A stretch of 64,000 bases of DNA from Cryomorphaceae bacterium (GTDB lineage: Bacteria > Bacteroidota > Bacteroidia > Flavobacteriales_D > Parvicellaceae), in the NCBI GenBank assembly GCA_905182525.1, contig CAJJBV010000002.1, positions 310,001-374,000 of the forward strand, written 5' to 3'. Shown here piece after piece: positions 1 through 64,000 of the stretch. Under the pieces are notes generated by a model, which worked only from the letters and a program-made list of their open reading frames with translations, did not search any database and was not told the DNA's origin. Numbering within the stretch: position 1 is the stretch's first letter; every line of letters starts with the position of its first letter. A program made the position numbers and the translations under genes.

Positions 1-1
1 T

Positions 2-193
2 TTTAATTTTAATCCTACAATTTTAGATGTTCAGTTGGCTCCCGCTTCAATAACAGGTATTAATGAAAATACACAAACTAAAAAGCTACTTAAAAAAATT
101 GATTTATTAGGAAGAGAAGGTTCTAATAATACTATTCAAATTAAAATTTTTAACGACGGATCAATCAAGAAAATAATCAACAATAAAAATTAA
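2..193 (+). CDS. C-terminal end of a secreted protein (5' truncated by window edge)
   Basis: An open frame enters from the left edge and ends at the TAA at 191-193, giving about 63 residues. The tail reads ...KKIDLLGRE...IKIFNDGSIKKI..., which resembles the short C-terminal tail (D-x-L-G-R-E, then F/Y-x-D-G-S/T-x-x-K) seen at the ends of many secreted Bacteroidota proteins and thought to be a secretion or sorting signal. The catalytic or binding part lies outside the window, so its function cannot be told. The next gene starts 7 bases later in the same direction, so the two may be co-transcribed. Confidence 0.55.
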   Translation, partial: FNFNPTILDVQLAPASITGINENTQTKKLLKKIDLLGREGSNNTIQIKIFNDGSIKKIINNKN

Positions 194-199
194 ATAATC

Positions 200-1410
200 A
201 TGAAAAAACTTTTAATTATATCAATTATATCAATCTCGTTTAATTCATTTTCTCAATCAAAATTTGAGACGAATAAAAAAGATAGTGAATATAAGTTTAA
301 AGTTTTGAAAGACTTAGAGGCAACTGATGTTCAAGATCAAGGAAGAACTAGTACTTGCTGGAGCTTTTCATCTTTATCATTCTTTGAGTCAGAAATAATT
401 AGAATTAAAAAAGAGAGGCACAATCTTTCCGAAATGTTTATAGTTAGAAATGCTTATTTGGGAAAGGCAGAAAATTATCTCAGAATGTACGGAACTTTCA
501 CATTTGGGCCTGGTGGAGCCTTTCATGATATACCATGGGTTATAAAAAGATACGGGATTGTTCCAGAAGAAGTTTACGGTGGACTAAATTACGGAGCATC
601 TGCACATAAGCATTCTGAAATGGAAGCAGTTGTAGAATCTGCTGTAAAAGCCTTAGCAAAGAAACCACAAAATGGAAAATTAACTCCAGTTTGGAAAAAT
701 GGGATAGAAGGTATATTGGATGCATATTTAGGCGATATGCCAAGTAATATAGAAGATTATAATTTTACATATAAAGGTAAAAGTATACTCCTAAAACTTT
801 TTCAGAATCTTTAGGTCTAAATATGGAAGACTATATCTCTTTAACTTCTTTTACCCATCATCCTTTCTACAGTAATTTTGTGCTAGAGGTTCAGGATAAC
901 TGGGCGTTACAATCAAGCTATAACTTACCACTTGATGAATTTATGGAAGTTATGGAAAGTGCCTTGATGCAAGGCTATACTTTTGCATGGGGAGCAGATG
1001 TTTCAGAAAAAGGATTTGGATACAGAGACGCTCTGGCAATTTTACCTGAAGATGAATCGACGATAAAAAAATCTGGTAAAGACAGTAAAAGATATAATGA
1101 AGCAGGAGCAGAAAGAATTAGTAATGCTTTTTATACACCAGTTAAAGAAAAAAAAATATCTCAAAAAGATCGGCAAATTGCTTTTGACAATCAAGAAACA
1201 ACAGATGATCATGGAATGCATGTTACTGGTTTAGTTGAGGATCAAAATGGCACAAAATACTTTATTGTCAAAAATTCTTGGGGAGAGAGTAATGAAAAAG
1301 ATGGATACTTTTTTGCTTCATTTCCCTACGTAAGATATAAAACATTAAATATTCAGGTTCATAAAGATGTATTGTCAAAAGATTTAAAAAAGAAATTAGG
1401 AATTAAGTAG
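200..1410 (+). CDS. Secreted C1-family cysteine peptidase (bleomycin hydrolase/PepC-like), frameshifted
   Basis: This is a papain-fold aminopeptidase of the C1B type, about 403 residues once repaired, exported by an N-terminal signal peptide (about residues 1-19, ending F-S-Q). The nucleophile Cys53 lies in TSTCWSF; the catalytic His is in DDHGMHVTG and the Asn in VKNSWGES. The gene is in two frames: 200-814 ends ...FTYKGK and then reads nonsense, while the frame from 784 on reads [17 protein letters not shown].... One missing base in the AAAA run at 779-782 explains it, and an added A gives GKKYTPK. I take this as a sequencing error, although a true pseudogene cannot be excluded. The downstream yidD overlaps the stop by one base. 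Confidence 0.85.
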
Positions 1411-1631
1411 TGATAAAAATATTTGGATATTTATTAATAGTCCCTATTTGGACTTACCAGAAATTAATTTCCCCATTTTTTCCAAGTACGTGCAGGTTTA
1501 GTCCATCTTGTTCTAATTATGCAATTGAAGCCATTAAGCTAAGAGGTCCATTTGTTGGATTCTGGCTAACTTTAAAACGAATATCTAAATGCCACCCTTG
1601 GGGCGGAAATGGATATGACCCTGTTCCTTAA
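1410..1631 (+). CDS. yidD: Membrane protein insertion efficiency factor YidD
   Basis: This small protein (73 residues) of the UPF0161/YidD family has an N-terminal amphipathic membrane segment ([17 protein letters not shown]) followed by the family's Cys-rich core [11 protein letters not shown] and the ending [14 protein letters not shown], which is diagnostic. YidD assists YidC/Sec-dependent insertion of inner-membrane proteins. The start is a GTG at 1410 sharing its first base with the stop of the preceding peptidase gene, so translation is probably coupled. The length is typical of the family. Confidence 0.95.
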
Positions 1632-1640
1632 ACTCTAGAT

Positions 1641-2648
1641 ATGCTAAAAATAGACATGCACACACATATGATCCCTAAAAACCTTCCAGACTGGGAAAAA
1701 AAATTCGGTTACGGAGGTTTTATTAGGCTAGAACATCACAAGGCTAAATGGGCTAGAATGATGCAGGGAGAGAAATTTTTTAGAGAGATAAATCATAACT
1801 CTTGGGATCCAGAAGTTAGAATTCAAGAATATCAGAGTTTCTCGACAAAAGTTCAAGTAGTTTGTACAATTCCAGTTCTATTTTCATATTTTTCAAAGCC
1901 AAAAGATGGATTAGAAGTTGCTAAATTTTTAAATGATGATTTAGCTAGTTTAGTAGCTAAATATCCAAAAAATTATGTTGGATTAGGTACTTTGCCAATG
2001 CAAGATGTGGAGCTTTCAATTAATGAACTTCATAGAATAAAAGAAATTGGTTTAAAAGGTGTTCAAATAGGTTCTAATATTGAAGATGAAAACCTAAATG
2101 AGCCTAAATTTTTTCCAATTTGGGAAGCATGTGAAAAATTAGATTTAGCAGTTTTAGTTCATCCTTGGAATATGATGGGTAAAAAGCAAATGGAACGTTA
2201 CTGGTTGCCATGGTTAGTTGGTATGCCTGCTGAAACATCAAGAGCAATGTGTTCAATGATTTTTGGGGGGATATTTGATAAATTTCCCAATTTAAGGGTG
2301 AATTTTTGTCATGCTAGTGGATCTTTTTTATCTACAATTGGGAGAATAGAACATGGGTTTAATTGCAGACCCGATCTTGTAGCTGTTGACAATTTAAATA
2401 ACCCAAGAGAATACTGTGGGCGTTTTTGGGTTGATTGCATTACTCACGATAAAGAGATGCTAAAATATGTTTTGAAAATGCAAGGATCTAAAAGAGTCAC
2501 ACTTGGCAGTGATTACCCTTTTCCACTTGGGGATTTAGAAATAGGAGAATTCATAAATCAAATGAATCTTGATACTAATGTTGTGGAAGATATTTTTTGC
2601 AACAGTACATTAGAATGGTTAAACATCAAAAAAGAATATTTTTTATGA
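1641..2648 (+). CDS. Amidohydrolase, aminocarboxymuconate-semialdehyde decarboxylase (ACMSD) type
   Basis: This TIM-barrel amidohydrolase has 335 residues. The metal ligands fit ACMSD well: HxH at His7/His9, His174 (VLVHPWNMMGK), His224 (NFCHASG) and Asp291 (LGSDYPFPLGD). ACMSD decarboxylates 2-amino-3-carboxymuconate 6-semialdehyde in the kynurenine branch of tryptophan breakdown. No other kynurenine gene lies in this window, so the exact substrate is inferred from the family. It starts 9 bases after yidD and overlaps the next peptidase gene by 4 bases (ATGA), pointing to one transcript. Confidence 0.8.
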   Translation: MLKIDMHTHMIPKNLPDWEKKFGYGGFIRLEHHKAKWARMMQGEKFFREINHNSWDPEVRIQEYQSFSTKVQVVCTIPVLFSYFSKPKDGLEVAKFLNDDLASLVAKYPKNYVGLGTLPMQDVELSINELHRIKEIGLKGVQIGSNIEDENLNEPKFFPIWEACEKLDLAVLVHPWNMMGKKQMERYWLPWLVGMPAETSRAMCSMIFGGIFDKFPNLRVNFCHASGSFLSTIGRIEHGFNCRPDLVAVDNLNNPREYCGRFWVDCITHDKEMLKYVLKMQGSKRVTLGSDYPFPLGDLEIGEFINQMNLDTNVVEDIFCNSTLEWLNIKKEYFL

Positions 2649-4519
2649 AAATTATAACTACAATTTTATTTTATCTAATTGGTTTATTTCAGATCTTTTC
2701 TCAAGATGGTTATTGGCAACAAAAAATAGATTACAATATTAATGTTGATTTCGATCATTTAAATCATCAGTTTGATATGGATCAACAAATTGTTTATCAT
2801 AATAATTCGCCTGATGCACTATCAAAGGTTTACATGCACTTATACTACAATGCTTTTCAACCTGGCTCAATGATGGACGTTAGGTCAAGAACAATTGCGG
2901 ACCCTGATTCTAGAGTGTCAGATAGAATAGCTAAGCTATCTGAAAATGAAATTGGATTTCAAAAAATTCTGAACATAAAAAGCGGAAATAGTAATCTTAA
3001 ATTTAATGAAGACGGGACTATTTTAGAAATTTTATTAGACCAACCGCTGAAACCTGGTAAGAAATTGAAATTATCAATTTTTTGTAAGAGTCAAATCCCA
3101 ATTCAAATTAGAAGAACAGGTAGAGATAATAAAGAAAATGTTGCTTATTCAATGACCCAATGGTATCCTAAAATGTGTGAATATGATAATGAAGGTTGGC
3201 ACTCAAACCCATATATTGGAAGAGAGTTTTATGGGGTTTGGGGAGACTTTAATGTTATTGTAAATATTGATAGTTCATTTACTTTGGGTGGCACAGGTAT
3301 TCTTCAAAATCCTAATGAGATTGGTCATGGCTATCAAACTAAAAAAACAGAAATTGATCCAAAATTAAATGGAAAATTAAAATGGCACTTTAGGGCTGAT
3401 AATGTTCACGATTTTGCGTGGGCTGCGGATCCGTATTTTATCCACGAAAAAACTTCTTTAAAGAATGGAACGATTATTCACTTTCTACATAAAAATGACT
3501 CATTAGATAATAACTGGAAAAAACTACAACCTTACGCAGTTAAATGTTTTGAATACATGAATGAGCACTATGGAGAATATCCATATAAACAATATTCCAT
3601 AATTCAAGGTGGTGATGGGGGAATGGAATATCCCATGTGTACCTTAATTTCTGCAGGAGGATCATTTAAAGGGCTTGTTAGCGTAACAGTACACGAATCT
3701 ATCCACAGCTGGTTCCAAGGGCTTTTAGCAACTAACGAGTCTAAATATGAATGGATGGATGAAGGGTTTTGTACTTATGCTCAGTATGAAGTATTGAATT
3801 TTTTATACGGAAATAAAATATTAAATCCACTTTCTAGACAATACAAAAGTTATGCTAGGTTAGCAAAATCTATAAATAATGAGCCGTTATCCACTCACGC
3901 AGATTTTTATAATTTAAATTATGTTTATGGAGTAAATGCGTATAATAAAGGTGCTATTTTTCTTCACCAGCTAGGTTATATAATTGGCTCCGATATTTTG
4001 GTTGTTGGAATGAAAAAATATTTTGAAAAATGGAAATTTAAACATCCTAAACCAATTGATTTTAAAAAGATTATGGAGTTAGAAAGTGGACTGGAACTAG
4101 ATTGGTATTTTGAACAATTTACCAAAACTATAAATAATATAGATTATTCTATTGTTAATGTAGAGTCAATAGGAACTAAAAGTAAAATTTTAATTAAAAA
4201 GGAAGGTAGAATGCCTATGCCAATTGATATTTCTATACTTACAGATAATTTAGATTCATATTGGTATAATATACCTTTAAGAATTATGAGAGGAGCAAAG
4301 AAAAACGATATGATTGGGGATGATTTTAAAGTAATTTCAGATTGGCCTTGGGTTTATAATTATTATGAGTTTGAGGTTGATATCCCAGTTGATAGCATTA
4401 AAAAAATTCAAATTGATCCTTCAACAAGATTGGCCGATGTTAATTTAGAAAATAATACTTGGATAGAGAATAAGGAAAAGCAAGATAACCCGGATATAAT
4501 TTTTAAAAATAAGTTATAA
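2645..4519 (+). CDS. Secreted M1-family zinc metallopeptidase
   Basis: An M1 (gluzincin) aminopeptidase-like protein of 624 residues. The zinc site HESIH is at residues 350-354 with the third ligand Glu373 (WMDEGF), spaced as in the family. The upstream GGMEYPM segment corresponds to the GAMEN exopeptidase motif. I chose ATG 2645 rather than an in-frame start at 2597 because it begins a clean signal peptide (MKIITTILFYLIGLFQIFSQ) and overlaps the previous stop as ATGA. It probably acts in the periplasm or outside the cell on peptides. Its 3' end overlaps the convergent gene by 6 bases. The specificity cannot be read from the sequence. Confidence 0.88.
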   Translation: MKIITTILFYLIGLFQIFSQDGYWQQKIDYNINVDFDHLNHQFDMDQQIVYHNNSPDALSKVYMHLYYNAFQPGSMMDVRSRTIADPDSRVSDRIAKLSENEIGFQKILNIKSGNSNLKFNEDGTILEILLDQPLKPGKKLKLSIFCKSQIPIQIRRTGRDNKENVAYSMTQWYPKMCEYDNEGWHSNPYIGREFYGVWGDFNVIVNIDSSFTLGGTGILQNPNEIGHGYQTKKTEIDPKLNGKLKWHFRADNVHDFAWAADPYFIHEKTSLKNGTIIHFLHKNDSLDNNWKKLQPYAVKCFEYMNEHYGEYPYKQYSIIQGGDGGMEYPMCTLISAGGSFKGLVSVTVHESIHSWFQGLLATNESKYEWMDEGFCTYAQYEVLNFLYGNKILNPLSRQYKSYARLAKSINNEPLSTHADFYNLNYVYGVNAYNKGAIFLHQLGYIIGSDILVVGMKKYFEKWKFKHPKPIDFKKIMELESGLELDWYFEQFTKTINNIDYSIVNVESIGTKSKILIKKEGRMPMPIDISILTDNLDSYWYNIPLRIMRGAKKNDMIGDDFKVISDWPWVYNYYEFEVDIPVDSIKKIQIDPSTRLADVNLENNTWIENKEKQDNPDIIFKNKL

Positions 4520-5143
4520 ATATTTTTTAATAGCTAGAGAGATTAATTGTTGATTTGCCATCTTTAAACTCCAATATTCTTGTCTTAAACCTCCATTTAA
4601 ATCATAATTTTGATGAAGACCTAGGTTTAAACTTGCAATAATATTCAAATGAATTTTCTCTTTTATTAAGTAGTCTAAAAACATAAAATATTCCCATCCA
4701 ATTCCATAATAATCCGCAGACCAAACTGCTTTAGCACCACTAACAGCTTGCCCTCTATAAATATTACATCTAAGGTATGGACCACTACCATGCCCAAGGT
4801 TTAATTTCTCACTATTGATTAAAAATCTGCCTTTTTCAATACTTATTAAAAAGTTACTTAGAGCAAAAATATTATTTTGATTATTTGCAGAAAATTTAGT
4901 GTGAAATCTATAAAAATTATTTTTTGAAACAAATAATTGATAGTCAACCAGAATTCCAATTCTTTCCCTAGGCTTTTCATCAAATAATGACAAAGTAGAA
5001 GTGATTGGATTACTCCATCCAATAGAGAATGATTGTCTTAAATCATTTTTTTCAACACTATCTAATATTAAGTCATTATTGTTTTGAGAACTAATTTTTA
5101 AAAAAACTAAGAATATTAAGACTAATGAAAATATTTTACGCAT
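4514..5143 (-). CDS. Exported protein of unknown function, possible outer-membrane beta-barrel
   Basis: 209 residues with a signal peptide (about residues 1-20, ending ISSQ). The mature part alternates aromatic and polar residues in strand-like runs (RIGILVDYQLFV, GIGWEYFMFLDYL, LNIIASLNLGL), suggesting a small beta-barrel, but I cannot assign a family. The gene abuts the lipoprotein gene upstream (5143 is shared), so the two are probably co-transcribed. The 3' end overlaps the convergent M1 peptidase by 6 bases. Confidence 0.6.
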   Translation of the reverse strand: MRKIFSLVLIFLVFLKISSQNNNDLILDSVEKNDLRQSFSIGWSNPITSTLSLFDEKPRERIGILVDYQLFVSKNNFYRFHTKFSANNQNNIFALSNFLISIEKGRFLINSEKLNLGHGSGPYLRCNIYRGQAVSGAKAVWSADYYGIGWEYFMFLDYLIKEKIHLNIIASLNLGLHQNYDLNGGLRQEYWSLKMANQQLISLAIKKYL

Positions 5144-5580
5144 TAATTGTAAATATGTAGTTGGTTCGAAGAAACATTAAAACTAGATTGATAATTTTTT
5201 AATGAATAATTAGCAGGACCTTGGATAACTAGACCATCAAAAAGTTGATACTGACTGTTGTCACAATCACATTCCAAATAGGTATTTGTTGAGTCTAAGG
5301 TTACTTTTCCACATCCCTGGCCCGAGTTGTATGTGCATTGCCTATCGTATGTGCTAAACTGATCGTAAGATTGTCTGTAAATGACTATTCCTTTACTTCC
5401 TCCTGATATATATACCCAACCTCCAATTGTATTTAGATTAGAATATGTTGGTAATGATATGTTTACATACTGATTGACATAAACATAAGGGACAATGTTT
5501 TGATTTTTATCACAGCTACAGGAAATAAAAATAAATAATAATAGAACAATATTTTTAAATTTGTGTTTTATTCTAAACAT
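5143..5580 (-). CDS. Lipoprotein with Rieske-like fold lacking the histidine ligands
   Basis: About 145 residues from the ATG at 5580. It begins with a lipoprotein signal (MFRIKHKFKNIVLLLFIFI, then SCSC), so it is probably lipid-anchored. The body has the layout of Bacteroidota Rieske-like proteins: GGWVYISGGSKGIVIYR, a first Cys-containing loop (RQCTY), a second (LECDCDNSQYQLFDG) and G-P-A ... L-K-x-Y near the end. In true Rieske domains the two loops are C-x-H and C-x2-H. Here no His is present in either loop, so a normal 2Fe-2S cluster is unlikely. An alternative start at 5637 would put a basic extension before the signal and is less likely. The start codon interlocks with that of the divergent gene. 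Confidence 0.65.
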   Translation of the reverse strand: MFRIKHKFKNIVLLLFIFISCSCDKNQNIVPYVYVNQYVNISLPTYSNLNTIGGWVYISGGSKGIVIYRQSYDQFSTYDRQCTYNSGQGCGKVTLDSTNTYLECDCDNSQYQLFDGLVIQGPANYSLKNYQSSFNVSSNQLHIYN

Positions 5581-5968
5581 GAAAAATTTAGTTAAAGTAA
5601 TTTTTTTAATTGCTATCTTCTTTGTTAAAGCGCCCAATGTAGTTTCTCAAAATAAAGGAGAACTTGTGGGTTCAAATAAAAACTCAGCATCACAAAATTA
5701 CAAATTACCTAGAAAAAACCTAGATAAATTTGAGTTGGCAGCTTCAAAATATTTAAAAACTAAAGAATTTCAAAGTCTAATAGCCCAAAAAAAGGCAAAA
5801 GAGGAATTGCTTCAAAGTCATATTTTAAAACAAACTAAATCTACTGTAAAAAGAATGAAGTCAACCCTTAAAAAATCTCAAAGGTTATTAGCTGGAAAGC
5901 ACATTATTCCTTTTTGGAGAAGGTGGTTGCAAAACAAAAAAAATATTTTAAATATTAAGAAAAATTAA
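5579..5968 (+). CDS. Small basic exported protein of unknown function
   Basis: 129 residues from ATG 5579. This start gives a direct signal peptide (MKNLVKVIFLIAIFFVKAPN, cleaved near VSQ) and is preferred over an upstream TTG at 5561. The mature part is Lys-rich and helical in character, with many K/A/L/Q residues between about 40 and 105 and a Trp-containing tail (IPFWRRWLQNKKN). I do not recognise a family. Its ATG shares bases with the start codon of the divergent lipoprotein gene at 5578-5581. It is followed by a 109-base gap before the TonB receptor. Confidence 0.5.
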   Translation: MKNLVKVIFLIAIFFVKAPNVVSQNKGELVGSNKNSASQNYKLPRKNLDKFELAASKYLKTKEFQSLIAQKKAKEELLQSHILKQTKSTVKRMKSTLKKSQRLLAGKHIIPFWRRWLQNKKNILNIKKN

Positions 5969-6077
5969 ATGTTTAATTAACATTTTTAATTTAAAGAGCT
6001 AATTTGTTAAAGATTCGTTAATTATTGTTTAATTTGTGCATATTATTTTAGATAATAAAAGACCAAAGAATAAGATT

Positions 6078-9000
6078 ATGGCTAAAAAATTATTTTTATT
6101 AACGATTTCTTTTTTTGTATTCCATTTTATTAGTTATGCCCAGCCTCAGGGTGGAAGTGTAAAAGGCAAGGTTTTTGACGAGACTAATGATGGATTTCCT
6201 TTTGTTAATGTAGCTCTTTTTCAAAACGGAAATATTAGAGGAGGAGCAACTACAGATTTTGATGGTGTTTTTAAAATAAGTAATGTTTCTGCGGGTACTT
6301 ACACCTTAGAAATAAAATTTGTTGGTTATCAAACTTACAGGTTAGAAGGTTTAATTATAAAAGGAGGAAAATTACTGCCTCTTTCTCCAATTTATTTAAA
6401 AGAAGCTACAGAGCTTTTAAATGAAGTGGAAATCGTGAGTTATAAAGTCCCATTAATTGACAAAGATGGTGGAGCCTCTGGGGGAACTGTTACAAGAGAA
6501 GATTTAGCCAGAATGCCTGGTAGATCAGCAGCCTCTATTGCTAGTACTGTTGGTGGTGTTCAGTCTGATGCAAATGGTAATATTACTTCTGTCAGGGGTT
6601 CTAGAGATGATGCGACTTACTATTACATTGATGGGATCAAAGTTAGAGGATCAACAAATCTTCCTAAATCTGCAATCGAAGAAGTTAGCGTTATGACAGG
6701 TGGTGTTCCCGCTAATTTTGGTGATGCTACTGGTGGGATTATTTCTATTACAACAAGAGGAGCTTCAAGAGTTTATTTTGGAGGAATAGAAGCTGTAACG
6801 TCTGGAATAGGAATTAATGAAAATGTTTACGGATTAGATAACAATGGATTTAACCTTTTAGAAGGCACTTTTTCTGGTCCTTTACTAATGAGAAAAGATA
6901 GCAACGGAAAGAAAACAGATCCTATTCTTGGATTTTTTGTTTCTGGAAACTTCAATCACGTTCTTGATCCCAGACCTTTAGCTGGAGATCAATATAGACT
7001 TAAACCATCAATGAGAGATTCTTTAATTGATCCTTCTAAATTGGGTCCCTTAAGACCAACTGGCTTGGGATTTGGTGCATATTATAATACTGACTTTTTA
7101 TCTCCAGATGCTTTTGAAAAAATTAATTATCGTCAAAATGTAGCAAGAACAAGAGCTTCTTTAGCTGGGAAAATTGATGTGAATGCAGGACCTAATATGA
7201 ACATCTCTTTTGGTGCTTCTGGTTCATACTCTGATAGAAATGGTGCTTCATGGGAAAGTTCGTTGATGAATTATAATAATTTAGCTAACTACAGAGACTT
7301 AGACTGGAGGGCATATGGTAAATTCACCCAAAGGTTCCAAAACATTTCCCAAGATCAAAATTCTCAAAAAGGTGTTAAAAATGCATACTACACTATCATG
7401 GTAGATTATTCTAAAAATAATGCTTTGGTAGAGGATTCTCAACATGGTGACAATTATTTTAACTATGGTCATATAGGTAAGTTTGATATTTACAAATCTA
7501 AATCCTATGATTTTTCAGATTTTGATGGTAATGGAGTATTAGATCAAGTTCAAAATGGTGTTAATGATGATTCAATTCAATTCACTCCATCCAACTCAAA
7601 TTCCGATATGGCTGCCATTACTAATCAATATTTCTCACTTTATGATGAAGTTGCTGATAATTATGAAAACATTACTCAACTTTTAGACGGTGGCGCTCTT
7701 TTAAATGGAACCAGACCTACAAATGTATATGGGTTGTGGCAAAATATTGGTTATGGATACAATGGTTCAAGTAAGTCAAATAATTCACAATTCAGAATTA
7801 CAGCAGTTGGTTCTGCAGATATTGGAGATCATGCTATTTCTTTAGGTTTCGAATACGAACAAAGAACAGATAGGTTTTTTTCTGTAGCTCCAATAGGTCT
7901 ATGGACATTAATGAGACAACTTGCTAATTCACATACGGATTATGGTAGAGGAATTGACGAAAGTCAGCCTATTTATAACAACTTTGGTTCATTTACTCAA
8001 GTAAGTTTCGAAACTTTAAACACTGCTCCTGGAGAATATTCTGGCTCGGATGCCCAATCTTTTTTCGATTATAATCTTAGAAATGAATTAGGTAAAAACC
8101 CAAATGGTACGGAGTTTATAAACATTGACGCACTTAATCCTTCAGATTTTAGTTTAACTATGTTTAGTGCAGATGAACTGCTAAACTCTGGTAACAATTA
8201 TGTTACTTATTTTGGATATGATCATACGGGCTCTAAAATTCAAGGTAGGCCAAGTTTTGATGATTTCTTTAATAAAAAAGATGACAAGGGAAATTTCACT
8301 CGTCCTATTGGTGCATTTGAGCCAATTTATATTGCAGGTTATATTATGGATAAATTTGCATTTGATGATTTAATATTTAATGTTGGAGTTAGGATTGATA
8401 GATACGACGCCAATCAACAAGTTTTAAAAGATGATTTTTCACTTTACCCAACGAGAACAGTTGGTGAAGTTAATAATGTCAGTGGTCAAGCAATTTCTCA
8501 TCCTACAAATATTCCTAATACAGCTACTGTTTATATTAACGATATAGAAGATCCAACAACTGTAATGGGATACAGACAAGATAATCAATGGTATACTTCA
8601 GATGGTATAGCTGTTAATGATTTAGAGACAATTACTCCAAGCGGATATGTAGTCCCACAGCCTTACTTGTCTCAGGGAGTTTCTACAAATGATAATGTAA
8701 GTTCTAATGCATTTGAAGATTATAAACCTCAAATCAATATTATGCCTAGAATTGCTTTTTCTTTTCCAATATCTGACGAGGCTCTTTTCTTTGCTCATTA
8801 TGATGTTTTGACTAAAAGACCAACTACAGGAAATAGATTAAATCCAATTGATTATTTTTATCTTCAAACTGGTAATATTGGAACGGTTAATAATCCAAGC
8901 CTTCTACCCGAAAAAACTATAGATTATGAGATTGGTTTCCAACAGGTTCTTAATATTAGATCATCCTTAAAAATCTCCGGATTTTATAGAGAACAAAGAA

Positions 9001-9797
9001 ATCAAGTTGCTCTAGTAAATAAAATAGGCGCTTATCCTCAAACTTATTCTACTTGGGGAAATATTGATTTTGGTACTATTAAAGGTTTAACTGTAGCATA
9101 TGATTTGAGAAGAACAGGAAATATGTCTATGAGAGCATCTTATACTTTGCAGTTTGCCGATGGAACAGGTTCAAACCCTTATGCTGCACAAAATTTAATT
9201 GCATCTGACCAACCAAATTTAAGGACTATTTACCCATACACTTATGATCAAAGACATCAAATTATAGCTGCTATAGATTACAGATATGGATCTGGCTCAA
9301 GTTATAATGGACCAAGAATAGCAGGAATTGAAATTTTTAAAAACACAGGTCTTAATCTTGTATCTAATTTTGCTTCAGGTATGCCTTATTCAAGACAGCA
9401 AAGAATTACAGGTGCAGCATTAATAACTGCTCCAACTCCGATACTTGAAGGTGAACCTTTAGGATCTAGAAAACCTTGGAATTTTAGAGGAGATCTTCAA
9501 ATTGATAGAAATATTACTCTTAAGTTTGGTAAGGGTGAATCAAAAAAGAAAACAGCTAACTTAAATGTTTATCTCTTGATGACAAATGTATTTAATACCT
9601 TAAATATCACTAATGTTTATCGCGCTACAGGAAACGCAGGAGATGATGGTTATTTAAATGCTGCAAGATTTCAAACATCAATTAGCACTCAAAATAACGA
9701 AGAGGTTTTTAGATATTATTACGCTATGAAGGCTAATAACCCATATAACTTTGGAACTCCTAGACAAATAAGACTGGGTGTTAAATTAGATTTTTAA
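6078..9797 (+). CDS. TonB-dependent receptor with N-terminal carboxypeptidase-regulatory-like domain
   Basis: This outer-membrane receptor has 1,239 residues. In order it has a signal peptide (about 1-21, ending SYAQ), a CarboxypepD_reg-like beta-sandwich (about 28-110: GKVFDETNDGFPFVNV..., GTYTLEIKFVGYQ), a plug domain (about 125-235: PGRSAASIASTVGGVQ, YYIDGIKVRG, GGVPANFGDATGGIISI) and a long 22-strand-type barrel ending in a C-terminal strand with terminal Phe (RLGVKLDF). The first codon is taken as ATG 6078; an in-frame GTG at 6036 lacks a signal peptide. It starts the module with two T9SS cargo proteins and a PorV-like protein. The next gene begins 19 bases downstream. Its ligand is unknown and no SusD partner is present. 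Confidence 0.85.
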   Translation: MAKKLFLLTISFFVFHFISYAQPQGGSVKGKVFDETNDGFPFVNVALFQNGNIRGGATTDFDGVFKISNVSAGTYTLEIKFVGYQTYRLEGLIIKGGKLLPLSPIYLKEATELLNEVEIVSYKVPLIDKDGGASGGTVTREDLARMPGRSAASIASTVGGVQSDANGNITSVRGSRDDATYYYIDGIKVRGSTNLPKSAIEEVSVMTGGVPANFGDATGGIISITTRGASRVYFGGIEAVTSGIGINENVYGLDNNGFNLLEGTFSGPLLMRKDSNGKKTDPILGFFVSGNFNHVLDPRPLAGDQYRLKPSMRDSLIDPSKLGPLRPTGLGFGAYYNTDFLSPDAFEKINYRQNVARTRASLAGKIDVNAGPNMNISFGASGSYSDRNGASWESSLMNYNNLANYRDLDWRAYGKFTQRFQNISQDQNSQKGVKNAYYTIMVDYSKNNALVEDSQHGDNYFNYGHIGKFDIYKSKSYDFSDFDGNGVLDQVQNGVNDDSIQFTPSNSNSDMAAITNQYFSLYDEVADNYENITQLLDGGALLNGTRPTNVYGLWQNIGYGYNGSSKSNNSQFRITAVGSADIGDHAISLGFEYEQRTDRFFSVAPIGLWTLMRQLANSHTDYGRGIDESQPIYNNFGSFTQVSFETLNTAPGEYSGSDAQSFFDYNLRNELGKNPNGTEFINIDALNPSDFSLTMFSADELLNSGNNYVTYFGYDHTGSKIQGRPSFDDFFNKKDDKGNFTRPIGAFEPIYIAGYIMDKFAFDDLIFNVGVRIDRYDANQQVLKDDFSLYPTRTVGEVNNVSGQAISHPTNIPNTATVYINDIEDPTTVMGYRQDNQWYTSDGIAVNDLETITPSGYVVPQPYLSQGVSTNDNVSSNAFEDYKPQINIMPRIAFSFPISDEALFFAHYDVLTKRPTTGNRLNPIDYFYLQTGNIGTVNNPSLLPEKTIDYEIGFQQVLNIRSSLKISGFYREQRNQVALVNKIGAYPQTYSTWGNIDFGTIKGLTVAYDLRRTGNMSMRASYTLQFADGTGSNPYAAQNLIASDQPNLRTIYPYTYDQRHQIIAAIDYRYGSGSSYNGPRIAGIEIFKNTGLNLVSNFASGMPYSRQQRITGAALITAPTPILEGEPLGSRKPWNFRGDLQIDRNITLKFGKGESKKKTANLNVYLLMTNVFNTLNITNVYRATGNAGDDGYLNAARFQTSISTQNNEEVFRYYYAMKANNPYNFGTPRQIRLGVKLDF

Positions 9798-9816
9798 TAA
9801 ATTTTATAAAAAAGAT

Positions 9817-12800
9817 ATGAAAAGATATTTTATAGTATTATTTGTTAGTATATTTTTTATTACTAATTCTATTTATGGCTGGAACGACCCTTCCAAATCT
9901 GGAAAAAAACCTAAGCCTAGCTCTTCTTTTATTTTAAAAGCTGCTAATTGCACACCATCTACTGGAAAGAAATTTATAGAATTTAATAATGTTTCAGCCT
10001 TAATTGAAACAGGAGGCTCTATGTGGCAAGATAGATCAAGAACTGACGCTGCTTACGAAGTCCCTAAAGGATCTGGAGAAACAGTAATATTTGCAGGCTC
10101 ACTTTGGATGGGAGGAACCGATCCAAATAACCAATTGAGAATCGCTGCTCTTACTTTTAGAAGTGGTAATGATTTTTGGGCTGGACCTCTTTCGGTTGAC
10201 GGAGGTGGTTCTTTTGATGTTAGCCAAGGCACTTTGGATTGGGGGTTTGCAGATATAACACCCGATGTATGTATGGCTTATGATAATTTTTATATAACTG
10301 AAAGAAAAGATGTTGAGTTATTTAATGCTTGGTATCTATGTTCTAAAGATCCTGATTGTGATGAAACAATAGAGTATCCAAATTACCAAGTTCCAGCTAG
10401 TATTTTACAGTGGCCTGGAAACTTTAATACTGGCTTAGATTTTACTCAATCTTATGATTTTAATCTTGCACCTTTTTATGACAGAAATAGCGATGGAATA
10501 TATAACCCTGCTGATGGAGATTACCCATGGTATGATTTGTTAGGGCAAGTAGACTGCAGAACTAGTCGAAGAGTTACTTTGTATGGTGATTATAATATGT
10601 GGTGGGTTTTTAATGACAAGGGAAATATACATACCGAGACTAGTGGAGACCCAATAGGTATGGAAATAAAAGCACAGGCTTTTGCTTTTGCTACCAATGA
10701 TGAGGTAAACTCAATGACCTTTTATAATTACGAACTTATAAATAGAAGTTATTATACATTAAACAATTCCTACTTTGCAGTGTGGGTAGATTCTGATATT
10801 GGTTGTTCAGAAGATGATTTTGTTGGGTGTGATGTTCAAAGAGGTTTAAGTTATCAATATAATGCAGATGCTGTAGATGATGGTTGTCAGTATGCAATTC
10901 AAGGACCCCCACCTGCGATTGGAGTTGATTTTTTTGAAGGCCCTTACCAAGATAATGACGGATTGGATAACCCGGGCCCATCTGATAGTGTAACAGTTGA
11001 CGCTTCAACTGCTTATAGCTTGGGTGGTATCCCTTATAAAGGGCTAGGAATTGGATATGGAGATGGAATTATAGACAATGAAAGGTTTGGAATGAAAAGA
11101 TTTGTTTATTTTGACAGGACGCTCAACCAGACTATATATGGTGACCCTCAAACTGCAGTAGACTTCTATAATTATATGCTAGGTTTCTGGAGAAATAATA
11201 CTCCTTTTGTTTATGGAGGAACGGGGAATGCTAATGATGCAAACGCAACTTCTATTTTAACAAATTATTGTTTCCCTGGGGATAGCGATCCATTAAATTG
11301 GGGAACAGTTTCTGCTGGTGGAGGCTCAGCAGTTCCTTTTGACAATTGGTCTGAACAATATCCAACTGGTACAGGTGGTGGTAATCCGAACCCTCAAGGT
11401 GACAGAAGGTTTGTACAGTCTGCAGGTCCATTTGTGTTAGAGCCTGGTGCACTGAATAATATTACTACTGGAGTTGTTTATGCAAAAGCACAATCTCCTG
11501 ATCCCTTTCAATCAGTTGAGTTAGTCAGGAAGGCAGATGATAAAGCACAGGCATTATTTGATAATTGTTTTAGGATATTGAATGGTCCTGATTCACCTGA
11601 GTTATCGATACAGGAGTTAGATAAGGAGTTGATATTATATTTGAATAAGACTGATCAGGTTGAGTCATATGAGGAGATAGACCCTAATATTCTTATTTAC
11701 GTTAGCGATGTAGAAGATGCGAAGTATCGTTTCCAGGGTTATCAGGTTTATCAGGTTAAGGATGGCTCTGTAGATCCCTCATTATTAACAGATCCTAATC
11801 AAGCTAGGTTAATAGCACAATGTGATATTAAAGATGGAGTTAGTCAATTGATTAATTTTAATTTTGACGATGATTTATTAGCAGCGATACCAACGTCTAT
11901 GGTTAATGGTTCTGACGATGGTATAAAGCATTCATTTCAGGTTTTAAATGATGCCTTTGCTCAGGGAGATGTTAGGTTGATTAATCATAAGAAGTATTAT
12001 TTCATGGTTTTATCCTATGGATATAATGATTACCAGACCTATGATCCTTCAAATTCTTCGGCTGGAGGTCAGCAACTTCCTTATAAAGCAGGAAGGAAGA
12101 CAGTTACTGGAGGGGCGATTACGTCCTATGTTGGTATACCACATATTCCTAGTTCTGAGTCTGGAGGTACGATACAAATAGCTTCTTATGGTAGCGGTCC
12201 AAAGATTACTAGAGTAGAGGGGAGAGGGAACGGATCAAACCTAGTAGAGTTAACAGCTAAGAGTGAGGAAGATATAGTAAAAAACATATATCCAAAGCGA
12301 GTTACGTATAAAAATGGAAAAGGGCCAGTTAATGTGAAGATTATAGATCCATTGAATGTACAGCAGGGAGATTATAAGTTATGGATAAACAGAGGAGATA
12401 CTCTTGATTTAAAAGATTCATATTGGGTGTTGGAGAGAACGACATCTGACGGTCAGCTTGAGACGGTTGAGTCGTCACAAAGTATAGCCAATGGTAATGA
12501 ACAATTGATACCTCAGTGGGGACTTTCGGTAAATATTGAGTATTACGATTCTTATGATCCAACGATTAGCAAGAATTTTCCAGAGTTGTTATTTTCTAGT
12601 GTGGAGTTTGAAGATTCTTCAAAGCAATGGTTAAGTGGTATTCCAGATGAAGACGGTTCTTCACCTACGAATTGGATAAGATCAGGAACTTCAGAGGAGG
12701 AACAAGATTTTGTAGCTTATGCTAGTAAGTGTGAAGATCCATTTATATACAATGATGAGCTTGGAGCTGATGATAATCAGGTTTATGAGAAAGTAGTTGA

Positions 12801-14193
12801 AGGTGTATGGTCACCATATAGATTAGTAGCAGCAGGAGATTGTAATCACCAGCCTGTAACATCAGGTGGAGATTGGGCTGATAATGCATATGAGCAGCCT
12901 GTAGTAGCACCAAATGTTAATGCTCAAATGTCACTAGCGACAACTAGAGTTCAGTCTGATTTAAAGTATTTATCGTCTATTGATGTAGTAATTACAGCCG
13001 ATAAGAGTAAGTGGACTAGATGTCCTGTTTTAGAGACACAGGATAATCCTTCTTGGTCTTGGGACCAGTCTGGAGCTATAAATCAGTCTATGAGTAATAA
13101 GTATGGCAATGGCACATCAGTTGCAAGGGTGTACAAACAATATCCAAAGTGGAAGCCGTCTGTTGATAAAGAAGGTAATCCGTCTGTGAGTCCAGGGGAT
13201 GTCAATAGTCCTACGGTATCTAGTGATCCAAACGACGCAAATTATATATGTGGCTATGGCATGGGATGGTTCCCTGGGTACGCTATAGATGTAACGACAG
13301 GTGAGAGATTAAATATTGCATTTGGAGAAGATAGTAAGCTAGGTAATCACGGGGGGAATGATATGATATTTAATCCATCAGCTAATAATCCGTCATCAAA
13401 TCCGTTTGGGTTTGGAGATTATATAGGAGGAGGAAAGCATTTTGTGTATGTTTTTAGGAATGCTGCAAAGTATAGCGCTACGGATGATCCAGGAAGTATG
13501 GTAGCTTATGATAATGGGGCTTATTTTATGGAGAAGTTTCAGAAATCTGTTTTCAGGCCAGATATGTTAAAGATATGGAAGTCTTGTTCATGGGTAGGAT
13601 ATCCGATATTAAATGGAGAATATAATAATGCTTATGTTGAAGCAAGTCCAGGAGATCCAAGTTCCTTTATAGCTACAGATGTTAGGATAAAGTTAAGGGT
13701 TGCTAGTCAATATCAGAGTATGAATACGAAGGATGCAGATGGAGATAGCATAAGAGATAATGGTACGGATAAACCATCGATTACTAGTAGTTCTATAAAT
13801 AGTTGGAATCCACTTTATGAGTTTAGTACAAGTGATGTAGCAACAGTGACTAATAATGTTCTAGCATCAAAAGAAGCATGTGAGTTATTAAATGTGGTGC
13901 CTAACCCGTACTATGCGTATTCTAATTATGAGTTTAATAAATTAGATAATGTAGTAAAGATTGTGAATTTACCAGATATATGTACGGTGAATATATATAC
14001 AGTTAATGGCACTTTGGTACGTTCATATAATAAAGATAGTCCGGTTACATCAATAGATTGGAATTTAAAGAATAAGGTTGGTATACCAATAGCAAGCGGA
14101 GTATACTTGATACATATTAATGCGCCAGGAGTGTGTGAAAAAGTATTGAAATGGTTTGGAGTGATAAGACCTCCAGATTTAGATCAGTTCTAA
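9817..14193 (+). CDS. Giant T9SS surface protein, copy 1 (mosaic N-terminus, shared C-terminal cassette)
   Basis: 1,458 residues with a signal peptide (MKRYFIVLFVSIFFITNSIYG). The mature N-terminus (WNDPSKSGKKPKPSSSF) and residues to about 569 resemble the paralogue at 15264-19643 only in patches. From about residue 570 to the end the two proteins are almost identical. The last 100 residues (from VVPNPYYAY at about 1360, through GTLVRSY and PIASGVYLIHI) form a type A T9SS sorting domain, so export across the outer membrane and surface attachment are expected. Other recognisable features are Cys-containing segments (AANCTPSTG, YLCSKDPDCDE) and many aromatic and Asp/Gly-rich loops. The function is unknown. 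It lies between the TonB receptor and a PorV-like gene. Confidence 0.85.
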   Translation: MKRYFIVLFVSIFFITNSIYGWNDPSKSGKKPKPSSSFILKAANCTPSTGKKFIEFNNVSALIETGGSMWQDRSRTDAAYEVPKGSGETVIFAGSLWMGGTDPNNQLRIAALTFRSGNDFWAGPLSVDGGGSFDVSQGTLDWGFADITPDVCMAYDNFYITERKDVELFNAWYLCSKDPDCDETIEYPNYQVPASILQWPGNFNTGLDFTQSYDFNLAPFYDRNSDGIYNPADGDYPWYDLLGQVDCRTSRRVTLYGDYNMWWVFNDKGNIHTETSGDPIGMEIKAQAFAFATNDEVNSMTFYNYELINRSYYTLNNSYFAVWVDSDIGCSEDDFVGCDVQRGLSYQYNADAVDDGCQYAIQGPPPAIGVDFFEGPYQDNDGLDNPGPSDSVTVDASTAYSLGGIPYKGLGIGYGDGIIDNERFGMKRFVYFDRTLNQTIYGDPQTAVDFYNYMLGFWRNNTPFVYGGTGNANDANATSILTNYCFPGDSDPLNWGTVSAGGGSAVPFDNWSEQYPTGTGGGNPNPQGDRRFVQSAGPFVLEPGALNNITTGVVYAKAQSPDPFQSVELVRKADDKAQALFDNCFRILNGPDSPELSIQELDKELILYLNKTDQVESYEEIDPNILIYVSDVEDAKYRFQGYQVYQVKDGSVDPSLLTDPNQARLIAQCDIKDGVSQLINFNFDDDLLAAIPTSMVNGSDDGIKHSFQVLNDAFAQGDVRLINHKKYYFMVLSYGYNDYQTYDPSNSSAGGQQLPYKAGRKTVTGGAITSYVGIPHIPSSESGGTIQIASYGSGPKITRVEGRGNGSNLVELTAKSEEDIVKNIYPKRVTYKNGKGPVNVKIIDPLNVQQGDYKLWINRGDTLDLKDSYWVLERTTSDGQLETVESSQSIANGNEQLIPQWGLSVNIEYYDSYDPTISKNFPELLFSSVEFEDSSKQWLSGIPDEDGSSPTNWIRSGTSEEEQDFVAYASKCEDPFIYNDELGADDNQVYEKVVEGVWSPYRLVAAGDCNHQPVTSGGDWADNAYEQPVVAPNVNAQMSLATTRVQSDLKYLSSIDVVITADKSKWTRCPVLETQDNPSWSWDQSGAINQSMSNKYGNGTSVARVYKQYPKWKPSVDKEGNPSVSPGDVNSPTVSSDPNDANYICGYGMGWFPGYAIDVTTGERLNIAFGEDSKLGNHGGNDMIFNPSANNPSSNPFGFGDYIGGGKHFVYVFRNAAKYSATDDPGSMVAYDNGAYFMEKFQKSVFRPDMLKIWKSCSWVGYPILNGEYNNAYVEASPGDPSSFIATDVRIKLRVASQYQSMNTKDADGDSIRDNGTDKPSITSSSINSWNPLYEFSTSDVATVTNNVLASKEACELLNVVPNPYYAYSNYEFNKLDNVVKIVNLPDICTVNIYTVNGTLVRSYNKDSPVTSIDWNLKNKVGIPIASGVYLIHINAPGVCEKVLKWFGVIRPPDLDQF
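9887..9956 (+). repeat. N-terminal identical island, copy 1
   Basis: A 70-base stretch identical to 15361-15430. It encodes the start of the mature protein (DPSKSGKKPKPSSSF...ANCTP) in both giant cargo genes. The sequence on either side diverges, including the whole signal peptide. The offset to copy 2 is 5,474, not the 5,450 of the C-terminal cassette, so indels separate the two blocks. Confidence 0.9.
11264..11295 (+). repeat. Short identical island in variable region, copy 1
   Basis: A 32-base run identical to 16735-16766, encoding the Y-C-F-P-G-D-S-D-P-L segment. It lies inside otherwise divergent sequence of the two cargo genes (offset 5,471). Confidence 0.85.
11398..11466 (+). repeat. 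Identical island just before the cassette, copy 1
   Basis: A 69-base run identical to 16848-16916, encoding GDRRFVQSAGPFVLEPGAL and so on. It already has the 5,450 offset and the codon habits (CAG, GAG, GTG, CTG) of the large cassette that begins 57 bases later. The intervening stretch differs between copies. Confidence 0.9.
11523..14184 (+). repeat. 2,662-bp near-identical cassette, copy 1
   Basis: Direct repeat of 16973-19634 with a constant offset of 5,450 and no indel. Comparing by eye I find nine mismatches: 11607, 11916, 12681, 12715, 13437, 13717, 13718, 13827 and 14121. Only 12715 changes a residue (Ala to Thr). The repeat begins abruptly in the coding region at about residue 570 and ends within the last few codons, just before the stop. 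Glu, Gln and Ile are mostly GAG, CAG and ATA here, unlike the N-terminal part of the gene. Confidence 0.95.
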
Positions 14194-14215
14194 TAAATTT
14201 TTAAATAAATAGATT

Positions 14216-15274
14216 ATGATATTTGATAAAATAAAGTTTTGTGTATTGTTATTATTTTCATTCAATTTTGCTTTAGCTGGAAATGAAGATAGAGCTGGTT
14301 CAGCTGGGGCAACGGAATTATTAATTAACCCTTGGTCTAGTAGCTCAGCTTGGGGCTCCGCAGGTATATCATCTGTAAATGGTTTAGAATCTATCTTTTT
14401 AAATGTTGCTGGTTTAGCATATATCGATAAAACTGAAGTAAAATTTTCCAGGACTAATTGGTTAGGAGGATCTGATGTTGGTATAGGCTTAAATGCAGCA
14501 GGTTTAGCCCAAAGGGTAGGTGAGTCTGGTGTTATAGGAATTTCTTTTACTAGTTTGAATTATGGGGATATTCAAATAACTACTACAGAACTTCCAGAAG
14601 GTGGTATTGGAACATTTAGCCCTAGTTCAAATAATTTTAATTTAGCATTTGCCAAGAAGTTTTCACAATCTATTAGTGGAGGACTAAATTTAAAAGTAGT
14701 ATCGCAGGCAATTGCAAATGTCAGAGCTCAAGGCATAGCTTTTGATGCTGGCATAAGATATGTTACAGGAGATCAGGAACATATTAAATTTGCTATTAGC
14801 CTTAAAAATGTTGGTCCCCCATTATCTTATTCGGGTGATGGTCTTTCTATAGATATGCTTAACCCATCAACTAGCATTTCTATTGGTATGCAACAACGAG
14901 TTAGCAGTTTTGAATTACCCTCGCAGCTTAATATTGGCGCATCATATGATTTTAACTTTAATGAAAGTCAAAAATTAATTGTTGCGGGTTCCTTTTCTGC
15001 AAATTCCTTTTCTAAAGATCAAATTAGAACAGGATTAGAGTATAGAATTTTAACATCTCAAATCTCTTTTTCTTTAAGAGCTGGTATTGTTTATGAAGAG
15101 GCATTATTCAATTCAGAAGAGGTAACAACTGCTCTTTCTGGACCAAGTGGTGGTTTTTCTTTTAATTTTCCTTTTGGAGAAAGTGGTTCCGAAATTGGAA
15201 TAGATTATGCCTATAGACAATCTATTTTTGGAGCAATCCATAGTGTAGGTGCTAGAATAAATATTGGTGAATAA
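14216..15274 (+). CDS. PorV/PorQ-family outer-membrane protein
   Basis: 352 residues with a signal peptide (about 1-21, ending FALA). The mature start (GSAGATELLINPWSSSSAWGSAG...SIFLNVAGLA) and the strand-rich body (GVIGISFTSLNYG, SGGLNLKVVS, FDAGIRYVTG, LKNVGPPLSY) match the PorV/PorQ group of FadL-like beta-barrels. PorV is the T9SS protein that receives cargo from the SprA translocon and carries it to the attachment complex. Position between two cargo genes suggests a dedicated shuttle for them, which is an inference. The gene starts 23 bases after copy 1 and its end overlaps the start of copy 2. Confidence 0.8.
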   Translation: MIFDKIKFCVLLLFSFNFALAGNEDRAGSAGATELLINPWSSSSAWGSAGISSVNGLESIFLNVAGLAYIDKTEVKFSRTNWLGGSDVGIGLNAAGLAQRVGESGVIGISFTSLNYGDIQITTTELPEGGIGTFSPSSNNFNLAFAKKFSQSISGGLNLKVVSQAIANVRAQGIAFDAGIRYVTGDQEHIKFAISLKNVGPPLSYSGDGLSIDMLNPSTSISIGMQQRVSSFELPSQLNIGASYDFNFNESQKLIVAGSFSANSFSKDQIRTGLEYRILTSQISFSLRAGIVYEEALFNSEEVTTALSGPSGGFSFNFPFGESGSEIGIDYAYRQSIFGAIHSVGARINIGE

Positions 15275-18200
15275 ACCATTAAATTCTAATTCGATTATTT
15301 CTAAAATCATTTTTTTTGGTTTATTTAGCTTAGTTAATTTTCATATTTATGCCTGGAATGACCCTTCCAAATCTGGAAAAAAACCTAAGCCTAGCTCTTC
15401 TTTTATTTTAAAAGCTGCTAATTGCACACCTTCCACTGGCAGAAAATTCCTAGAATATAATAATGTTTCAGCCTTAATTGAAACAGGAGGTTCTATGTGG
15501 CTAGACAGATCAAGGGGAAAAAATGCCTATGAAGTTCCTAAAGGATCTGGAAATACTTTAATTTATATTGGTGCACTTTGGATGGGTGGTATGGATGTTA
15601 ATAATCAGCTAAAAATAGCTGCTTTAAGATATAGAAGCGGTAATGATTTTTGGACAGGGCCTCTATCAAACAATCCTGGCTCTGGAGATGTTTCAACTGG
15701 AAAATTAGACTATGGACCAGCAGAAATTGATGCTAACGATTGTATTAAATGGGATCAGTTTTTTATTACTACAAGAAGTGAAGTTGAGAAATTTAACGCC
15801 TGGTATCTATGTTCTAAAGATCCAGATTGTGATGAAACAATAGAGTATCCAAATTATAAAATTCCAGAAAGTATTTTGGACTGGGGTAATGCTACTCATG
15901 GAAACTTATTAAAAAATCAAGACTTCTATTTGGCTCCTTACTATGAAAGACCTGGGGGCAATATTGGTTATGATCCTTTAAATGATGGAGACTATCCCTG
16001 GTATGATTTGTCAGGTCAAGTAGATTGCAGAACTAGTCGAAGAGTTACTTTGTATGGGGATTATAATATGTGGTGGATTTTTAATGATAAGGGAAATATA
16101 CACACAGAAACTGGCGGAGATCCAATTGGTATGGAAATTAGAGCCCAAGCATTTGCTTTTGCCACAAATGATGAAGTAAATTCTATGACTTTCTATAATT
16201 ATGAATTAATTAACCGATCAACACAAACCTTAACTAATACTTTTTTTGGCGTTTATTTAGACAGTGATATAGGTTGTTCATTTGACGATTATGTTGGTTG
16301 CGATATTCAGCGTGGTCTTGGTTACTGTTATAATGGAAATTCTATTGATGCTATTGGTTGTGGGTCATGGACTTCTCCAATTGGTGAAAATCCACCTGCG
16401 ATTGGAGTTGATTTTTTTGAAGGCCCCTACCAAGATAATGATGGTCTAGATAATCCCTTAACTTCAAATATTCCTCTTGCATTAAGTCAAGGAGGAATTC
16501 CTTATAAAGGGCTAGGAATTGGATATAGTGATGGAATCATAGACAATGAAAGGTTTGGAATGAGGAGATTTGTTTATTATGATGGACAACTTCCTCAAAA
16601 TTCTTTTGGTGATCCCCAAACTGCAATTCAATATTATAATTATATGAGAGGGTTTTGGAGAGATGGTACTAGATTTGTCTATGGAGCTTCTGGAAATATA
16701 TCAAGCACAGGATCTTTACCTAATGTTTCTGCTGATTATTGTTTCCCTGGGGATAGCGATCCATTACATTGGGGAACTTTAGGAGTGGTTACAAATTTTG
16801 AATGGAGTGAGCAGTTTCCAGCACCTGGAGTTTCTTCAAATGTCGTTGGTGACAGAAGGTTTGTACAGTCTGCAGGTCCATTTGTGTTAGAGCCTGGTGC
16901 ACTGAATAATATTACTTTTGGAGTTGTTTATGGAAGAGCTTTTGATGGAGATCCTTTTAGCTCTGTTCTTCAAGTCAGGAAGGCAGATGATAAAGCACAG
17001 GCATTATTTGATAATTGTTTTAGGATATTGAATGGTCCTGATTCACCTGAGTTATCAATACAGGAGTTAGATAAGGAGTTGATATTATATTTGAATAAGA
17101 CTGATCAGGTTGAGTCATATGAGGAGATAGACCCTAATATTCTTATTTACGTTAGCGATGTAGAAGATGCGAAGTATCGTTTCCAGGGTTATCAGGTTTA
17201 TCAGGTTAAGGATGGCTCTGTAGATCCCTCATTATTAACAGATCCTAATCAAGCTAGGTTAATAGCACAATGTGATATTAAAGATGGAGTTAGTCAATTG
17301 ATTAATTTTAATTTTGACGATGATTTATTAGCAGCGATACCAACGTCTATGGTTAATGGTTCTGATGATGGTATAAAGCATTCATTTCAGGTTTTAAATG
17401 ATGCCTTTGCTCAGGGAGATGTTAGGTTGATTAATCATAAGAAGTATTATTTCATGGTTTTATCCTATGGATATAATGATTACCAGACCTATGATCCTTC
17501 AAATTCTTCGGCTGGAGGTCAGCAACTTCCTTATAAAGCAGGAAGGAAGACAGTTACTGGAGGGGCGATTACGTCCTATGTTGGTATACCACATATTCCT
17601 AGTTCTGAGTCTGGAGGTACGATACAAATAGCTTCTTATGGTAGCGGTCCAAAGATTACTAGAGTAGAGGGGAGAGGGAACGGATCAAACCTAGTAGAGT
17701 TAACAGCTAAGAGTGAGGAAGATATAGTAAAAAACATATATCCAAAGCGAGTTACGTATAAAAATGGAAAAGGGCCAGTTAATGTGAAGATTATAGATCC
17801 ATTGAATGTACAGCAGGGAGATTATAAGTTATGGATAAACAGAGGAGATACTCTTGATTTAAAAGATTCATATTGGGTGTTGGAGAGAACGACATCTGAC
17901 GGTCAGCTTGAGACGGTTGAGTCGTCACAAAGTATAGCCAATGGTAATGAACAATTGATACCTCAGTGGGGACTTTCGGTAAATATTGAGTATTACGATT
18001 CTTATGATCCAACGATTAGCAAGAATTTTCCAGAGTTGTTATTTTCTAGTGTGGAGTTTGAAGATTCTTCAAAGCAATGGTTAAGTGGTATTCCAGATGA
18101 AGACGGTTCTTCACCTACGAATTGGATAAGGTCAGGAACTTCAGAGGAGGAACAAGATTTTGTAACTTATGCTAGTAAGTGTGAAGATCCATTTATATAC

Positions 18201-19643
18201 AATGATGAGCTTGGAGCTGATGATAATCAGGTTTATGAGAAAGTAGTTGAAGGTGTATGGTCACCATATAGATTAGTAGCAGCAGGAGATTGTAATCACC
18301 AGCCTGTAACATCAGGTGGAGATTGGGCTGATAATGCATATGAGCAGCCTGTAGTAGCACCAAATGTTAATGCTCAAATGTCACTAGCGACAACTAGAGT
18401 TCAGTCTGATTTAAAGTATTTATCGTCTATTGATGTAGTAATTACAGCCGATAAGAGTAAGTGGACTAGATGTCCTGTTTTAGAGACACAGGATAATCCT
18501 TCTTGGTCTTGGGACCAGTCTGGAGCTATAAATCAGTCTATGAGTAATAAGTATGGCAATGGCACATCAGTTGCAAGGGTGTACAAACAATATCCAAAGT
18601 GGAAGCCGTCTGTTGATAAAGAAGGTAATCCGTCTGTGAGTCCAGGGGATGTCAATAGTCCTACGGTATCTAGTGATCCAAACGACGCAAATTATATATG
18701 TGGCTATGGCATGGGATGGTTCCCTGGGTACGCTATAGATGTAACGACAGGTGAGAGATTAAATATTGCATTTGGAGAAGATAGTAAGCTAGGTAATCAC
18801 GGGGGGAATGATATGATATTTAATCCATCAGCTAATAATCCGTCATCAAATCCGTTTGGGTTTGGAGATTATATAGGAGGAGGAAAACATTTTGTGTATG
18901 TTTTTAGGAATGCTGCAAAGTATAGCGCTACGGATGATCCAGGAAGTATGGTAGCTTATGATAATGGGGCTTATTTTATGGAGAAGTTTCAGAAATCTGT
19001 TTTCAGGCCAGATATGTTAAAGATATGGAAGTCTTGTTCATGGGTAGGATATCCGATATTAAATGGAGAATATAATAATGCTTATGTTGAAGCAAGTCCA
19101 GGAGATCCAAGTTCCTTTATAGCTACAGATGTTAGGATAAAGTTAAGGGTTGCTAGTCAATATCAGTCTATGAATACGAAGGATGCAGATGGAGATAGCA
19201 TAAGAGATAATGGTACGGATAAACCATCGATTACTAGTAGTTCTATAAATAGTTGGAATCCACTTTATGAGTTTAGCACAAGTGATGTAGCAACAGTGAC
19301 TAATAATGTTCTAGCATCAAAAGAAGCATGTGAGTTATTAAATGTGGTGCCTAACCCGTACTATGCGTATTCTAATTATGAGTTTAATAAATTAGATAAT
19401 GTAGTAAAGATTGTGAATTTACCAGATATATGTACGGTGAATATATATACAGTTAATGGCACTTTGGTACGTTCATATAATAAAGATAGTCCGGTTACAT
19501 CAATAGATTGGAATTTAAAGAATAAGGTTGGTATACCAATAGCAAGCGGAGTATACTTGATACATATTAACGCGCCAGGAGTGTGTGAAAAAGTATTGAA
19601 ATGGTTTGGAGTGATAAGACCTCCAGATTTAGATAGTTTTTAG
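15264..19643 (+). CDS. Giant T9SS surface protein, copy 2 (paralogue of 9817-14193)
   Basis: About 1,459 residues, same architecture as copy 1: signal peptide (to about residue 30, ending HIYA), the WNDPSKSG start, a divergent region to about residue 569, then the shared part with the type A sorting domain. There is no upstream ATG before the signal peptide. The start must be TTG 15264 or GTG 15267, both inside the end of the PorV-like gene, so translation is likely coupled. The N-terminal part differs from copy 1 by many substitutions and several indels (net 24 bases), for example the region after AIGVDFFEGPYQDNDGLDN. The tail ends LDSF instead of LDQF. Function unknown. Confidence 0.85.
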   Translation: MVNKPLNSNSIISKIIFFGLFSLVNFHIYAWNDPSKSGKKPKPSSSFILKAANCTPSTGRKFLEYNNVSALIETGGSMWLDRSRGKNAYEVPKGSGNTLIYIGALWMGGMDVNNQLKIAALRYRSGNDFWTGPLSNNPGSGDVSTGKLDYGPAEIDANDCIKWDQFFITTRSEVEKFNAWYLCSKDPDCDETIEYPNYKIPESILDWGNATHGNLLKNQDFYLAPYYERPGGNIGYDPLNDGDYPWYDLSGQVDCRTSRRVTLYGDYNMWWIFNDKGNIHTETGGDPIGMEIRAQAFAFATNDEVNSMTFYNYELINRSTQTLTNTFFGVYLDSDIGCSFDDYVGCDIQRGLGYCYNGNSIDAIGCGSWTSPIGENPPAIGVDFFEGPYQDNDGLDNPLTSNIPLALSQGGIPYKGLGIGYSDGIIDNERFGMRRFVYYDGQLPQNSFGDPQTAIQYYNYMRGFWRDGTRFVYGASGNISSTGSLPNVSADYCFPGDSDPLHWGTLGVVTNFEWSEQFPAPGVSSNVVGDRRFVQSAGPFVLEPGALNNITFGVVYGRAFDGDPFSSVLQVRKADDKAQALFDNCFRILNGPDSPELSIQELDKELILYLNKTDQVESYEEIDPNILIYVSDVEDAKYRFQGYQVYQVKDGSVDPSLLTDPNQARLIAQCDIKDGVSQLINFNFDDDLLAAIPTSMVNGSDDGIKHSFQVLNDAFAQGDVRLINHKKYYFMVLSYGYNDYQTYDPSNSSAGGQQLPYKAGRKTVTGGAITSYVGIPHIPSSESGGTIQIASYGSGPKITRVEGRGNGSNLVELTAKSEEDIVKNIYPKRVTYKNGKGPVNVKIIDPLNVQQGDYKLWINRGDTLDLKDSYWVLERTTSDGQLETVESSQSIANGNEQLIPQWGLSVNIEYYDSYDPTISKNFPELLFSSVEFEDSSKQWLSGIPDEDGSSPTNWIRSGTSEEEQDFVTYASKCEDPFIYNDELGADDNQVYEKVVEGVWSPYRLVAAGDCNHQPVTSGGDWADNAYEQPVVAPNVNAQMSLATTRVQSDLKYLSSIDVVITADKSKWTRCPVLETQDNPSWSWDQSGAINQSMSNKYGNGTSVARVYKQYPKWKPSVDKEGNPSVSPGDVNSPTVSSDPNDANYICGYGMGWFPGYAIDVTTGERLNIAFGEDSKLGNHGGNDMIFNPSANNPSSNPFGFGDYIGGGKHFVYVFRNAAKYSATDDPGSMVAYDNGAYFMEKFQKSVFRPDMLKIWKSCSWVGYPILNGEYNNAYVEASPGDPSSFIATDVRIKLRVASQYQSMNTKDADGDSIRDNGTDKPSITSSSINSWNPLYEFSTSDVATVTNNVLASKEACELLNVVPNPYYAYSNYEFNKLDNVVKIVNLPDICTVNIYTVNGTLVRSYNKDSPVTSIDWNLKNKVGIPIASGVYLIHINAPGVCEKVLKWFGVIRPPDLDSF
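15361..15430 (+). repeat. N-terminal identical island, copy 2
   Basis: Identical to 9887-9956. It encodes the first residues of the mature protein after the signal peptide. Confidence 0.9.
16735..16766 (+). repeat. Short identical island in variable region, copy 2
   Basis: Identical to 11264-11295 within otherwise divergent coding sequence. Confidence 0.85.
16848..16916 (+). repeat. Identical island just before the cassette, copy 2
   Basis: Identical to 11398-11466 and shares the offset of the large cassette. Confidence 0.9.
16973..19634 (+). repeat. 2,662-bp near-identical cassette, copy 2
   Basis: Partner of 11523-14184. The identity stops at the third codon before the stop, so the homogenised block is confined to coding sequence. 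The two copies are in direct orientation and bracket the PorV-like gene and the N-terminal part of cargo copy 2. Confidence 0.95.
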
Positions 19644-19680
19644 ATTTATTTTTTATATTTTTACTAGATAAACTTTAGTT

Positions 19681-19702
19681 TCTACACATTGTAGATTTTT
19701 TT
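19681..19702 (+). terminator. Possible weak intrinsic terminator after cargo copy 2
   Basis: A 5-bp stem (TCTAC / GTAGA) with a 5-base loop is followed by seven T. The stem is short and AT-rich, so this is only a candidate. It lies in the 75-base gap between the cargo gene and greA, where a transcript end would be expected. Confidence 0.3.
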
Positions 19703-19718
19703 CAAACAAATATTTTTT

Positions 19719-20192
19719 ATGTCAGAAATCAGTTACTATACTCAAGAAGGATTAGATAATTTAAAGCAAGAGGTTAAGAAACTTGAAACTATTGAAAGGC
19801 CTAAGATTTCACAACAAATTGGTGAGGCAAGGGATAAAGGTGATTTATCCGAAAATGCTGAGTACGATGCTGCTAAGGAAGCTCAAGGTATGCTTGAAGC
19901 AAGAATTTCTAAACTCAAAAATACGTTGGCTAACGCAAGGTTAATTGATGACAGTGAAATTGACGATAGTAAAGTATTTATACTTTCAACGGTAAAAATT
20001 AAGAATATCAAGAACTCCATGCAAATGAATTATACTTTAGTTGCTGAAAATGAAGCTGATATAAGAGCCGGTAAAATATCAGTTGATTCACCTATTGGCA
20101 AGGGCTTGTTAGGTAAAGAGGTTGGTGAAATTGCCGATATTAATACTCCAGCAGGCGTTATGAAATTTGAAATTATTTCTATTAAAAGATAA
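19719..20192 (+). CDS. greA: Transcription elongation factor GreA
   Basis: 157 residues, the normal length. The N-terminal coiled-coil hairpin (about 1-75) carries the acidic tip in ARDKGDLSENAEYDAA. The C-terminal FKBP-like domain ends with SPIGKGLLGKEVGEIADINTPAG. GreA enters the secondary channel of RNA polymerase and stimulates cleavage of backtracked transcripts. The last base of its stop is the first base of the next start (TAATG), so it forms an operon with the HIT gene. Confidence 0.97.
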   Translation: MSEISYYTQEGLDNLKQEVKKLETIERPKISQQIGEARDKGDLSENAEYDAAKEAQGMLEARISKLKNTLANARLIDDSEIDDSKVFILSTVKIKNIKNSMQMNYTLVAENEADIRAGKISVDSPIGKGLLGKEVGEIADINTPAGVMKFEIISIKR

Positions 20193-20587
20193 TGCAGGAT
20201 TCTATTTTTACCAAAATCATTAATAAGGAATTACCATGTTATAAAATTGCTGAGAACAATAATTTCATAGCATTTTTAGATATAGTACCATTAAAAAAAG
20301 GACACACACTGGTTGTGCCTAAAATACAGGTAGATTATATATATGACTTGCCAGATAAAGTTCTTTCAGATTTATTTATTTTCTCAAAAAAAATAGCAAA
20401 AAAAATAGAAAGTGTAATTGACTGTAAAAGAGTAGGAGTAGCTGTAATAGGGCTAGAAGTCCCCCATGCTCATGTACATTTAGTTCCCATTAATGAAATT
20501 TCAGATATGAACTTCCAAAACCAAAGAATAGAATTGAATAAGGAGGATTTTCAAAATATAAGAGATAAGATTATAGAATCTAGCTAG
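20192..20587 (+). CDS. HIT-family (histidine triad) nucleotide-binding protein
   Basis: 131 residues. The triad PHAHVHL places His92, His94 and His96 in the family pattern, and the N-terminal part (FTKIINKELPCYKI...FLDIVPLKKGHTLVVPK) is typical of HinT-type purine nucleotide phosphoramidase-like hydrolases. It is translationally coupled to greA, a common Bacteroidota pairing. Its 3' end overlaps convergent ruvC by 8 bases. The physiological substrate is not known. Confidence 0.92.
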   Translation: MQDSIFTKIINKELPCYKIAENNNFIAFLDIVPLKKGHTLVVPKIQVDYIYDLPDKVLSDLFIFSKKIAKKIESVIDCKRVGVAVIGLEVPHAHVHLVPINEISDMNFQNQRIELNKEDFQNIRDKIIESS

Positions 20588-21131
20588 AACGTTTAGGATT
20601 GTTCTTTAAAAAATCTGCCCACCCATTATAGGTGTTGTTCTTCATTTGATTTTTTTGAAAATAATGACAGATAGCTACAGCTATACCATCAGTTGCATCT
20701 AATTCCTTAGGTAAAGTTTTTAATTTCAGGATAGTTTGAAGCATTTTTGCAACTTGTTCCTTACTTGAAGCTCCGTTGCCAGTAATAGATTGTTTAACTT
20801 TTCTGGGGGAATATTCTTCAATAGGTAATCCTTTTACTAAAGTAGCTGCCATTGCAACACCTTGAGCTCTTCCGAGTTTCAACATTGATTGTACATTTTT
20901 TCCGAAAAACGGAGCTTCTACCGCAACTTCATCAGGATAGTATTCTTCAATTATATGTGTGATGCTTTCGAATATTTTTTTTAGCTTCATCTGATGATTC
21001 TCAAGTTTAGACATTCTTACAATACCTGTGCTTACAAGAGTCATTTTTTTATTAGTTATCCCAATCAATCCATATCCTAGAATGTTAGTCCCAGGATCTA
21101 TACCTAAAATGATTTTATCAAAGTCTTTCAA
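20580..21131 (-). CDS. ruvC: Crossover junction endodeoxyribonuclease RuvC
   Basis: 183 residues. Catalytic acids fit RuvC: Asp12 (ILGIDPGT), Glu72 (VAVEAPFFG), Asp145 and Asp148 (LDATDGIAVAICHYF). The enzyme resolves Holliday junctions with RuvAB. No ATG precedes the first motif, and the start is read as TTG at 21131. This start lies inside the 5' end of the divergent membrane-protein gene, so the two starts overlap. RuvA and RuvB are not in the window. Confidence 0.95.
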   Translation of the reverse strand: MKDFDKIILGIDPGTNILGYGLIGITNKKMTLVSTGIVRMSKLENHQMKLKKIFESITHIIEEYYPDEVAVEAPFFGKNVQSMLKLGRAQGVAMAATLVKGLPIEEYSPRKVKQSITGNGASSKEQVAKMLQTILKLKTLPKELDATDGIAVAICHYFQKNQMKNNTYNGWADFLKNNPKRSS

Positions 21132-22098
21132 AGATTTAAAATTAAATGTTTTTAAATATTACTCTAAAAATACCTTTTTTATTTCATTATTAGTTTTTGT
21201 CTTTGCATTTGCTTATGTCCTGTATAATATAAATAATCATCAAAATTTAATTTTACAATTAACGCAAAGTTTTTCAAATGAAATTATTCCATTTTTCATT
21301 CTCATTTTCATTTTACAATTCTTGAATTGGACTTTAGAAGCGATCAAATTTAAAGTTCTTTTACCTGACTCAAAAGGTGTAAAATTTTTAGATATAATCA
21401 AGTCTGTTTATGTTGGTAATTTGACTGCTTTAATTACACCCAAAAGGTTAGGTAATTTTATCGGAAGGAATTGGTTTCTTAAAAGAAAGACAAATGATAT
21501 TACCTTATCAACAGTTACTGGAAATATATTTCAGCTTTTAGCAACTTTATTAATGGCATTTTCTTCTTTTTTCTATTTGTTTTTATTTAAAAAAGAAAAA
21601 TTTTTATCTGTAAGTTTCGACCCATTACTTATGTTTATTATTTATGGAATTGCATTAATAATTATGGGGTATTTATTATTTACTAATAATTGGGAATCAA
21701 TTTTAAAAAAAATAAGATTGCTTGATTATTTTAATCTTTCTACAGATTATTTGGATAAGATTAGTTTCTCCAAAAGATTTCGTGTTTTAATATTTGCTTT
21801 ACTTAGATATTGGATTTTTATTTTACAGTATTATATTTTATTTTCTGGTTTTGGATTGTCTATTGACTATGTTCAAGTTATAGTTTTGGTAAGTGTTTTA
21901 TTTGGAATTGTAACATTTTTACCATCCATTGCTCCAGGAAATCTTGGAACACGAGAAGCGGTATCTATCTTTATTTTAGGAGGAAGTTTTTTAGGTGTTG
22001 AGCTCTCCATTGTGTCATTTATAGTTTGGATAGTAAATGTTGTAATTTCAGCTTTAATAGGAGCAGTAATTTTACTTTCTTCAAAGAAAATAGCATGA
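21109..22098 (+). CDS. Flippase-like integral membrane protein (LPG synthase TM / UPF0104 family)
   Basis: About 329 residues from ATG 21109, which is preferred over an upstream start at 21028 that would lie deep in ruvC. It has seven or eight hydrophobic segments and the family features GNLTALITPKRLGNFIGRNWFLKRK and FLPSIAPGNLGTREAVSIFILGG, as in the lysylphosphatidylglycerol synthase TM domain / flippase-like group. Members are proposed to move lipid-linked molecules across the inner membrane. The next gene, a membrane-anchored glycosyltransferase, overlaps by 4 bases (ATGA), so they probably act on the same lipid or glycolipid. Confidence 0.8.
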   Translation: MILSKSFKDLKLNVFKYYSKNTFFISLLVFVFAFAYVLYNINNHQNLILQLTQSFSNEIIPFFILIFILQFLNWTLEAIKFKVLLPDSKGVKFLDIIKSVYVGNLTALITPKRLGNFIGRNWFLKRKTNDITLSTVTGNIFQLLATLLMAFSSFFYLFLFKKEKFLSVSFDPLLMFIIYGIALIIMGYLLFTNNWESILKKIRLLDYFNLSTDYLDKISFSKRFRVLIFALLRYWIFILQYYILFSGFGLSIDYVQVIVLVSVLFGIVTFLPSIAPGNLGTREAVSIFILGGSFLGVELSIVSFIVWIVNVVISALIGAVILLSSKKIA

Positions 22099-23198
22099 TA
22101 ATTACAGCTCTTTTTTCCCTTTATTTTATATTTATTTTAACTTCTATATTTGGTTTTCTTAAAAAAAATGATCCTAGAGATAAAGATTTTTTAAAAGTAA
22201 ATAAATCAGCTTTTTTGACTTTAATAGTTCCTTACAGAAATGAGGAAAGAAGAATTCAAGAATTATTATCTTCATTAGAAAAACAAAATGATATTTCCTG
22301 CATCAGTAAAATAATTTTTATTAATGATCACTCTTCAGATTCCTCAAAAGAGATCATTGATAATTGGCTTTTCAAACAAGCTTATGCTTCGAAGTCACTA
22401 TCCTTAGATGAATTTTCAGGTAAAAAGAGAGCTATTGACTTAGGATTGAAGTATACTTATTCTGATTATGTGATGGTCATGGATGCAGATATTTCATTTA
22501 ATAAGTCTTTTTTAAAAAATCTTAATTTGAATCTTAATTTAGATTATGATCTTTATTTGACATGTGTTATAGAAAAAAACTGCATAGTTTGGTCTAAAAT
22601 TATTTCATTTAGCTTAAGTGTTATTTCTCTGGGAATGGCTAAGTTGGGGTTCCCAATTTTAGCTAATGGAGCAGGATTGATTTTTAAAAAAGAAACTTAT
22701 AATAAGTTGAATCCATTTGAATCTAATTTTACTATTAGTTCTGGAGATGACATGTATTTATTAAAAATTTTCAATGAGAATAATAAGTTAATAAAACCCC
22801 TTTATAATCATGACTTAATTATTAAAACTCAGGGTCCAAATAATATTTTAGAAATGATAAATAGATCATTAAGGTGGTCTGGAAAGATGAGAAATTCAGG
22901 ATTACTACTAGTTAAAATATTTGGGTTTTTGGTTTTATTATGTAATATATTAATTATACCACTTTCATTAAATTTTTTGATTGATTATCAATGGTATTAC
23001 TTAATTCCTATTTTATTAAAGCTATCTGCAGATATAATAGTATTAATAGTTGGATCTGCTTTTTACAAAGATTATTTTATGATTAAATATTCACTGCCAA
23101 TGTTTTTATTTTATCCATTTTTGCTATTGGCTATTCTTTTTTTGCAAATAATTAATTTTAAAATTAAATGGAAAGGAAGAGATGTATTGATTAATTAG
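22095..23198 (+). CDS. Membrane-associated family 2 glycosyltransferase
   Basis: 367 residues from ATG 22095, chosen because it overlaps the previous stop (ATGA) and begins with a transmembrane segment. The GT-A fold shows LIVPYRNEERRIQELLSSLEKQ, FINDHSSDSS, MVMDADISF (the DxD-type site) and later GDDMYLLK and RSLRWSGKMR. The C-terminal part (about 265-360) has further hydrophobic segments. It probably transfers a sugar from a nucleotide donor to a lipid acceptor at the inner membrane. The donor and product cannot be told. Confidence 0.85.
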   Translation: MIITALFSLYFIFILTSIFGFLKKNDPRDKDFLKVNKSAFLTLIVPYRNEERRIQELLSSLEKQNDISCISKIIFINDHSSDSSKEIIDNWLFKQAYASKSLSLDEFSGKKRAIDLGLKYTYSDYVMVMDADISFNKSFLKNLNLNLNLDYDLYLTCVIEKNCIVWSKIISFSLSVISLGMAKLGFPILANGAGLIFKKETYNKLNPFESNFTISSGDDMYLLKIFNENNKLIKPLYNHDLIIKTQGPNNILEMINRSLRWSGKMRNSGLLLVKIFGFLVLLCNILIIPLSLNFLIDYQWYYLIPILLKLSADIIVLIVGSAFYKDYFMIKYSLPMFLFYPFLLLAILFLQIINFKIKWKGRDVLIN

Positions 23199-23239
23199 TT
23201 AAATAGTAGTGGAATATAATTATTGAAATATGTCCAATT

Positions 23240-24631
23240 TTAACTTGAAATAATTTCTAAACTAGTATTACTTGTAATAGATTCAAACCCTCCATCCACA
23301 TCAATAAGATTTTTAAATCCTTGTTTTTTTAGAACTGAGCAAGCAATCATACTCCTGTAGCCTCCAGCACAGTGAATATAATATTTATTTAATTTGTTTA
23401 AGTGATCATTTTTAATATCTATCAGGCCAAGGGGGATATGGGCTGATTTTTTTAATCTTCCATTATTACGTTCCCCTAACTGTCTAACATCAAGTATTTC
23501 TCCATCTTGATCTATAACTTCTTCAAGTCCAGAGGCACTTATTGAGTCTATAGTACCAATAGAATTACCTGAATCTTTCCATGTTTTAAACCCACCATTT
23601 AAAAATCCAAGACAATTGTCAAACCCTACTCTAGAAAGTCTCATAATTGCTTCTTGCTCTTGACCATTATCACATACTAACAAAATTTTAGTATTTATGT
23701 CTTTTAAAACAGAACCTACCCATGGAGCAAATCCACCATTTAAACCAATAAAAATAGAATTCGGCACAAAACCAGTTCTAAAATCATTTTGGTTTCTAAC
23801 ATCTAAAATTATTGTATTATTTTTTAGAGAAAGAGACTTAAAATTCTCTAACTCGAGAGAAACTAAACTTTTCTCCAGTACTTTATTAAAATCTAAATAT
23901 CCTTCTTGATTTAGCTTTACATTGGATGGGAAATAATTTGGAGGTTCTGGCAAGTCATCAGTTAATTCTTTTATAAACCCGCTTTTTGTAAAAGAACCAT
24001 TTAAGGCATAATTAACTTTTTTTTGATTAGCTAATGTGTCAACAGTTTGTTTCATCATGTTTTTACCACATGCAGATCCTGCACCATGACCAGGATATAC
24101 TAATATATCATCTGGAAGAGGCTTTATTTTATTATTCACAGAGTCATATAAAATACCAGCTAATTCTTCTTTAGAAACTCCCATATATCGCTGAGCTACA
24201 TCGGGGATTCCTACATCTCCTAAAAATAAAGTGTCACCAGTAAAAATGCAGTATTCTTTTCCGTCTTCATCTTTTAAAAGGTAAGAAGTACTTTCAAGGG
24301 TATGCCCAGGTGTATGAATAGCTGTAATTGTTACTTTTCCAATTTTAAAGATTTGGTTATCCTCAGCTATTATTGATTTGAATTCTGGATCAGCTTTTGG
24401 TCCGTATACAATATCTGCTCCTGTTTTATTTGAAAGGGTTAAATGACCACTTACAAAGTCTGCATGAAAATGAGTTTCAAAAACATATTTTATTTTTGAA
24501 TTAGATTCTTCAGCAATTTTAATATAATTTGAAACTTCTCTTAAAGGGTCAATAACAGCTGCTTCGCCATTACTTTCAATAAAATAAGCTCCTTGGGATA
24601 AACAACTAGTATAAATTTGTTCTACTTTCAT
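23240..24631 (-). CDS. Persulfide dioxygenase-like MBL-fold protein with two rhodanese domains
   Basis: 463 residues. The N-terminal metallo-beta-lactamase domain has THFHADFVSGH and IHTPGHTLES, then FTGDTLFLGDVG and VYPGHGAGS, as in ETHE1-type persulfide dioxygenases. Two rhodanese domains follow, with cysteines in LLVCDNGQEQ (first) and IHCAGGYRS (second); the latter looks catalytically complete. This layout resembles CstB-like proteins that oxidise persulfides and transfer sulfur. It is divergent from lgt with an 79-base gap. It probably works in the cytoplasm in sulfide detoxification. Confidence 0.88.
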   Translation of the reverse strand: MKVEQIYTSCLSQGAYFIESNGEAAVIDPLREVSNYIKIAEESNSKIKYVFETHFHADFVSGHLTLSNKTGADIVYGPKADPEFKSIIAEDNQIFKIGKVTITAIHTPGHTLESTSYLLKDEDGKEYCIFTGDTLFLGDVGIPDVAQRYMGVSKEELAGILYDSVNNKIKPLPDDILVYPGHGAGSACGKNMMKQTVDTLANQKKVNYALNGSFTKSGFIKELTDDLPEPPNYFPSNVKLNQEGYLDFNKVLEKSLVSLELENFKSLSLKNNTIILDVRNQNDFRTGFVPNSIFIGLNGGFAPWVGSVLKDINTKILLVCDNGQEQEAIMRLSRVGFDNCLGFLNGGFKTWKDSGNSIGTIDSISASGLEEVIDQDGEILDVRQLGERNNGRLKKSAHIPLGLIDIKNDHLNKLNKYYIHCAGGYRSMIACSVLKKQGFKNLIDVDGGFESITSNTSLEIISS

Positions 24632-24673
24632 AATGTGAAATTAGTTATACTCTTTTGATTACCCAACAGAATA

Positions 24674-24706
24674 TTGCTTAAAATAACTTGTTTAGTATTA
24701 AATTTG
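24674..24706 (+). promoter_or_regulatory. Candidate Bacteroidota promoter for lgt
   Basis: TAAATTTG at 24699-24706 matches the Bacteroidota -7 element TAnnTTTG exactly. A TTG lies at 24674-24676, 22 bases upstream, a little farther than the usual 19-20. The lgt ATG begins only 4 bases after the -7 box, so the transcript would be leaderless or nearly so. Confidence 0.45.
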
Positions 24707-24710
24707 TAAA

Positions 24711-25775
24711 ATGATAAGTAACTTTTATTTATTCCTTTCCTGGGATGTAGATCCTGCTTTATATGATGGATTAATAACACTAAGGTATTACAGTTTATTT
24801 TTTGCAATCTCATTTTTATTGGGATTTCATATAGTTAAGAAAATGTTTGTAAACGAGTCTGCTCCTGTTGAATGGATGGATAAACTTCTAGTTTATACTG
24901 TTATTGGCACAGTGGTTGGAGCTAGATTAGGTCATGTTTTTTTTTATGATTGGGATTATTATAAAGAAAATTTAATAGAAATTCTAATGGTTTGGAAAGG
25001 TGGTTTAGCCAGTCATGGTGCAGCAATTGCTATAATTATTTCAATGTGGATATTTTCTAAAAAAGTCACCCATAAAAAAACAATTTGGACGCTAGATAAA
25101 TTAGTAATAGCGGTTGCTTTAGCTGCTGGTTTTATTAGACTGGGTAATTTGATGAATTCTGAAATAGTAGGACTTAGATCAAGTGACCAATCAGGAATTT
25201 TTTATGAGCATAATGCCAAAAATCAAATAGCTAGTTTTTTTAGTGTTAATAGTGACAAGGTTCATTTAGATCAAACTCTTGACGATACTTTAATAAATAA
25301 CATTACATATCCTCAAATGAAAGTGAAAATTCCCCTTGGTGATAATAAAATGACTTCATTTTATGCTGAAGCTTTTTCAAATGCTTTTGATTTTAACATA
25401 ATTAACTCTGATGGAGACTTTTTTTCATCAGGTGATAAAAATAACTTTGCAACAAGTAATTTAAATGAGTTAGTTCTTCCTATATATATTATTCCAAGAA
25501 TTCCTACTCAACTCTATGAGGCACTTTCTTATTCAGCTATTTTTTGCTTTTTATTTTGGGGCTATTGGAAAAGGAATTGGTATTTATATCAAGGTAAATT
25601 ATTCGGAGCTTTCTTAACGCTATTATTTACAGCTAGATTTTTTGTAGAATTTTTAAAAGAACACCAGACTCTTTCTAATAGTTCATCTTTAACTATGGGT
25701 CAATATCTTAGCATTCCACTGGTTCTAATTGGACTATTTTTTTGGATTAAAGCAAAAAAAGTTGATTCAAACTAA
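24711..25775 (+). CDS. lgt: Prolipoprotein diacylglyceryl transferase
   Basis: 354 residues. Conserved Lgt features are GARLGHVFFYDW, VWKGGLASHGA (with the essential His), GFIRLGNLMNSEIVG and IPRIPTQLYEALSY. It transfers diacylglycerol from phosphatidylglycerol to the lipobox Cys of prolipoproteins in the inner membrane. It is longer than E. coli Lgt because of an extra periplasmic stretch of roughly 80-90 residues (about 165-255) before the PTQLYE motif. The ABC ATPase gene starts inside its end. Confidence 0.95.
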   Translation: MISNFYLFLSWDVDPALYDGLITLRYYSLFFAISFLLGFHIVKKMFVNESAPVEWMDKLLVYTVIGTVVGARLGHVFFYDWDYYKENLIEILMVWKGGLASHGAAIAIIISMWIFSKKVTHKKTIWTLDKLVIAVALAAGFIRLGNLMNSEIVGLRSSDQSGIFYEHNAKNQIASFFSVNSDKVHLDQTLDDTLINNITYPQMKVKIPLGDNKMTSFYAEAFSNAFDFNIINSDGDFFSSGDKNNFATSNLNELVLPIYIIPRIPTQLYEALSYSAIFCFLFWGYWKRNWYLYQGKLFGAFLTLLFTARFFVEFLKEHQTLSNSSSLTMGQYLSIPLVLIGLFFWIKAKKVDSN

Positions 25776-26391
25776 AAACATATCTATTAATTATGGAAGT
25801 TTAATTTTAAAATTTCCTGAAATCAACCTTAATTCTGGAGATCAGCTTTTGATAATTGGTAATAGTGGATCTGGTAAAACTAGTTTGTTAAATATTTTGG
25901 GAGGATTAATTTCTCCAAATACAGGAACTGTATTACTAAATGATATTAATCTAATGAGTCTTTCAAAAAATAAAGTTGACAATTTTAGAGGAAAAAATAT
26001 TGGATTTGTTTTTCAAACGCCACATTTCATAAAATCTCTTACTGTTAATGAGAATTTAAAACTATCTCAATACCTTATTTCAGAAATAAATCAATCAAGA
26101 ATAAATATCCTTTTAGAAAAAGTGGGGTTACTTAATTTAAAAGACTCAAATATTCAAAATTTGAGTGAGGGAGAAAAACAAAGAATTTCTATTATTAGAG
26201 CACTGATTAATCAACCTTCAATATTACTAGCAGATGAGCCTACTTCTGCTTTAGACGATGAGTCTTGTAATAATGTTATTGACATATTAACTAATCTCTC
26301 CAATGAGAATTCAGCTACTCTTATAATAGTAACCCATGACAAAAGATTAAAAGAGAAATTTTCAAATCAAATAGATTTAAATGATTTTTAA
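25762..26391 (+). CDS. ABC transporter ATP-binding protein, LolD/MacB type
   Basis: About 209 residues from TTG 25762 (an in-frame TTG at 25729 would add 11 residues); both lie within the end of lgt. It has Walker A GNSGSGKT (33-40), Q-loop VFQTPHF, signature LSEGEKQR, Walker B ILLADEPTSALDD and H-loop VTHD. It pairs with the FtsX-type permease that overlaps by 11 bases and with the DUF3299-like protein after it. The type normally drives mechanotransmission or lipoprotein-type transport rather than simple solute import. Confidence 0.88.
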   Translation: MIQTKNISINYGSLILKFPEINLNSGDQLLIIGNSGSGKTSLLNILGGLISPNTGTVLLNDINLMSLSKNKVDNFRGKNIGFVFQTPHFIKSLTVNENLKLSQYLISEINQSRINILLEKVGLLNLKDSNIQNLSEGEKQRISIIRALINQPSILLADEPTSALDDESCNNVIDILTNLSNENSATLIIVTHDKRLKEKFSNQIDLNDF

Positions 26392-27628
26392 ATTAGCCTG
26401 GAAAAATATAAGCTCAAGACCATTGTCAACAGGTCTCTCAATTGTTTTATTAAGCTCTTCTATAATGGTAATAGTTCTGGCTACACTTACCATTAATCAA
26501 ATGAAATTAAAATTTAATGATAATGCTAATAAAATTGATTTAGTAATTGGTGCAAAAGGGAGCAGGTTACAGCTTATTTTATGTAACGTTTTCCATATTG
26601 ATTATCCAACTGGTAATATTTTTATGGAGGATGTAGAGTTTTTAACTAAGCATCCATTTGTGAAGAATGCTGTTCCAATTTCTTTAGGGGATGCTTATCA
26701 ACAACATAGAATTATAGGAACAAATAAAAATTTTATTTCAGAAATTTATAACGCAACGCTTGAGAAAGGAGAACTCTTTAATAAGTCTTCCGAGGTTGTG
26801 ATAGGTTCTAATGTAGCTAAAAAATTAAATCTTGGCAACTCTTTTATTGGAAGTCATGGAGTTGGTGAGTCTTTGCACGAACATGAGGATTTTAAATATT
26901 TAGTTGTTGGGGTACTGAAACCAACTGGAGAGATTATCGATGAATTAATTATTACTCCTTTAGAAAGTATTTGGAATGTTCATCATGATGAATACAAAAA
27001 GGGATCATTTGACTTAAAAACTGCTGAAGAACATGATTTACACCAATTAGAAGATGACAAAGCAGAACATTCTATTGATAAAAAAGAAATTACAGCTTTA
27101 TTAGTTAATTATAATTCACCAAGAGCAAAGTTCTCAATACCAGGGATTATCAATAAAAAAAATAGTTTAATGAGTGCAGATCCTGCAATTGAAATAAAAC
27201 AACTTATAGATTTAATTCAGCCAGCTGTTAATATTCTTTATTTTCTAGCTTTATTTATTTTCGGATTATCATTTTTTAGTATTATTATCACTTTAGTGAA
27301 CTCAATGAAAGACAGAAAGTATGAAATTGTAATGATGAGGGTTGGTGGAGCAAGTATGAAAATTATTTTTATTTCTGTAATTTTAGAAGGTTTTTATATT
27401 GGATTCTTAGGAAGCATTATTGGTCTTGTTCTTGGGCACTCATTAATGGAAATAATGGCTAGTTTTATTAACTTTAAATATCATTATAAATTTTCAGGAC
27501 TTGTTTTTGATCAATTTGAAATAGTATTAATTCTAATTACAATTTTAATTGGTATGATAGCTGCAATTTTCCCAGCAATAGTTGCTTATAAATTTGATAT
27601 AGCAAAGGTTTTAAAAAATAAAATATGA
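26381..27628 (+). CDS. FtsX/MacB-type ABC transporter permease with His-rich periplasmic loop
   Basis: 415 residues with four membrane segments: one near the N-terminus (about 17-40) and three in the FtsX domain at the C-terminus (about 285-410). The large periplasmic domain carries an unusual run of His and acidic residues: SHGVGESLHEHEDF around 160-175 and VHHDEYKKGSF...EEHDLHQLEDDKAEHS around 200-230. This suggests metal contact. It overlaps the ATPase gene upstream by 11 bases and the DUF3299-like gene downstream by 4. Confidence 0.85.
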   Translation: MIFKLAWKNISSRPLSTGLSIVLLSSSIMVIVLATLTINQMKLKFNDNANKIDLVIGAKGSRLQLILCNVFHIDYPTGNIFMEDVEFLTKHPFVKNAVPISLGDAYQQHRIIGTNKNFISEIYNATLEKGELFNKSSEVVIGSNVAKKLNLGNSFIGSHGVGESLHEHEDFKYLVVGVLKPTGEIIDELIITPLESIWNVHHDEYKKGSFDLKTAEEHDLHQLEDDKAEHSIDKKEITALLVNYNSPRAKFSIPGIINKKNSLMSADPAIEIKQLIDLIQPAVNILYFLALFIFGLSFFSIIITLVNSMKDRKYEIVMMRVGGASMKIIFISVILEGFYIGFLGSIIGLVLGHSLMEIMASFINFKYHYKFSGLVFDQFEIVLILITILIGMIAAIFPAIVAYKFDIAKVLKNKI

Positions 27629-28065
27629 GAGGAAAAGTAATTTTATTAACTACATTTTTTATAATGTTTGTGGGCCATTTTTTTTCTCAGAATATTATCA
27701 CCTGGGAACTTTTAAAGGATGTAGAATTTGATGAAATTTGGTCAGAGGAATTCCAAGCCTACTATATGGTGCCAAAATTCTCAAAGTCAGTTAAAGAAAT
27801 GGATGGTAAAGAGGTTCAGATTAGAGGCTTTATAATTCCCGTTGATATTGTTCAGGATTACTATGTTCTTTCTGCAAATCCATACAGTTCTTGTTTTTTT
27901 TGTGGACAAGCAGGCCCAGAGTCAGTGATGGAAATACAAATGATTAAAAAATACGAAGGATTAAGAATGGATCAAGTAATTACCTTTCAGGGTACATTAA
28001 GGCTGAATATAGATGATATATATCAATTAAATTACATTCTAGAAGAGGCCCAAATTATAGAGTAA
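27625..28065 (+). CDS. Exported DUF3299-like protein linked to ABC transporter
   Basis: 146 residues with a signal peptide (about 1-22, ending FFSQ). The body reads ITWELLKDVEF..., DGKEVQIRGFIIPVD, then SANPYSSCFFCGQAGPES with two Cys, and QGTLRLNIDD. The order W-x-x-L, D-G-K-x-V-x-x-x-G-x-x-x-P, then a Cys-containing loop is that of DUF3299 periplasmic proteins. In Vibrio such proteins belong to a zinc-regulated ABC gene set (Zrg). A role in metal handling here is inferred from this and from the His-rich permease. Confidence 0.65.
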   Translation: MRGKVILLTTFFIMFVGHFFSQNIITWELLKDVEFDEIWSEEFQAYYMVPKFSKSVKEMDGKEVQIRGFIIPVDIVQDYYVLSANPYSSCFFCGQAGPESVMEIQMIKKYEGLRMDQVITFQGTLRLNIDDIYQLNYILEEAQIIE

Positions 28066-29275
28066 TTAAATTAATTTTTCTATTTCATTCCAGACCTTAT
28101 TTGTTGCTCCTCTATTTTCTTTAATTAATTCGATAGCTCTTTCTTGTTTTTTCTTTAACTTCTTGGGATTACTAATTAATTCTAAAATAATTTTTTTAAA
28201 ACTTTCTTTGTCTTCCACAACTTGAGAAACTTCTTCTTTTAACATTAAATATGCTTCTGGGTAATTTTTGATTTTAGGGCCAAATAGAATAAAATTACCT
28301 TTGCTAGCGGCCTCTAAAATATTGTGTAATTTTCCAGAAAACCCTCCTCCAATAAAAGCTATATCGCTGTAAAAATAAAGTTCTGCCAGAACTCCTATTT
28401 TATCGATAATTAAAATTTTGGGTAGGGGGTTTTCTAGGTCTAATTTCTGAAAATAAAACAGAGTCTTTTCCAAATAATTCTTTAATTTTTAATACTTTTT
28501 TTTGGTCGATTTCATGTGGCGCAATTATCCACGAAATATTATTAATCTCTCTTATATTTTGGGCTGCTATTACTTCTTCATCTTTCCAAGAAGATCCCAA
28601 TATAATACAAGGATATTTTTTTATTAATTTCAAATTAGGAATATTTTCACTTACCTGATCATATCTTGTGTCTCCTGAATATTTGACATTTTCAAATCCA
28701 TTTTCTTTTAAAATTCTCTCTGATAAGTGATCAACGGTTAATATGCAATTAATAGTTTTTAAAATATTTTTAGCAGATCTACCATAAATTTTAAAATACC
28801 ATTGATCAGCTCGAAATTTGGAAGAAAAAACAAGTGTGGGAATATTTTTTTTGTTGCATTCATGTATTAAATTAAGCCAAAGATCGTATTTGACAAATAT
28901 TAATATTTTTGGTTTTATAAATTGAATAATTTTTTTCGAGTTTTTTTTGCTGTCAAAAGGGAGATAAATTTTAATATAATTATTGTCATTATAATTGAAA
29001 TTTTCATATCCAGATGGACTAAAGAATGACATAATAAGCTGCGTGTTTTCAATTGCTAAAACTTGCTTCATTAAAGGTATAGCCATGATGGCCTCCCCGT
29101 GTGAGGCTGCATGAATCCAAATAGTTTTTTTTTGATTATCAAATTCTGAAAGATCTTTCATCCATTTTTCTTTACCTAAAACAGATTTTTTTGCTTTTTT
29201 ATGTCCAAAAAAAGCTAAAGTTTTTAATGAAGTTGATAATATTTTAATTCCAATTTGATAAAAAAATAAACTCAT
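28066..29275 (-). CDS. kdtA: 3-deoxy-D-manno-octulosonic acid (Kdo) transferase, frameshifted
   Basis: About 402 residues after repair. The N-terminal half (29275 to about 28430) has a membrane anchor and the GT30 catalytic segment WIHAASHGEA (Glu61). The C-terminal half has ILIIDKIGVLAELYFYSDIAFIGGGF and HNILEAASKG, as in WaaA/KdtA. The enzyme adds Kdo to lipid A precursor at the inner membrane. The halves are in different frames. Removing one A from the AAA run (T's at about 28431-28435 on the plus strand) gives ...LFSELDLENPLPK... and a continuous protein. I read it as a one-base insertion error. The 5' neighbour is an OMP-like gene read in the same direction. Confidence 0.88.
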
Positions 29276-29277
29276 TT

Positions 29278-30036
29278 TTAATTATAATAAAATTCTTTAG
29301 GGTTCTTTCTTAAGACAAGAAAAATCCATTCCGTTCTTATTCCTAAATATATATCTCTTTTTTGATCAAGATAAGGACCCATTAAATCTATTTGATAATC
29401 TCTCATTCCTTTATTAAAACCCTCAACAATCTCCATTCCAATTGTGAAATTTACAAGTCTATTTTTACTCATGTGTTGATAGCCAACATATTGTTTTAAT
29501 ATTATACCAGCAGTTAATCGGTCGTAATATTTTAAATATTTTTTAGAAAGTTGAGGTATTAAATTTTCTTGATTCTCAATTCTTATTCTATGATACATTG
29601 CTCCAACACCGCCTCTAATAAATATGCCTGAGTTTGAATTAGTTCCATAGCGATTAAATACTTTGCCAAAATCTAAACTTAATAATCCACCACGGTGGTA
29701 AAGTAAAAATAAATTTTCCTCACCATATTGATTAATTATCCAACCTTGATCATTTAATAAGTGCGATACAATAGATCTATTTTTCACATTTGAGCTATGA
29801 ATAAAATTATAACATAACTCAAAAGTTTTATTTTTTCCATTTTTCCAACCAACTGAAATTCCTATATTAGAATTAAGTCCAAAATCTTCTTCAAAATCAC
29901 CCTTTGGTGATTGTACTGCTAGACTAACTCTTATAGTTGGAAAACTAGTTACAGGATCTTTATTTTTTTGAGAGAAACAATTAGTCCATAGAATATAGAA
30001 GATAAATGTAATTAAGAACCTATTTGTATGAAACAT
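29278..30036 (-). CDS. Outer-membrane beta-barrel-like protein of unknown function
   Basis: About 252 residues from ATG 30036, which opens a signal peptide (MFHTNRFLITFIFYILWTN, cleaved near FSQ); a longer frame begins at 30120. The mature protein has alternating strand patterns (IRVSLAVQSPKGDF, NIGISVGWKNG, GIFIRGGVGAMYHRIRI, FTIGMEIVEGFNKG) and ends with an aromatic-rich strand. No family name can be given. It lies directly upstream of kdtA and divergent from the polysaccharide operon. Confidence 0.6.
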   Translation of the reverse strand: MFHTNRFLITFIFYILWTNCFSQKNKDPVTSFPTIRVSLAVQSPKGDFEEDFGLNSNIGISVGWKNGKNKTFELCYNFIHSSNVKNRSIVSHLLNDQGWIINQYGEENLFLLYHRGGLLSLDFGKVFNRYGTNSNSGIFIRGGVGAMYHRIRIENQENLIPQLSKKYLKYYDRLTAGIILKQYVGYQHMSKNRLVNFTIGMEIVEGFNKGMRDYQIDLMGPYLDQKRDIYLGIRTEWIFLVLRKNPKEFYYN

Positions 30037-30072
30037 GTTTATATTAAAGTGTTTAAAAATCAAATATAACAA

Positions 30073-30103
30073 TTGCCTTAAATGTAAGATATAGTTATAT
30101 TCG
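30073..30103 (+). promoter_or_regulatory. Candidate promoter of the polysaccharide operon
   Basis: TTG at 30073-30075, 20 bases of spacer, then TATATTCG at 30096-30103, one mismatch from TAnnTTTG. It sits 15 bases before the first ATG of the eight-gene operon in an 82-base divergent gap. Confidence 0.45.
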
Positions 30104-30118
30104 CAAAATATAATTTTC

Positions 30119-31264
30119 ATGATAGAAGAAAAAAAAATGAATATTCAAATGGTTGACCTTAAAAGTCAATACGCTAATATTAAGCCTCAAATAGATAAAG
30201 TAATTTCCGAGGTATTAGATTCTGCCCAGTTTATTAATGGAGAACATGTAAAATTATTTCAAACAGAATTAGCTGAATATTTAAATGTTAAGCATGTAAT
30301 AACCTGTGCAAACGGAACAGATGCTCTTCAAATTGCCATGATGGGCCTTGGACTAAAGCCTGGAGACGAAGTTATAACTCCATCTTACACTTATATTGCT
30401 ACTACTGAGGTTATAGGACTTTTAGGTTTAAAACCGGTATTTGTAGATTGTGATACAAATACTTTTAATATTTCAGTAGAACAAATTAAAAAAGCAATAA
30501 CCAAAAATACTAAAGCTATTGTTCCTGTCCATCTTTTTGGTCAATCATGCGATATGAAATCTATTTTGAAATTGGCAAAAGAGTATAATTTATTTATTAT
30601 TGAAGATAATGCTCAGGCAATTGGATGCGATTATAATGGTTTTGGAGATTTACGTAAAACAGGAACTATAGGTAATGTTGGATGCACTAGTTTTTTCCCA
30701 TCTAAAAACTTAGGGTGTTTTGGAGATGGTGGAGCTCTAATGACAAATGACGATGATCTAGCTATAAAACTAAGAATGATTGCAAACCACGGACAAAGTA
30801 AAAAATATTATCATGATATTGTAGGGTGTAATTCAAGACTAGATAATATTCAAGCAGCTGTCTTAAGAATTAAATTAAAGGAATTAAATAGTTATATATT
30901 AAATAGACAAAAAGCAGCTAATTACTACGATAAATTTCTTGGTAAATCTGAATTCTTTTCAATCCCTTTTAGAAGTACAGATTCTAACCATGTTTTTCAT
31001 CAGTACACCTTAAAATTAAGTGATGAAATTAATAGAGAAGAGCTAATTAAATATCTTTCTCAAAAAAATATTCCAGCAATGATATATTATCCAGTACCTG
31101 CTCACAAGCAAAAAATGTTTTCTAAAATTCCCAAGTCTTTAAATGACATGAAAAATACTAATTGGCTGTCTGAAAGAGTCATTTCTCTTCCTATGCATAC
31201 AGAGCTTTCTACAGATCAGCAAGATTTTACAGTTCAAAATATTTTTAATTTCGTTAATAAATGA
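30119..31264 (+). CDS. wbpE: DegT/DnrJ/EryC1-family aminotransferase (WbpE-like)
   Basis: 381 residues, PLP-dependent sugar aminotransferase. Lys196 in FFPSKNLGCFGDGGA is the Schiff-base Lys. Other landmarks are CANGTDALQIAM, PVHLFGQSCDM and EDNAQAIGCDY. With WbpB, WbpD and WbpA homologues downstream it is likely UDP-2-acetamido-2-deoxy-3-oxo-glucuronate aminotransferase, making the 3-amino sugar. It is the first gene of the operon. The start may be ATG 30119 or ATG 30137. The next gene overlaps as ATGA. Confidence 0.82.
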   Translation: MIEEKKMNIQMVDLKSQYANIKPQIDKVISEVLDSAQFINGEHVKLFQTELAEYLNVKHVITCANGTDALQIAMMGLGLKPGDEVITPSYTYIATTEVIGLLGLKPVFVDCDTNTFNISVEQIKKAITKNTKAIVPVHLFGQSCDMKSILKLAKEYNLFIIEDNAQAIGCDYNGFGDLRKTGTIGNVGCTSFFPSKNLGCFGDGGALMTNDDDLAIKLRMIANHGQSKKYYHDIVGCNSRLDNIQAAVLRIKLKELNSYILNRQKAANYYDKFLGKSEFFSIPFRSTDSNHVFHQYTLKLSDEINREELIKYLSQKNIPAMIYYPVPAHKQKMFSKIPKSLNDMKNTNWLSERVISLPMHTELSTDQQDFTVQNIFNFVNK

Positions 31265-32586
31265 TGAAAATAGCTGTAATTGGAACCGGATATGTTGGAT
31301 TAGTAACAGGAACATGCTTAGCAGAAACCGGAAATATTGTCACATGCGTTGATATAGATGTAGAGAAGGTTCAAAAATTAAAAAGTGGAGTAGTTCCTAT
31401 TTATGAGCCAAACTTAAATAACTTTTTTCAAAGAAATATTTCTCAAAAAAGATTGTTTTTCACCACAAATTTAGAAGAAGCAGTTCATGATGCTCAATTG
31501 ATATTTTTAGCACTTCCTACTCCTCCTGGTGCTGATGGATCAGCAGATTTAAGTTATATTTTATCTGTATCAAATGAATTGGGTAAAATTATAAAGGATT
31601 ATAAAGTTATTATCGACAAAAGTACTGTGCCAGTAGGGACAGCAGAAAAAGTAACTAACGTAATTAAAAAAAATGCTAAAGTAGATTTCGATGTAGTTTC
31701 CAATCCTGAATTTTTAAGAGAAGGTTTTGCAGTCAATGATTTTATGAAACCAGAAAGAGTTGTAATAGGTACAAGTAGTGATAAAGCACGAAAATTAATG
31801 GAAGATCTTTACCAGCCATTTGTGAGACAAGGTAACCCTATAATATTTATGGATGAAAAATCCGCTGAACTTACAAAATATGCTGCAAATTCTTTTCTTG
31901 CTACTAAAATCACTTTTATGAATGAGATTGCTAATTATTGTGAAATTATTGGGGCTAACGTAGATAAAGTTAGGGAAGGGATGGGGACAGACTCTAGGAT
32001 AGGTAAAAGATTTTTATTTCCTGGGATTGGATATGGTGGCAGCTGTTTCCCCAAAGATGTTAAGGCTCTTAAAAAAGCAGGAAATGATGTGAGTCATCAA
32101 TTTAAAATTATTGATTCTGTTATGAAAGTGAATCAAAATCAAAAAACCAGCTTGGTAAAAAAAGTTAAATCCTATTTTGGAAATGATTTAAAAAACAAAA
32201 GTTTTGCACTATGGGGACTTTCTTTTAAACCTGAAACTGATGATATTAGAGAGGCCCCCGCTCTTAATATTATAGAAGAATTATTGAATGCCGGTGCAAA
32301 AATCAAAGCTTATGATCCTGAAGCGATGGATAATGTTCGCGATTTAATTGGCGATAAAATTAAGTATTTCCCCAATAGTTTTGATGCTCTTATTGGAGTC
32401 GATGCATTATTAATTGCCACAGAATGGTCTGCATTTAGAAATCCTGATTTTAATCAAATGAAATCAGTTATGAAAAGTCCTGTAATTTTTGACGGTAGAA
32501 ATTTATTCTCTTTAGAATCAATGGTAAAAGAAAATTTCTTTTACCAAAGTATTGGAAGAAAAGTGATTAATAATTTAAATAAATGA
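31261..32586 (+). CDS. ugd: UDP-glucose 6-dehydrogenase
   Basis: 441 residues. NAD-binding [12 protein letters not shown] at the N-terminus, catalytic Cys262 in [17 protein letters not shown], and the C-terminal [14 protein letters not shown]. It oxidises UDP-glucose to UDP-glucuronate. The next gene, a UDP-glucuronate decarboxylase, uses this product. Start and stop overlap with both neighbours by 4 bases. Confidence 0.93.
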
Positions 32587-33572
32587 AAAAAATTTTAATT
32601 ACTGGTGCTGCAGGTTTTTTAGGGTCACATCTTTGTGAAAGGTTTTTGAAAGAAAAATTCTATGTTTTAGGAATGGATAATTTCATTACTGGTTCTTTAG
32701 AAAATATTAATTTTCTTAAAAAACAAGAAAATTTCGAATTTATAAATCACGATGTTTCTCAATTTATTCAAATTGATGGGCAACTAGATTATATATTACA
32801 TTTTGCATCACCAGCAAGCCCAATAGATTACTTAAAAATCCCAATTCAAACCTTAAAAGTAGGATCTCTAGGAACGCATAATCTTCTAGGTTTAGCAAAA
32901 TCTAAAAATGCAGTAATTTTAGTAGCTTCAACAAGTGAGGTTTATGGAGATCCATTAGTTCACCCTCAAAAAGAAACTTATTTTGGTAATGTTAATCCTA
33001 TTGGTCCTAGAGGTGTTTATGATGAAGCTAAAAGATTCCAAGAAGCTATAACTATGGCCTATCATAGATTTCACGGTCTTGACACTAAAATTGTCAGAAT
33101 TTTCAATACTTATGGTCCAAGAATGAGATTAAATGATGGTAGAGTTTTACCTGCCTTTATTGGTCAGTCCTTGAGAGGAGAAGATTTAACTATTTTTGGA
33201 AATGGTTCTCAAACTAGATCCTTTTGTTATGTAGATGATTTAATTGAAGGAATTTACAAACTCTTGTTTAGTGATTATAATTATCCAATAAATATTGGGA
33301 ATCCAAATGAAATTTCGATTAAAGATTTTGCACAAGAAATAATAAATTTAACTGGAAATAGTGATCAAAAAATAGTGTTAAAAGAACTTCCAGAGAATGA
33401 TCCTTTGAAAAGAAAGCCTGACATTGAATTGGCAAAGAATATTTTGGGATGGAAGCCAAAAATTCAAAGAAAAGAAGGTTTAAGATTAACATATGATTAT
33501 TTTTGTAAACTTTCTGATCAAGAGTTGAATAAGAAAGAACATAATAGTTTTAATTCTTATAATACTTATTAA
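32583..33572 (+). CDS. UDP-glucuronate decarboxylase (UDP-xylose synthase type SDR)
   Basis: 329 residues, extended short-chain dehydrogenase fold. GAAGFLGSH binds [12 protein letters not shown] and Tyr146-x3-Lys150 in [15 protein letters not shown] form the active site, and the [11 protein letters not shown] context is typical of UXS. It would convert UDP-glucuronate to UDP-xylose (via the 4-keto intermediate). It follows ugd directly with a 4-base overlap, so the two form a pathway pair. Confidence 0.85.
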
Positions 33573-34141
33573 TGAATTATTTTGCACACCCTACTGCTGT
33601 TATTGACGAAAAAGTTGATATAGGTGATTCAACCAAAATTTGGCACTTTAGTCATATTATGAGTAATTCTAAAATTGGAATAGGGTGTAATATTGGTCAA
33701 AACGTAGTAGTGTCCCCTCATGTAAATCTTGGAAATAATGTCAAGGTTCAAAATAACGTTTCAATATATTCAGGTGTAACATGTGAAAATGATGTTTTTT
33801 TAGGTCCCTCAATGGTTTTTACAAATATCTTAAATCCAAGAAGCGCTATTATAAGACGAGATTCTTATGTTAAGACCTTAGTTAAAAAAGGAGCTTCTAT
33901 TGGAGCCAATGCAACAATTATTTGTGGTAATACTATTGGAGATTATGCACTTATTGGGGCCGGTGCAGTTGTTACAAAATCTGTCAAACCTTATGCATTA
34001 TTAGTTGGTAATCCTGCAAAACAAATTGGCTGGGTTAGTGAATTTGGACATAGGTTAGAATTTAAAGATGGAAAAGCTCAATGCCCGGAATCCTTAGAGA
34101 ATTATGAGTTAATAGAGAACAATATTAAAGTCATTAAATAA
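33572..34141 (+). CDS. wbpD: Left-handed beta-helix sugar N-acetyltransferase (WbpD/WlbB-like)
   Basis: 189 residues. Hexapeptide repeats run from about residue 10 to 150 ([70 protein letters not shown]). The WHFSHI start and the [19 protein letters not shown] end are typical of the WbpD/WlbB group, which acetylates the 3-amino group of UDP-2-acetamido-3-amino-glucuronate. The gene shares one base with each neighbour. Confidence 0.85.
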
Positions 34142-35161
34142 TGGAAAAAATTAAATTTGGAATTATTGGCACTGGTCATATTGGTAAAAGACATGCTGAG
34201 ATGATTATGAGAAATAAAGATTGTGAATTGGTTGCAGTTAGTGATATTGCTTCTAAAGATACATTGGGACTAGAATCTTATAATGTTCCATTTTATCATA
34301 ATCATAATGAAATGTTGAAGTTCTCACTCTGAAATTGATGTTGTTTGTGTTTGTACACCAAATGGATCACATTCAGATATTTCAATTGATGTTTTAAATA
34401 ATGAAAAACATGTTGTAATTGAAAAACCAATTGGACTAAGTAAAGCTAAATGTGAGAAAGTTATTTTTAATGCTTTACAAAAGCATAAGCAAGTTTTTGC
34501 TGTTATGCAAAACAGATACTCTCCACCTAGTGAATGGTTAAAAGAAATTATAGAAACAAAAAAATTGGGTAAGATATTTATGGTTCAAGTTAACTGTTAT
34601 TGGAACAGAGATAGTAGATATTACAAGAAAGGTGGATGGAAAGGTACTCAAGATCAAGATGGAGGAACATTGTTCACACAATTTTCACATTTTATTGATA
34701 TTATGTATTGGCTTTTTGGAGATATTGAAAATATTCAAGGAAAGTTTAATGATTTTACCCATCAAGATTCAACTGACTTTGAAGATTCTGGAATTGTTTC
34801 ATTTGATTTTAAAGACGGAGGTATGGGCTGTTTAAATTATTCAACCTCGGTCTGGAACTCAAATTTAGAAAGCAGTATGACAATAGTTGGAAGTAAAGGA
34901 AGTGTAAAAGTAGGTGGTCAATATATGAATGAAATTGAATATTGTAATATAGAAGATTACACCATGCCAGAGCTAGCCCCTTCAAATCCACCAAATGATT
35001 ATGGTCCTTATAAAGGGAGTGCGGCTAATCATCATTATATAATCCAAAATGTTGTTGATACTTTAAGAGGAAAAAATGTTGCTACAACAAACGTTTTAGA
35101 AGGCTTAAAAGTTGTAGAAATTATAGAAGAAATTTATAAACTAAGAGATAGTCAAAAATGA
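34141..35161 (+). CDS. wbpB: Gfo/Idh/MocA oxidoreductase (WbpB/WlbA-like), frameshifted
   Basis: About 339 residues after repair. The first part (34141 to about 34321) has the NAD motif [14 protein letters not shown]. After a frame change near 34321 the protein continues [19 protein letters not shown]...[16 protein letters not shown]...[12 protein letters not shown] and on to 35161. Removing one T of the TT at 34321-34322 restores one frame (NEMLKSHSEID). It probably oxidises C3 of UDP-GlcNAcA to the 3-keto form used by the WbpE homologue. I treat the break as a sequencing error. Confidence 0.85.
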
Positions 35162-36454
35162 AAATTTACGATAAATTAGTATCAAAAGATAAAAAATTAG
35201 CTGTAGTTGGCTTGGGTTATGTAGGTCTTCCAATTGCATTAGAATTTGCTAAAAAAATAGATGTTATTGGTTTCGATATTAATTCTAGTAGGGTTGATAT
35301 GATGAAAAATAATATTGACCCAAGTAATGAACTAAAGGCAAGTGATTTTGCGGGATGTTCTATTAGTTTTACAGATAAAATTGAAGATTTATCCGAAGTA
35401 AATTTTTTTATAATTGCTGTCCCTACACCTATTCATCAAAGTAAAGTTCCAGATATTAAACCACTACTTTCTGCTAGTGAATCTGTTGCTAAAGTTTTAA
35501 AAAAAGGAGATTATGTTGTATATGAATCAACTGTTTATCCTGGATGTACAGAAGATGATTGTATTCCAGTATTAGAGAAAATAAGTGGATTAAAGTTTAA
35601 TATAGATTTTAAAGTTGGTTATTCTCCAGAAAGAATCAATCCTGGTGATAAGGTAAATACCTTAGCAAGTATAATTAAAGTTTCTTCAGGATCTGACGAG
35701 GAATCTGCAGAAGAAATTGCTAAAACATATGAATTGGTAGTAAAAGCTGGCGTACATAGAGCTTCATCTATTAAAGTTGCTGAGGCAGCTAAAATTATTG
35801 AAAACACTCAAAGAGACGTTAATATTGCTTTGATAAATGAACTTTCTATGATATTTAATAGAATGAATATCAACACCTACGATGTTTTAGAAGCTGCAGG
35901 AACAAAATGGAATTTTTTAAATTTTAAACCTGGTTTAGTTGGTGGACATTGTATAGGGGTTGATCCGTACTATTTAACACATAAAGCAAAAAAACTGGGT
36001 TATCATGCTCAAATAATTAATTCTGGAAGAGCTGTCAATGATTCTATGGGCTCCTATGTTGGGAAGAACAGTAGCTAAAAAAGTAATTGCTTCTGGAACT
36101 CCAATGAAAGAAGCTCGTGTTTTAGTTATGGGGGCAACATTCAAAGAAGATGTTTCAGACATAAGGAACTCTAAGGTGGTAGATGTTATTAATGAATTAA
36201 AATCTTTTTCTTGTCATGTAGAAGTTGTTGATCCTCATGCGAATTCTAAAGAGTTGTTTGAAGAATATGGTTTTGATTTAGTAGAAAATATAACTGGAAC
36301 TTATCATTCTGTAATTGTAGCTGTAAATCATCATGAATATACCATTTTAGATGAAAATTACTTCACATCAATTCTTTCACAAAATGGAGTCCTAGTTGAT
36401 TTAAAGGGCGTTTTCAGAAATAAAATTCATAATTTAAATTACTGGACATTATAA
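35158..36454 (+). CDS. wbpA: UDP-N-acetylglucosamine 6-dehydrogenase (TviB/WbpO/WbpA family), frameshifted
   Basis: About 431 residues after repair. NAD site [40 protein letters not shown] and Cys265 in [13 protein letters not shown] are all present before the break. Then [27 protein letters not shown] follows in another frame. Removing one G from GGG at 36061-36063 gives [11 protein letters not shown] and a continuous protein. It makes the UDP-GlcNAc-uronate that feeds the WbpB, WbpE and WbpD homologues. TviB-like features make UDP-GalNAc an alternative substrate. Confidence 0.85.
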
Positions 36455-37506
36455 TGAATTTCAAAAAAAAGATACTTATAACAGGTGGTGCAGGTTTTAT
36501 TGGTTCTCATGTAATCCGAAAAATGGTAAAAAAATACCCTGACTATCTTATTGTAAATCTTGATAAATTAACTTACGCTGGAAATCTAAATAATCTAAAT
36601 GAAATAGTAAATCATGTAAATTATAAATTTGAAAATATTGACATTAATAACGTAAAAGCAATTGATAGTGTATTCAAAAAATATTTATTTGATAGTGTAA
36701 TTCATCTTGCTGCTGAATCTCATGTAGATCGTTCAATTTCTAATCCTGATGACTTTATTATTACAAATATTCTGGGAACACTAAACCTTCTAAATGCTTG
36801 TAAAGATACGTGGGGTAATTCTGATAATAATTGCTTTTATCATATATCTACAGACGAAGTTTATGGCTCATTAGGTGAAACAGGCTTTTTTACTGAAAGC
36901 ACATCGTATGACCCTAGAAGTCCCTACTCTGCTTCAAAAGCAAGTTCAGATCATCTTGTAAGAGCCTATGGGCATACCTATTCTTTACCTGTTAAAATTT
37001 CTAATTGCAGTAATAATTATGGATCTCATCAATTTCCAGAAAAGTTAATACCACTAATTATTAATAATATTTTAAATAAAAAACCATTGCCTGTTTATGG
37101 TAAAGGTGAAAATGTTAGAGATTGGCTTTGGGTAGAAGACCATGCAAATGCTATTGATTTAGTCTTTCATAAAGGTAAGACAGGAGAAACTTATAATATA
37201 GGTGGACATAACGAATGGACCAATATTGATTTAGTATACCTATTATGTGACATAATGGATAGAAAGCTATCAAATAATGAAGGCGATTCTAGAAAACTCA
37301 TTACCTACGTCAAAGATAGAGCAGGACATGATTTGCGATATGCTATTGATGCTACAAAGATTGAAAAAGAACTTGGGTTTAAGCCCTCACTTAATTTTCA
37401 AGTTGGTCTAGAAAAAACTGTAGATTGGTATTTAGATAATAAAAGTTGGTTAGATGATGTTACTACTGGAAATTATCAAAATTATTATAAGCAACACTAC
37501 AAATAA
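36454..37506 (+). CDS. rfbB: dTDP-glucose 4,6-dehydratase
   Basis: 350 residues. GGAGFIGSH at the N-terminus, Thr133-Asp134-Glu135 in HISTDEVYGS and Tyr158-x3-Lys162 in SPYSASKAS are the catalytic set of RmlB/RfbB. Also HLAAESHVDRSI and NYGSHQFPEKLIPL. It makes dTDP-4-keto-6-deoxyglucose. No rmlA, rmlC or rmlD is in the window, so the final sugar is unknown. Confidence 0.93.
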   Translation: MNFKKKILITGGAGFIGSHVIRKMVKKYPDYLIVNLDKLTYAGNLNNLNEIVNHVNYKFENIDINNVKAIDSVFKKYLFDSVIHLAAESHVDRSISNPDDFIITNILGTLNLLNACKDTWGNSDNNCFYHISTDEVYGSLGETGFFTESTSYDPRSPYSASKASSDHLVRAYGHTYSLPVKISNCSNNYGSHQFPEKLIPLIINNILNKKPLPVYGKGENVRDWLWVEDHANAIDLVFHKGKTGETYNIGGHNEWTNIDLVYLLCDIMDRKLSNNEGDSRKLITYVKDRAGHDLRYAIDATKIEKELGFKPSLNFQVGLEKTVDWYLDNKSWLDDVTTGNYQNYYKQHYK

Positions 37507-38258
37507 TGGGGTTTTTTAACCGTATTTTCTCAAAAAAAGAAGAAATTATTGATCCTATTGATATTAGTTTCTTAAAAAATGACATTCATTCACATTTAAT
37601 TCCAGGTATTGACGATGGTTCTCCTGATATGGAAACTACTATTATTCTTTTAAAAAAGTTTATCGATTTAGGATATAAAAAAGTAATAACAACTCCTCAT
37701 GTTATGAGTGACTATTACAAAAATAATCCCGAAATTATACTTTCAGGACTAAATAATGTAAGAAAAGAAATAAAAAAACAGAACCTTAATATTGAAATTG
37801 AAGCAGCAGCCGAATACAACCTGGAACCAGAGTTCGAGAAATTATTAGACGATGGCAAATTGCTTTCCTTTGGGGCAGAGAAATATCTTTTATTTGAACT
37901 TTCTTTTTTTGATGAACCTTTAAGATTAAATGAAACTATTTGGAAAATGATAGAAAAAGGGTTTAGGCCAGTTCTTGCACATGTAGAAAGATATGGATAC
38001 TGGCATAATAATTATGACAAAATAGAAGAAATGATTAATAGAGGAGTTAAGCTACAGCTTAATATTGGTTCAGTTACAGGAGCTTATGGGCCAGAAGTTA
38101 AAAAATTTGCAGAACGGCTAATTAAAGATGAAATCATTGATTTTGTTGGAAGTGATTGTCACCATCTTCATCATTTAGAAATGATTAATCATGCAATTAG
38201 ACTACCCATTTTTCATTCTTTGGTAAAGCAAAGTCAAATACTTAATAAATCATTATAG
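37506..38258 (+). CDS. CpsB/YwqE-type PHP-domain tyrosine-protein phosphatase
   Basis: 250 residues with a polymerase/histidinol phosphatase (PHP) fold: DIHSHLIPGIDDGSPDMETT, ITTPHVMSDYY, AAAEYNLEP, LAHVERYGYW and VGSDCHHL. This set matches CpsB/CapC/YwqE manganese-dependent phosphotyrosine phosphatases, which dephosphorylate the BY-kinase that controls capsule export. No kinase gene lies in the window. It is the last gene of the operon, and its end overlaps convergent fabD. Confidence 0.87.
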   Translation: MGFFNRIFSKKEEIIDPIDISFLKNDIHSHLIPGIDDGSPDMETTIILLKKFIDLGYKKVITTPHVMSDYYKNNPEIILSGLNNVRKEIKKQNLNIEIEAAAEYNLEPEFEKLLDDGKLLSFGAEKYLLFELSFFDEPLRLNETIWKMIEKGFRPVLAHVERYGYWHNNYDKIEEMINRGVKLQLNIGSVTGAYGPEVKKFAERLIKDEIIDFVGSDCHHLHHLEMINHAIRLPIFHSLVKQSQILNKSL

Positions 38259-39138
38259 AATTTCTGCACTTGATGTTGATATAGATCTATCTACTTTTTT
38301 AAATAATCCTTGTAATACTTTTCCAGGACCAACTTCTATAATTTCTAAATCCCCATTTTTTAGAATGTTTTTCATTGATTGTGTCCATTTTACTGGAGAT
38401 GTAAGTTGATCAATAAGATTTTGTTTTATTTCACTGGGGATTTACAAAAGAATTCCCATTTACATTTTGATATATTGGACATATTGGGCTATGAAAAGTA
38501 GTATTGTCAATTGCATTTTCTAATTCTTTTTTGGCAGACTCCATCAAAGGAGAGTGAAAAGCTCCTCCAACAGGTAGTTTAAGGGCTCTTCTTGCACCAG
38601 CTGCAGTAAGTTTTTCAATTGCATTATTAATAGCATTTATTTCCCCAGAAATGACTAATTGTCCTGGACAATTATAATTAGCAGGAACTACAATTCCGTC
38701 AATTTGACTGCAAATATTTTCTACAATTGAGTCTTCTAGTCCAAGAATTGCAGCCATAGTTGACGGATTTTCTTCACAAGCTTTTTGCATAGCTTTTGCT
38801 CTTTTATTAACTAGTAGTAATCCATCTTCAAATGTTAGACATTCATTAGCTACAAGAGCAGATATTTCACCTAAAGAATGACCAGCAACCAAATCTGGTT
38901 TAAATCTATCTCCGAGGGATTTTGCTAAAATAACAGAATGTAAAAATACAGCAGGTTGAGTAACATTAGTTTGTTTCAGGTCTTCATCAGTTCCAAAAAA
39001 CATTATTTCTGAAATTTTAAACCCTAATATTTCATTAGATTGTTCAAATAATTTTTGTGCTGATTTATTTGAATCAAATAAATCTTTTCCCATTCCTGGG
39101 AATTGAGCTCCTTGTCCAGGAAAAACGTATGCTTTCAT
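38253..39138 (-). CDS. fabD: Malonyl-CoA:ACP transacylase, frameshifted
   Basis: About 294 residues after repair. FPGQGAQFPGMG opens the protein. Ser88 in AGHSLGE is the nucleophile and His195 in GGAFHSPLM its partner. The frame breaks after NGNSFVNP. Removing one base from the GGGG run at 38436-38439 (plus strand) continues as SEIKQNLIDQLTSPVKW...EVGPGKVLQGLFKK to the stop at 38253-38255. It loads malonyl groups onto acyl carrier protein for fatty-acid synthesis. The gene is normally essential, so a sequencing error is likely. Confidence 0.9.
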
Positions 39139-39146
39139 AATTATAA

Positions 39147-39851
39147 TTAATCTCTATTTCCTAATAGTCTTAGCAACATTAGAAATAAATTAATAAAATC
39201 TAAGTATAGCGTTAGTGCGCCAACTATCATTAGTTTTTGTGCTGTTTCAGAACCTTCATCAATTTGATTTCCAATATTTTTTAATTTTTGAACATCATAT
39301 GCTGTTAACCCTGTAAATACTAAAACACCAATTATTGAAATAATATAATCCATTAAGGAACTTCCAATAAAGAAGTTAATAAAGCTTGCAATAATAATTC
39401 CAATTAAACCCATAAAAAGTAAGCTGCCTAATTTTGTTAGATCTGTTTTTGTCGTATACCCTGCCAGTGCCATTATTCCAAAAGTTACAGCGCTAATAAA
39501 AAATGTAGAAGCTATAGATGATGTTGTGTAAACAGCGAATATTGTACTTAAGCTCATCCCTGTTAAAGTTGAATATAGCAAAAAGATACCTAGTAGGAAT
39601 TTGGCACTGTATTTATTAAATCCAAATCCAATTATCATAACTAATCCCAGAGGTGCCAACATTGAAACCCATCCTAATGCAGTCAAATCACCCTCAATGG
39701 TAATAATATAATTTTTCATTTCATCGCTTGCAAACCATACGGCTGATATTCCAGAAATTATTAATGCAGTAAACATTAAAGAAAAAACATTAGCTACGAA
39801 GCTCGTAGTTCTTGTCCTTGATTTAGACTTGGTATATTTTAAAGTTTCCAT
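39147..39851 (-). CDS. Bax inhibitor-1/YccA-family membrane protein
   Basis: 234 residues with seven hydrophobic segments and the family's acidic end region (GVLVFTGLTAYDVQKLK...ALTLYLDFINLFLMLLRLLG). Members are inner-membrane proteins proposed as calcium or proton leak channels; YccA in E. coli also modulates FtsH. Its stop is 8 bases before fabD and it starts 1 base after the end of the MerR-type gene, suggesting one operon from the M23 peptidase through fabD. Confidence 0.88.
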   Translation of the reverse strand: METLKYTKSKSRTRTTSFVANVFSLMFTALIISGISAVWFASDEMKNYIITIEGDLTALGWVSMLAPLGLVMIIGFGFNKYSAKFLLGIFLLYSTLTGMSLSTIFAVYTTSSIASTFFISAVTFGIMALAGYTTKTDLTKLGSLLFMGLIGIIIASFINFFIGSSLMDYIISIIGVLVFTGLTAYDVQKLKNIGNQIDEGSETAQKLMIVGALTLYLDFINLFLMLLRLLGNRD

Positions 39852-39852
39852 A

Positions 39853-40197
39853 TTATAATTGTTCTTTTAATTTTTGTAAAAAGGATTTAATTTTAACCAT
39901 TTTATCTAAAATTAGTTTGTGATTTTTTATTTCGGTTATATCTGATTTTAAAACATCTTTGGCACCATTTAGAGTATAGCCTTTCTCTTTAACCAAATGA
40001 TAAATTAAATGACAGTTTTTAACGTCTTCTTTTGTGAACTGCCTATTTCCTTTTTTGTTTTTTTTTGGTTTTAATATTTCAAATTCTTTTTCCCAGAATC
40101 TTACCAGAGAAGTATTAACATCTAACATTTTAGCAACTTCTCCAATACTAAAATAAATCTTTGTTGATTTATCAATATCAAAATTAAGTAAATCCAT
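39853..40197 (-). CDS. MerR-family transcriptional regulator
   Basis: 114 residues. The winged-helix N-terminus (YFSIGEVAKMLDVNTSLVRFWEKEF...NRQFTKEDV) is a clear MerR DNA-binding domain, followed by a short helix (KGYTLNGAKDVL) and a basic coiled coil. There is no C-terminal effector domain and no Cys, so metal sensing is unlikely. It sits between an M23 peptidase and the BI-1 gene, a frequent arrangement in Flavobacteriales. Target genes are unknown. Confidence 0.88.
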   Translation of the reverse strand: MDLLNFDIDKSTKIYFSIGEVAKMLDVNTSLVRFWEKEFEILKPKKNKKGNRQFTKEDVKNCHLIYHLVKEKGYTLNGAKDVLKSDITEIKNHKLILDKMVKIKSFLQKLKEQL

Positions 40198-40201
40198 CTT
40201 T

Positions 40202-41200
40202 TTACAATGATTGTGTTGGTCTAGAAGAAATTTCTATAACCTTGTCATATTCCTCAGGGCTTAAATCATTAAAAAAGAAATTGACTGGGTTAATTTGTCT
40301 TTTATTTTTAAATACTTCGTAATGAAGATGAGGTCCGGTTGATTGTCCAGTATTTCCTACATAACCAATATGATCGCCTCTCTTTACTGTTTGACCTCTT
40401 TTACAATTAAATTTACTGCAGTGAGCATATCTAGTTTTGTATCCATATCCATGATTTATTAAAATTGTTTTACCATAACCACCTGTCCATCCAACTTTCT
40501 CTATTACCCCATCACCAGTAGCATAAATTTCGGTACCAATCGAAGCTGTGAAATCCATGCCTTTATGCATTTTTAATATTTTATAGATAGGATGCATTCG
40601 CATTCCATAGCCAGAAGCAATTCTTGTTAAATCACGATTGTTTATTGGGAGAATACTAGGTATTGCCTGAAGCATTTTCTGTTTCTCTTTTGTAATTTCA
40701 AAAACTTCATCGAAAGATCTAGACTGAGAGGATAGTTTTTTTTCTATTAATTCAAGTTTTTGAACAATCTCAACTACTAAATCACCATACTCAATATTTT
40801 CATATTTTTTAAATTTAATAGGATTTCCACCTGTACCTAATTTTCTTTTATAGTTAGGATATGGATCAGCTTCAAAAATAGCTCTATAGATATTATCATC
40901 TTTATTTTGAATGTCATTTAGTACATCAAGAATAAGGTTTAAGTCTTTATTAAAAACAGTAATTTCTTGCCTTAGTATTTGATTTTCTTTAGCAGCTTCT
41001 TTTTGAATATAAGATTTTATATTATAAAATGAAATAGAAAGAATTAGTACTGAAACAACAATAGAAGCAATTAAATAATAAGATAGTTTTTTAACTTTAC
41101 CCCATAATGTTAATTTTACTTCCTCGTAATTAAGAGTATTGGAATTATATTTATAATTTACGTTTTTCAAATTAATTGAATTTAGCACAAATTTAATCAT
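40202..41200 (-). CDS. Membrane-anchored M23 metallopeptidase
   Basis: About 332 residues from ATG 41200; a longer frame begins at 41254. One transmembrane segment (about residues 43-65) is followed by a coiled-coil-like stretch and a C-terminal LytM domain: RMHPIYKILKMHKGMDF (HxxxD), GYGYKTRYAHCSKF and TGPHLHYEVF (HxH). Such enzymes cut cross-links in peptidoglycan or activate amidases. The active-site residues look complete. It is the first gene of the operon leading to fabD. Confidence 0.87.
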   Translation of the reverse strand: MIKFVLNSINLKNVNYKYNSNTLNYEEVKLTLWGKVKKLSYYLIASIVVSVLILSISFYNIKSYIQKEAAKENQILRQEITVFNKDLNLILDVLNDIQNKDDNIYRAIFEADPYPNYKRKLGTGGNPIKFKKYENIEYGDLVVEIVQKLELIEKKLSSQSRSFDEVFEITKEKQKMLQAIPSILPINNRDLTRIASGYGMRMHPIYKILKMHKGMDFTASIGTEIYATGDGVIEKVGWTGGYGKTILINHGYGYKTRYAHCSKFNCKRGQTVKRGDHIGYVGNTGQSTGPHLHYEVFKNKRQINPVNFFFNDLSPEEYDKVIEISSRPTQSL

Positions 41201-41265
41201 TTTATTTGAAGTTAAATGCTTCTTTTTAACCCTGTTTTGTTGAGAACAAATCAAAACTTAGTTTT

Positions 41266-42366
41266 ATGAATTACATATATTTATTTTTCACATTTATTTT
41301 ACTCAATTTTTCAGCTCTAAATTATTCATCACTAATAACGAGTTTAAATACAGAGTTTATTTTTCAAGGCGATTCTACAAACTCAAAAAATGACACCATT
41401 AATATTATTGCTGTTGGTGATATTATGATGGGGACTAATTACCCTAATGATAGTTATTTGCCCTTAAATAATGGTCAAATGCTACTTTCGGGTGTTAGTA
41501 ATTATTTAAAGAAGGGCGATGTCACTTTTGCAAATTTTGAAGGGGTTATTGGTAATGGCGGAAAGCCAAAATCGTGTAATAATCCTAAATTTTGTTACAC
41601 TTTTCGTATGCCAAGAGCATATGTAACTAATATTAAAAAATCTGGAATTAATTTATTAAGTATCGCAAATAATCATGCTAATGACTTTGGATTAGGTGGG
41701 AGAAAATCTACTGCTAGAATTTTAGATAGTGTTAATTTGAATTTTGCAGGATCTTTAGAAAAACCTTATACAATATTTACTAAAAACAAGATTAAATATG
41801 GCTTTTTATCTGCCGCACCTAATAGTGGTTGTTTCAATATGAAAAACTACTCTACGGCTGTAGAATATGTTACTTATTTAGATTCAATTTGCGATATTGT
41901 TATTGTTTCATTCCATGGTGGTGCAGAAGGAGCTAAAGCCATTCATACCCCTAAAACAGATGAGATTTGCTTTGGCAATAACAGAGGTAATGTATATGAA
42001 TTTGCTCATTTATGTATCGATGCTGGTGCCGATTTATTACTTGGACATGGACCTCATGTTACAAGAGCTGTGGAGTTGTATAAAGATAGATTTATAGCAT
42101 ACAGTATGGGTAACTTTTGTACTTATGCAAGATTTAACTTAAAAGGACCCAGTGGAGTAAGTCCAATTTTTGATCTTAATATTAATTCAAATGGAGAATT
42201 TATTTCTGCCAGTGTAGTTTCAACCAAGCAAATTGGAGAAGGAATTCCAGTACCTGACATTTCAAAAAGTGCTTGGCATCATATAGTAAATTTATCTAAG
42301 GAAGATTTTCCCGAATCCCCTCTTATTTTTAACGAATTTGATTGCGTAATTTCAAAAGAGCAATAA
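41266..42366 (+). CDS. CapA-family (poly-gamma-glutamate biosynthesis-like) metallophosphatase-fold protein
   Basis: 366 residues with an N-terminal signal or membrane segment. The PGA_cap domain shows AVGDIMMGT, FANFEGVIGNGGKPK, SIANNHANDFG, SFHGGAEG and LGHGPHVTRAVELY...YSMGNFCTY. The fold is calcineurin-like with metal ligands Asp, Asn and His. CapA members take part in capsule export or anchoring; no other capB/capC genes are near. It is divergent from the M23 gene. Confidence 0.82.
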   Translation: MNYIYLFFTFILLNFSALNYSSLITSLNTEFIFQGDSTNSKNDTINIIAVGDIMMGTNYPNDSYLPLNNGQMLLSGVSNYLKKGDVTFANFEGVIGNGGKPKSCNNPKFCYTFRMPRAYVTNIKKSGINLLSIANNHANDFGLGGRKSTARILDSVNLNFAGSLEKPYTIFTKNKIKYGFLSAAPNSGCFNMKNYSTAVEYVTYLDSICDIVIVSFHGGAEGAKAIHTPKTDEICFGNNRGNVYEFAHLCIDAGADLLLGHGPHVTRAVELYKDRFIAYSMGNFCTYARFNLKGPSGVSPIFDLNINSNGEFISASVVSTKQIGEGIPVPDISKSAWHHIVNLSKEDFPESPLIFNEFDCVISKEQ

Positions 42367-42477
42367 TTAATTCTTGTTTCAAAAAATTTAAATTTTGTTT
42401 AAAATTCATCAAGCATTTAAAATGTTTTATTAAAATAAATAACTTTACTATATATAGTTAAAATTGTTGACCAAACT

Positions 42478-45105
42478 ATGAATTCAAAAGATATAAGAGC
42501 TGCTTTTCTCTCATTTTTTAAAGGTAAGAAACATACAATTGAATCCTCTTCACCAATTGTAGTTAAAGATGACCCTTCTTTAATGTTTACAAATGCAGGA
42601 ATGAATCAGTTTAAAGATATTTTTTTAGAATTTGAAATCCCAAAAAATACACGTGTTGCAAATACTCAAAAGTGTTTGAGAGTTTCAGGCAAGCATAATG
42701 ATTTAGAAGAAGTAGGTGTTGACACATATCACCATACTATGTTTGAAATGCTAGGTAACTGGTCTTTTGGAGATTATTTTAAAAAAGAAGCTATTGAATG
42801 GTCCTGGGAGCTTTTTACAAAATTTTATAAAATTGACACTAATAAATTATACGTAACTGTCTTTGAGGGCGATCAAAAAGACGGAACAGAGTTTGATAAA
42901 GAGGCGTTTGATTTATGGAAGAAATTTATTAATTCTGACAAGATTTTAAAATTTGGTAAAAAAGATAATTTTTGGGAAATGGGTAGTCAAGGACCTTGTG
43001 GTCCAAGTTCAGAAATTCATATTGATTTAAGAAGTGATAGTGAGATTGCTAAAATTCCAGGAAAAGATTTAGTAAATAAAGACCATCCTGAGGTTGTTGA
43101 ATTATGGAATTTAGTTTTTATGGAATTTAATAGAAATTCAGATGGAATACTAGCTCCTTTAAAAAACAAGCACGTAGATACTGGAATGGGACTAGAGCGA
43201 TTAGCTATGGTTCTTCAAAATAAGAAAAGTAATTACGATACTGATATTTTCACCCCACTGATCAATCGTCTTGAAAGTATTTCAAATAAAAAATATAAAA
43301 GCTCAAATAATGACGAAAAAATTAATATTGCTTTTAGAGTAATCGTTGATCATATTAGGGCAGTTGCGTTTTCTATTACAGACGGACAATTACCTTCAAA
43401 TACTGGTGCTGGGTATGTTATAAGAAGAATTTTAAGAAGAGCAATAAGATATGGCTATCAGTTTTTAAATCTAAGAGCCCCTTTTCTCTACCAATTATTG
43501 CCTGTGATTGCAGAAAATTTTAATGGTATTTTTGAAGAATTAACTATTCAACAGGATTTTATAACTAAGATTATTAAGGAAGAAGAAATTTCTTTTTTTA
43601 GAACACTAAGCTCTGGTATTAAAAGAATGGAAGAGATAGTTGTAACTCAAAAGAAGAATAAGAGTAACGAAATTAATGGCAGATTAGCCTTTGAATTATA
43701 TGATAGATATGGATTTCCTCTAGATTTGTCTCAGCTTATTGCCTTAGAAAACAATTTGACGATTGATATTTTAGAATTTGAAAATTGTTTAAATAAACAG
43801 AAAAATTTATCCAAAAAAGACGCAATTAAAGACTATGGAGATTGGACAGTTTTAAAAGAAGATGATGTACAAGAATTTATTGGATATGATCATTCAAATG
43901 CAAAAATTTTCATTACAAAATATCGATCTATTATTATCAAGGGTAAAACAGAATACCAACTTATCTTTAGCTTAACTCCTTTTTATCCTCAAGGTGGTGG
44001 TCAAGTTGGTGATATTGGTTTTATAGAAAATAATCAAGAAAAGGTAGAAATTACAAACACAAAAAAAGAAAATGGTGTTATAGTTCACTATGTAGAGCAG
44101 CTTCCAAAGAATTTACAGTCCTCTTTTAATGCTCAAGTAAACATAGAAAGAAGAATTAAAATTTCTAAAAACCATTCTGCAACTCACTTATTACAACACG
44201 CTCTTAGAGAAGTTTTGGGAAATCATGTAGAGCAAAAAGGATCATTAGTTAACGATGATTATCTAAGATTCGACTTTTCTCATTTTTCAAAGTTGTCAAA
44301 TGAAGAACTATTTTCAATAGAAAGTAAAGTAAACCAATACATTAGAGATGCTATTCCGCTAAATGAAGAGCGAAATGTTCCTATGGATTTAGCAAAGAAA
44401 AAAGGAGCAATAATGTTATTTGGAGAAAAATATGGAGATTCTGTTAGAGTAATTCAATTTGGGGATTCTGTAGAATTGTGCGGTGGCTTACATGTTTCTA
44501 ACACTGCTAATATTGGTAATTTTAAATTTTCATCTGAAAGTTCAATATCGTCTGGAATTAGAAGAATTGAAGCTGTTTCAGACACTAAGGCAGATGAAAT
44601 TATAAATAATAAACTAAGTGAATATAATTCTATTGCTGAAGCTTTAAAAAACCCTCAGGATTTACTCTCAGCTGTAATGCATCTTCAATCAAGAAACTTG
44701 ACTCTAGAAAAGAAATTAGATGCCTTTAATAATTTAAAACTTAAGGAAATTAAGAAAGATTTAATAGCTAGTCAAATTAAATTTAAATCGTTTAATATGA
44801 TGGATGCTCTTCTTGATTTATCAGCTGATGAAATGAAACAAATTGCTTTTGAAATTAAAGGAGAAATTAAAAATTTTGTTTTGTTATTATCTAGTAATAA
44901 GGACAATAAACCATTTATAACCCTTATGATTTCTGATGATTTAGTAAAGACAAATGACTGGAATGCAGGATTAATTATAAGAGAATTAGCGAAAGAAATA
45001 AAAGGGGGTGGTGGTGGACAAGCATTTTTTGCAACAGCTGGTGGTTCTAATGTTGACGGATTAAAGAACGTTAGTAAAAAAGCAAAAATGATATTTAACG
45101 AATAG
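42478..45105 (+). CDS. alaS: Alanyl-tRNA synthetase
   Basis: 875 residues, full length. Class II catalytic part with MFTNAGMNQFKD and NTQKCLRVSGKHNDLEEVG, then the tRNA-recognition region, the editing domain (HSATHLLQHAL and ELCGGLHV supply the zinc-binding His and Cys) and the C-terminal C-Ala/DHHA1-type region (GGGGGQAFFATAGG). It charges tRNA-Ala. The frame is uninterrupted. It is preceded by an AT-rich 111-base gap. Confidence 0.97.
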   Translation: MNSKDIRAAFLSFFKGKKHTIESSSPIVVKDDPSLMFTNAGMNQFKDIFLEFEIPKNTRVANTQKCLRVSGKHNDLEEVGVDTYHHTMFEMLGNWSFGDYFKKEAIEWSWELFTKFYKIDTNKLYVTVFEGDQKDGTEFDKEAFDLWKKFINSDKILKFGKKDNFWEMGSQGPCGPSSEIHIDLRSDSEIAKIPGKDLVNKDHPEVVELWNLVFMEFNRNSDGILAPLKNKHVDTGMGLERLAMVLQNKKSNYDTDIFTPLINRLESISNKKYKSSNNDEKINIAFRVIVDHIRAVAFSITDGQLPSNTGAGYVIRRILRRAIRYGYQFLNLRAPFLYQLLPVIAENFNGIFEELTIQQDFITKIIKEEEISFFRTLSSGIKRMEEIVVTQKKNKSNEINGRLAFELYDRYGFPLDLSQLIALENNLTIDILEFENCLNKQKNLSKKDAIKDYGDWTVLKEDDVQEFIGYDHSNAKIFITKYRSIIIKGKTEYQLIFSLTPFYPQGGGQVGDIGFIENNQEKVEITNTKKENGVIVHYVEQLPKNLQSSFNAQVNIERRIKISKNHSATHLLQHALREVLGNHVEQKGSLVNDDYLRFDFSHFSKLSNEELFSIESKVNQYIRDAIPLNEERNVPMDLAKKKGAIMLFGEKYGDSVRVIQFGDSVELCGGLHVSNTANIGNFKFSSESSISSGIRRIEAVSDTKADEIINNKLSEYNSIAEALKNPQDLLSAVMHLQSRNLTLEKKLDAFNNLKLKEIKKDLIASQIKFKSFNMMDALLDLSADEMKQIAFEIKGEIKNFVLLLSSNKDNKPFITLMISDDLVKTNDWNAGLIIRELAKEIKGGGGGQAFFATAGGSNVDGLKNVSKKAKMIFNE

Positions 45106-45163
45106 GTATTTAAATATTTTCGAAGATATATTGTTGATTAGTTTTATTTCTTGTAGATGTTGT

Positions 45164-45177
45164 TTCTAACGTTAGAA
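45164..45177. repeat. Perfect 14-bp palindrome between convergent genes
   Basis: TTCTAACGTTAGAA reads the same on both strands. It lies in the 114-base gap between the ends of alaS and the T9SS phosphoesterase gene. No T-run follows, so it is not a standard terminator. Confidence 0.6.
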
Positions 45178-45219
45178 TAAATGATCATTTTAACGTAGTT
45201 AAGATTTTGTTATAAATAG

Positions 45220-46321
45220 TTATTGTAAAATTATCTTCCTTGTTTCCCTCCCTTTTTCACTACTTAACTGCGCTATGTAAATTCCTTTATCCAAGTTGGA
45301 AATATTAATCTTTTGATTTGAAAAACTATTGTACTCTAGATCAAGAATCAATAATCCTTTAATATCAAATAATTTTAGAGTACTCTTTTGATGGGTTGAA
45401 ACGGTAAAATATTCGCTCGCAGGATTAGGATAGATAGTGCTGTTAATATTACGATTTGAGTATTAAAGAATCAACGGTTAAATAATCTGTAAGTTCTCCT
45501 AAGCAGGATAAATTAGTATCTGACAAGCAAATCAAATCATAATTAACAGATTTGTTGGAATCAACATTTACAACAATTATATTTTCTCCATTTTGATCAC
45601 CCATTCCGCTCGCAATTAATTTAATGTTGTTAAATCGGTCGAAAGTAACATCTGTTGACCATGTTGCTCCAAGGTCGCCAGCAAACATATAAACATCATT
45701 TGGGATTGCGTCAAATATTGGGATTACAGTTGACCAAAAGTTCACTGGATTTATTCTGCCTACAGCAGAGTTCCAGTTTATGTAATTAAATTGATTGGTG
45801 TTTTCTCTCCATAGGATTTGGTGAAAAAACACGAAGATATTTTCTTTGGATGAATAGTTGTCACTAACAGAATTTTGTAAAAATAGTAATTGAGAGCCTG
45901 TTATACTCCATCCATCTATGTTTGGGTCTAATACGATGAATAAATCATTATTATAGATAAAATCGAAGTAAGTTATTCCATATCTAGACTCAAACAATGG
46001 ACGATTCTCCATATCGTGATTGCCAACTGCAAAATATATTGGCAAAGCTAAGGTGTCAATTTCCGCATCAATTTCATCCCAATCTTGGGCATTGGGAAAA
46101 GGAGAAACAATATCTCCTGTCAAAACACCAAATTCAATTTCAGATCTACTTTGGATGTATGGGAACTTTTGCTTGAATGGTGGATGAAATCCAACATTAT
46201 TAATACCTGGCTGACCATATGTATGTCCTGCTACAAAGAATGAATATAATACAGAATTATTTTGAGCAAATACATATAGATTACTAATTAGTAATATTAC
46301 AATTAAAGATTTTAGTTTCAT
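45220..46321 (-). CDS. Secreted calcineurin-like phosphoesterase with T9SS sorting domain, frameshifted
   Basis: About 366 residues after repair. It has a signal peptide (about 1-19, ending VFAQ) and then a metallophosphoesterase-like core: FFVAGHTYGQ, GVLTGDIV, FAVGNHDMEN, FFHQILW and MFAGDLG. The frame ends at 45449 (VDSLILKS), but the next 230 bases encode STIYPNPASEYFTV...LFDIKGLLI...LDKGIYIAQL...RKIILQ, a type A T9SS sorting domain. Removing one base from TTT at 45455-45457 joins the two (ILNRNINSTIYPNP). The protein is probably exported to the surface. Its substrate is unknown. Confidence 0.8.
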
Positions 46322-46340
46322 TTATATTTTTCCCAACGTG

Positions 46341-46367
46341 GTAAATAAACTTATCAAGTTTATTTAC
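46341..46367. repeat. 27-bp inverted repeat upstream of T9SS phosphoesterase
   Basis: Arms GTAAATAAACTT and AAGTTTATTTAC (12 bp, perfect) flank a 3-base centre. It lies 20 bases upstream of the phosphoesterase start codon at 46321 in a 223-base intergenic region. A short spacer and no T-run suit an operator for a dimeric repressor better than a terminator. The same region has a weaker inverted repeat at 46445-46452/46463-46470 (AACTTATA/TATAAGTT). Otherwise I see nothing in it. Confidence 0.6.
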
Positions 46368-46544
46368 ATTATAAATATATATAAAACACCAATACCAGCA
46401 AATAATCACATTTATTGTCTTAAAATATTTAAAATTCGGATTTTAACTTATAAACTGTAGGCTATAAGTTTGAAACCATGTGATTCTAATTAGTAATTTC
46501 TTGTAGGGAAGTGGTTCTATTTTAAAGATTGATCATGGTTTTTA

Positions 46545-47870
46545 TTAAGATTTCAACCATTTAAAAAGATCTGAATAACTGGCTTTTTTCCCATATGACA
46601 ATACACCCTTGCTGTATATTTTGCTTGAAAGCCAAGTTGTTGCTATAAATGTTATTGCCAATAAAAAAAGACTAAGTGCAATTTCCCAAATCTCCACACT
46701 GCTATCACCAATTCCCATAGCTATTCTTATAATCATAATAATTGGAGATGTAAAAGGTATTTCACTTAACCAAAATGCTAATGATGATGACGGATCATCA
46801 ATTACTTTACCTGCCATTGTTAATGCAAATACCATAGGAATTGTGAGTGGTAATAGAAACTGTTGTGTATCTGCTTCTTCATCTACCGCCGCACCTATAG
46901 CAGCCATTAAACCACTGTATAAAAAGTAGCCGCCTAAAAAAAATAAGGCAAAGAATATAACCAAGTAGGACCATTGTATATCATGAATAATAAATTGAAG
47001 AGTTTCATTTGAAGGATCTATATTTAAACTTTGATTTAATAAGTCTGTCGATTCTTCAGAATTCATTTGCATTGAGGGACTGTACTTATTAGGAATTATA
47101 GTGGGTAATATTGTAATTGACATTATGAATGTAACAATAGCCCAAATTATAAATTGAGTAATTCCCACTAGTCCAACTCCAATAATTTTGGCCATCATAA
47201 GCTGAAAAGTGGATACGGAAGAAATTATTATTTCTACAATTCTATTTGTTTTTTCTTCAATTACTCCCCTCATAACTTGAACAGAATAAAGAAATATAAA
47301 GGCATAGATAAACATTGCAAAAGCAATTCCAACAAATGCCTTTCTTTGAATATTTCGATTGGCCTTATTTTCAACATCAACAACATCAAGATTAATTCTT
47401 GTTTTAATTGATTTATATGTTGAAATATCAATTTTATTATAGCTTACTCTATATAGTTCAATGGCTTCATTAATTATGCTTGACAAATGTTTTTGAGCAC
47501 CAGTTGATGGTATCTCTTTATACAAACACTTTGCTGTCATAGAGTTTGTTTTTATTAAATTAACAGGTAAATAAACAAGTAAATCTAAGTTCTCATCTTT
47601 TTTAAAAATTTCTTGAATTTGGGAGTAGTTTTTATCATTTGGAGCCCATTGAAGATGGTATTTTTTAGAATTTCTTAAAATACTATCAAATAAATGAGAT
47701 TCATCAACAACTAAAATTTCATATTTCTCTTTATTCCCTTTAGACAAATAAGCAGTTAATAAAATAAAACCAACAATAAGTAAAGGACCTAAAAAACTCA
47801 TTAAAATGAACGTTTTTTTCCTTACTCGAGTAGTATACTCCCTAGAAATTATAAGTCCAATCTTATTCAT
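46545..47870 (-). CDS. ABC-2-type transporter permease (NatB-like)
   Basis: 441 residues. One membrane segment near the N-terminus (LGPLLIVGFILLTAYL), a large extracytoplasmic region (about 40-175), then five segments in the C-terminal half, including QVMRGVIEEKTNRIVEIIISS and the GAAVDEEADTQQFLLPL loop. This is the NatB/YhaP layout, often linked to sodium or drug export. The ATPase gene upstream overlaps by 8 bases. The substrate is not known. Confidence 0.88.
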   Translation of the reverse strand: MNKIGLIISREYTTRVRKKTFILMSFLGPLLIVGFILLTAYLSKGNKEKYEILVVDESHLFDSILRNSKKYHLQWAPNDKNYSQIQEIFKKDENLDLLVYLPVNLIKTNSMTAKCLYKEIPSTGAQKHLSSIINEAIELYRVSYNKIDISTYKSIKTRINLDVVDVENKANRNIQRKAFVGIAFAMFIYAFIFLYSVQVMRGVIEEKTNRIVEIIISSVSTFQLMMAKIIGVGLVGITQFIIWAIVTFIMSITILPTIIPNKYSPSMQMNSEESTDLLNQSLNIDPSNETLQFIIHDIQWSYLVIFFALFFLGGYFLYSGLMAAIGAAVDEEADTQQFLLPLTIPMVFALTMAGKVIDDPSSSLAFWLSEIPFTSPIIMIIRIAMGIGDSSVEIWEIALSLFLLAITFIATTWLSSKIYSKGVLSYGKKASYSDLFKWLKS

Positions 47871-48789
47871 CTGAAGTAGCTTTTATAAAAACATCATTGA
47901 TACTTGGGATTTTTTTATTTATCTCCAGGATTTCTACATGATCAATTAAACCTTTAATAAAATTATTTATTGTAAAGTCGTTCAGTAGTTTTATCTCTGC
48001 TTGATTAGTATATTCATTAATCGATTCATTATTTATCATTTCCCAACCTCCCCATACTGCATTTGTGAAACTCATTTGAGTTCCCTTGTATTTTACTGTC
48101 CACAAGTTTTCATTATAGCTTTCTTTTATCTCGGAAATACTCCCTTGAAGTATTTTTTTAGAATTATTGATAATAGCAACCTCGTCACATATTTCCTCAA
48201 CTGAGTTCATATCATGAGTTGATAAAATAATACTTGTTTTGTTTTTCTTAAGCGCTAAAATTTCATTTTTTATAAGAAGACTATTTACAGGATCAAGCCC
48301 ACTTAGTGGCTCATCTAGAATCAAAACTTTTGGATTATGTAAAACTGTGGTTATAAACTGAATTTTTTGAGCCATACCTTTAGAAAGATCTTCAATTTTT
48401 TTATTCCACCAATTACTTGCTCCAAGCTTTTCAAACCAATAATTCAATTTTTCTTTGGCTTCTTTTTTTGACATTCCCTTTAATTGTGCAAGATAAAGAG
48501 CTTGTTCACCAACTTTCATTTTTTTATACAACCCTCGTTCTTCAGGTAAATACCCTATAGACTGTGAGTGTTTTCTAGATAAAATCTCTCCATTAAATTT
48601 AACAATTCCTTCATCGGGTTGAAGAATTTGATTAATGATTCTAATTAATGTGGTTTTACCTGCACCGTTAGGACCTAAAAGTCCAAAAACTTTTCCTTCT
48701 TCAATAGAAAGATTTATATCATCTAATGCCTTATGGTTAGGATAGGATTTATGAAGTCCCTCAATTTCAATTATATTGTTTAAAGACAT
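47863..48789 (-). CDS. ABC transporter ATP-binding protein (NatA-like)
   Basis: 308 residues. Walker A GPNGAGKT (39-46), signature LSKGMAQK, Walker B VLILDEPLSGLDP and H-loop STHDM are complete. The C-terminal 80 residues form the DUF4162-like extension seen in NatA/YhaQ ATPases. It pairs with the permease gene that overlaps it by 8 bases. It begins 13 bases downstream of dnaJ, so it could be read from the grpE-dnaJ transcript. Confidence 0.9.
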   Translation of the reverse strand: MSLNNIIEIEGLHKSYPNHKALDDINLSIEEGKVFGLLGPNGAGKTTLIRIINQILQPDEGIVKFNGEILSRKHSQSIGYLPEERGLYKKMKVGEQALYLAQLKGMSKKEAKEKLNYWFEKLGASNWWNKKIEDLSKGMAQKIQFITTVLHNPKVLILDEPLSGLDPVNSLLIKNEILALKKNKTSIILSTHDMNSVEEICDEVAIINNSKKILQGSISEIKESYNENLWTVKYKGTQMSFTNAVWGGWEMINNESINEYTNQAEIKLLNDFTINNFIKGLIDHVEILEINKKIPSINDVFIKATSDE

Positions 48790-48802
48790 TTATTAAAAGA
48801 AA

Positions 48803-49916
48803 TCAGGAAAAGCGATTCTTCATTCGGTCAAAAAAGCTTTTAGTTTGATTATGTTTTGGTTTGAAGTTATCACTTTCATTTAATTTAAGCAACAAATCTT
48901 TTTCTTCTTTAGAAATCTTCTGTGGTGTAAAAACTTGAATATTTACAATCATATCACCTCTTCCATATCCGTTAACATCAGGAATTCCTTTTGATCTCAG
49001 TCTCAAATTTTTACCACTTTGTGTCCCTGGTGGTATTTTAATTTTAGCTTTTCCGCTGACCATTGGAATTTCTATTGATGTTCCAATAACTGCGTCAGAA
49101 AATGTTATACCTAATTGATATAATAAATCTGTTCCATTACGAACTAAATGTTCATGCTCGATTTCTTCAATTGCAATAATAAGATCTCCAGCTACTCCAC
49201 CTCCTGGAGCTTCATTGCCTTTTCCCTGCATACTTAATTGCATACCTTCTTCAACTCCAGGGGGAATTTCAATTTCAATAATAGTTTCTTTTTTTTCTAA
49301 GCCCGATGAATCAACTCCCGTCAGGTCTCTTAGAAATCATTTGTCCCGAACCTTTACAGTTTGGACACGTTGAGGCTGTTTGCATAGCTCCCAAAATCGT
49401 ATTAGTTACTCTTGTTACCTGGCCTGAACCTCGGCAACTAGAACAGCTTGTAAATTCTACACCGCTTGCTGCTACTAGTTTTTGAACTTTTATTTTCTTT
49501 TGAACGCCATTTACAATGTCTTCTAAAGAAAGTTTTAGCTTAACTCTTAAATTAGATCCTTTACGGACTCTTCTTCCACCCCCTCTACCAAATCCGCCAC
49601 CACCAAAAGATGATCCAAAAACATCTCCAAAATGATCAAAAATATCATCCATAGACATTCCGCCGCCTCCGCCACCAAATCCTTGACCGCCACTAAATGC
49701 TGCGTGGCCAAACTGATCGTACTGCTGCTTTTTTTGAGAATTACTTAAAATCTCGTAAGCTTCTGCTGCTTCTTTAAAACTTTGTTCCGCCTCTTTATTT
49801 CCAGGATTTTTATCGGGGTGATATTTTATAGCTAACTTCCTGTAAGCTTTTTTTATTTCACTTTCAGAAGCACTTTTTGAAAGGTTTAATGTTTCGTAAT
49901 AATCTTTTTTACTCAT
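48803..49916 (-). CDS. dnaJ: Chaperone DnaJ, frameshifted
   Basis: About 370 residues after repair. J domain at 1-70 with the HPD triad (KYHPDKNPG), a Gly/Phe-rich linker (about 75-115), a zinc-finger region with only two CxxCxGxG motifs ([16 protein letters not shown]) and the substrate-binding C-terminal domains ([20 protein letters not shown]...). The frame breaks after SKRPDG. Removing one base from CCC at 49317-49319 continues as [17 protein letters not shown], which matches flavobacterial DnaJ. It stimulates DnaK ATPase. GrpE lies upstream. Confidence 0.92.
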
Positions 49917-49929
49917 TTTGAGAAGCTAT

Positions 49930-50454
49930 TTATTCACCTACTACCACTTTGGCAAATCTAATTACCTTTTCATTTAACGTGTATCCTTTTTCAATAACAT
50001 CAATTACTTTTCCTTTCATTTTATCTTTTGGAGCAGGAATTTTTGTTATCGCTTCATGAATATCTGGATCAAAGTCTTTTTCAATTGATTCCATTGGAGT
50101 AAGCCCTTGATTAGTTAGAATTTTATAAAATTTATTGTGGATTAATTCTATACCTTCTTTTATTGCAGAGGCTTCATTAACATTTTTATTATTACTTATT
50201 GCTCTTTCAAAATCGTCTAATACAGGAAGTATTTCTTTCAGTACTTTTTCACTAGAATTAGTGATGATATCTATTTTTTCTTTTGCAGTTCTTTTTCTAT
50301 AATTTTCAAATTCAGAATATAACCTTATATATTTATCTTTAAAATCTATATTGATTTCTTTAATAGCAGACTTTTCAGTATTATCCAAAGATATTTCTTC
50401 ATTTATTTTTTTTTCGACATCTTCTTTTTGCTTACTCTTCTTTTTTGATTTCAT
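49930..50454 (-). CDS. grpE: Nucleotide exchange factor GrpE
   Basis: 174 residues. A charged, Lys/Glu-rich disordered N-terminus (1-50), the long coiled coil (YSEFENYRKRTAKEKIDII...LPVLDDFERAI) and the C-terminal beta domain (DPDIHEAITKIPAP...GYTLNEKVIRFAKVVVGE). GrpE releases ADP from DnaK. dnaJ starts 13 bases downstream, the normal heat-shock pair; dnaK is not here. Confidence 0.95.
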   Translation of the reverse strand: MKSKKKSKQKEDVEKKINEEISLDNTEKSAIKEINIDFKDKYIRLYSEFENYRKRTAKEKIDIITNSSEKVLKEILPVLDDFERAISNNKNVNEASAIKEGIELIHNKFYKILTNQGLTPMESIEKDFDPDIHEAITKIPAPKDKMKGKVIDVIEKGYTLNEKVIRFAKVVVGE

Positions 50455-50556
50455 ATCTATATTATGATTTAAACTTTACATTACAAATTACGAACCAAAA
50501 CAAAAACACGACAAAGTGTCACTCTATTGAACTAATCAAGCAATTATATGGGCTGA

Positions 50557-51090
50557 TTATAATACTTTTATAAGTTTATCAATTTGTTGATGTAAAGCAA
50601 TTCCTTTTAAATTTTTAGAAATTATCCTACCATCAGAATCAATAAGAAAATTTTGTGGAATACTTTTTACTTGATAAGAGAAAGCACCTATGCTTTCCCA
50701 GCCTTTTAGATCGCTAACATGTTCTTTCCAATTTAATTTGTCCTGTTGAATAGCATTAATCCATGCTGATTTATTATTATCAAGAGACACACTATAGATT
50801 TTAAATCCTTTGGCTTTTTTAAATTTACTTTTAGAATATTTTTTATGTACGGCAACAATATTAGGATTTTCTCTTCTACACGGACCACACCAAGAAGCCC
50901 AAAAGTCTATTAAAACAACATTTCCTCTTAACGATGAAAGTTTAATGTTTTTGTCATTAACATTTTTAAAATCTAGTTCAGGAGCAATGTTTCCAATATT
51001 TAATCCCACTAAAGTTGATGATGTTACCTGTGCTTCTAAAGAACCCACAGAAATTAAAAAGTATAGAATAAAAAATGTTAAAACTCTCAT
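50557..51090 (-). CDS. Exported TlpA/AhpC-TSA-type thiol-disulfide oxidoreductase
   Basis: 177 residues with a signal peptide (about 1-21, ending LEAQ). The thioredoxin fold carries the WASWCGPC active site (Cys68, Cys71), the cis-Pro region VKSIPQNFLIDSDG and the NNKSAWINAI insertion seen in TlpA-like proteins. It likely works in the periplasm in reducing disulfides, as in ResA/TlpA. It lies 20 bases after murA, in the same direction. Confidence 0.88.
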   Translation of the reverse strand: MRVLTFFILYFLISVGSLEAQVTSSTLVGLNIGNIAPELDFKNVNDKNIKLSSLRGNVVLIDFWASWCGPCRRENPNIVAVHKKYSKSKFKKAKGFKIYSVSLDNNKSAWINAIQQDKLNWKEHVSDLKGWESIGAFSYQVKSIPQNFLIDSDGRIISKNLKGIALHQQIDKLIKVL

Positions 51091-51110
51091 GTATATAAAT
51101 TTATGAAACT

Positions 51111-52418
51111 TTATAACCTTCTAATCTGAGCTCCTAAATTTAGTAGGCGCTCTTCAATATTTTCATATCCTCTATCAATTTGCTCGATATTTAATATAGT
51201 ACTTGTCCCTTCTGCAGAAAGTGCTGCGATTAATAATGAAACACCTGCTCTAATATCTGGAGATGTCATTTTAATTCCTTTTAGTGGAGTTTTTCTATCC
51301 ATTCCTATAACAGTGGCCCTGTGTGGATCACACAAAATAATCTGAGCTCCCATATCAATTAATTTATCAACAAAAAATAATCTACTTTCAAACATTTTTT
51401 GATGTATCAAAACGCTTCCTTTTGCTTGAGTAGCAGTTACTAAAATTATACTCAATAAGTCAGGTGTGAAACCGGGCCAAGGTGCGTCAGAAATAGTCAT
51501 TATAGATCCGTCTATAAAGGACTCTATTTCGTAATTTTCTTGAGAAGGTATTAATATGTCATCACCAATTCTTTCCAATTTTATCCCTAACTTTTTGAAT
51601 ACATTAGGAATCATACCTAATTTATCATATGCAACATTTTTAATTCTAATTTCTGATTTAGTCATTGCAGCTAAACCAATAAAGCTTCCAATTTCTATCA
51701 TATCAGGGAGTATTCTGTGTTTGCATCCATGAAGAATCTTTACCCCGTCAATAATTATTTTATTTGAACCAATTCCAGATATTTTTGCTCCCATACTATT
51801 GAGCATTTCGCAAAGTTGTTGAATATATGGCTCGCATGCAGCATTATAAATTGTAGTTTGACCTTCTGCTAAAACAGCTGCCATTATAATATTTGCAGTC
51901 CCTGTTACTGAAGCTTCATCAAGTAGCATAAAAGTACCCTTTAGACCATTTGGTGAATGAGCTTTGTAAAAATTAGTATTTTTATCATAGTCAAATTCCG
52001 CACCTAAATTTTGAAAACCTAAAAAATGAGTATCTAACCTCCTTCTTCCAATTTTATCACCTCCTGGTTTTGGGATATATCCTTTTCCAAACCTTGCTAA
52101 TAGTGGTCCAACAACCATTATTGAGCCTCTTAAACTTGCTCCTTTTCTTTTGAATTCGTCTGATGTCATGATATCTACATCAACTTCATCAGCAATAAAA
52201 CTATATGAGCCTTTTGATAATTTATTTATTTTGACACCAAGTGTTTTGAGTAAATCAATTAGTTTGTTAACGTCAATAATATCAGGAATATTATTAATAA
52301 TTACTTCCTTGTCAGTTAACAATACAGCATTTATAACTTGAAGAGCTTCGTTTTTAGCTCCTTGAGGGGTTATTTCTCCCTTAAGTTTTTTTCCTCCAAT
52401 TATTTCAAAAGCTCCCAT
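51111..52418 (-). CDS. murA: UDP-N-acetylglucosamine 1-carboxyvinyltransferase
   Basis: 435 residues. Lys22 and Asn23 (QGAKNEALQ) and the Arg-containing RGSIMVVGPLLARFG are as expected for MurA. The loop that carries the fosfomycin-target Cys in E. coli reads KPGGDKIGRRRLDTH, so Asp121 is at that site. Cys-to-Asp forms are active but not alkylated by fosfomycin. The enzyme catalyses the first committed step of peptidoglycan synthesis. It follows the DUF4290 gene with a 14-base overlap, a linkage typical of Bacteroidota. Confidence 0.95.
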   Translation of the reverse strand: MGAFEIIGGKKLKGEITPQGAKNEALQVINAVLLTDKEVIINNIPDIIDVNKLIDLLKTLGVKINKLSKGSYSFIADEVDVDIMTSDEFKRKGASLRGSIMVVGPLLARFGKGYIPKPGGDKIGRRRLDTHFLGFQNLGAEFDYDKNTNFYKAHSPNGLKGTFMLLDEASVTGTANIIMAAVLAEGQTTIYNAACEPYIQQLCEMLNSMGAKISGIGSNKIIIDGVKILHGCKHRILPDMIEIGSFIGLAAMTKSEIRIKNVAYDKLGMIPNVFKKLGIKLERIGDDILIPSQENYEIESFIDGSIMTISDAPWPGFTPDLLSIILVTATQAKGSVLIHQKMFESRLFFVDKLIDMGAQIILCDPHRATVIGMDRKTPLKGIKMTSPDIRAGVSLLIAALSAEGTSTILNIEQIDRGYENIEERLLNLGAQIRRL

Positions 52419-53058
52419 TATACTTTCTTCTGGGTTTATTTTTAGAATAATTTTTATTGGTTGTTTTTTTCTTCTTGAAAGATTTTACAATATCATTTGT
52501 GTCCCTTAACTGCTCAGCACTAATAGTTAATTTTCCTCCCGATAAATCTTCCAATTGTTTTATAATAAGACTATCGTGTACGGAATCTCTATTCCATTGT
52601 AAATATGAAGTTTTTAGTAGGTTAGCAATATGTTTGACGAGTTTTGTTTTGTCATCACCTTCCTTGAGCTCAGTAGCTGCTTTAACCATATCTTCCATAA
52701 TTTTGCCATAATGTTTAAATTTTATAGCATTACTGGGATAAGGAACTTCATCTGGTCTTGACTGGTATAATTCTTTTTCGGGTTTTTTGTATGGAGATTC
52801 AACATCTAGCTCGAAATTAGAAATAATGTGTAAATGAGCCCAAAGTTTTTGAGCTTGTTCTTCACTATTGCCAATACTCTTATTGCTAGGATTAATTAAA
52901 TCCATCACTTTAATAATCACGTTTACACATTTATTTCTTTCTTGTTTATCTTGTAATTTAATGGCGTGTTGAACCATTTTATGAATATTTCTTCCATACT
53001 CAGGAATTGCTAATTTTTCCATATCTGTGTTGTATCCCAAATCAAGTGTAGTTGTCAT
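52405..53058 (-). CDS. DUF4290-family protein upstream of murA
   Basis: 217 residues, cytoplasmic in character with no signal peptide. The start LGYNTDMEKLAIPEYGRNIHKMVQHA and the later RPDEVPYPSNAIKFKHYGKIMEDMV are conserved landmarks of DUF4290. The C-terminus is strongly basic (KKKKTTNKNYSKNKPRRKYN). The family occurs in Bacteroidota next to murA. No function is known, but the overlap with murA suggests a role tied to cell-wall synthesis. Confidence 0.85.
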   Translation of the reverse strand: MTTTLDLGYNTDMEKLAIPEYGRNIHKMVQHAIKLQDKQERNKCVNVIIKVMDLINPSNKSIGNSEEQAQKLWAHLHIISNFELDVESPYKKPEKELYQSRPDEVPYPSNAIKFKHYGKIMEDMVKAATELKEGDDKTKLVKHIANLLKTSYLQWNRDSVHDSLIIKQLEDLSGGKLTISAEQLRDTNDIVKSFKKKKTTNKNYSKNKPRRKYNGSF

Positions 53059-53115
53059 AGTAAATTAAGTGTGAAAATATTATTTCAAATTTAGTAATTT
53101 AAAGGAATAAAGCAA

Positions 53116-55389
53116 CTAAATTTTTAGCAATTCAAGTTTAGCAAATTTTAATAACAATTGTTTTTGACCTGCGCTTGGGAAAAACACAGTTGCTTTGGTA
53201 TTTGGAAAGTCTCCATTTAGCTCCACAACTTTTCCTTTTCCAAATCTTTCATGAACAACTTGATCACCAATTTTAATTTTTTGAATCTCTTTTTCGTCAT
53301 TATGATTAGGGGCAGAATTCAATTGATTAACTCTTTTTAGGTGAGCAAGTGGTTTACTAAATTTATTTTTTAAAGGTGGAGCATCTGATTTGGAAAAGGA
53401 TTTTGGATAATTAGACTTTTGACTTTTCGAATTAAACTTTTGTTCAACATATTTTGGATCTAGTTCTTCAAGAAACCTACTTGGCTCACATTGTATTAGA
53501 TTCCCCCATCTAAATCTACTTACAGCGTAGGACAATGTTAAATTTTGCTTAGCTCTAGTAACTGCAACATAAAATAATCTTCTCTCCTCTTCAAGTTCTG
53601 ACCTTGAATTTTTTGACAACATAGATGGAAATAAATCTTCTTCCATTCCTACTACATGAACATTAGCAAATTCCAACCCCTTTGCAGCGTGAATTGTCAT
53701 TAAAGAAACTTTATTTTTGTCATCATCTTGGTCTTTGTCTACGTCAGTTAATAAAGCCACGTCAATTAAAAAATCTCCTAGGGCTATTAAGGTGTCATCT
53801 TCTCCATTTTTAGTAAATTCTTGAATTCCGTTTAAGAGCTCTTGAATATTTTCAAACCTTACAATACCCTCGGGAGTTCTGTCGGCACTTAAATCTCGGA
53901 TTAGACCAGTACTTTTTGCAATTTCTAATGCTAACTCATAAGCATTAGATTTATTAATTCTAGAGTTGTAATTCAGGATCATAGATGTGAATTGCTCTAT
54001 TTTAGCTTGAGTTCCTGAATTCAACTCGAAGCCATATTGGCTAGGGTTATTTATTACATCCCACAATGAAACATCATTATTATTAGCACAAATAATAGCT
54101 TTGTTTATAGTAGTTAGGCCAATTCCTCTTTTTGGATAATTAATAATTCTTTTAAGAGATTCTTCATCATTAAGATTAGCCGCTAATCTGTAATAAGCCA
54201 AAAGATCTTTAATCTCTTTTCTTTGATAAAAAGAAAGTCCTCCAAAAATTCTATAGGGAATATTAAGTTTTCTTAAAGCTTCTTCAAACGATCTAGACTG
54301 GGCATTGGTTCTATATAAAATTGCAAAATTCTTATATGCAGTGCTTATTGTAGACGATAATTCAAAAATACTATTTGCAACCATTTTACCTTCTTCATTG
54401 TCGGAATAGGTTTTAACTACTTTTATTTTACTCCCTCTGTCATTCTCAGTCCACACATTTTTTTTAATCTGCTCTTTATTGATCCTAATTATACTATTTG
54501 CAGCTTCTACTATGTTTTGGGTTGATCTGTAGTTTTGCTCTAATTTGAATAATTTATAATCTGGGTAATCTTTTCTAAAGTTTAATATATTTTGAATATT
54601 TGCTCCTCTAAATGAATATATGGATTGAGCATCATCTCCTACGACGCATATGTTTTCAAATCTGGCAGCTAATGATTTAATTATTAGATATTGTGCGTGG
54701 TTAGTGTCCTGATACTCATCTACTAAAATATATTTAAATTTGTCTTGGTACTTATATAAAACTTCTGGGTTTTGCTTTAGAAGAACATTAGTTTTAAATA
54801 ACAAATCGTCAAAATCCATAGCAGATGATCTAAAGCACCTTTGACTGTAGGTCATATATATTTCTCCAATTTTTGGCCTTCCTGTAGAGCTATCGGTAGA
54901 CTTTATTTCACTATCAGTCATGTATTTTTCAGGTCCAATTAAGCTATTTTTTGCTGCAGATATTCTATTATAAACAATACCTGGCTTGTATAGCTTATCG
55001 TCTAGATTTTTTTCTTTGACTATAGTTTTAATTAAGCTTTTTGCATCTTGGGTGTCATAAATTGTAAAATTTGAAGGATATCCAATTTTCTCATGTTCAA
55101 CTCTCAAAATTCTTGCAAATACTGAATGAAATGTTCCCATCCAAATGTTTCTAGAATTGTCATCTCCAACCATAAATGAAATTCTCTCTTTCATTTCTTG
55201 AGCAGCTTTGTTAGTAAAAGTTAATGAGAGTATATTAAAGGGGTCAACCCCATTTTCGATTAAAAATGCAATTCTATGAGTTAAGACCTTAGTTTTTCCC
55301 GATCCTGCACCAGCTATCACCATTATTGGACCATCAATTACCTTAGTGGCGTCAAGTTGTGCACTATTTAGACCTTTTAGTATATCCAT
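53116..55389 (-). CDS. UvrD/PcrA-type ATP-dependent DNA helicase
   Basis: 757 residues, superfamily 1A. Walker A GAGSGKTK (27-34) after the Q motif LNSAQLDA, then FTNKAAQEMKER (Ia), VDEYQDTNHAQ (II), VVGDDAQSIYSFRGA (III), LEQNYRSTQNIV (IV), MTIHAAKGLEFANVHVVGMEE (V) and RLFYVAVTRAKQNL (VI). The C-terminal tail (GDQVVHERFGKGKV) is the Tudor-like domain of PcrA, which binds RNA polymerase. It unwinds DNA in repair and at blocked forks. Confidence 0.95.
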   Translation of the reverse strand: MDILKGLNSAQLDATKVIDGPIMVIAGAGSGKTKVLTHRIAFLIENGVDPFNILSLTFTNKAAQEMKERISFMVGDDNSRNIWMGTFHSVFARILRVEHEKIGYPSNFTIYDTQDAKSLIKTIVKEKNLDDKLYKPGIVYNRISAAKNSLIGPEKYMTDSEIKSTDSSTGRPKIGEIYMTYSQRCFRSSAMDFDDLLFKTNVLLKQNPEVLYKYQDKFKYILVDEYQDTNHAQYLIIKSLAARFENICVVGDDAQSIYSFRGANIQNILNFRKDYPDYKLFKLEQNYRSTQNIVEAANSIIRINKEQIKKNVWTENDRGSKIKVVKTYSDNEEGKMVANSIFELSSTISTAYKNFAILYRTNAQSRSFEEALRKLNIPYRIFGGLSFYQRKEIKDLLAYYRLAANLNDEESLKRIINYPKRGIGLTTINKAIICANNNDVSLWDVINNPSQYGFELNSGTQAKIEQFTSMILNYNSRINKSNAYELALEIAKSTGLIRDLSADRTPEGIVRFENIQELLNGIQEFTKNGEDDTLIALGDFLIDVALLTDVDKDQDDDKNKVSLMTIHAAKGLEFANVHVVGMEEDLFPSMLSKNSRSELEEERRLFYVAVTRAKQNLTLSYAVSRFRWGNLIQCEPSRFLEELDPKYVEQKFNSKSQKSNYPKSFSKSDAPPLKNKFSKPLAHLKRVNQLNSAPNHNDEKEIQKIKIGDQVVHERFGKGKVVELNGDFPNTKATVFFPSAGQKQLLLKFAKLELLKI

Positions 55390-55531
55390 ATTGCTGTTTC
55401 ATAATTTAAACATGAAAAATTTATATTCAATATAAAATGTAAAACAACAATAATTTTAGTAACTAAATGACATAAAATAAATAATTAATAAATCATCGTA
55501 AATAAACATTTAAAAAATAATTGTTGATATC

Positions 55532-55561
55532 TTGTATTTTTAAGATATTCTCATACCTTTG
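55532..55561 (+). promoter_or_regulatory. Promoter of the rpsL ribosomal protein operon
   Basis: TTG at 55532-55534, 19-base spacer, then TACCTTTG at 55554-55561, an exact match to the Bacteroidota TTG-N19-TAnnTTTG consensus. It lies 30 bases before the rpsL start in the 202-base gap after uvrD. The rest of this gap is AT-rich and I see no other element in it. Confidence 0.75.
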
Positions 55562-55591
55562 CAAGCCGAAAAATCAATTAAAAGAACAAAA

Positions 55592-55969
55592 ATGCCAACT
55601 ATACAACAGTTAGTTAGAAAGGGTAGAAAAACCAAAATTAAAGTAAGTAAATCTATTGCTTTAAATTCCTGCCCACAGAGGAGAGGTGTATGTGTTAGAG
55701 TTTATACTACTACTCCTAAAAAACCTAATTCTGCAATGAGAAAAGTTGCAAGAGTGAGACTAACTAACGGAAAAGAAGTTAATGCATATATTGGCGGTGA
55801 AGGCCACAATCTTCAAGAACACAGTATAGTTTTGGTAAGAGGAGGTCGAGTTAAAGATTTACCTGGTGTAAGGTATCATATTGTTCGTGGAGCTCTTGAT
55901 ACAGCAGGTGTTGAAGGAAGATCTCAAAGAAGATCAAAATACGGAACTAAAAAAGTTAAAAAGAAATAA
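55592..55969 (+). CDS. rpsL: 30S ribosomal protein S12
   Basis: 125 residues from ATG 55592; the frame extends upstream to 55559, but S12 begins [12 protein letters not shown]. The streptomycin-related residues are wild type: Lys43 in TTPKKPNSA and Lys88 in GRVKDLPG. S12 sits at the decoding centre. It is the first gene of a continuous operon. Confidence 0.98.
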
Positions 55970-55977
55970 CCATTTAA

Positions 55978-56445
55978 ATGAGAAGAAGAACCGCAAAAAA
56001 ACACATTATACTTCCTGACCCTAAGTTCAAGGATACTGAAGTAACAAAATTCGTCAATAGTCTCATGATTGATGGTAAAAAAAATATTGCGTTCAATATA
56101 TTTTATGATTCTATAGATATTATTACTGAAAAAATGTCTGAAAATGGATTAGATATATGGAAAAAAGCAGTTGAAAATATTACTCCTGCTGTAGAGGTTA
56201 AAAGTAGAAGAGTTGGTGGGGCAACTTTTCAAATACCAACACCAGTAAGGGATAGCAGAAAACGATCGTTAGCTATTAAATGGTTGATAGGGTTTTCTCA
56301 AAAAAGAAATGAGAAAACAATGAGTGAAAAATTAGCTGGTGAAATTATGGCTGCCTCTAAAGAAGAAGGCGCTGCTTTTAAGAAAAAAGAAGATGTTCAT
56401 AGAATGGCTGAGGCTAATAAAGCATTTTCACACTTCAGGTTTTAA
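55978..56445 (+). CDS. rpsG: 30S ribosomal protein S7
   Basis: 155 residues, full length: [16 protein letters not shown] at the start, [21 protein letters not shown] in the middle and [15 protein letters not shown] at the end. S7 nucleates assembly of the 30S head. fusA starts 2 bases downstream. Confidence 0.98.
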
Positions 56446-56447
56446 AG

Positions 56448-58551
56448 ATGGCAAGAGATTTAAAATATACTAGAAACATTGGTATTGCAGCTCATATTGA
56501 TGCTGGAAAAACAACCACAACCGAAAGAATTCTATATTATGGTGGAGTTAGTCATAAAATAGGAGAAGTTCATGACGGTGCCGCTACCATGGATTGGATG
56601 GAACAAGAGCAAGAGAGAGGAATTACAATTACCTCTGCTGCCACTACATTAAATTGGAATTATAGAGACCAAGAATATCATGTAAATATAATTGATACTC
56701 CTGGTCATGTCGACTTTACTGTTGAAGTTAATCGTTCATTAAGAGTTCTTAGATGGACTTGTATTCTTATTTAGTGCTGTCGACGGTGTTGAGCCTCAGT
56801 CAGAAACTAATTGGAGATTAGCCAACAATTACAATGTTCCAAGAATCGGTTTTGTCAATAAAATGGACAGACAAGGTGCAGACTTTTTAAATGTTTGCAA
56901 GCAAGTCAAAGAAATGTTAGGAAGTCACGCACTCCCACTTCAAATCAATATTGGTTCAGAAGATGACTTTAAAGGTGTTGTTGATTTAATTAATTTCAAA
57001 GGTATCGTCTGGAATGAAGATGATATGGGTATGACATTCAAAGAAATTGAAATACCATCCAATATTATTGATGAAGCAAGAGCTTTAAGAGGAGAATTAT
57101 TGGAGGCTGTTGCAGAGTTTGACGATAATCTCTTGGAAAAATATTTTGAAGATGAGAATTCTTTAACTGAAAGAGAAATTTTAGACGCACTTAGAGAAGC
57201 TACAATTGCCGGAAAAGTTGTTCCAATGATGTGCGGATCAGCGTTTAAAAATAAGGGTGTTCAGACCATGCTTGATATGGTAATGGAAATTCTTCCTTCT
57301 CCATTAGACATAGACGCTATTACTGGAACTGATCCATACAGTGGTGAAGAAGTTTCTAGACAACCTTCAATAAATGAGCCATTTAGTTCATTAGCATTTA
57401 AAATTGCGACTGACCCATTTGTTGGTAGACTTTGTTTTACAAGAGCTTATTCTGGTCAACTCAACTCTGGTTCTTATGTTTATAACACAAGAACATCTAA
57501 AAAAGAAAGAATTTCAAGAATTTTTCAAATGCATGCTAACAAGCAAAATCAGATCCCTACTTTAGATGCTGGTGATATTGGAGCATTAGTTGGATTTAAA
57601 GATATTAAAACTGGAGATACATTATGTGATGAAAAGAAGCATATTGTCTTAGAATCTATGGATTTTCCAGAACCAGTTATTGGTTTAGCTATTGAACCAA
57701 AAACTCAAGCAGACGTCGATAAATTAGGTTTAGCTCTTTCAAAATTAGTTGAAGAGGATCCTACTTTTAGAGTTAAAACTGATGAAGATTCTGGACAGAC
57801 TATAATTTCAGGAATGGGAGAATTACATTTAGATATAATTTTAGATCGTTTAAGAAGAGAGTTTAAAGTTGAATGTAATCAAGGAGCCCCTCAGGTTGCT
57901 TACAAAGAAGCCATTAGTACTTCATCTGACCATAGAGAAGTTTATAAAAAACAATCTGGTGGTAGGGGAAAATTTGCTGATATTGTTTTTACTATTGAGC
58001 CAGGTGATGCAGAAAAACCAGGATTAATATTTACAAATAAAATCAAAGGTGGAAACATACCTAAGGAATTTATTCCATCTGTTGAAAAAGGTTTTAAAGA
58101 TGCTATGAATAATGGTATTTTAGCTGGTTATCCAATTGATAATATGCAAGTGACATTAACAGATGGTTCATTCCATGCTGTTGATTCAGATGCTTTGTCT
58201 TTTGAACTTTGTGCTAAAATGGCATATAGAGCATCACTCCCTAAATGTAATCCTGTAATTTTAGAACCTATGATGAAAATTGAGGTGGTTACACCAGAAA
58301 CCAATATGGGTGACGTTGTAGGAGATCTTAATAGAAGAAGAGGACTTATTGAAGGAATGGATGATAGAGCTGGTTCAAAAGTTGTCAAGGCTAAGGTTCC
58401 TTTATCTGAAATGTTTGGTTACGTGACTCAGTTAAGAACAATAACATCTGGTAGAGCAACATCAAGCATGGAATTTTCACATTATTCTGATGCCCCAAAA
58501 AATATTTCAGAAAAAGTAATTTCAAAATCAAAAGGCGAGGTAACTGCTTAA
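56448..58551 (+). CDS. fusA: Elongation factor G, frameshifted
   Basis: About 700 residues after repair. GTPase motifs: [13 protein letters not shown] (G1), [12 protein letters not shown] (G2), DTPGHVDF (G3) and [11 protein letters not shown] (G4); domains II to V follow in full to SKGEVTA. The frame breaks near 56750: one extra base in GTTCTTAGATG turns [13 protein letters not shown] into LRWTCILI and a stop. A single-base deletion restores the protein. EF-G moves tRNAs and mRNA after peptide bond formation and is essential, so the break is very likely an error in the sequence. Confidence 0.95.
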
Positions 58552-58561
58552 TAAAATTATT

Positions 58562-58867
58562 ATGAGTCAAAGAATTAGAATAAAATTAAAATCATACGAT
58601 CACAACTTAGTTGATAAATCTGCTGAGAAGATTGTTAAGACAGTTAAAAGCACTGGCGCAATTGTTAGTGGTCCAATACCATTACCAACTCATAAAAGAA
58701 TTTATACGGTTTTGAGATCTCCTCATGTAAATAAAACTTCAAGAGAGCAATTTCAATTATGTGCTTATAAAAGATTAATGGATATTTATAGTTCATCATC
58801 AAAAACTATAGATGCCCTAATGAAATTAGAACTACCAAGTGGTGTAGATGTAGAAATTAAAGTTTAA
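58562..58867 (+). CDS. rpsJ: 30S ribosomal protein S10
   Basis: 101 residues: [20 protein letters not shown] and [22 protein letters not shown] are typical. S10 also acts as NusE in antitermination. It follows fusA directly with a 10-base gap; tuf is absent here. Confidence 0.98.
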
Positions 58868-58879
58868 ATAAATATCAAA

Positions 58880-59494
58880 ATGGCTGGTATCATAGGAAAA
58901 AAAATAGGGATGACTAGCGTTTACAGTGCCGAGGGTAAAAATTTACCATGCACGATAATTGAAGCAGGACCCTGTGTCGTGACTCAAATTAAAACGCAAG
59001 AAAAGGACGGATATAAATCTGTTCAATTAGGTTTTGACGAAAAAAAGGAGAAAAACACTCCAAAGGCCATGTTAGGCCATTTTGCCAAGGCAAAAAGCAC
59101 TCCTAAAAGAAAAATTGTTGAGTTTAAAGGTTTTGATGAATGTAACATTGGAGATTCTGTTACTGTAGATCAATTTCAAGAGGGTGAATTTGTTGACGTA
59201 GTTGGCACATCCAAAGGAAAAGGTTTTCAAGGCGTTGTTAAAAGACATGGTTTTGGGGGCGTTGGACAAGCAACTCATGGTCAACACAATAGAATGAGGG
59301 CTCCAGGTTCAATTGGTGCTGCATCATACCCAGCTAGAGTCTTTAAAGGCATGAAAATGGGTGGAAGAATGGGTGGTGATAGAGTTAAATCTATTAACTT
59401 ACAGGTTCTTAAAATAGTTCCAGAAAAGAATTTATTAATTGTAAAAGGATCAGTTCCTGGTTCTAAAGGATCGTACTTAATAGTTGAGAAATAA
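58880..59494 (+). CDS. rplC: 50S ribosomal protein L3
   Basis: 204 residues: [14 protein letters not shown] start, [19 protein letters not shown] and [20 protein letters not shown]-like core (here YPARVFKG). L3 lies near the peptidyl transferase centre. Its stop shares a base with the rplD start (TAATGG). Confidence 0.98.
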
Positions 59495-60123
59495 TGGAAA
59501 TTAAAGTTTTAAATAAAGAAGGTAAAGCAACAGCTAAAAAAGTTTCCTTAATCAAAGAAATTTATGCGATTGAGCCTAATGACCACGCAATTTATCTAGA
59601 TGTGAAACAATATCTTGCTAACCAAAGACAAGGTACACATCAATCAAGAGAAAGAGGAGAGATCGCTGGTAGTACAAGAAAAATTAAAAAACAAAAGGGG
59701 ACTGGTACAGCCAGAGCAGGGTCTATTAAAAATCCACTTTTTAGAGGAGGAGGTCGTGTTTTTGGACCAAGACCTAAAAATTACGGTTTTAAATTAAATA
59801 AAAAGCTTAAAGTTCTTGCTAGAAAATCTGCCCTTTCTTATAAAGCTAAAGATAAAAATATTATGATTTTAGAAGAATTATCTTTTAAAACTCCTAAAAC
59901 TAAAGAATTTCTTTCCGTACTTAAGTCTTTGAAAGTCGATAGCGAGAGAGCTCTTTTTGTAACTAGTGAAAGAGATAATAATACTTTGCTATCTTCCCGA
60001 AACTTAAAAAATGCAAAAGTTATTACAGCCGACAAATTAAATACTTACGATATTTTGCACTCTAACAAGTTAATTATTTCTGAAAAGGCTTTTATTCAGA
60101 TAGAAAAACAATTTAAATTATAA
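59494..60123 (+). CDS. rplD: 50S ribosomal protein L4
   Basis: 209 residues: YLANQRQGTHQSRERGEIAG, KKQKGTGTARAGS and FRGGGRVFGPRPKNYGFKLN are the conserved loop that reaches the exit tunnel. Overlaps rplC by one base. Confidence 0.98.
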   Translation: MEIKVLNKEGKATAKKVSLIKEIYAIEPNDHAIYLDVKQYLANQRQGTHQSRERGEIAGSTRKIKKQKGTGTARAGSIKNPLFRGGGRVFGPRPKNYGFKLNKKLKVLARKSALSYKAKDKNIMILEELSFKTPKTKEFLSVLKSLKVDSERALFVTSERDNNTLLSSRNLKNAKVITADKLNTYDILHSNKLIISEKAFIQIEKQFKL

Positions 60124-60125
60124 CT

Positions 60126-60422
60126 ATGGAAAACATTATAATTAAACCAATATTAACTGAAAAAATGGCCGATTTAGGTGAAAAGCTAAATAGATATGGT
60201 TTTGAAGTTAAAACTGATGTTAATAAAATTCAGATTAAAAAAGCTATAGAAAGTACTTATGGTGTTAGTGTTAAATCCGTAAATACTATGAAGCATGGTG
60301 GTGGTAAAAGAAAGATGAAATACACTAATAAGGGTGTTTCTTTTCAGCGAACAAGAGTAATCAAAAAAGCCATTGTTACTTTAGATGCTGGCGATGTCAT
60401 AGATTTATACGAAAATATTTAA
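60126..60422 (+). CDS. rplW: 50S ribosomal protein L23
   Basis: 98 residues: IIKPILTEKMADL, YGFEVKTDVNKIQIKKAIE and YGVSVKSVNTM. L23 frames the tunnel exit and is the docking site for trigger factor and SRP. Confidence 0.97.
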   Translation: MENIIIKPILTEKMADLGEKLNRYGFEVKTDVNKIQIKKAIESTYGVSVKSVNTMKHGGGKRKMKYTNKGVSFQRTRVIKKAIVTLDAGDVIDLYENI

Positions 60423-60440
60423 AGATTAGAAAGGACTAAA

Positions 60441-61265
60441 ATGAGCTTGAAAAAATTTAAACCGACAACTCCTGGACAACGTCACAAACTTCTAAGTGAT
60501 TACAGTGAAGTTACAGTTAGTAAACCTGAGAAAGCTTTAACTAAAGGTTCTAGTAAAAGTGGTGGTAGAAATAACTCTGGTAAAATGACTATGCGCTATA
60601 TAGGTGGTGGTCACAAAAGAAAGTATAGAATTATCGATTTCAAAAGAAATAAATACGACATTCCTGCTAAAGTTCATTCAATTGAATACGATCCAAACAG
60701 ATCTGCTAGAATAGCCCTGTTATTCTATGCAGATGGAGAGAAAAGATATATGTTAGCTCCTGAAGGTTTGAAAGTTGGACAAAATGTTTTAGCAGGATCT
60801 AAGGCTAACCCCGAAGTAGGTAATGCATTATTTTTAAAAGATATTCCTTTGGGGACAATCATTCATAACATTGAAATGACACCAGGAAAAGGAGGTGCTA
60901 TTGCTAGAAGTGCAGGATCTTTTGCTCAATTGAATGCAAGAGATGGTAAGTATGCAATAATTAAACTGCCATCTGGTGAGATTAGAATGGTTTTAACCTC
61001 TTGTATAGCTACTATAGGTTCTGTTTCTAATTCAGAAAATAGTCTTCAAGTATCAGGAAAAGCTGGTAGAAAAAGATGGTTAGGTAGACGACCTAGAGTT
61101 AGAGGTGTTGTAATGAACCCTGTTGATCACCCTATGGGTGGAGGTGAAGGAAAATCATCTGGAGGTCATCCTAGGTCAAGAAAAGGACTTCCTGCAAAAG
61201 GTTATAAAACAAGAAGTAAAACCAAATCTTCAAATAGATTTATCATTGATAGAAAAAAGAAATAA
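60441..61265 (+). CDS. rplB: 50S ribosomal protein L2
   Basis: 274 residues: [12 protein letters not shown] start, [23 protein letters not shown], and the C-terminal [19 protein letters not shown] containing the His needed near the peptidyl transferase centre. Confidence 0.98.
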
Positions 61266-61268
61266 ATA

Positions 61269-61535
61269 ATGTCTAGATCATTAAAAAAACCACCATTTGT
61301 TCATTATAAATTAATGAAAAGAGTTGAAGAAGCTAAGGAGTCTACAAAAAAGACTGTTATCAAGACTTGGTCAAGGGCTTCTACTATTACCCCAGATTTT
61401 GTAAATCTGACAATAGCAGTTTACAACGGAATGAAATTTATACCAGTTTTTGTAACAGAGAATATGGTAGGCCATAAGTTAGGAGAATTTGCTCCAACAA
61501 GAAACTTTAGAGGTCACGGAGGAAAAAGAAAATAA
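61269..61535 (+). CDS. rpsS: 30S ribosomal protein S19
   Basis: 88 residues: [28 protein letters not shown] and [20 protein letters not shown] are typical. S19 binds the 16S rRNA head with S13. Confidence 0.98.
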
Positions 61536-61556
61536 TTAAAGTTTTAATACTTAGAA

Positions 61557-61949
61557 ATGGGTGCAAGAAAAAGAAATAGTTCAGAAAAAATAAAAGAAGC
61601 AAGAAAGACTCAAGCTTTAGCTAAGTTAAATAGTTGCCCAACTTCACCAAGAAAAATGAGGTTAGTTGCTGATTTAGTTCGTGGAGAGGATGTTTACAAG
61701 GCTTTAAATATTTTAAAATTCAGTCCTAAACATGCTTCTAGAAATTTAGAAAAACTTCTATTGTCTGCTATCAATAATTGGGAACAAAAAAACGACGGAG
61801 AAGACGCAGCCTCTGCTAGTTTAGTAGTAAAAAGCATTAATGTAGATAGTGCTAGAATGTTAAAAAGAATACAAGCCGCACCACAAGGTAGAGCACATAG
61901 AATTAGAAAAAGATCTAATCATGTTACATTAATAATTGATAAAGCTTAA
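61557..61949 (+). CDS. rplV: 50S ribosomal protein L22
   Basis: 130 residues with a 15- to 20-residue N-terminal extension before the core [17 protein letters not shown]. The beta-hairpin region ends [17 protein letters not shown]22 lines the exit tunnel. Confidence 0.97.
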
Positions 61950-61958
61950 ATATAAAGC

Positions 61959-62651
61959 ATGGGACAAAAAACAAACCCTATAGGAAATAGATTAGGATTC
62001 ATTAAAGGTTGGGATTCCAACTGGTATGGAGGAAGAGACTATTCTGATAAGTTGGTAGAAGATGAAAAAATAAGAAAATACTTAAATGTTAGATTACAAA
62101 AGGCAAGTATTTCAAAAATTATTATCGAACGAACTCTTAAGTTAATAACTATAACAATTAATACGGCAAGACCTGGTGTAATTATTGGAAAAGCTGGATC
62201 TGAGGTTGATAAACTTAAAGAAGAATTAAAAAAATTAACATCTAAAGAAGTTCAGATTAATATTTTTGAAATTAAAAGACCAGAGTTGGATGCAAAATTA
62301 GTTGCTGACAGTATTGCAAGACAAATTGAAGCTAGAATTTCTTTTAGAAGAGCTATAAAGATGTCTATTGCATCAACCATGAGAATGGGAGCTGAAGGAA
62401 TTAAAGTTAAGATATCTGGCAGATTAAATGGTGCAGAAATGGCTAGAAGTGAAATGTATAAAGATGGTAGGATTCCATTACACACCTTAAGAGCAGATAT
62501 TGACTATGCACTTTCTGAAGCATTAACTACTTATGGATTGATTGGAATAAAAGTATGGATTTGTAATGGTGAGGTTTATGGTAAAAGAGATTTGTCTCCA
62601 AATTTTGGAATGAGTAGTAGAAAATCAAATAACGATAAAAGAAAAAGATAA
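61959..62651 (+). CDS. rpsC: 30S ribosomal protein S3
   Basis: 230 residues: [21 protein letters not shown] start, the KH domain [18 protein letters not shown] and the C-terminal [30 protein letters not shown]. The Lys-rich tail is usual for Bacteroidota. S3 helps form the mRNA entry tunnel. Confidence 0.98.
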
Positions 62652-62659
62652 TTATAATT

Positions 62660-63079
62660 ATGTTACAACCTAAGAAGACGAAACATAGGAAACAGCAAAA
62701 AGGAAAAATCAAGGGGAATGCTCAGAGAGGTCACCAAATTGCTTTTGGTTCATTTGGAATTAAGTCTCTAGACGAAGGATTTCTTACATCTAGACAAATT
62801 GAAGCTGCTCGTATTGCTGTAACTAGATATATGAAAAGAGAAGGTAAAGTTTGGATAAGAATTTTTCCCGATAAGCCAATAACTAATAAACCAGCTGAAG
62901 TTAGAATGGGCAAAGGAAAAGGTGCCATTGACCATTGGGTTGCAGTTATAAGACCTGGAAGAGTTCTATTTGAAACTGATGGAGTTTCTTATGACGTAGC
63001 TAAAGAAGCATTAAGATTAGCGTCTCAAAAACTACCATTCAAAACAAAATTTGTAGTTAGACACGATTTCGTTATTTAA
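62660..63079 (+). CDS. rplP: 50S ribosomal protein L16
   Basis: 139 residues: [16 protein letters not shown], the [19 protein letters not shown] and [17 protein letters not shown] stretches are diagnostic. L16 contacts the A-site tRNA elbow. Confidence 0.98.
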
Positions 63080-63091
63080 AAGATTTATAAA

Positions 63092-63307
63092 GTGAAAAGC
63101 AAAGAATTCAATATAAAATTAAATGGTTTATCAGCTGAAGAGCTGAACGAAATACTTTTAAATACTCAGGTTGAGTTGAGAAAGTTAAAGATGAATCATA
63201 AAACAGCAGAATTAGAAAATCCTCTTGAAATAAGATCTGTTAGAAGAAATTTATCTAGAATAAATACAGAAATTAAGAAAAGAGAATTACAACAAAGTAC
63301 CAACTGA
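63092..63307 (+). CDS. rpmC: 50S ribosomal protein L29
   Basis: 71 residues, two-helix protein: [36 protein letters not shown] split by the usual turn, then [15 protein letters not shown]. The start is a GTG at 63092. L29 sits next to L23 at the tunnel exit. Confidence 0.96.
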
Positions 63308-63312
63308 TTGAT

Positions 63313-63564
63313 ATGAGAAATTTAAGAAAAGAAAGAGTAGGGTTAGTTACAAGTTCGAAAATGGATAAATCTATTGTCGTTATGGTTGAGCGTACTGAAA
63401 AACATCCTAAGTATGGGAAGTTTGTTAAGAAAAGTTCCAAATTTGTTGCCCATGATGAAAAAAATGAGTGTAATGAAGGGGACACTGTTAAGATAATGGA
63501 AACCAGACCGTTAAGTAAGAGAAAGAATTGGAGATTAATAGAAATACTTGAAAAAGCTAAATAA
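63313..63564 (+). CDS. rpsQ: 30S ribosomal protein S17
   Basis: 83 residues, OB fold: [44 protein letters not shown] and [13 protein letters not shown]. Binds 16S rRNA early in assembly. Confidence 0.98.
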
Positions 63565-63570
63565 TTAAAA

Positions 63571-63939
63571 ATGGTACAACAAGAAAGTAGATTATTAGTT
63601 GCTGATAATAGTGGGGCTAAAGAAGTTTTAGTTATTAGAGTATTGGGAGGAACCAAAAGAAGATATGCTTCAATTGGGGATCAAGTCGTAATTACCGTTA
63701 AAGATGCAACACCCTCAGGTACTGTTAAAAAAGGTCAAGTTTCAAGAGCAGTAGTTGTTAGAACCAAAAAAGAAGTAAGAAGAAATGATGGTTCTTACAT
63801 AAGATTTGACAATAATGCTGTTGTATTACTCAACGATACAGGTGAAATGAGAGGAACAAGAATTTTTGGTCCAGTAGCAAGAGAGTTAAGAGAAAAAAAA
63901 TTTATGAAAATTGTGTCTTTGGCACCAGAAGTATTATAA
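63571..63939 (+). CDS. rplN: 50S ribosomal protein L14
   Basis: 122 residues: [26 protein letters not shown] start and [32 protein letters not shown] near the end. L14 lies at the subunit interface. Confidence 0.98.
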
Positions 63940-63949
63940 TTTAATAGGA

Positions 63950-64000
63950 ATGCAAAAGAAGTTTAAAATAAAAAAAGGGGATACGGTAAAAGTAATTGCT
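63950..64000 (+). CDS. rplX: 50S ribosomal protein L24, 5' end only
   Basis: Seventeen codons from ATG 63950 (MQKKFKIKKGDTVKVIA) run off the right edge. The KKGDTVKVIA start and the position after rplN identify L24. Confidence 0.9.
   Translation, partial: MQKKFKIKKGDTVKVIA

What the first reader, a model, noticed from the sequence alone, without database searches (positions are those of the whole stretch)
9817..19643. Twin giant T9SS surface proteins with a homogenised 2.66-kb C-terminal cassette
The genes at 9817-14193 and 15264-19643 share 11523-14184 / 16973-19634 at a constant offset of 5,450 with no indel and only nine mismatches by eye. One mismatch changes an amino acid (Ala to Thr at 12715/18165), and the Ser codon AGT/TCT differs at two bases yet is synonymous. 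Upstream of residue about 570 the same proteins diverge with indels. Such a sharp change from high identity to divergence within one gene pair implies recent gene conversion or cassette exchange. It fits a surface-variation system in which a constant exported and anchored scaffold displays a variable distal domain.
Basis: partly seen in the sequence, partly recalled or inferred. Interest (0 to 1): 0.88.

Follow-up and report, generated by a model that had tools for sequence, protein, structure and literature searches.

The report
Twin surface-protein genes with copied tails
In a marine Bacteroidota bacterium two neighbouring genes for secreted surface proteins keep overwriting each other's last two thirds while their first thirds stay distinct; related species do the same, so this is repeated gene conversion between old duplicates and probably not a surface-variation switch.

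Summary
Relatives show recurrent segmental gene conversion: N-halves group by copy across species (A with A, B with B), C-halves group by genome, and AU tests reject the swaps. In three species of the genus the left edge falls within about one codon and the right edge at the last two codons. In eight broken draft genomes of the genus, contigs end at these edges. The N-halves carry short converted tracts too: A and B differ about 3-fold more than orthologues in protein, yet less at synonymous sites, so selection seems to guard A- and B-specific residues. The 'variable display domain' reading is not supported: N-halves are more conserved between species than the tail, only two versions exist, and the locus is a conserved module (TonB-like, A, PorV-like, [B], greA, HIT). 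Segmental concerted evolution is known from H. pylori babA/babB and homA/homB, so this is a new member of a known kind. A lead: GC at 4-fold sites is raised in the homogenised part only in converting genomes, hinting at GC-biased conversion.

The parts
9817..14193 (+). Protein A, 1458 aa, signal peptide by eye, T9SS type A-like tail
   Evidence: ORF; tail matches PorZ and Por_Secre_tail models; genome-wide scan 24.8 bits against a cut-off of 23
15264..19643 (+). Protein B, 1459 aa, paralogue of A with TTG start
   Evidence: ORF; 88% aa identity to A over the whole length
11523..14184 (+). Homogenised C-terminal segment, copy in A
   Evidence: C-half tree groups own A with own B
16973..19634 (+). 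Homogenised C-terminal segment, copy in B
   Evidence: C-half tree groups own A with own B
9817..11522 (+). A-type N-terminal part, mosaic of diverged and converted tracts
   Evidence: groups with A orthologues of seven genomes
15264..16972 (+). B-type N-terminal part
   Evidence: groups with G010 copy 2 and G003 B
9886..9956 (+). 71-nt identical tract in the N part (partner 15360-15430), putative short conversion tract
10555..10586 (+). 32-nt identical tract (partner 16026-16057), putative conversion tract
10909..10943 (+). 35-nt identical tract (partner 16392-16426), putative conversion tract
11264..11295 (+). 32-nt identical tract (partner 16735-16766), putative conversion tract
11398..11466 (+). 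69-nt identical tract (partner 16848-16916) just left of the main edge
13945..14127 (+). T9SS sorting-domain match in A (in B: 19395-19577)
   Evidence: TIGR04183 residues 1377-1437; Foldseek of the modelled end: PorZ 5m11 E=8.3e-5, then PorU and cargo CTDs
14216..15274 (+). PorV/PorQ-family protein encoded between A and B
   Evidence: NF033709 E=4e-38, 131.8 bits against a cut-off of 90
6036..9797 (+). TonB-dependent-receptor-like protein (CarboxypepD_reg and Plug)
   Evidence: Pfam; synteny in relatives
19719..20587 (+). greA and HIT genes, conserved right flank

Best explanation
A and B are old tandem duplicates of a T9SS-exported surface protein, separated by a PorV-like gene. Recurrent, probably RecA-dependent and non-crossover gene conversion between the direct repeats keeps the C-terminal ~890 residues nearly identical within each genome, while the N-terminal ~570 residues have specialised. 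Conversion also enters the N part in short tracts, but changes of A- or B-specific residues are removed by selection, so the main left edge lies where specialised sequence (or heterology too high for strand exchange) begins, and the right edge where homology ends. Shown: the concerted pattern, the shared edges, the mosaic, the opposite N and C trees. Inferred: the enzyme, the non-crossover mode, selection as the guard of the N part, and the biochemical role (two versions of one exported surface component that share a PorV-like partner and a TonB-like receptor).
For: Own A/B: 4-fold sites 35% different in N, 0.3% in C. N tree: own A with A orthologues, own B with G010_2 and G003_B; C tree: own A with own B, G010_1 with G010_2; AU tests reject own A+B in N (p=6e-4) and own A+G010_1 in C (p=4e-5). 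C part between species pS about 0.6, within genomes 0.011 (own), 0.13 (G010), 0.08 (G016). Same edges in own, G010 and G003. Contig ends at these edges in eight draft genomes of the genus, with an exact 119-bp overlap in G003. N part: paralogues pN 0.20, pS 0.51-0.57; orthologues pN 0.05-0.08, pS 0.63-0.76. Copies 870 kb apart in G012 are not homogenised.
Against: Tandem pairs in G022 and G037 are not homogenised, so proximity is not sufficient. No population or long-read data: ongoing exchange is not seen directly. Shared left edge in three species could also mean a domain joint present since the duplication. In G006 only one C copy is assembled. Roles of A and B are not tested.
Confidence: 0.92

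Rival explanations
1. Programmed surface variation: a constant exported and anchored scaffold displays exchangeable N-terminal domains by cassette shuffling.
For: Sharp constant/variable edge in exported proteins; T9SS-type tail.
Against: N part is more conserved between species than the C part; only two N-types, the same in several species; no donor or silent cassettes in the genome; conserved synteny over the order.
Confidence: 0.04
2. A single recent event (one duplication of the C-half or one cassette exchange) specific to this genome.
For: A near-identical block with a sharp edge is what one event would give.
Against: The same state, with species-specific sequence, exists in G010, G003 and G016, while N parts and the last codons keep copy identity across species.
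Confidence: 0.02
3. Assembly artefact: the two C parts were collapsed or polished to one consensus.
For: The assembly shows signs of residual indels (split genes at 200-1410 and at PorU).
Against: Nine differences remain; G010 and G016 carry both copies on one contig with other differences; short-read drafts break exactly at the edges, as at a true repeat.
Confidence: 0.02
4. Strong purifying selection on the C part alone, without conversion.
For: The C part is nearly identical in protein.
Against: Synonymous sites are also identical within genomes (1/348 at 4-fold sites) yet near saturation between species (pS about 0.6).
Confidence: 0.01

Closest known systems
Helicobacter pylori babA/babB and homA/homB segmental concerted evolution (Pride and Blaser 2002, as described in PMC2795765)
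   Same: Outer-membrane or surface paralogues whose 3' segment groups by strain while the 5' segment groups by gene, explained by intragenomic gene conversion.
   Different: There the comparison is within one species and a middle segment is allele-variable; here the pattern recurs between species with pS about 0.6, edges coincide between species, and the non-converted part is the more conserved one. Proteins are unrelated.
Long-lasting concerted evolution in prokaryotes (26 genes, PMC6053082)
   Same: Recurrent conversion of paralogues in several lineages, shown by opposite trees and synonymous sites.
   Different: That survey treats full-length genes, mostly of stable complexes, and leaves partial cases open; this is partial and over a shorter time span (one genus and sister genera).
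T9SS type A cargo and PorV shuttle proteins
   Same: Tail similar to the CTDs of PorZ, PorU and cargo proteins; PorV/PorQ-family neighbour; genome with SprA, PorU and about 80 CTDs.
   Different: No Pfam family covers the 1,458-residue proteins; a conserved KWFGVxRPPDLDxF end follows the CTD match; function unstudied.
GC-biased gene conversion in bacteria (PMC4450053)
   Same: Recombining DNA has higher GC, independent of codon selection.
   Different: Here the contrast lies inside one reading frame and concerns paralogue conversion; evidence is suggestive only.

Membership tests
Concerted evolution by gene conversion | Paralogues in one genome closer to each other than to orthologues | tested here: met
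   C part: trees and AU tests, pS within versus between genomes
Concerted evolution by gene conversion | Similarity at synonymous as well as amino-acid sites | tested here: met
   1/348 4-fold differences
Concerted evolution by gene conversion | Recurrence in independent lineages | tested here: met
   own, G010, G003 and the sister-genus G016
Concerted evolution by gene conversion | Exchange without loss of the flanks, seen directly in a population | not testable with these tools
   no reads or strain collections
Segmental concerted evolution of the bab/hom type | One segment homogenised, another diverged in the same gene pair | tested here: met
Cassette-based antigenic variation | Silent donor cassettes or more than two variable versions in the genome | tested here: not met
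   only two copies
Cassette-based antigenic variation | Variable part evolves faster than the constant part | tested here: not met
   N part slower than C part between species
T9SS type A cargo | C-terminal sorting domain over the curated cut-off | tested here: inconclusive
   whole-protein 20.2 bits, under 23; six-frame scan 24.8 bits, over 23; fold match to PorZ CTD
T9SS type A cargo | T9SS machinery in the genome | tested here: met
   SprA, PorV family, PorU (in broken frames)
T9SS type A cargo | Export and surface anchoring | not testable with these tools
   needs proteomics
GC-biased gene conversion | Higher GC at neutral sites of converting DNA, not explained by expression or position | tested here: inconclusive
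   C minus N GC4 +0.056 to +0.237 in four converting genomes versus -0.038 to +0.037 in 16 others, U test p=0.0002, but three of the four share a genus; along-gene correlation in G010 and G016 (0 of 23 shifts), weak in own (3 of 23), absent in G043

The most novel reading that the evidence does not exclude
The locus is a natural experiment for GC-biased gene conversion in bacteria: within one reading frame, the part that is repeatedly converted gains GC at 4-fold sites, while the protected part and the single-copy homologues do not.
Probability: 0.35. Interest if true: 0.68.

Novelty: new member of a known kind. Interest (0 to 1): 0.5.

Why it matters
It is a clean case of partial-gene concerted evolution that recurs in several species, a class that a genome-wide survey left open (PMC6053082). 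Because converted and protected DNA share one reading frame, expression is held constant, so the locus offers a direct test of selection against conversion and of GC-biased conversion in bacteria, a debated idea (PMC4450053). It also warns that short-read genomes of this group systematically break or lose these genes at the repeat.

Tried and rejected
AlphaFold models of the N and C parts failed (mean pLDDT 27 and 31.5) because the permitted alignments were shallow; only the sorting-domain region of the C model was usable. PDB sequence search found only the PorZ CTD. Pfam and NCBIfam gave no family for the N part. No paper on a TonB/PorV/T9SS module of this kind was found, and none under the name MED-G20. 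In the first dN/dS table one row (G010_2, N part) was out of frame; it was recomputed from aligned codons and the earlier row is not used. G040 and G043 look partly homogenised but are too weak to count as further cases. Considered and rejected: a lineage-specific duplication of the C-half, assembly collapse, purifying selection alone, cassette-based surface variation.

Full report
What is there. The window lies in a 2.19-Mb, six-contig assembly. Genes in order: TonB-dependent-receptor-like (6036-9797), protein A (9817-14193), PorV/PorQ-family protein (14216-15274), protein B (15264-19643), greA, HIT. At 4-fold sites the N parts differ at 52/150 and the C parts at 1/348.

The N part is a mosaic. 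A codon alignment shows identical tracts of up to 71 nt between stretches of roughly 50-70% identity. Synonymous differences are clustered (0 of 20,000 permutations for the sum of squared runs). By contrast AFATNDEVNSMTFYNYELIN is identical in protein but only 80% identical in DNA, which is what purifying selection without conversion looks like.

Relatives. The order TonB, A, PorV, [B], greA, HIT is widely conserved; several genomes have no B, such as G025, G018 and G011. In G010 both copies are on one contig: N parts are closest to the matching copy here, C parts to each other. AU tests reject the swaps.

Sister genus and drafts. In G016 (another genus of the family) the homogenised region starts further in, near residue 750, and contigs of two other genomes of that genus stop near residues 801-821. 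In G003 two contig ends share exactly 119 bp at the left edge and two at the right edge, in contigs named k119, the mark of an assembly graph broken at a repeat. G002, G004, G005, G006, G007, G008 and G009 also have contigs ending within residues 540-705 or 1410-1424. This answers the collapse worry: the repeat is real in many assemblies, and its sequence is species-specific.

Edges. In own, G003 and G010 identity starts within about a codon of V570-R571 and ends just before the last two codons, where A and B keep their own residue and their own stop codon, TAA in A and TAG in B. The right edge is the end of homology. The left edge is where A- and B-specific sequence begins. In G010 an island at residues ~627-660 keeps separate A and B versions; the window's B carries the A version there, while the A copies of G003 and G006 carry the other. 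This suggests conversion in both directions (inference).

Selection. In the N part, paralogues in one genome of the genus have pN about 0.20 (orthologues 0.05-0.08) but pS 0.51-0.57 (orthologues 0.63-0.76) (the intervals overlap for some pairs). Conversion thus seems to lower synonymous divergence in the N part too, while amino-acid differences persist; the simplest reading is selection for two specialised N parts. The N part is the better conserved one between species, and its core is found outside the class. This is the opposite of a variable display domain.

Controls. Two copies 870 kb apart in G012 are not homogenised, and their C parts have diverged more than their N parts. Tandem pairs in G022 and G037 are not homogenised either, so tandem position alone is not enough.

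GC. GC at 4-fold sites is higher in the C than in the N part in four converting genomes (+0.056, +0.065, +0.123, +0.237) and not in 16 others (-0.038 to +0.037). Along the gene it follows paralogue identity in G010 and G016, weakly in the window's genome, and not in G043. Expression level is the same for both halves of one gene. Three of the four genomes share a genus, so this is a lead, not a result.

Function. A and B carry a T9SS type A-like tail: TIGR04183 is near its cut-off, and the modelled end matches PorZ, PorU and cargo CTDs. The genome has SprA, PorU and four PorV-family genes and about 82 tails over the cut-off. It is inferred that A and B are exported surface proteins served by the PorV-like protein encoded between them. 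The rest of both proteins has no known fold here.

Placing it. The closest precedent is H. pylori babA/babB and homA/homB, where the 3' segment evolves in concert and the 5' segment diverges (PMC2795765). Outer-membrane genes are a usual target of short-term concerted evolution, and partial cases were left open by a survey (PMC6053082). So this is a new member of a known kind, with two less usual traits: edges shared between species, and a possible GC bias.

Noticed in passing
window 200-1410: A papain-like (C1) peptidase gene is split into two ORFs (200-814 and 823-1410), each with part of the domain: a real frameshift or a residual assembly indel.
   Followed up: partly
window 45223-45435 (-), next to ORF 45449-46321 (-): A T9SS sorting domain (Pfam PF18962, E=7e-17) lies in a short frame just downstream of a 290-aa ORF, another likely broken or mis-assembled gene.
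   Followed up: partly
G000:C4:20770-24087 (L103): The PorU-like sortase gene is spread over several frames with a stop inside, again pointing to indels in this assembly; a second PorU-like/PorV-family pair sits at C2:195164-201281.
   Followed up: no
window 6036-20587 and relatives: TonB-like receptor, large T9SS protein, PorV-family protein, greA and HIT form a conserved block across many genera of the order: an unstudied envelope module as far as the searched library shows.
   Followed up: partly
L038 and L039 (G012): Two family copies 870 kb apart are not homogenised, and their C parts are more diverged than their N parts, a useful control for conversion.
   Followed up: yes
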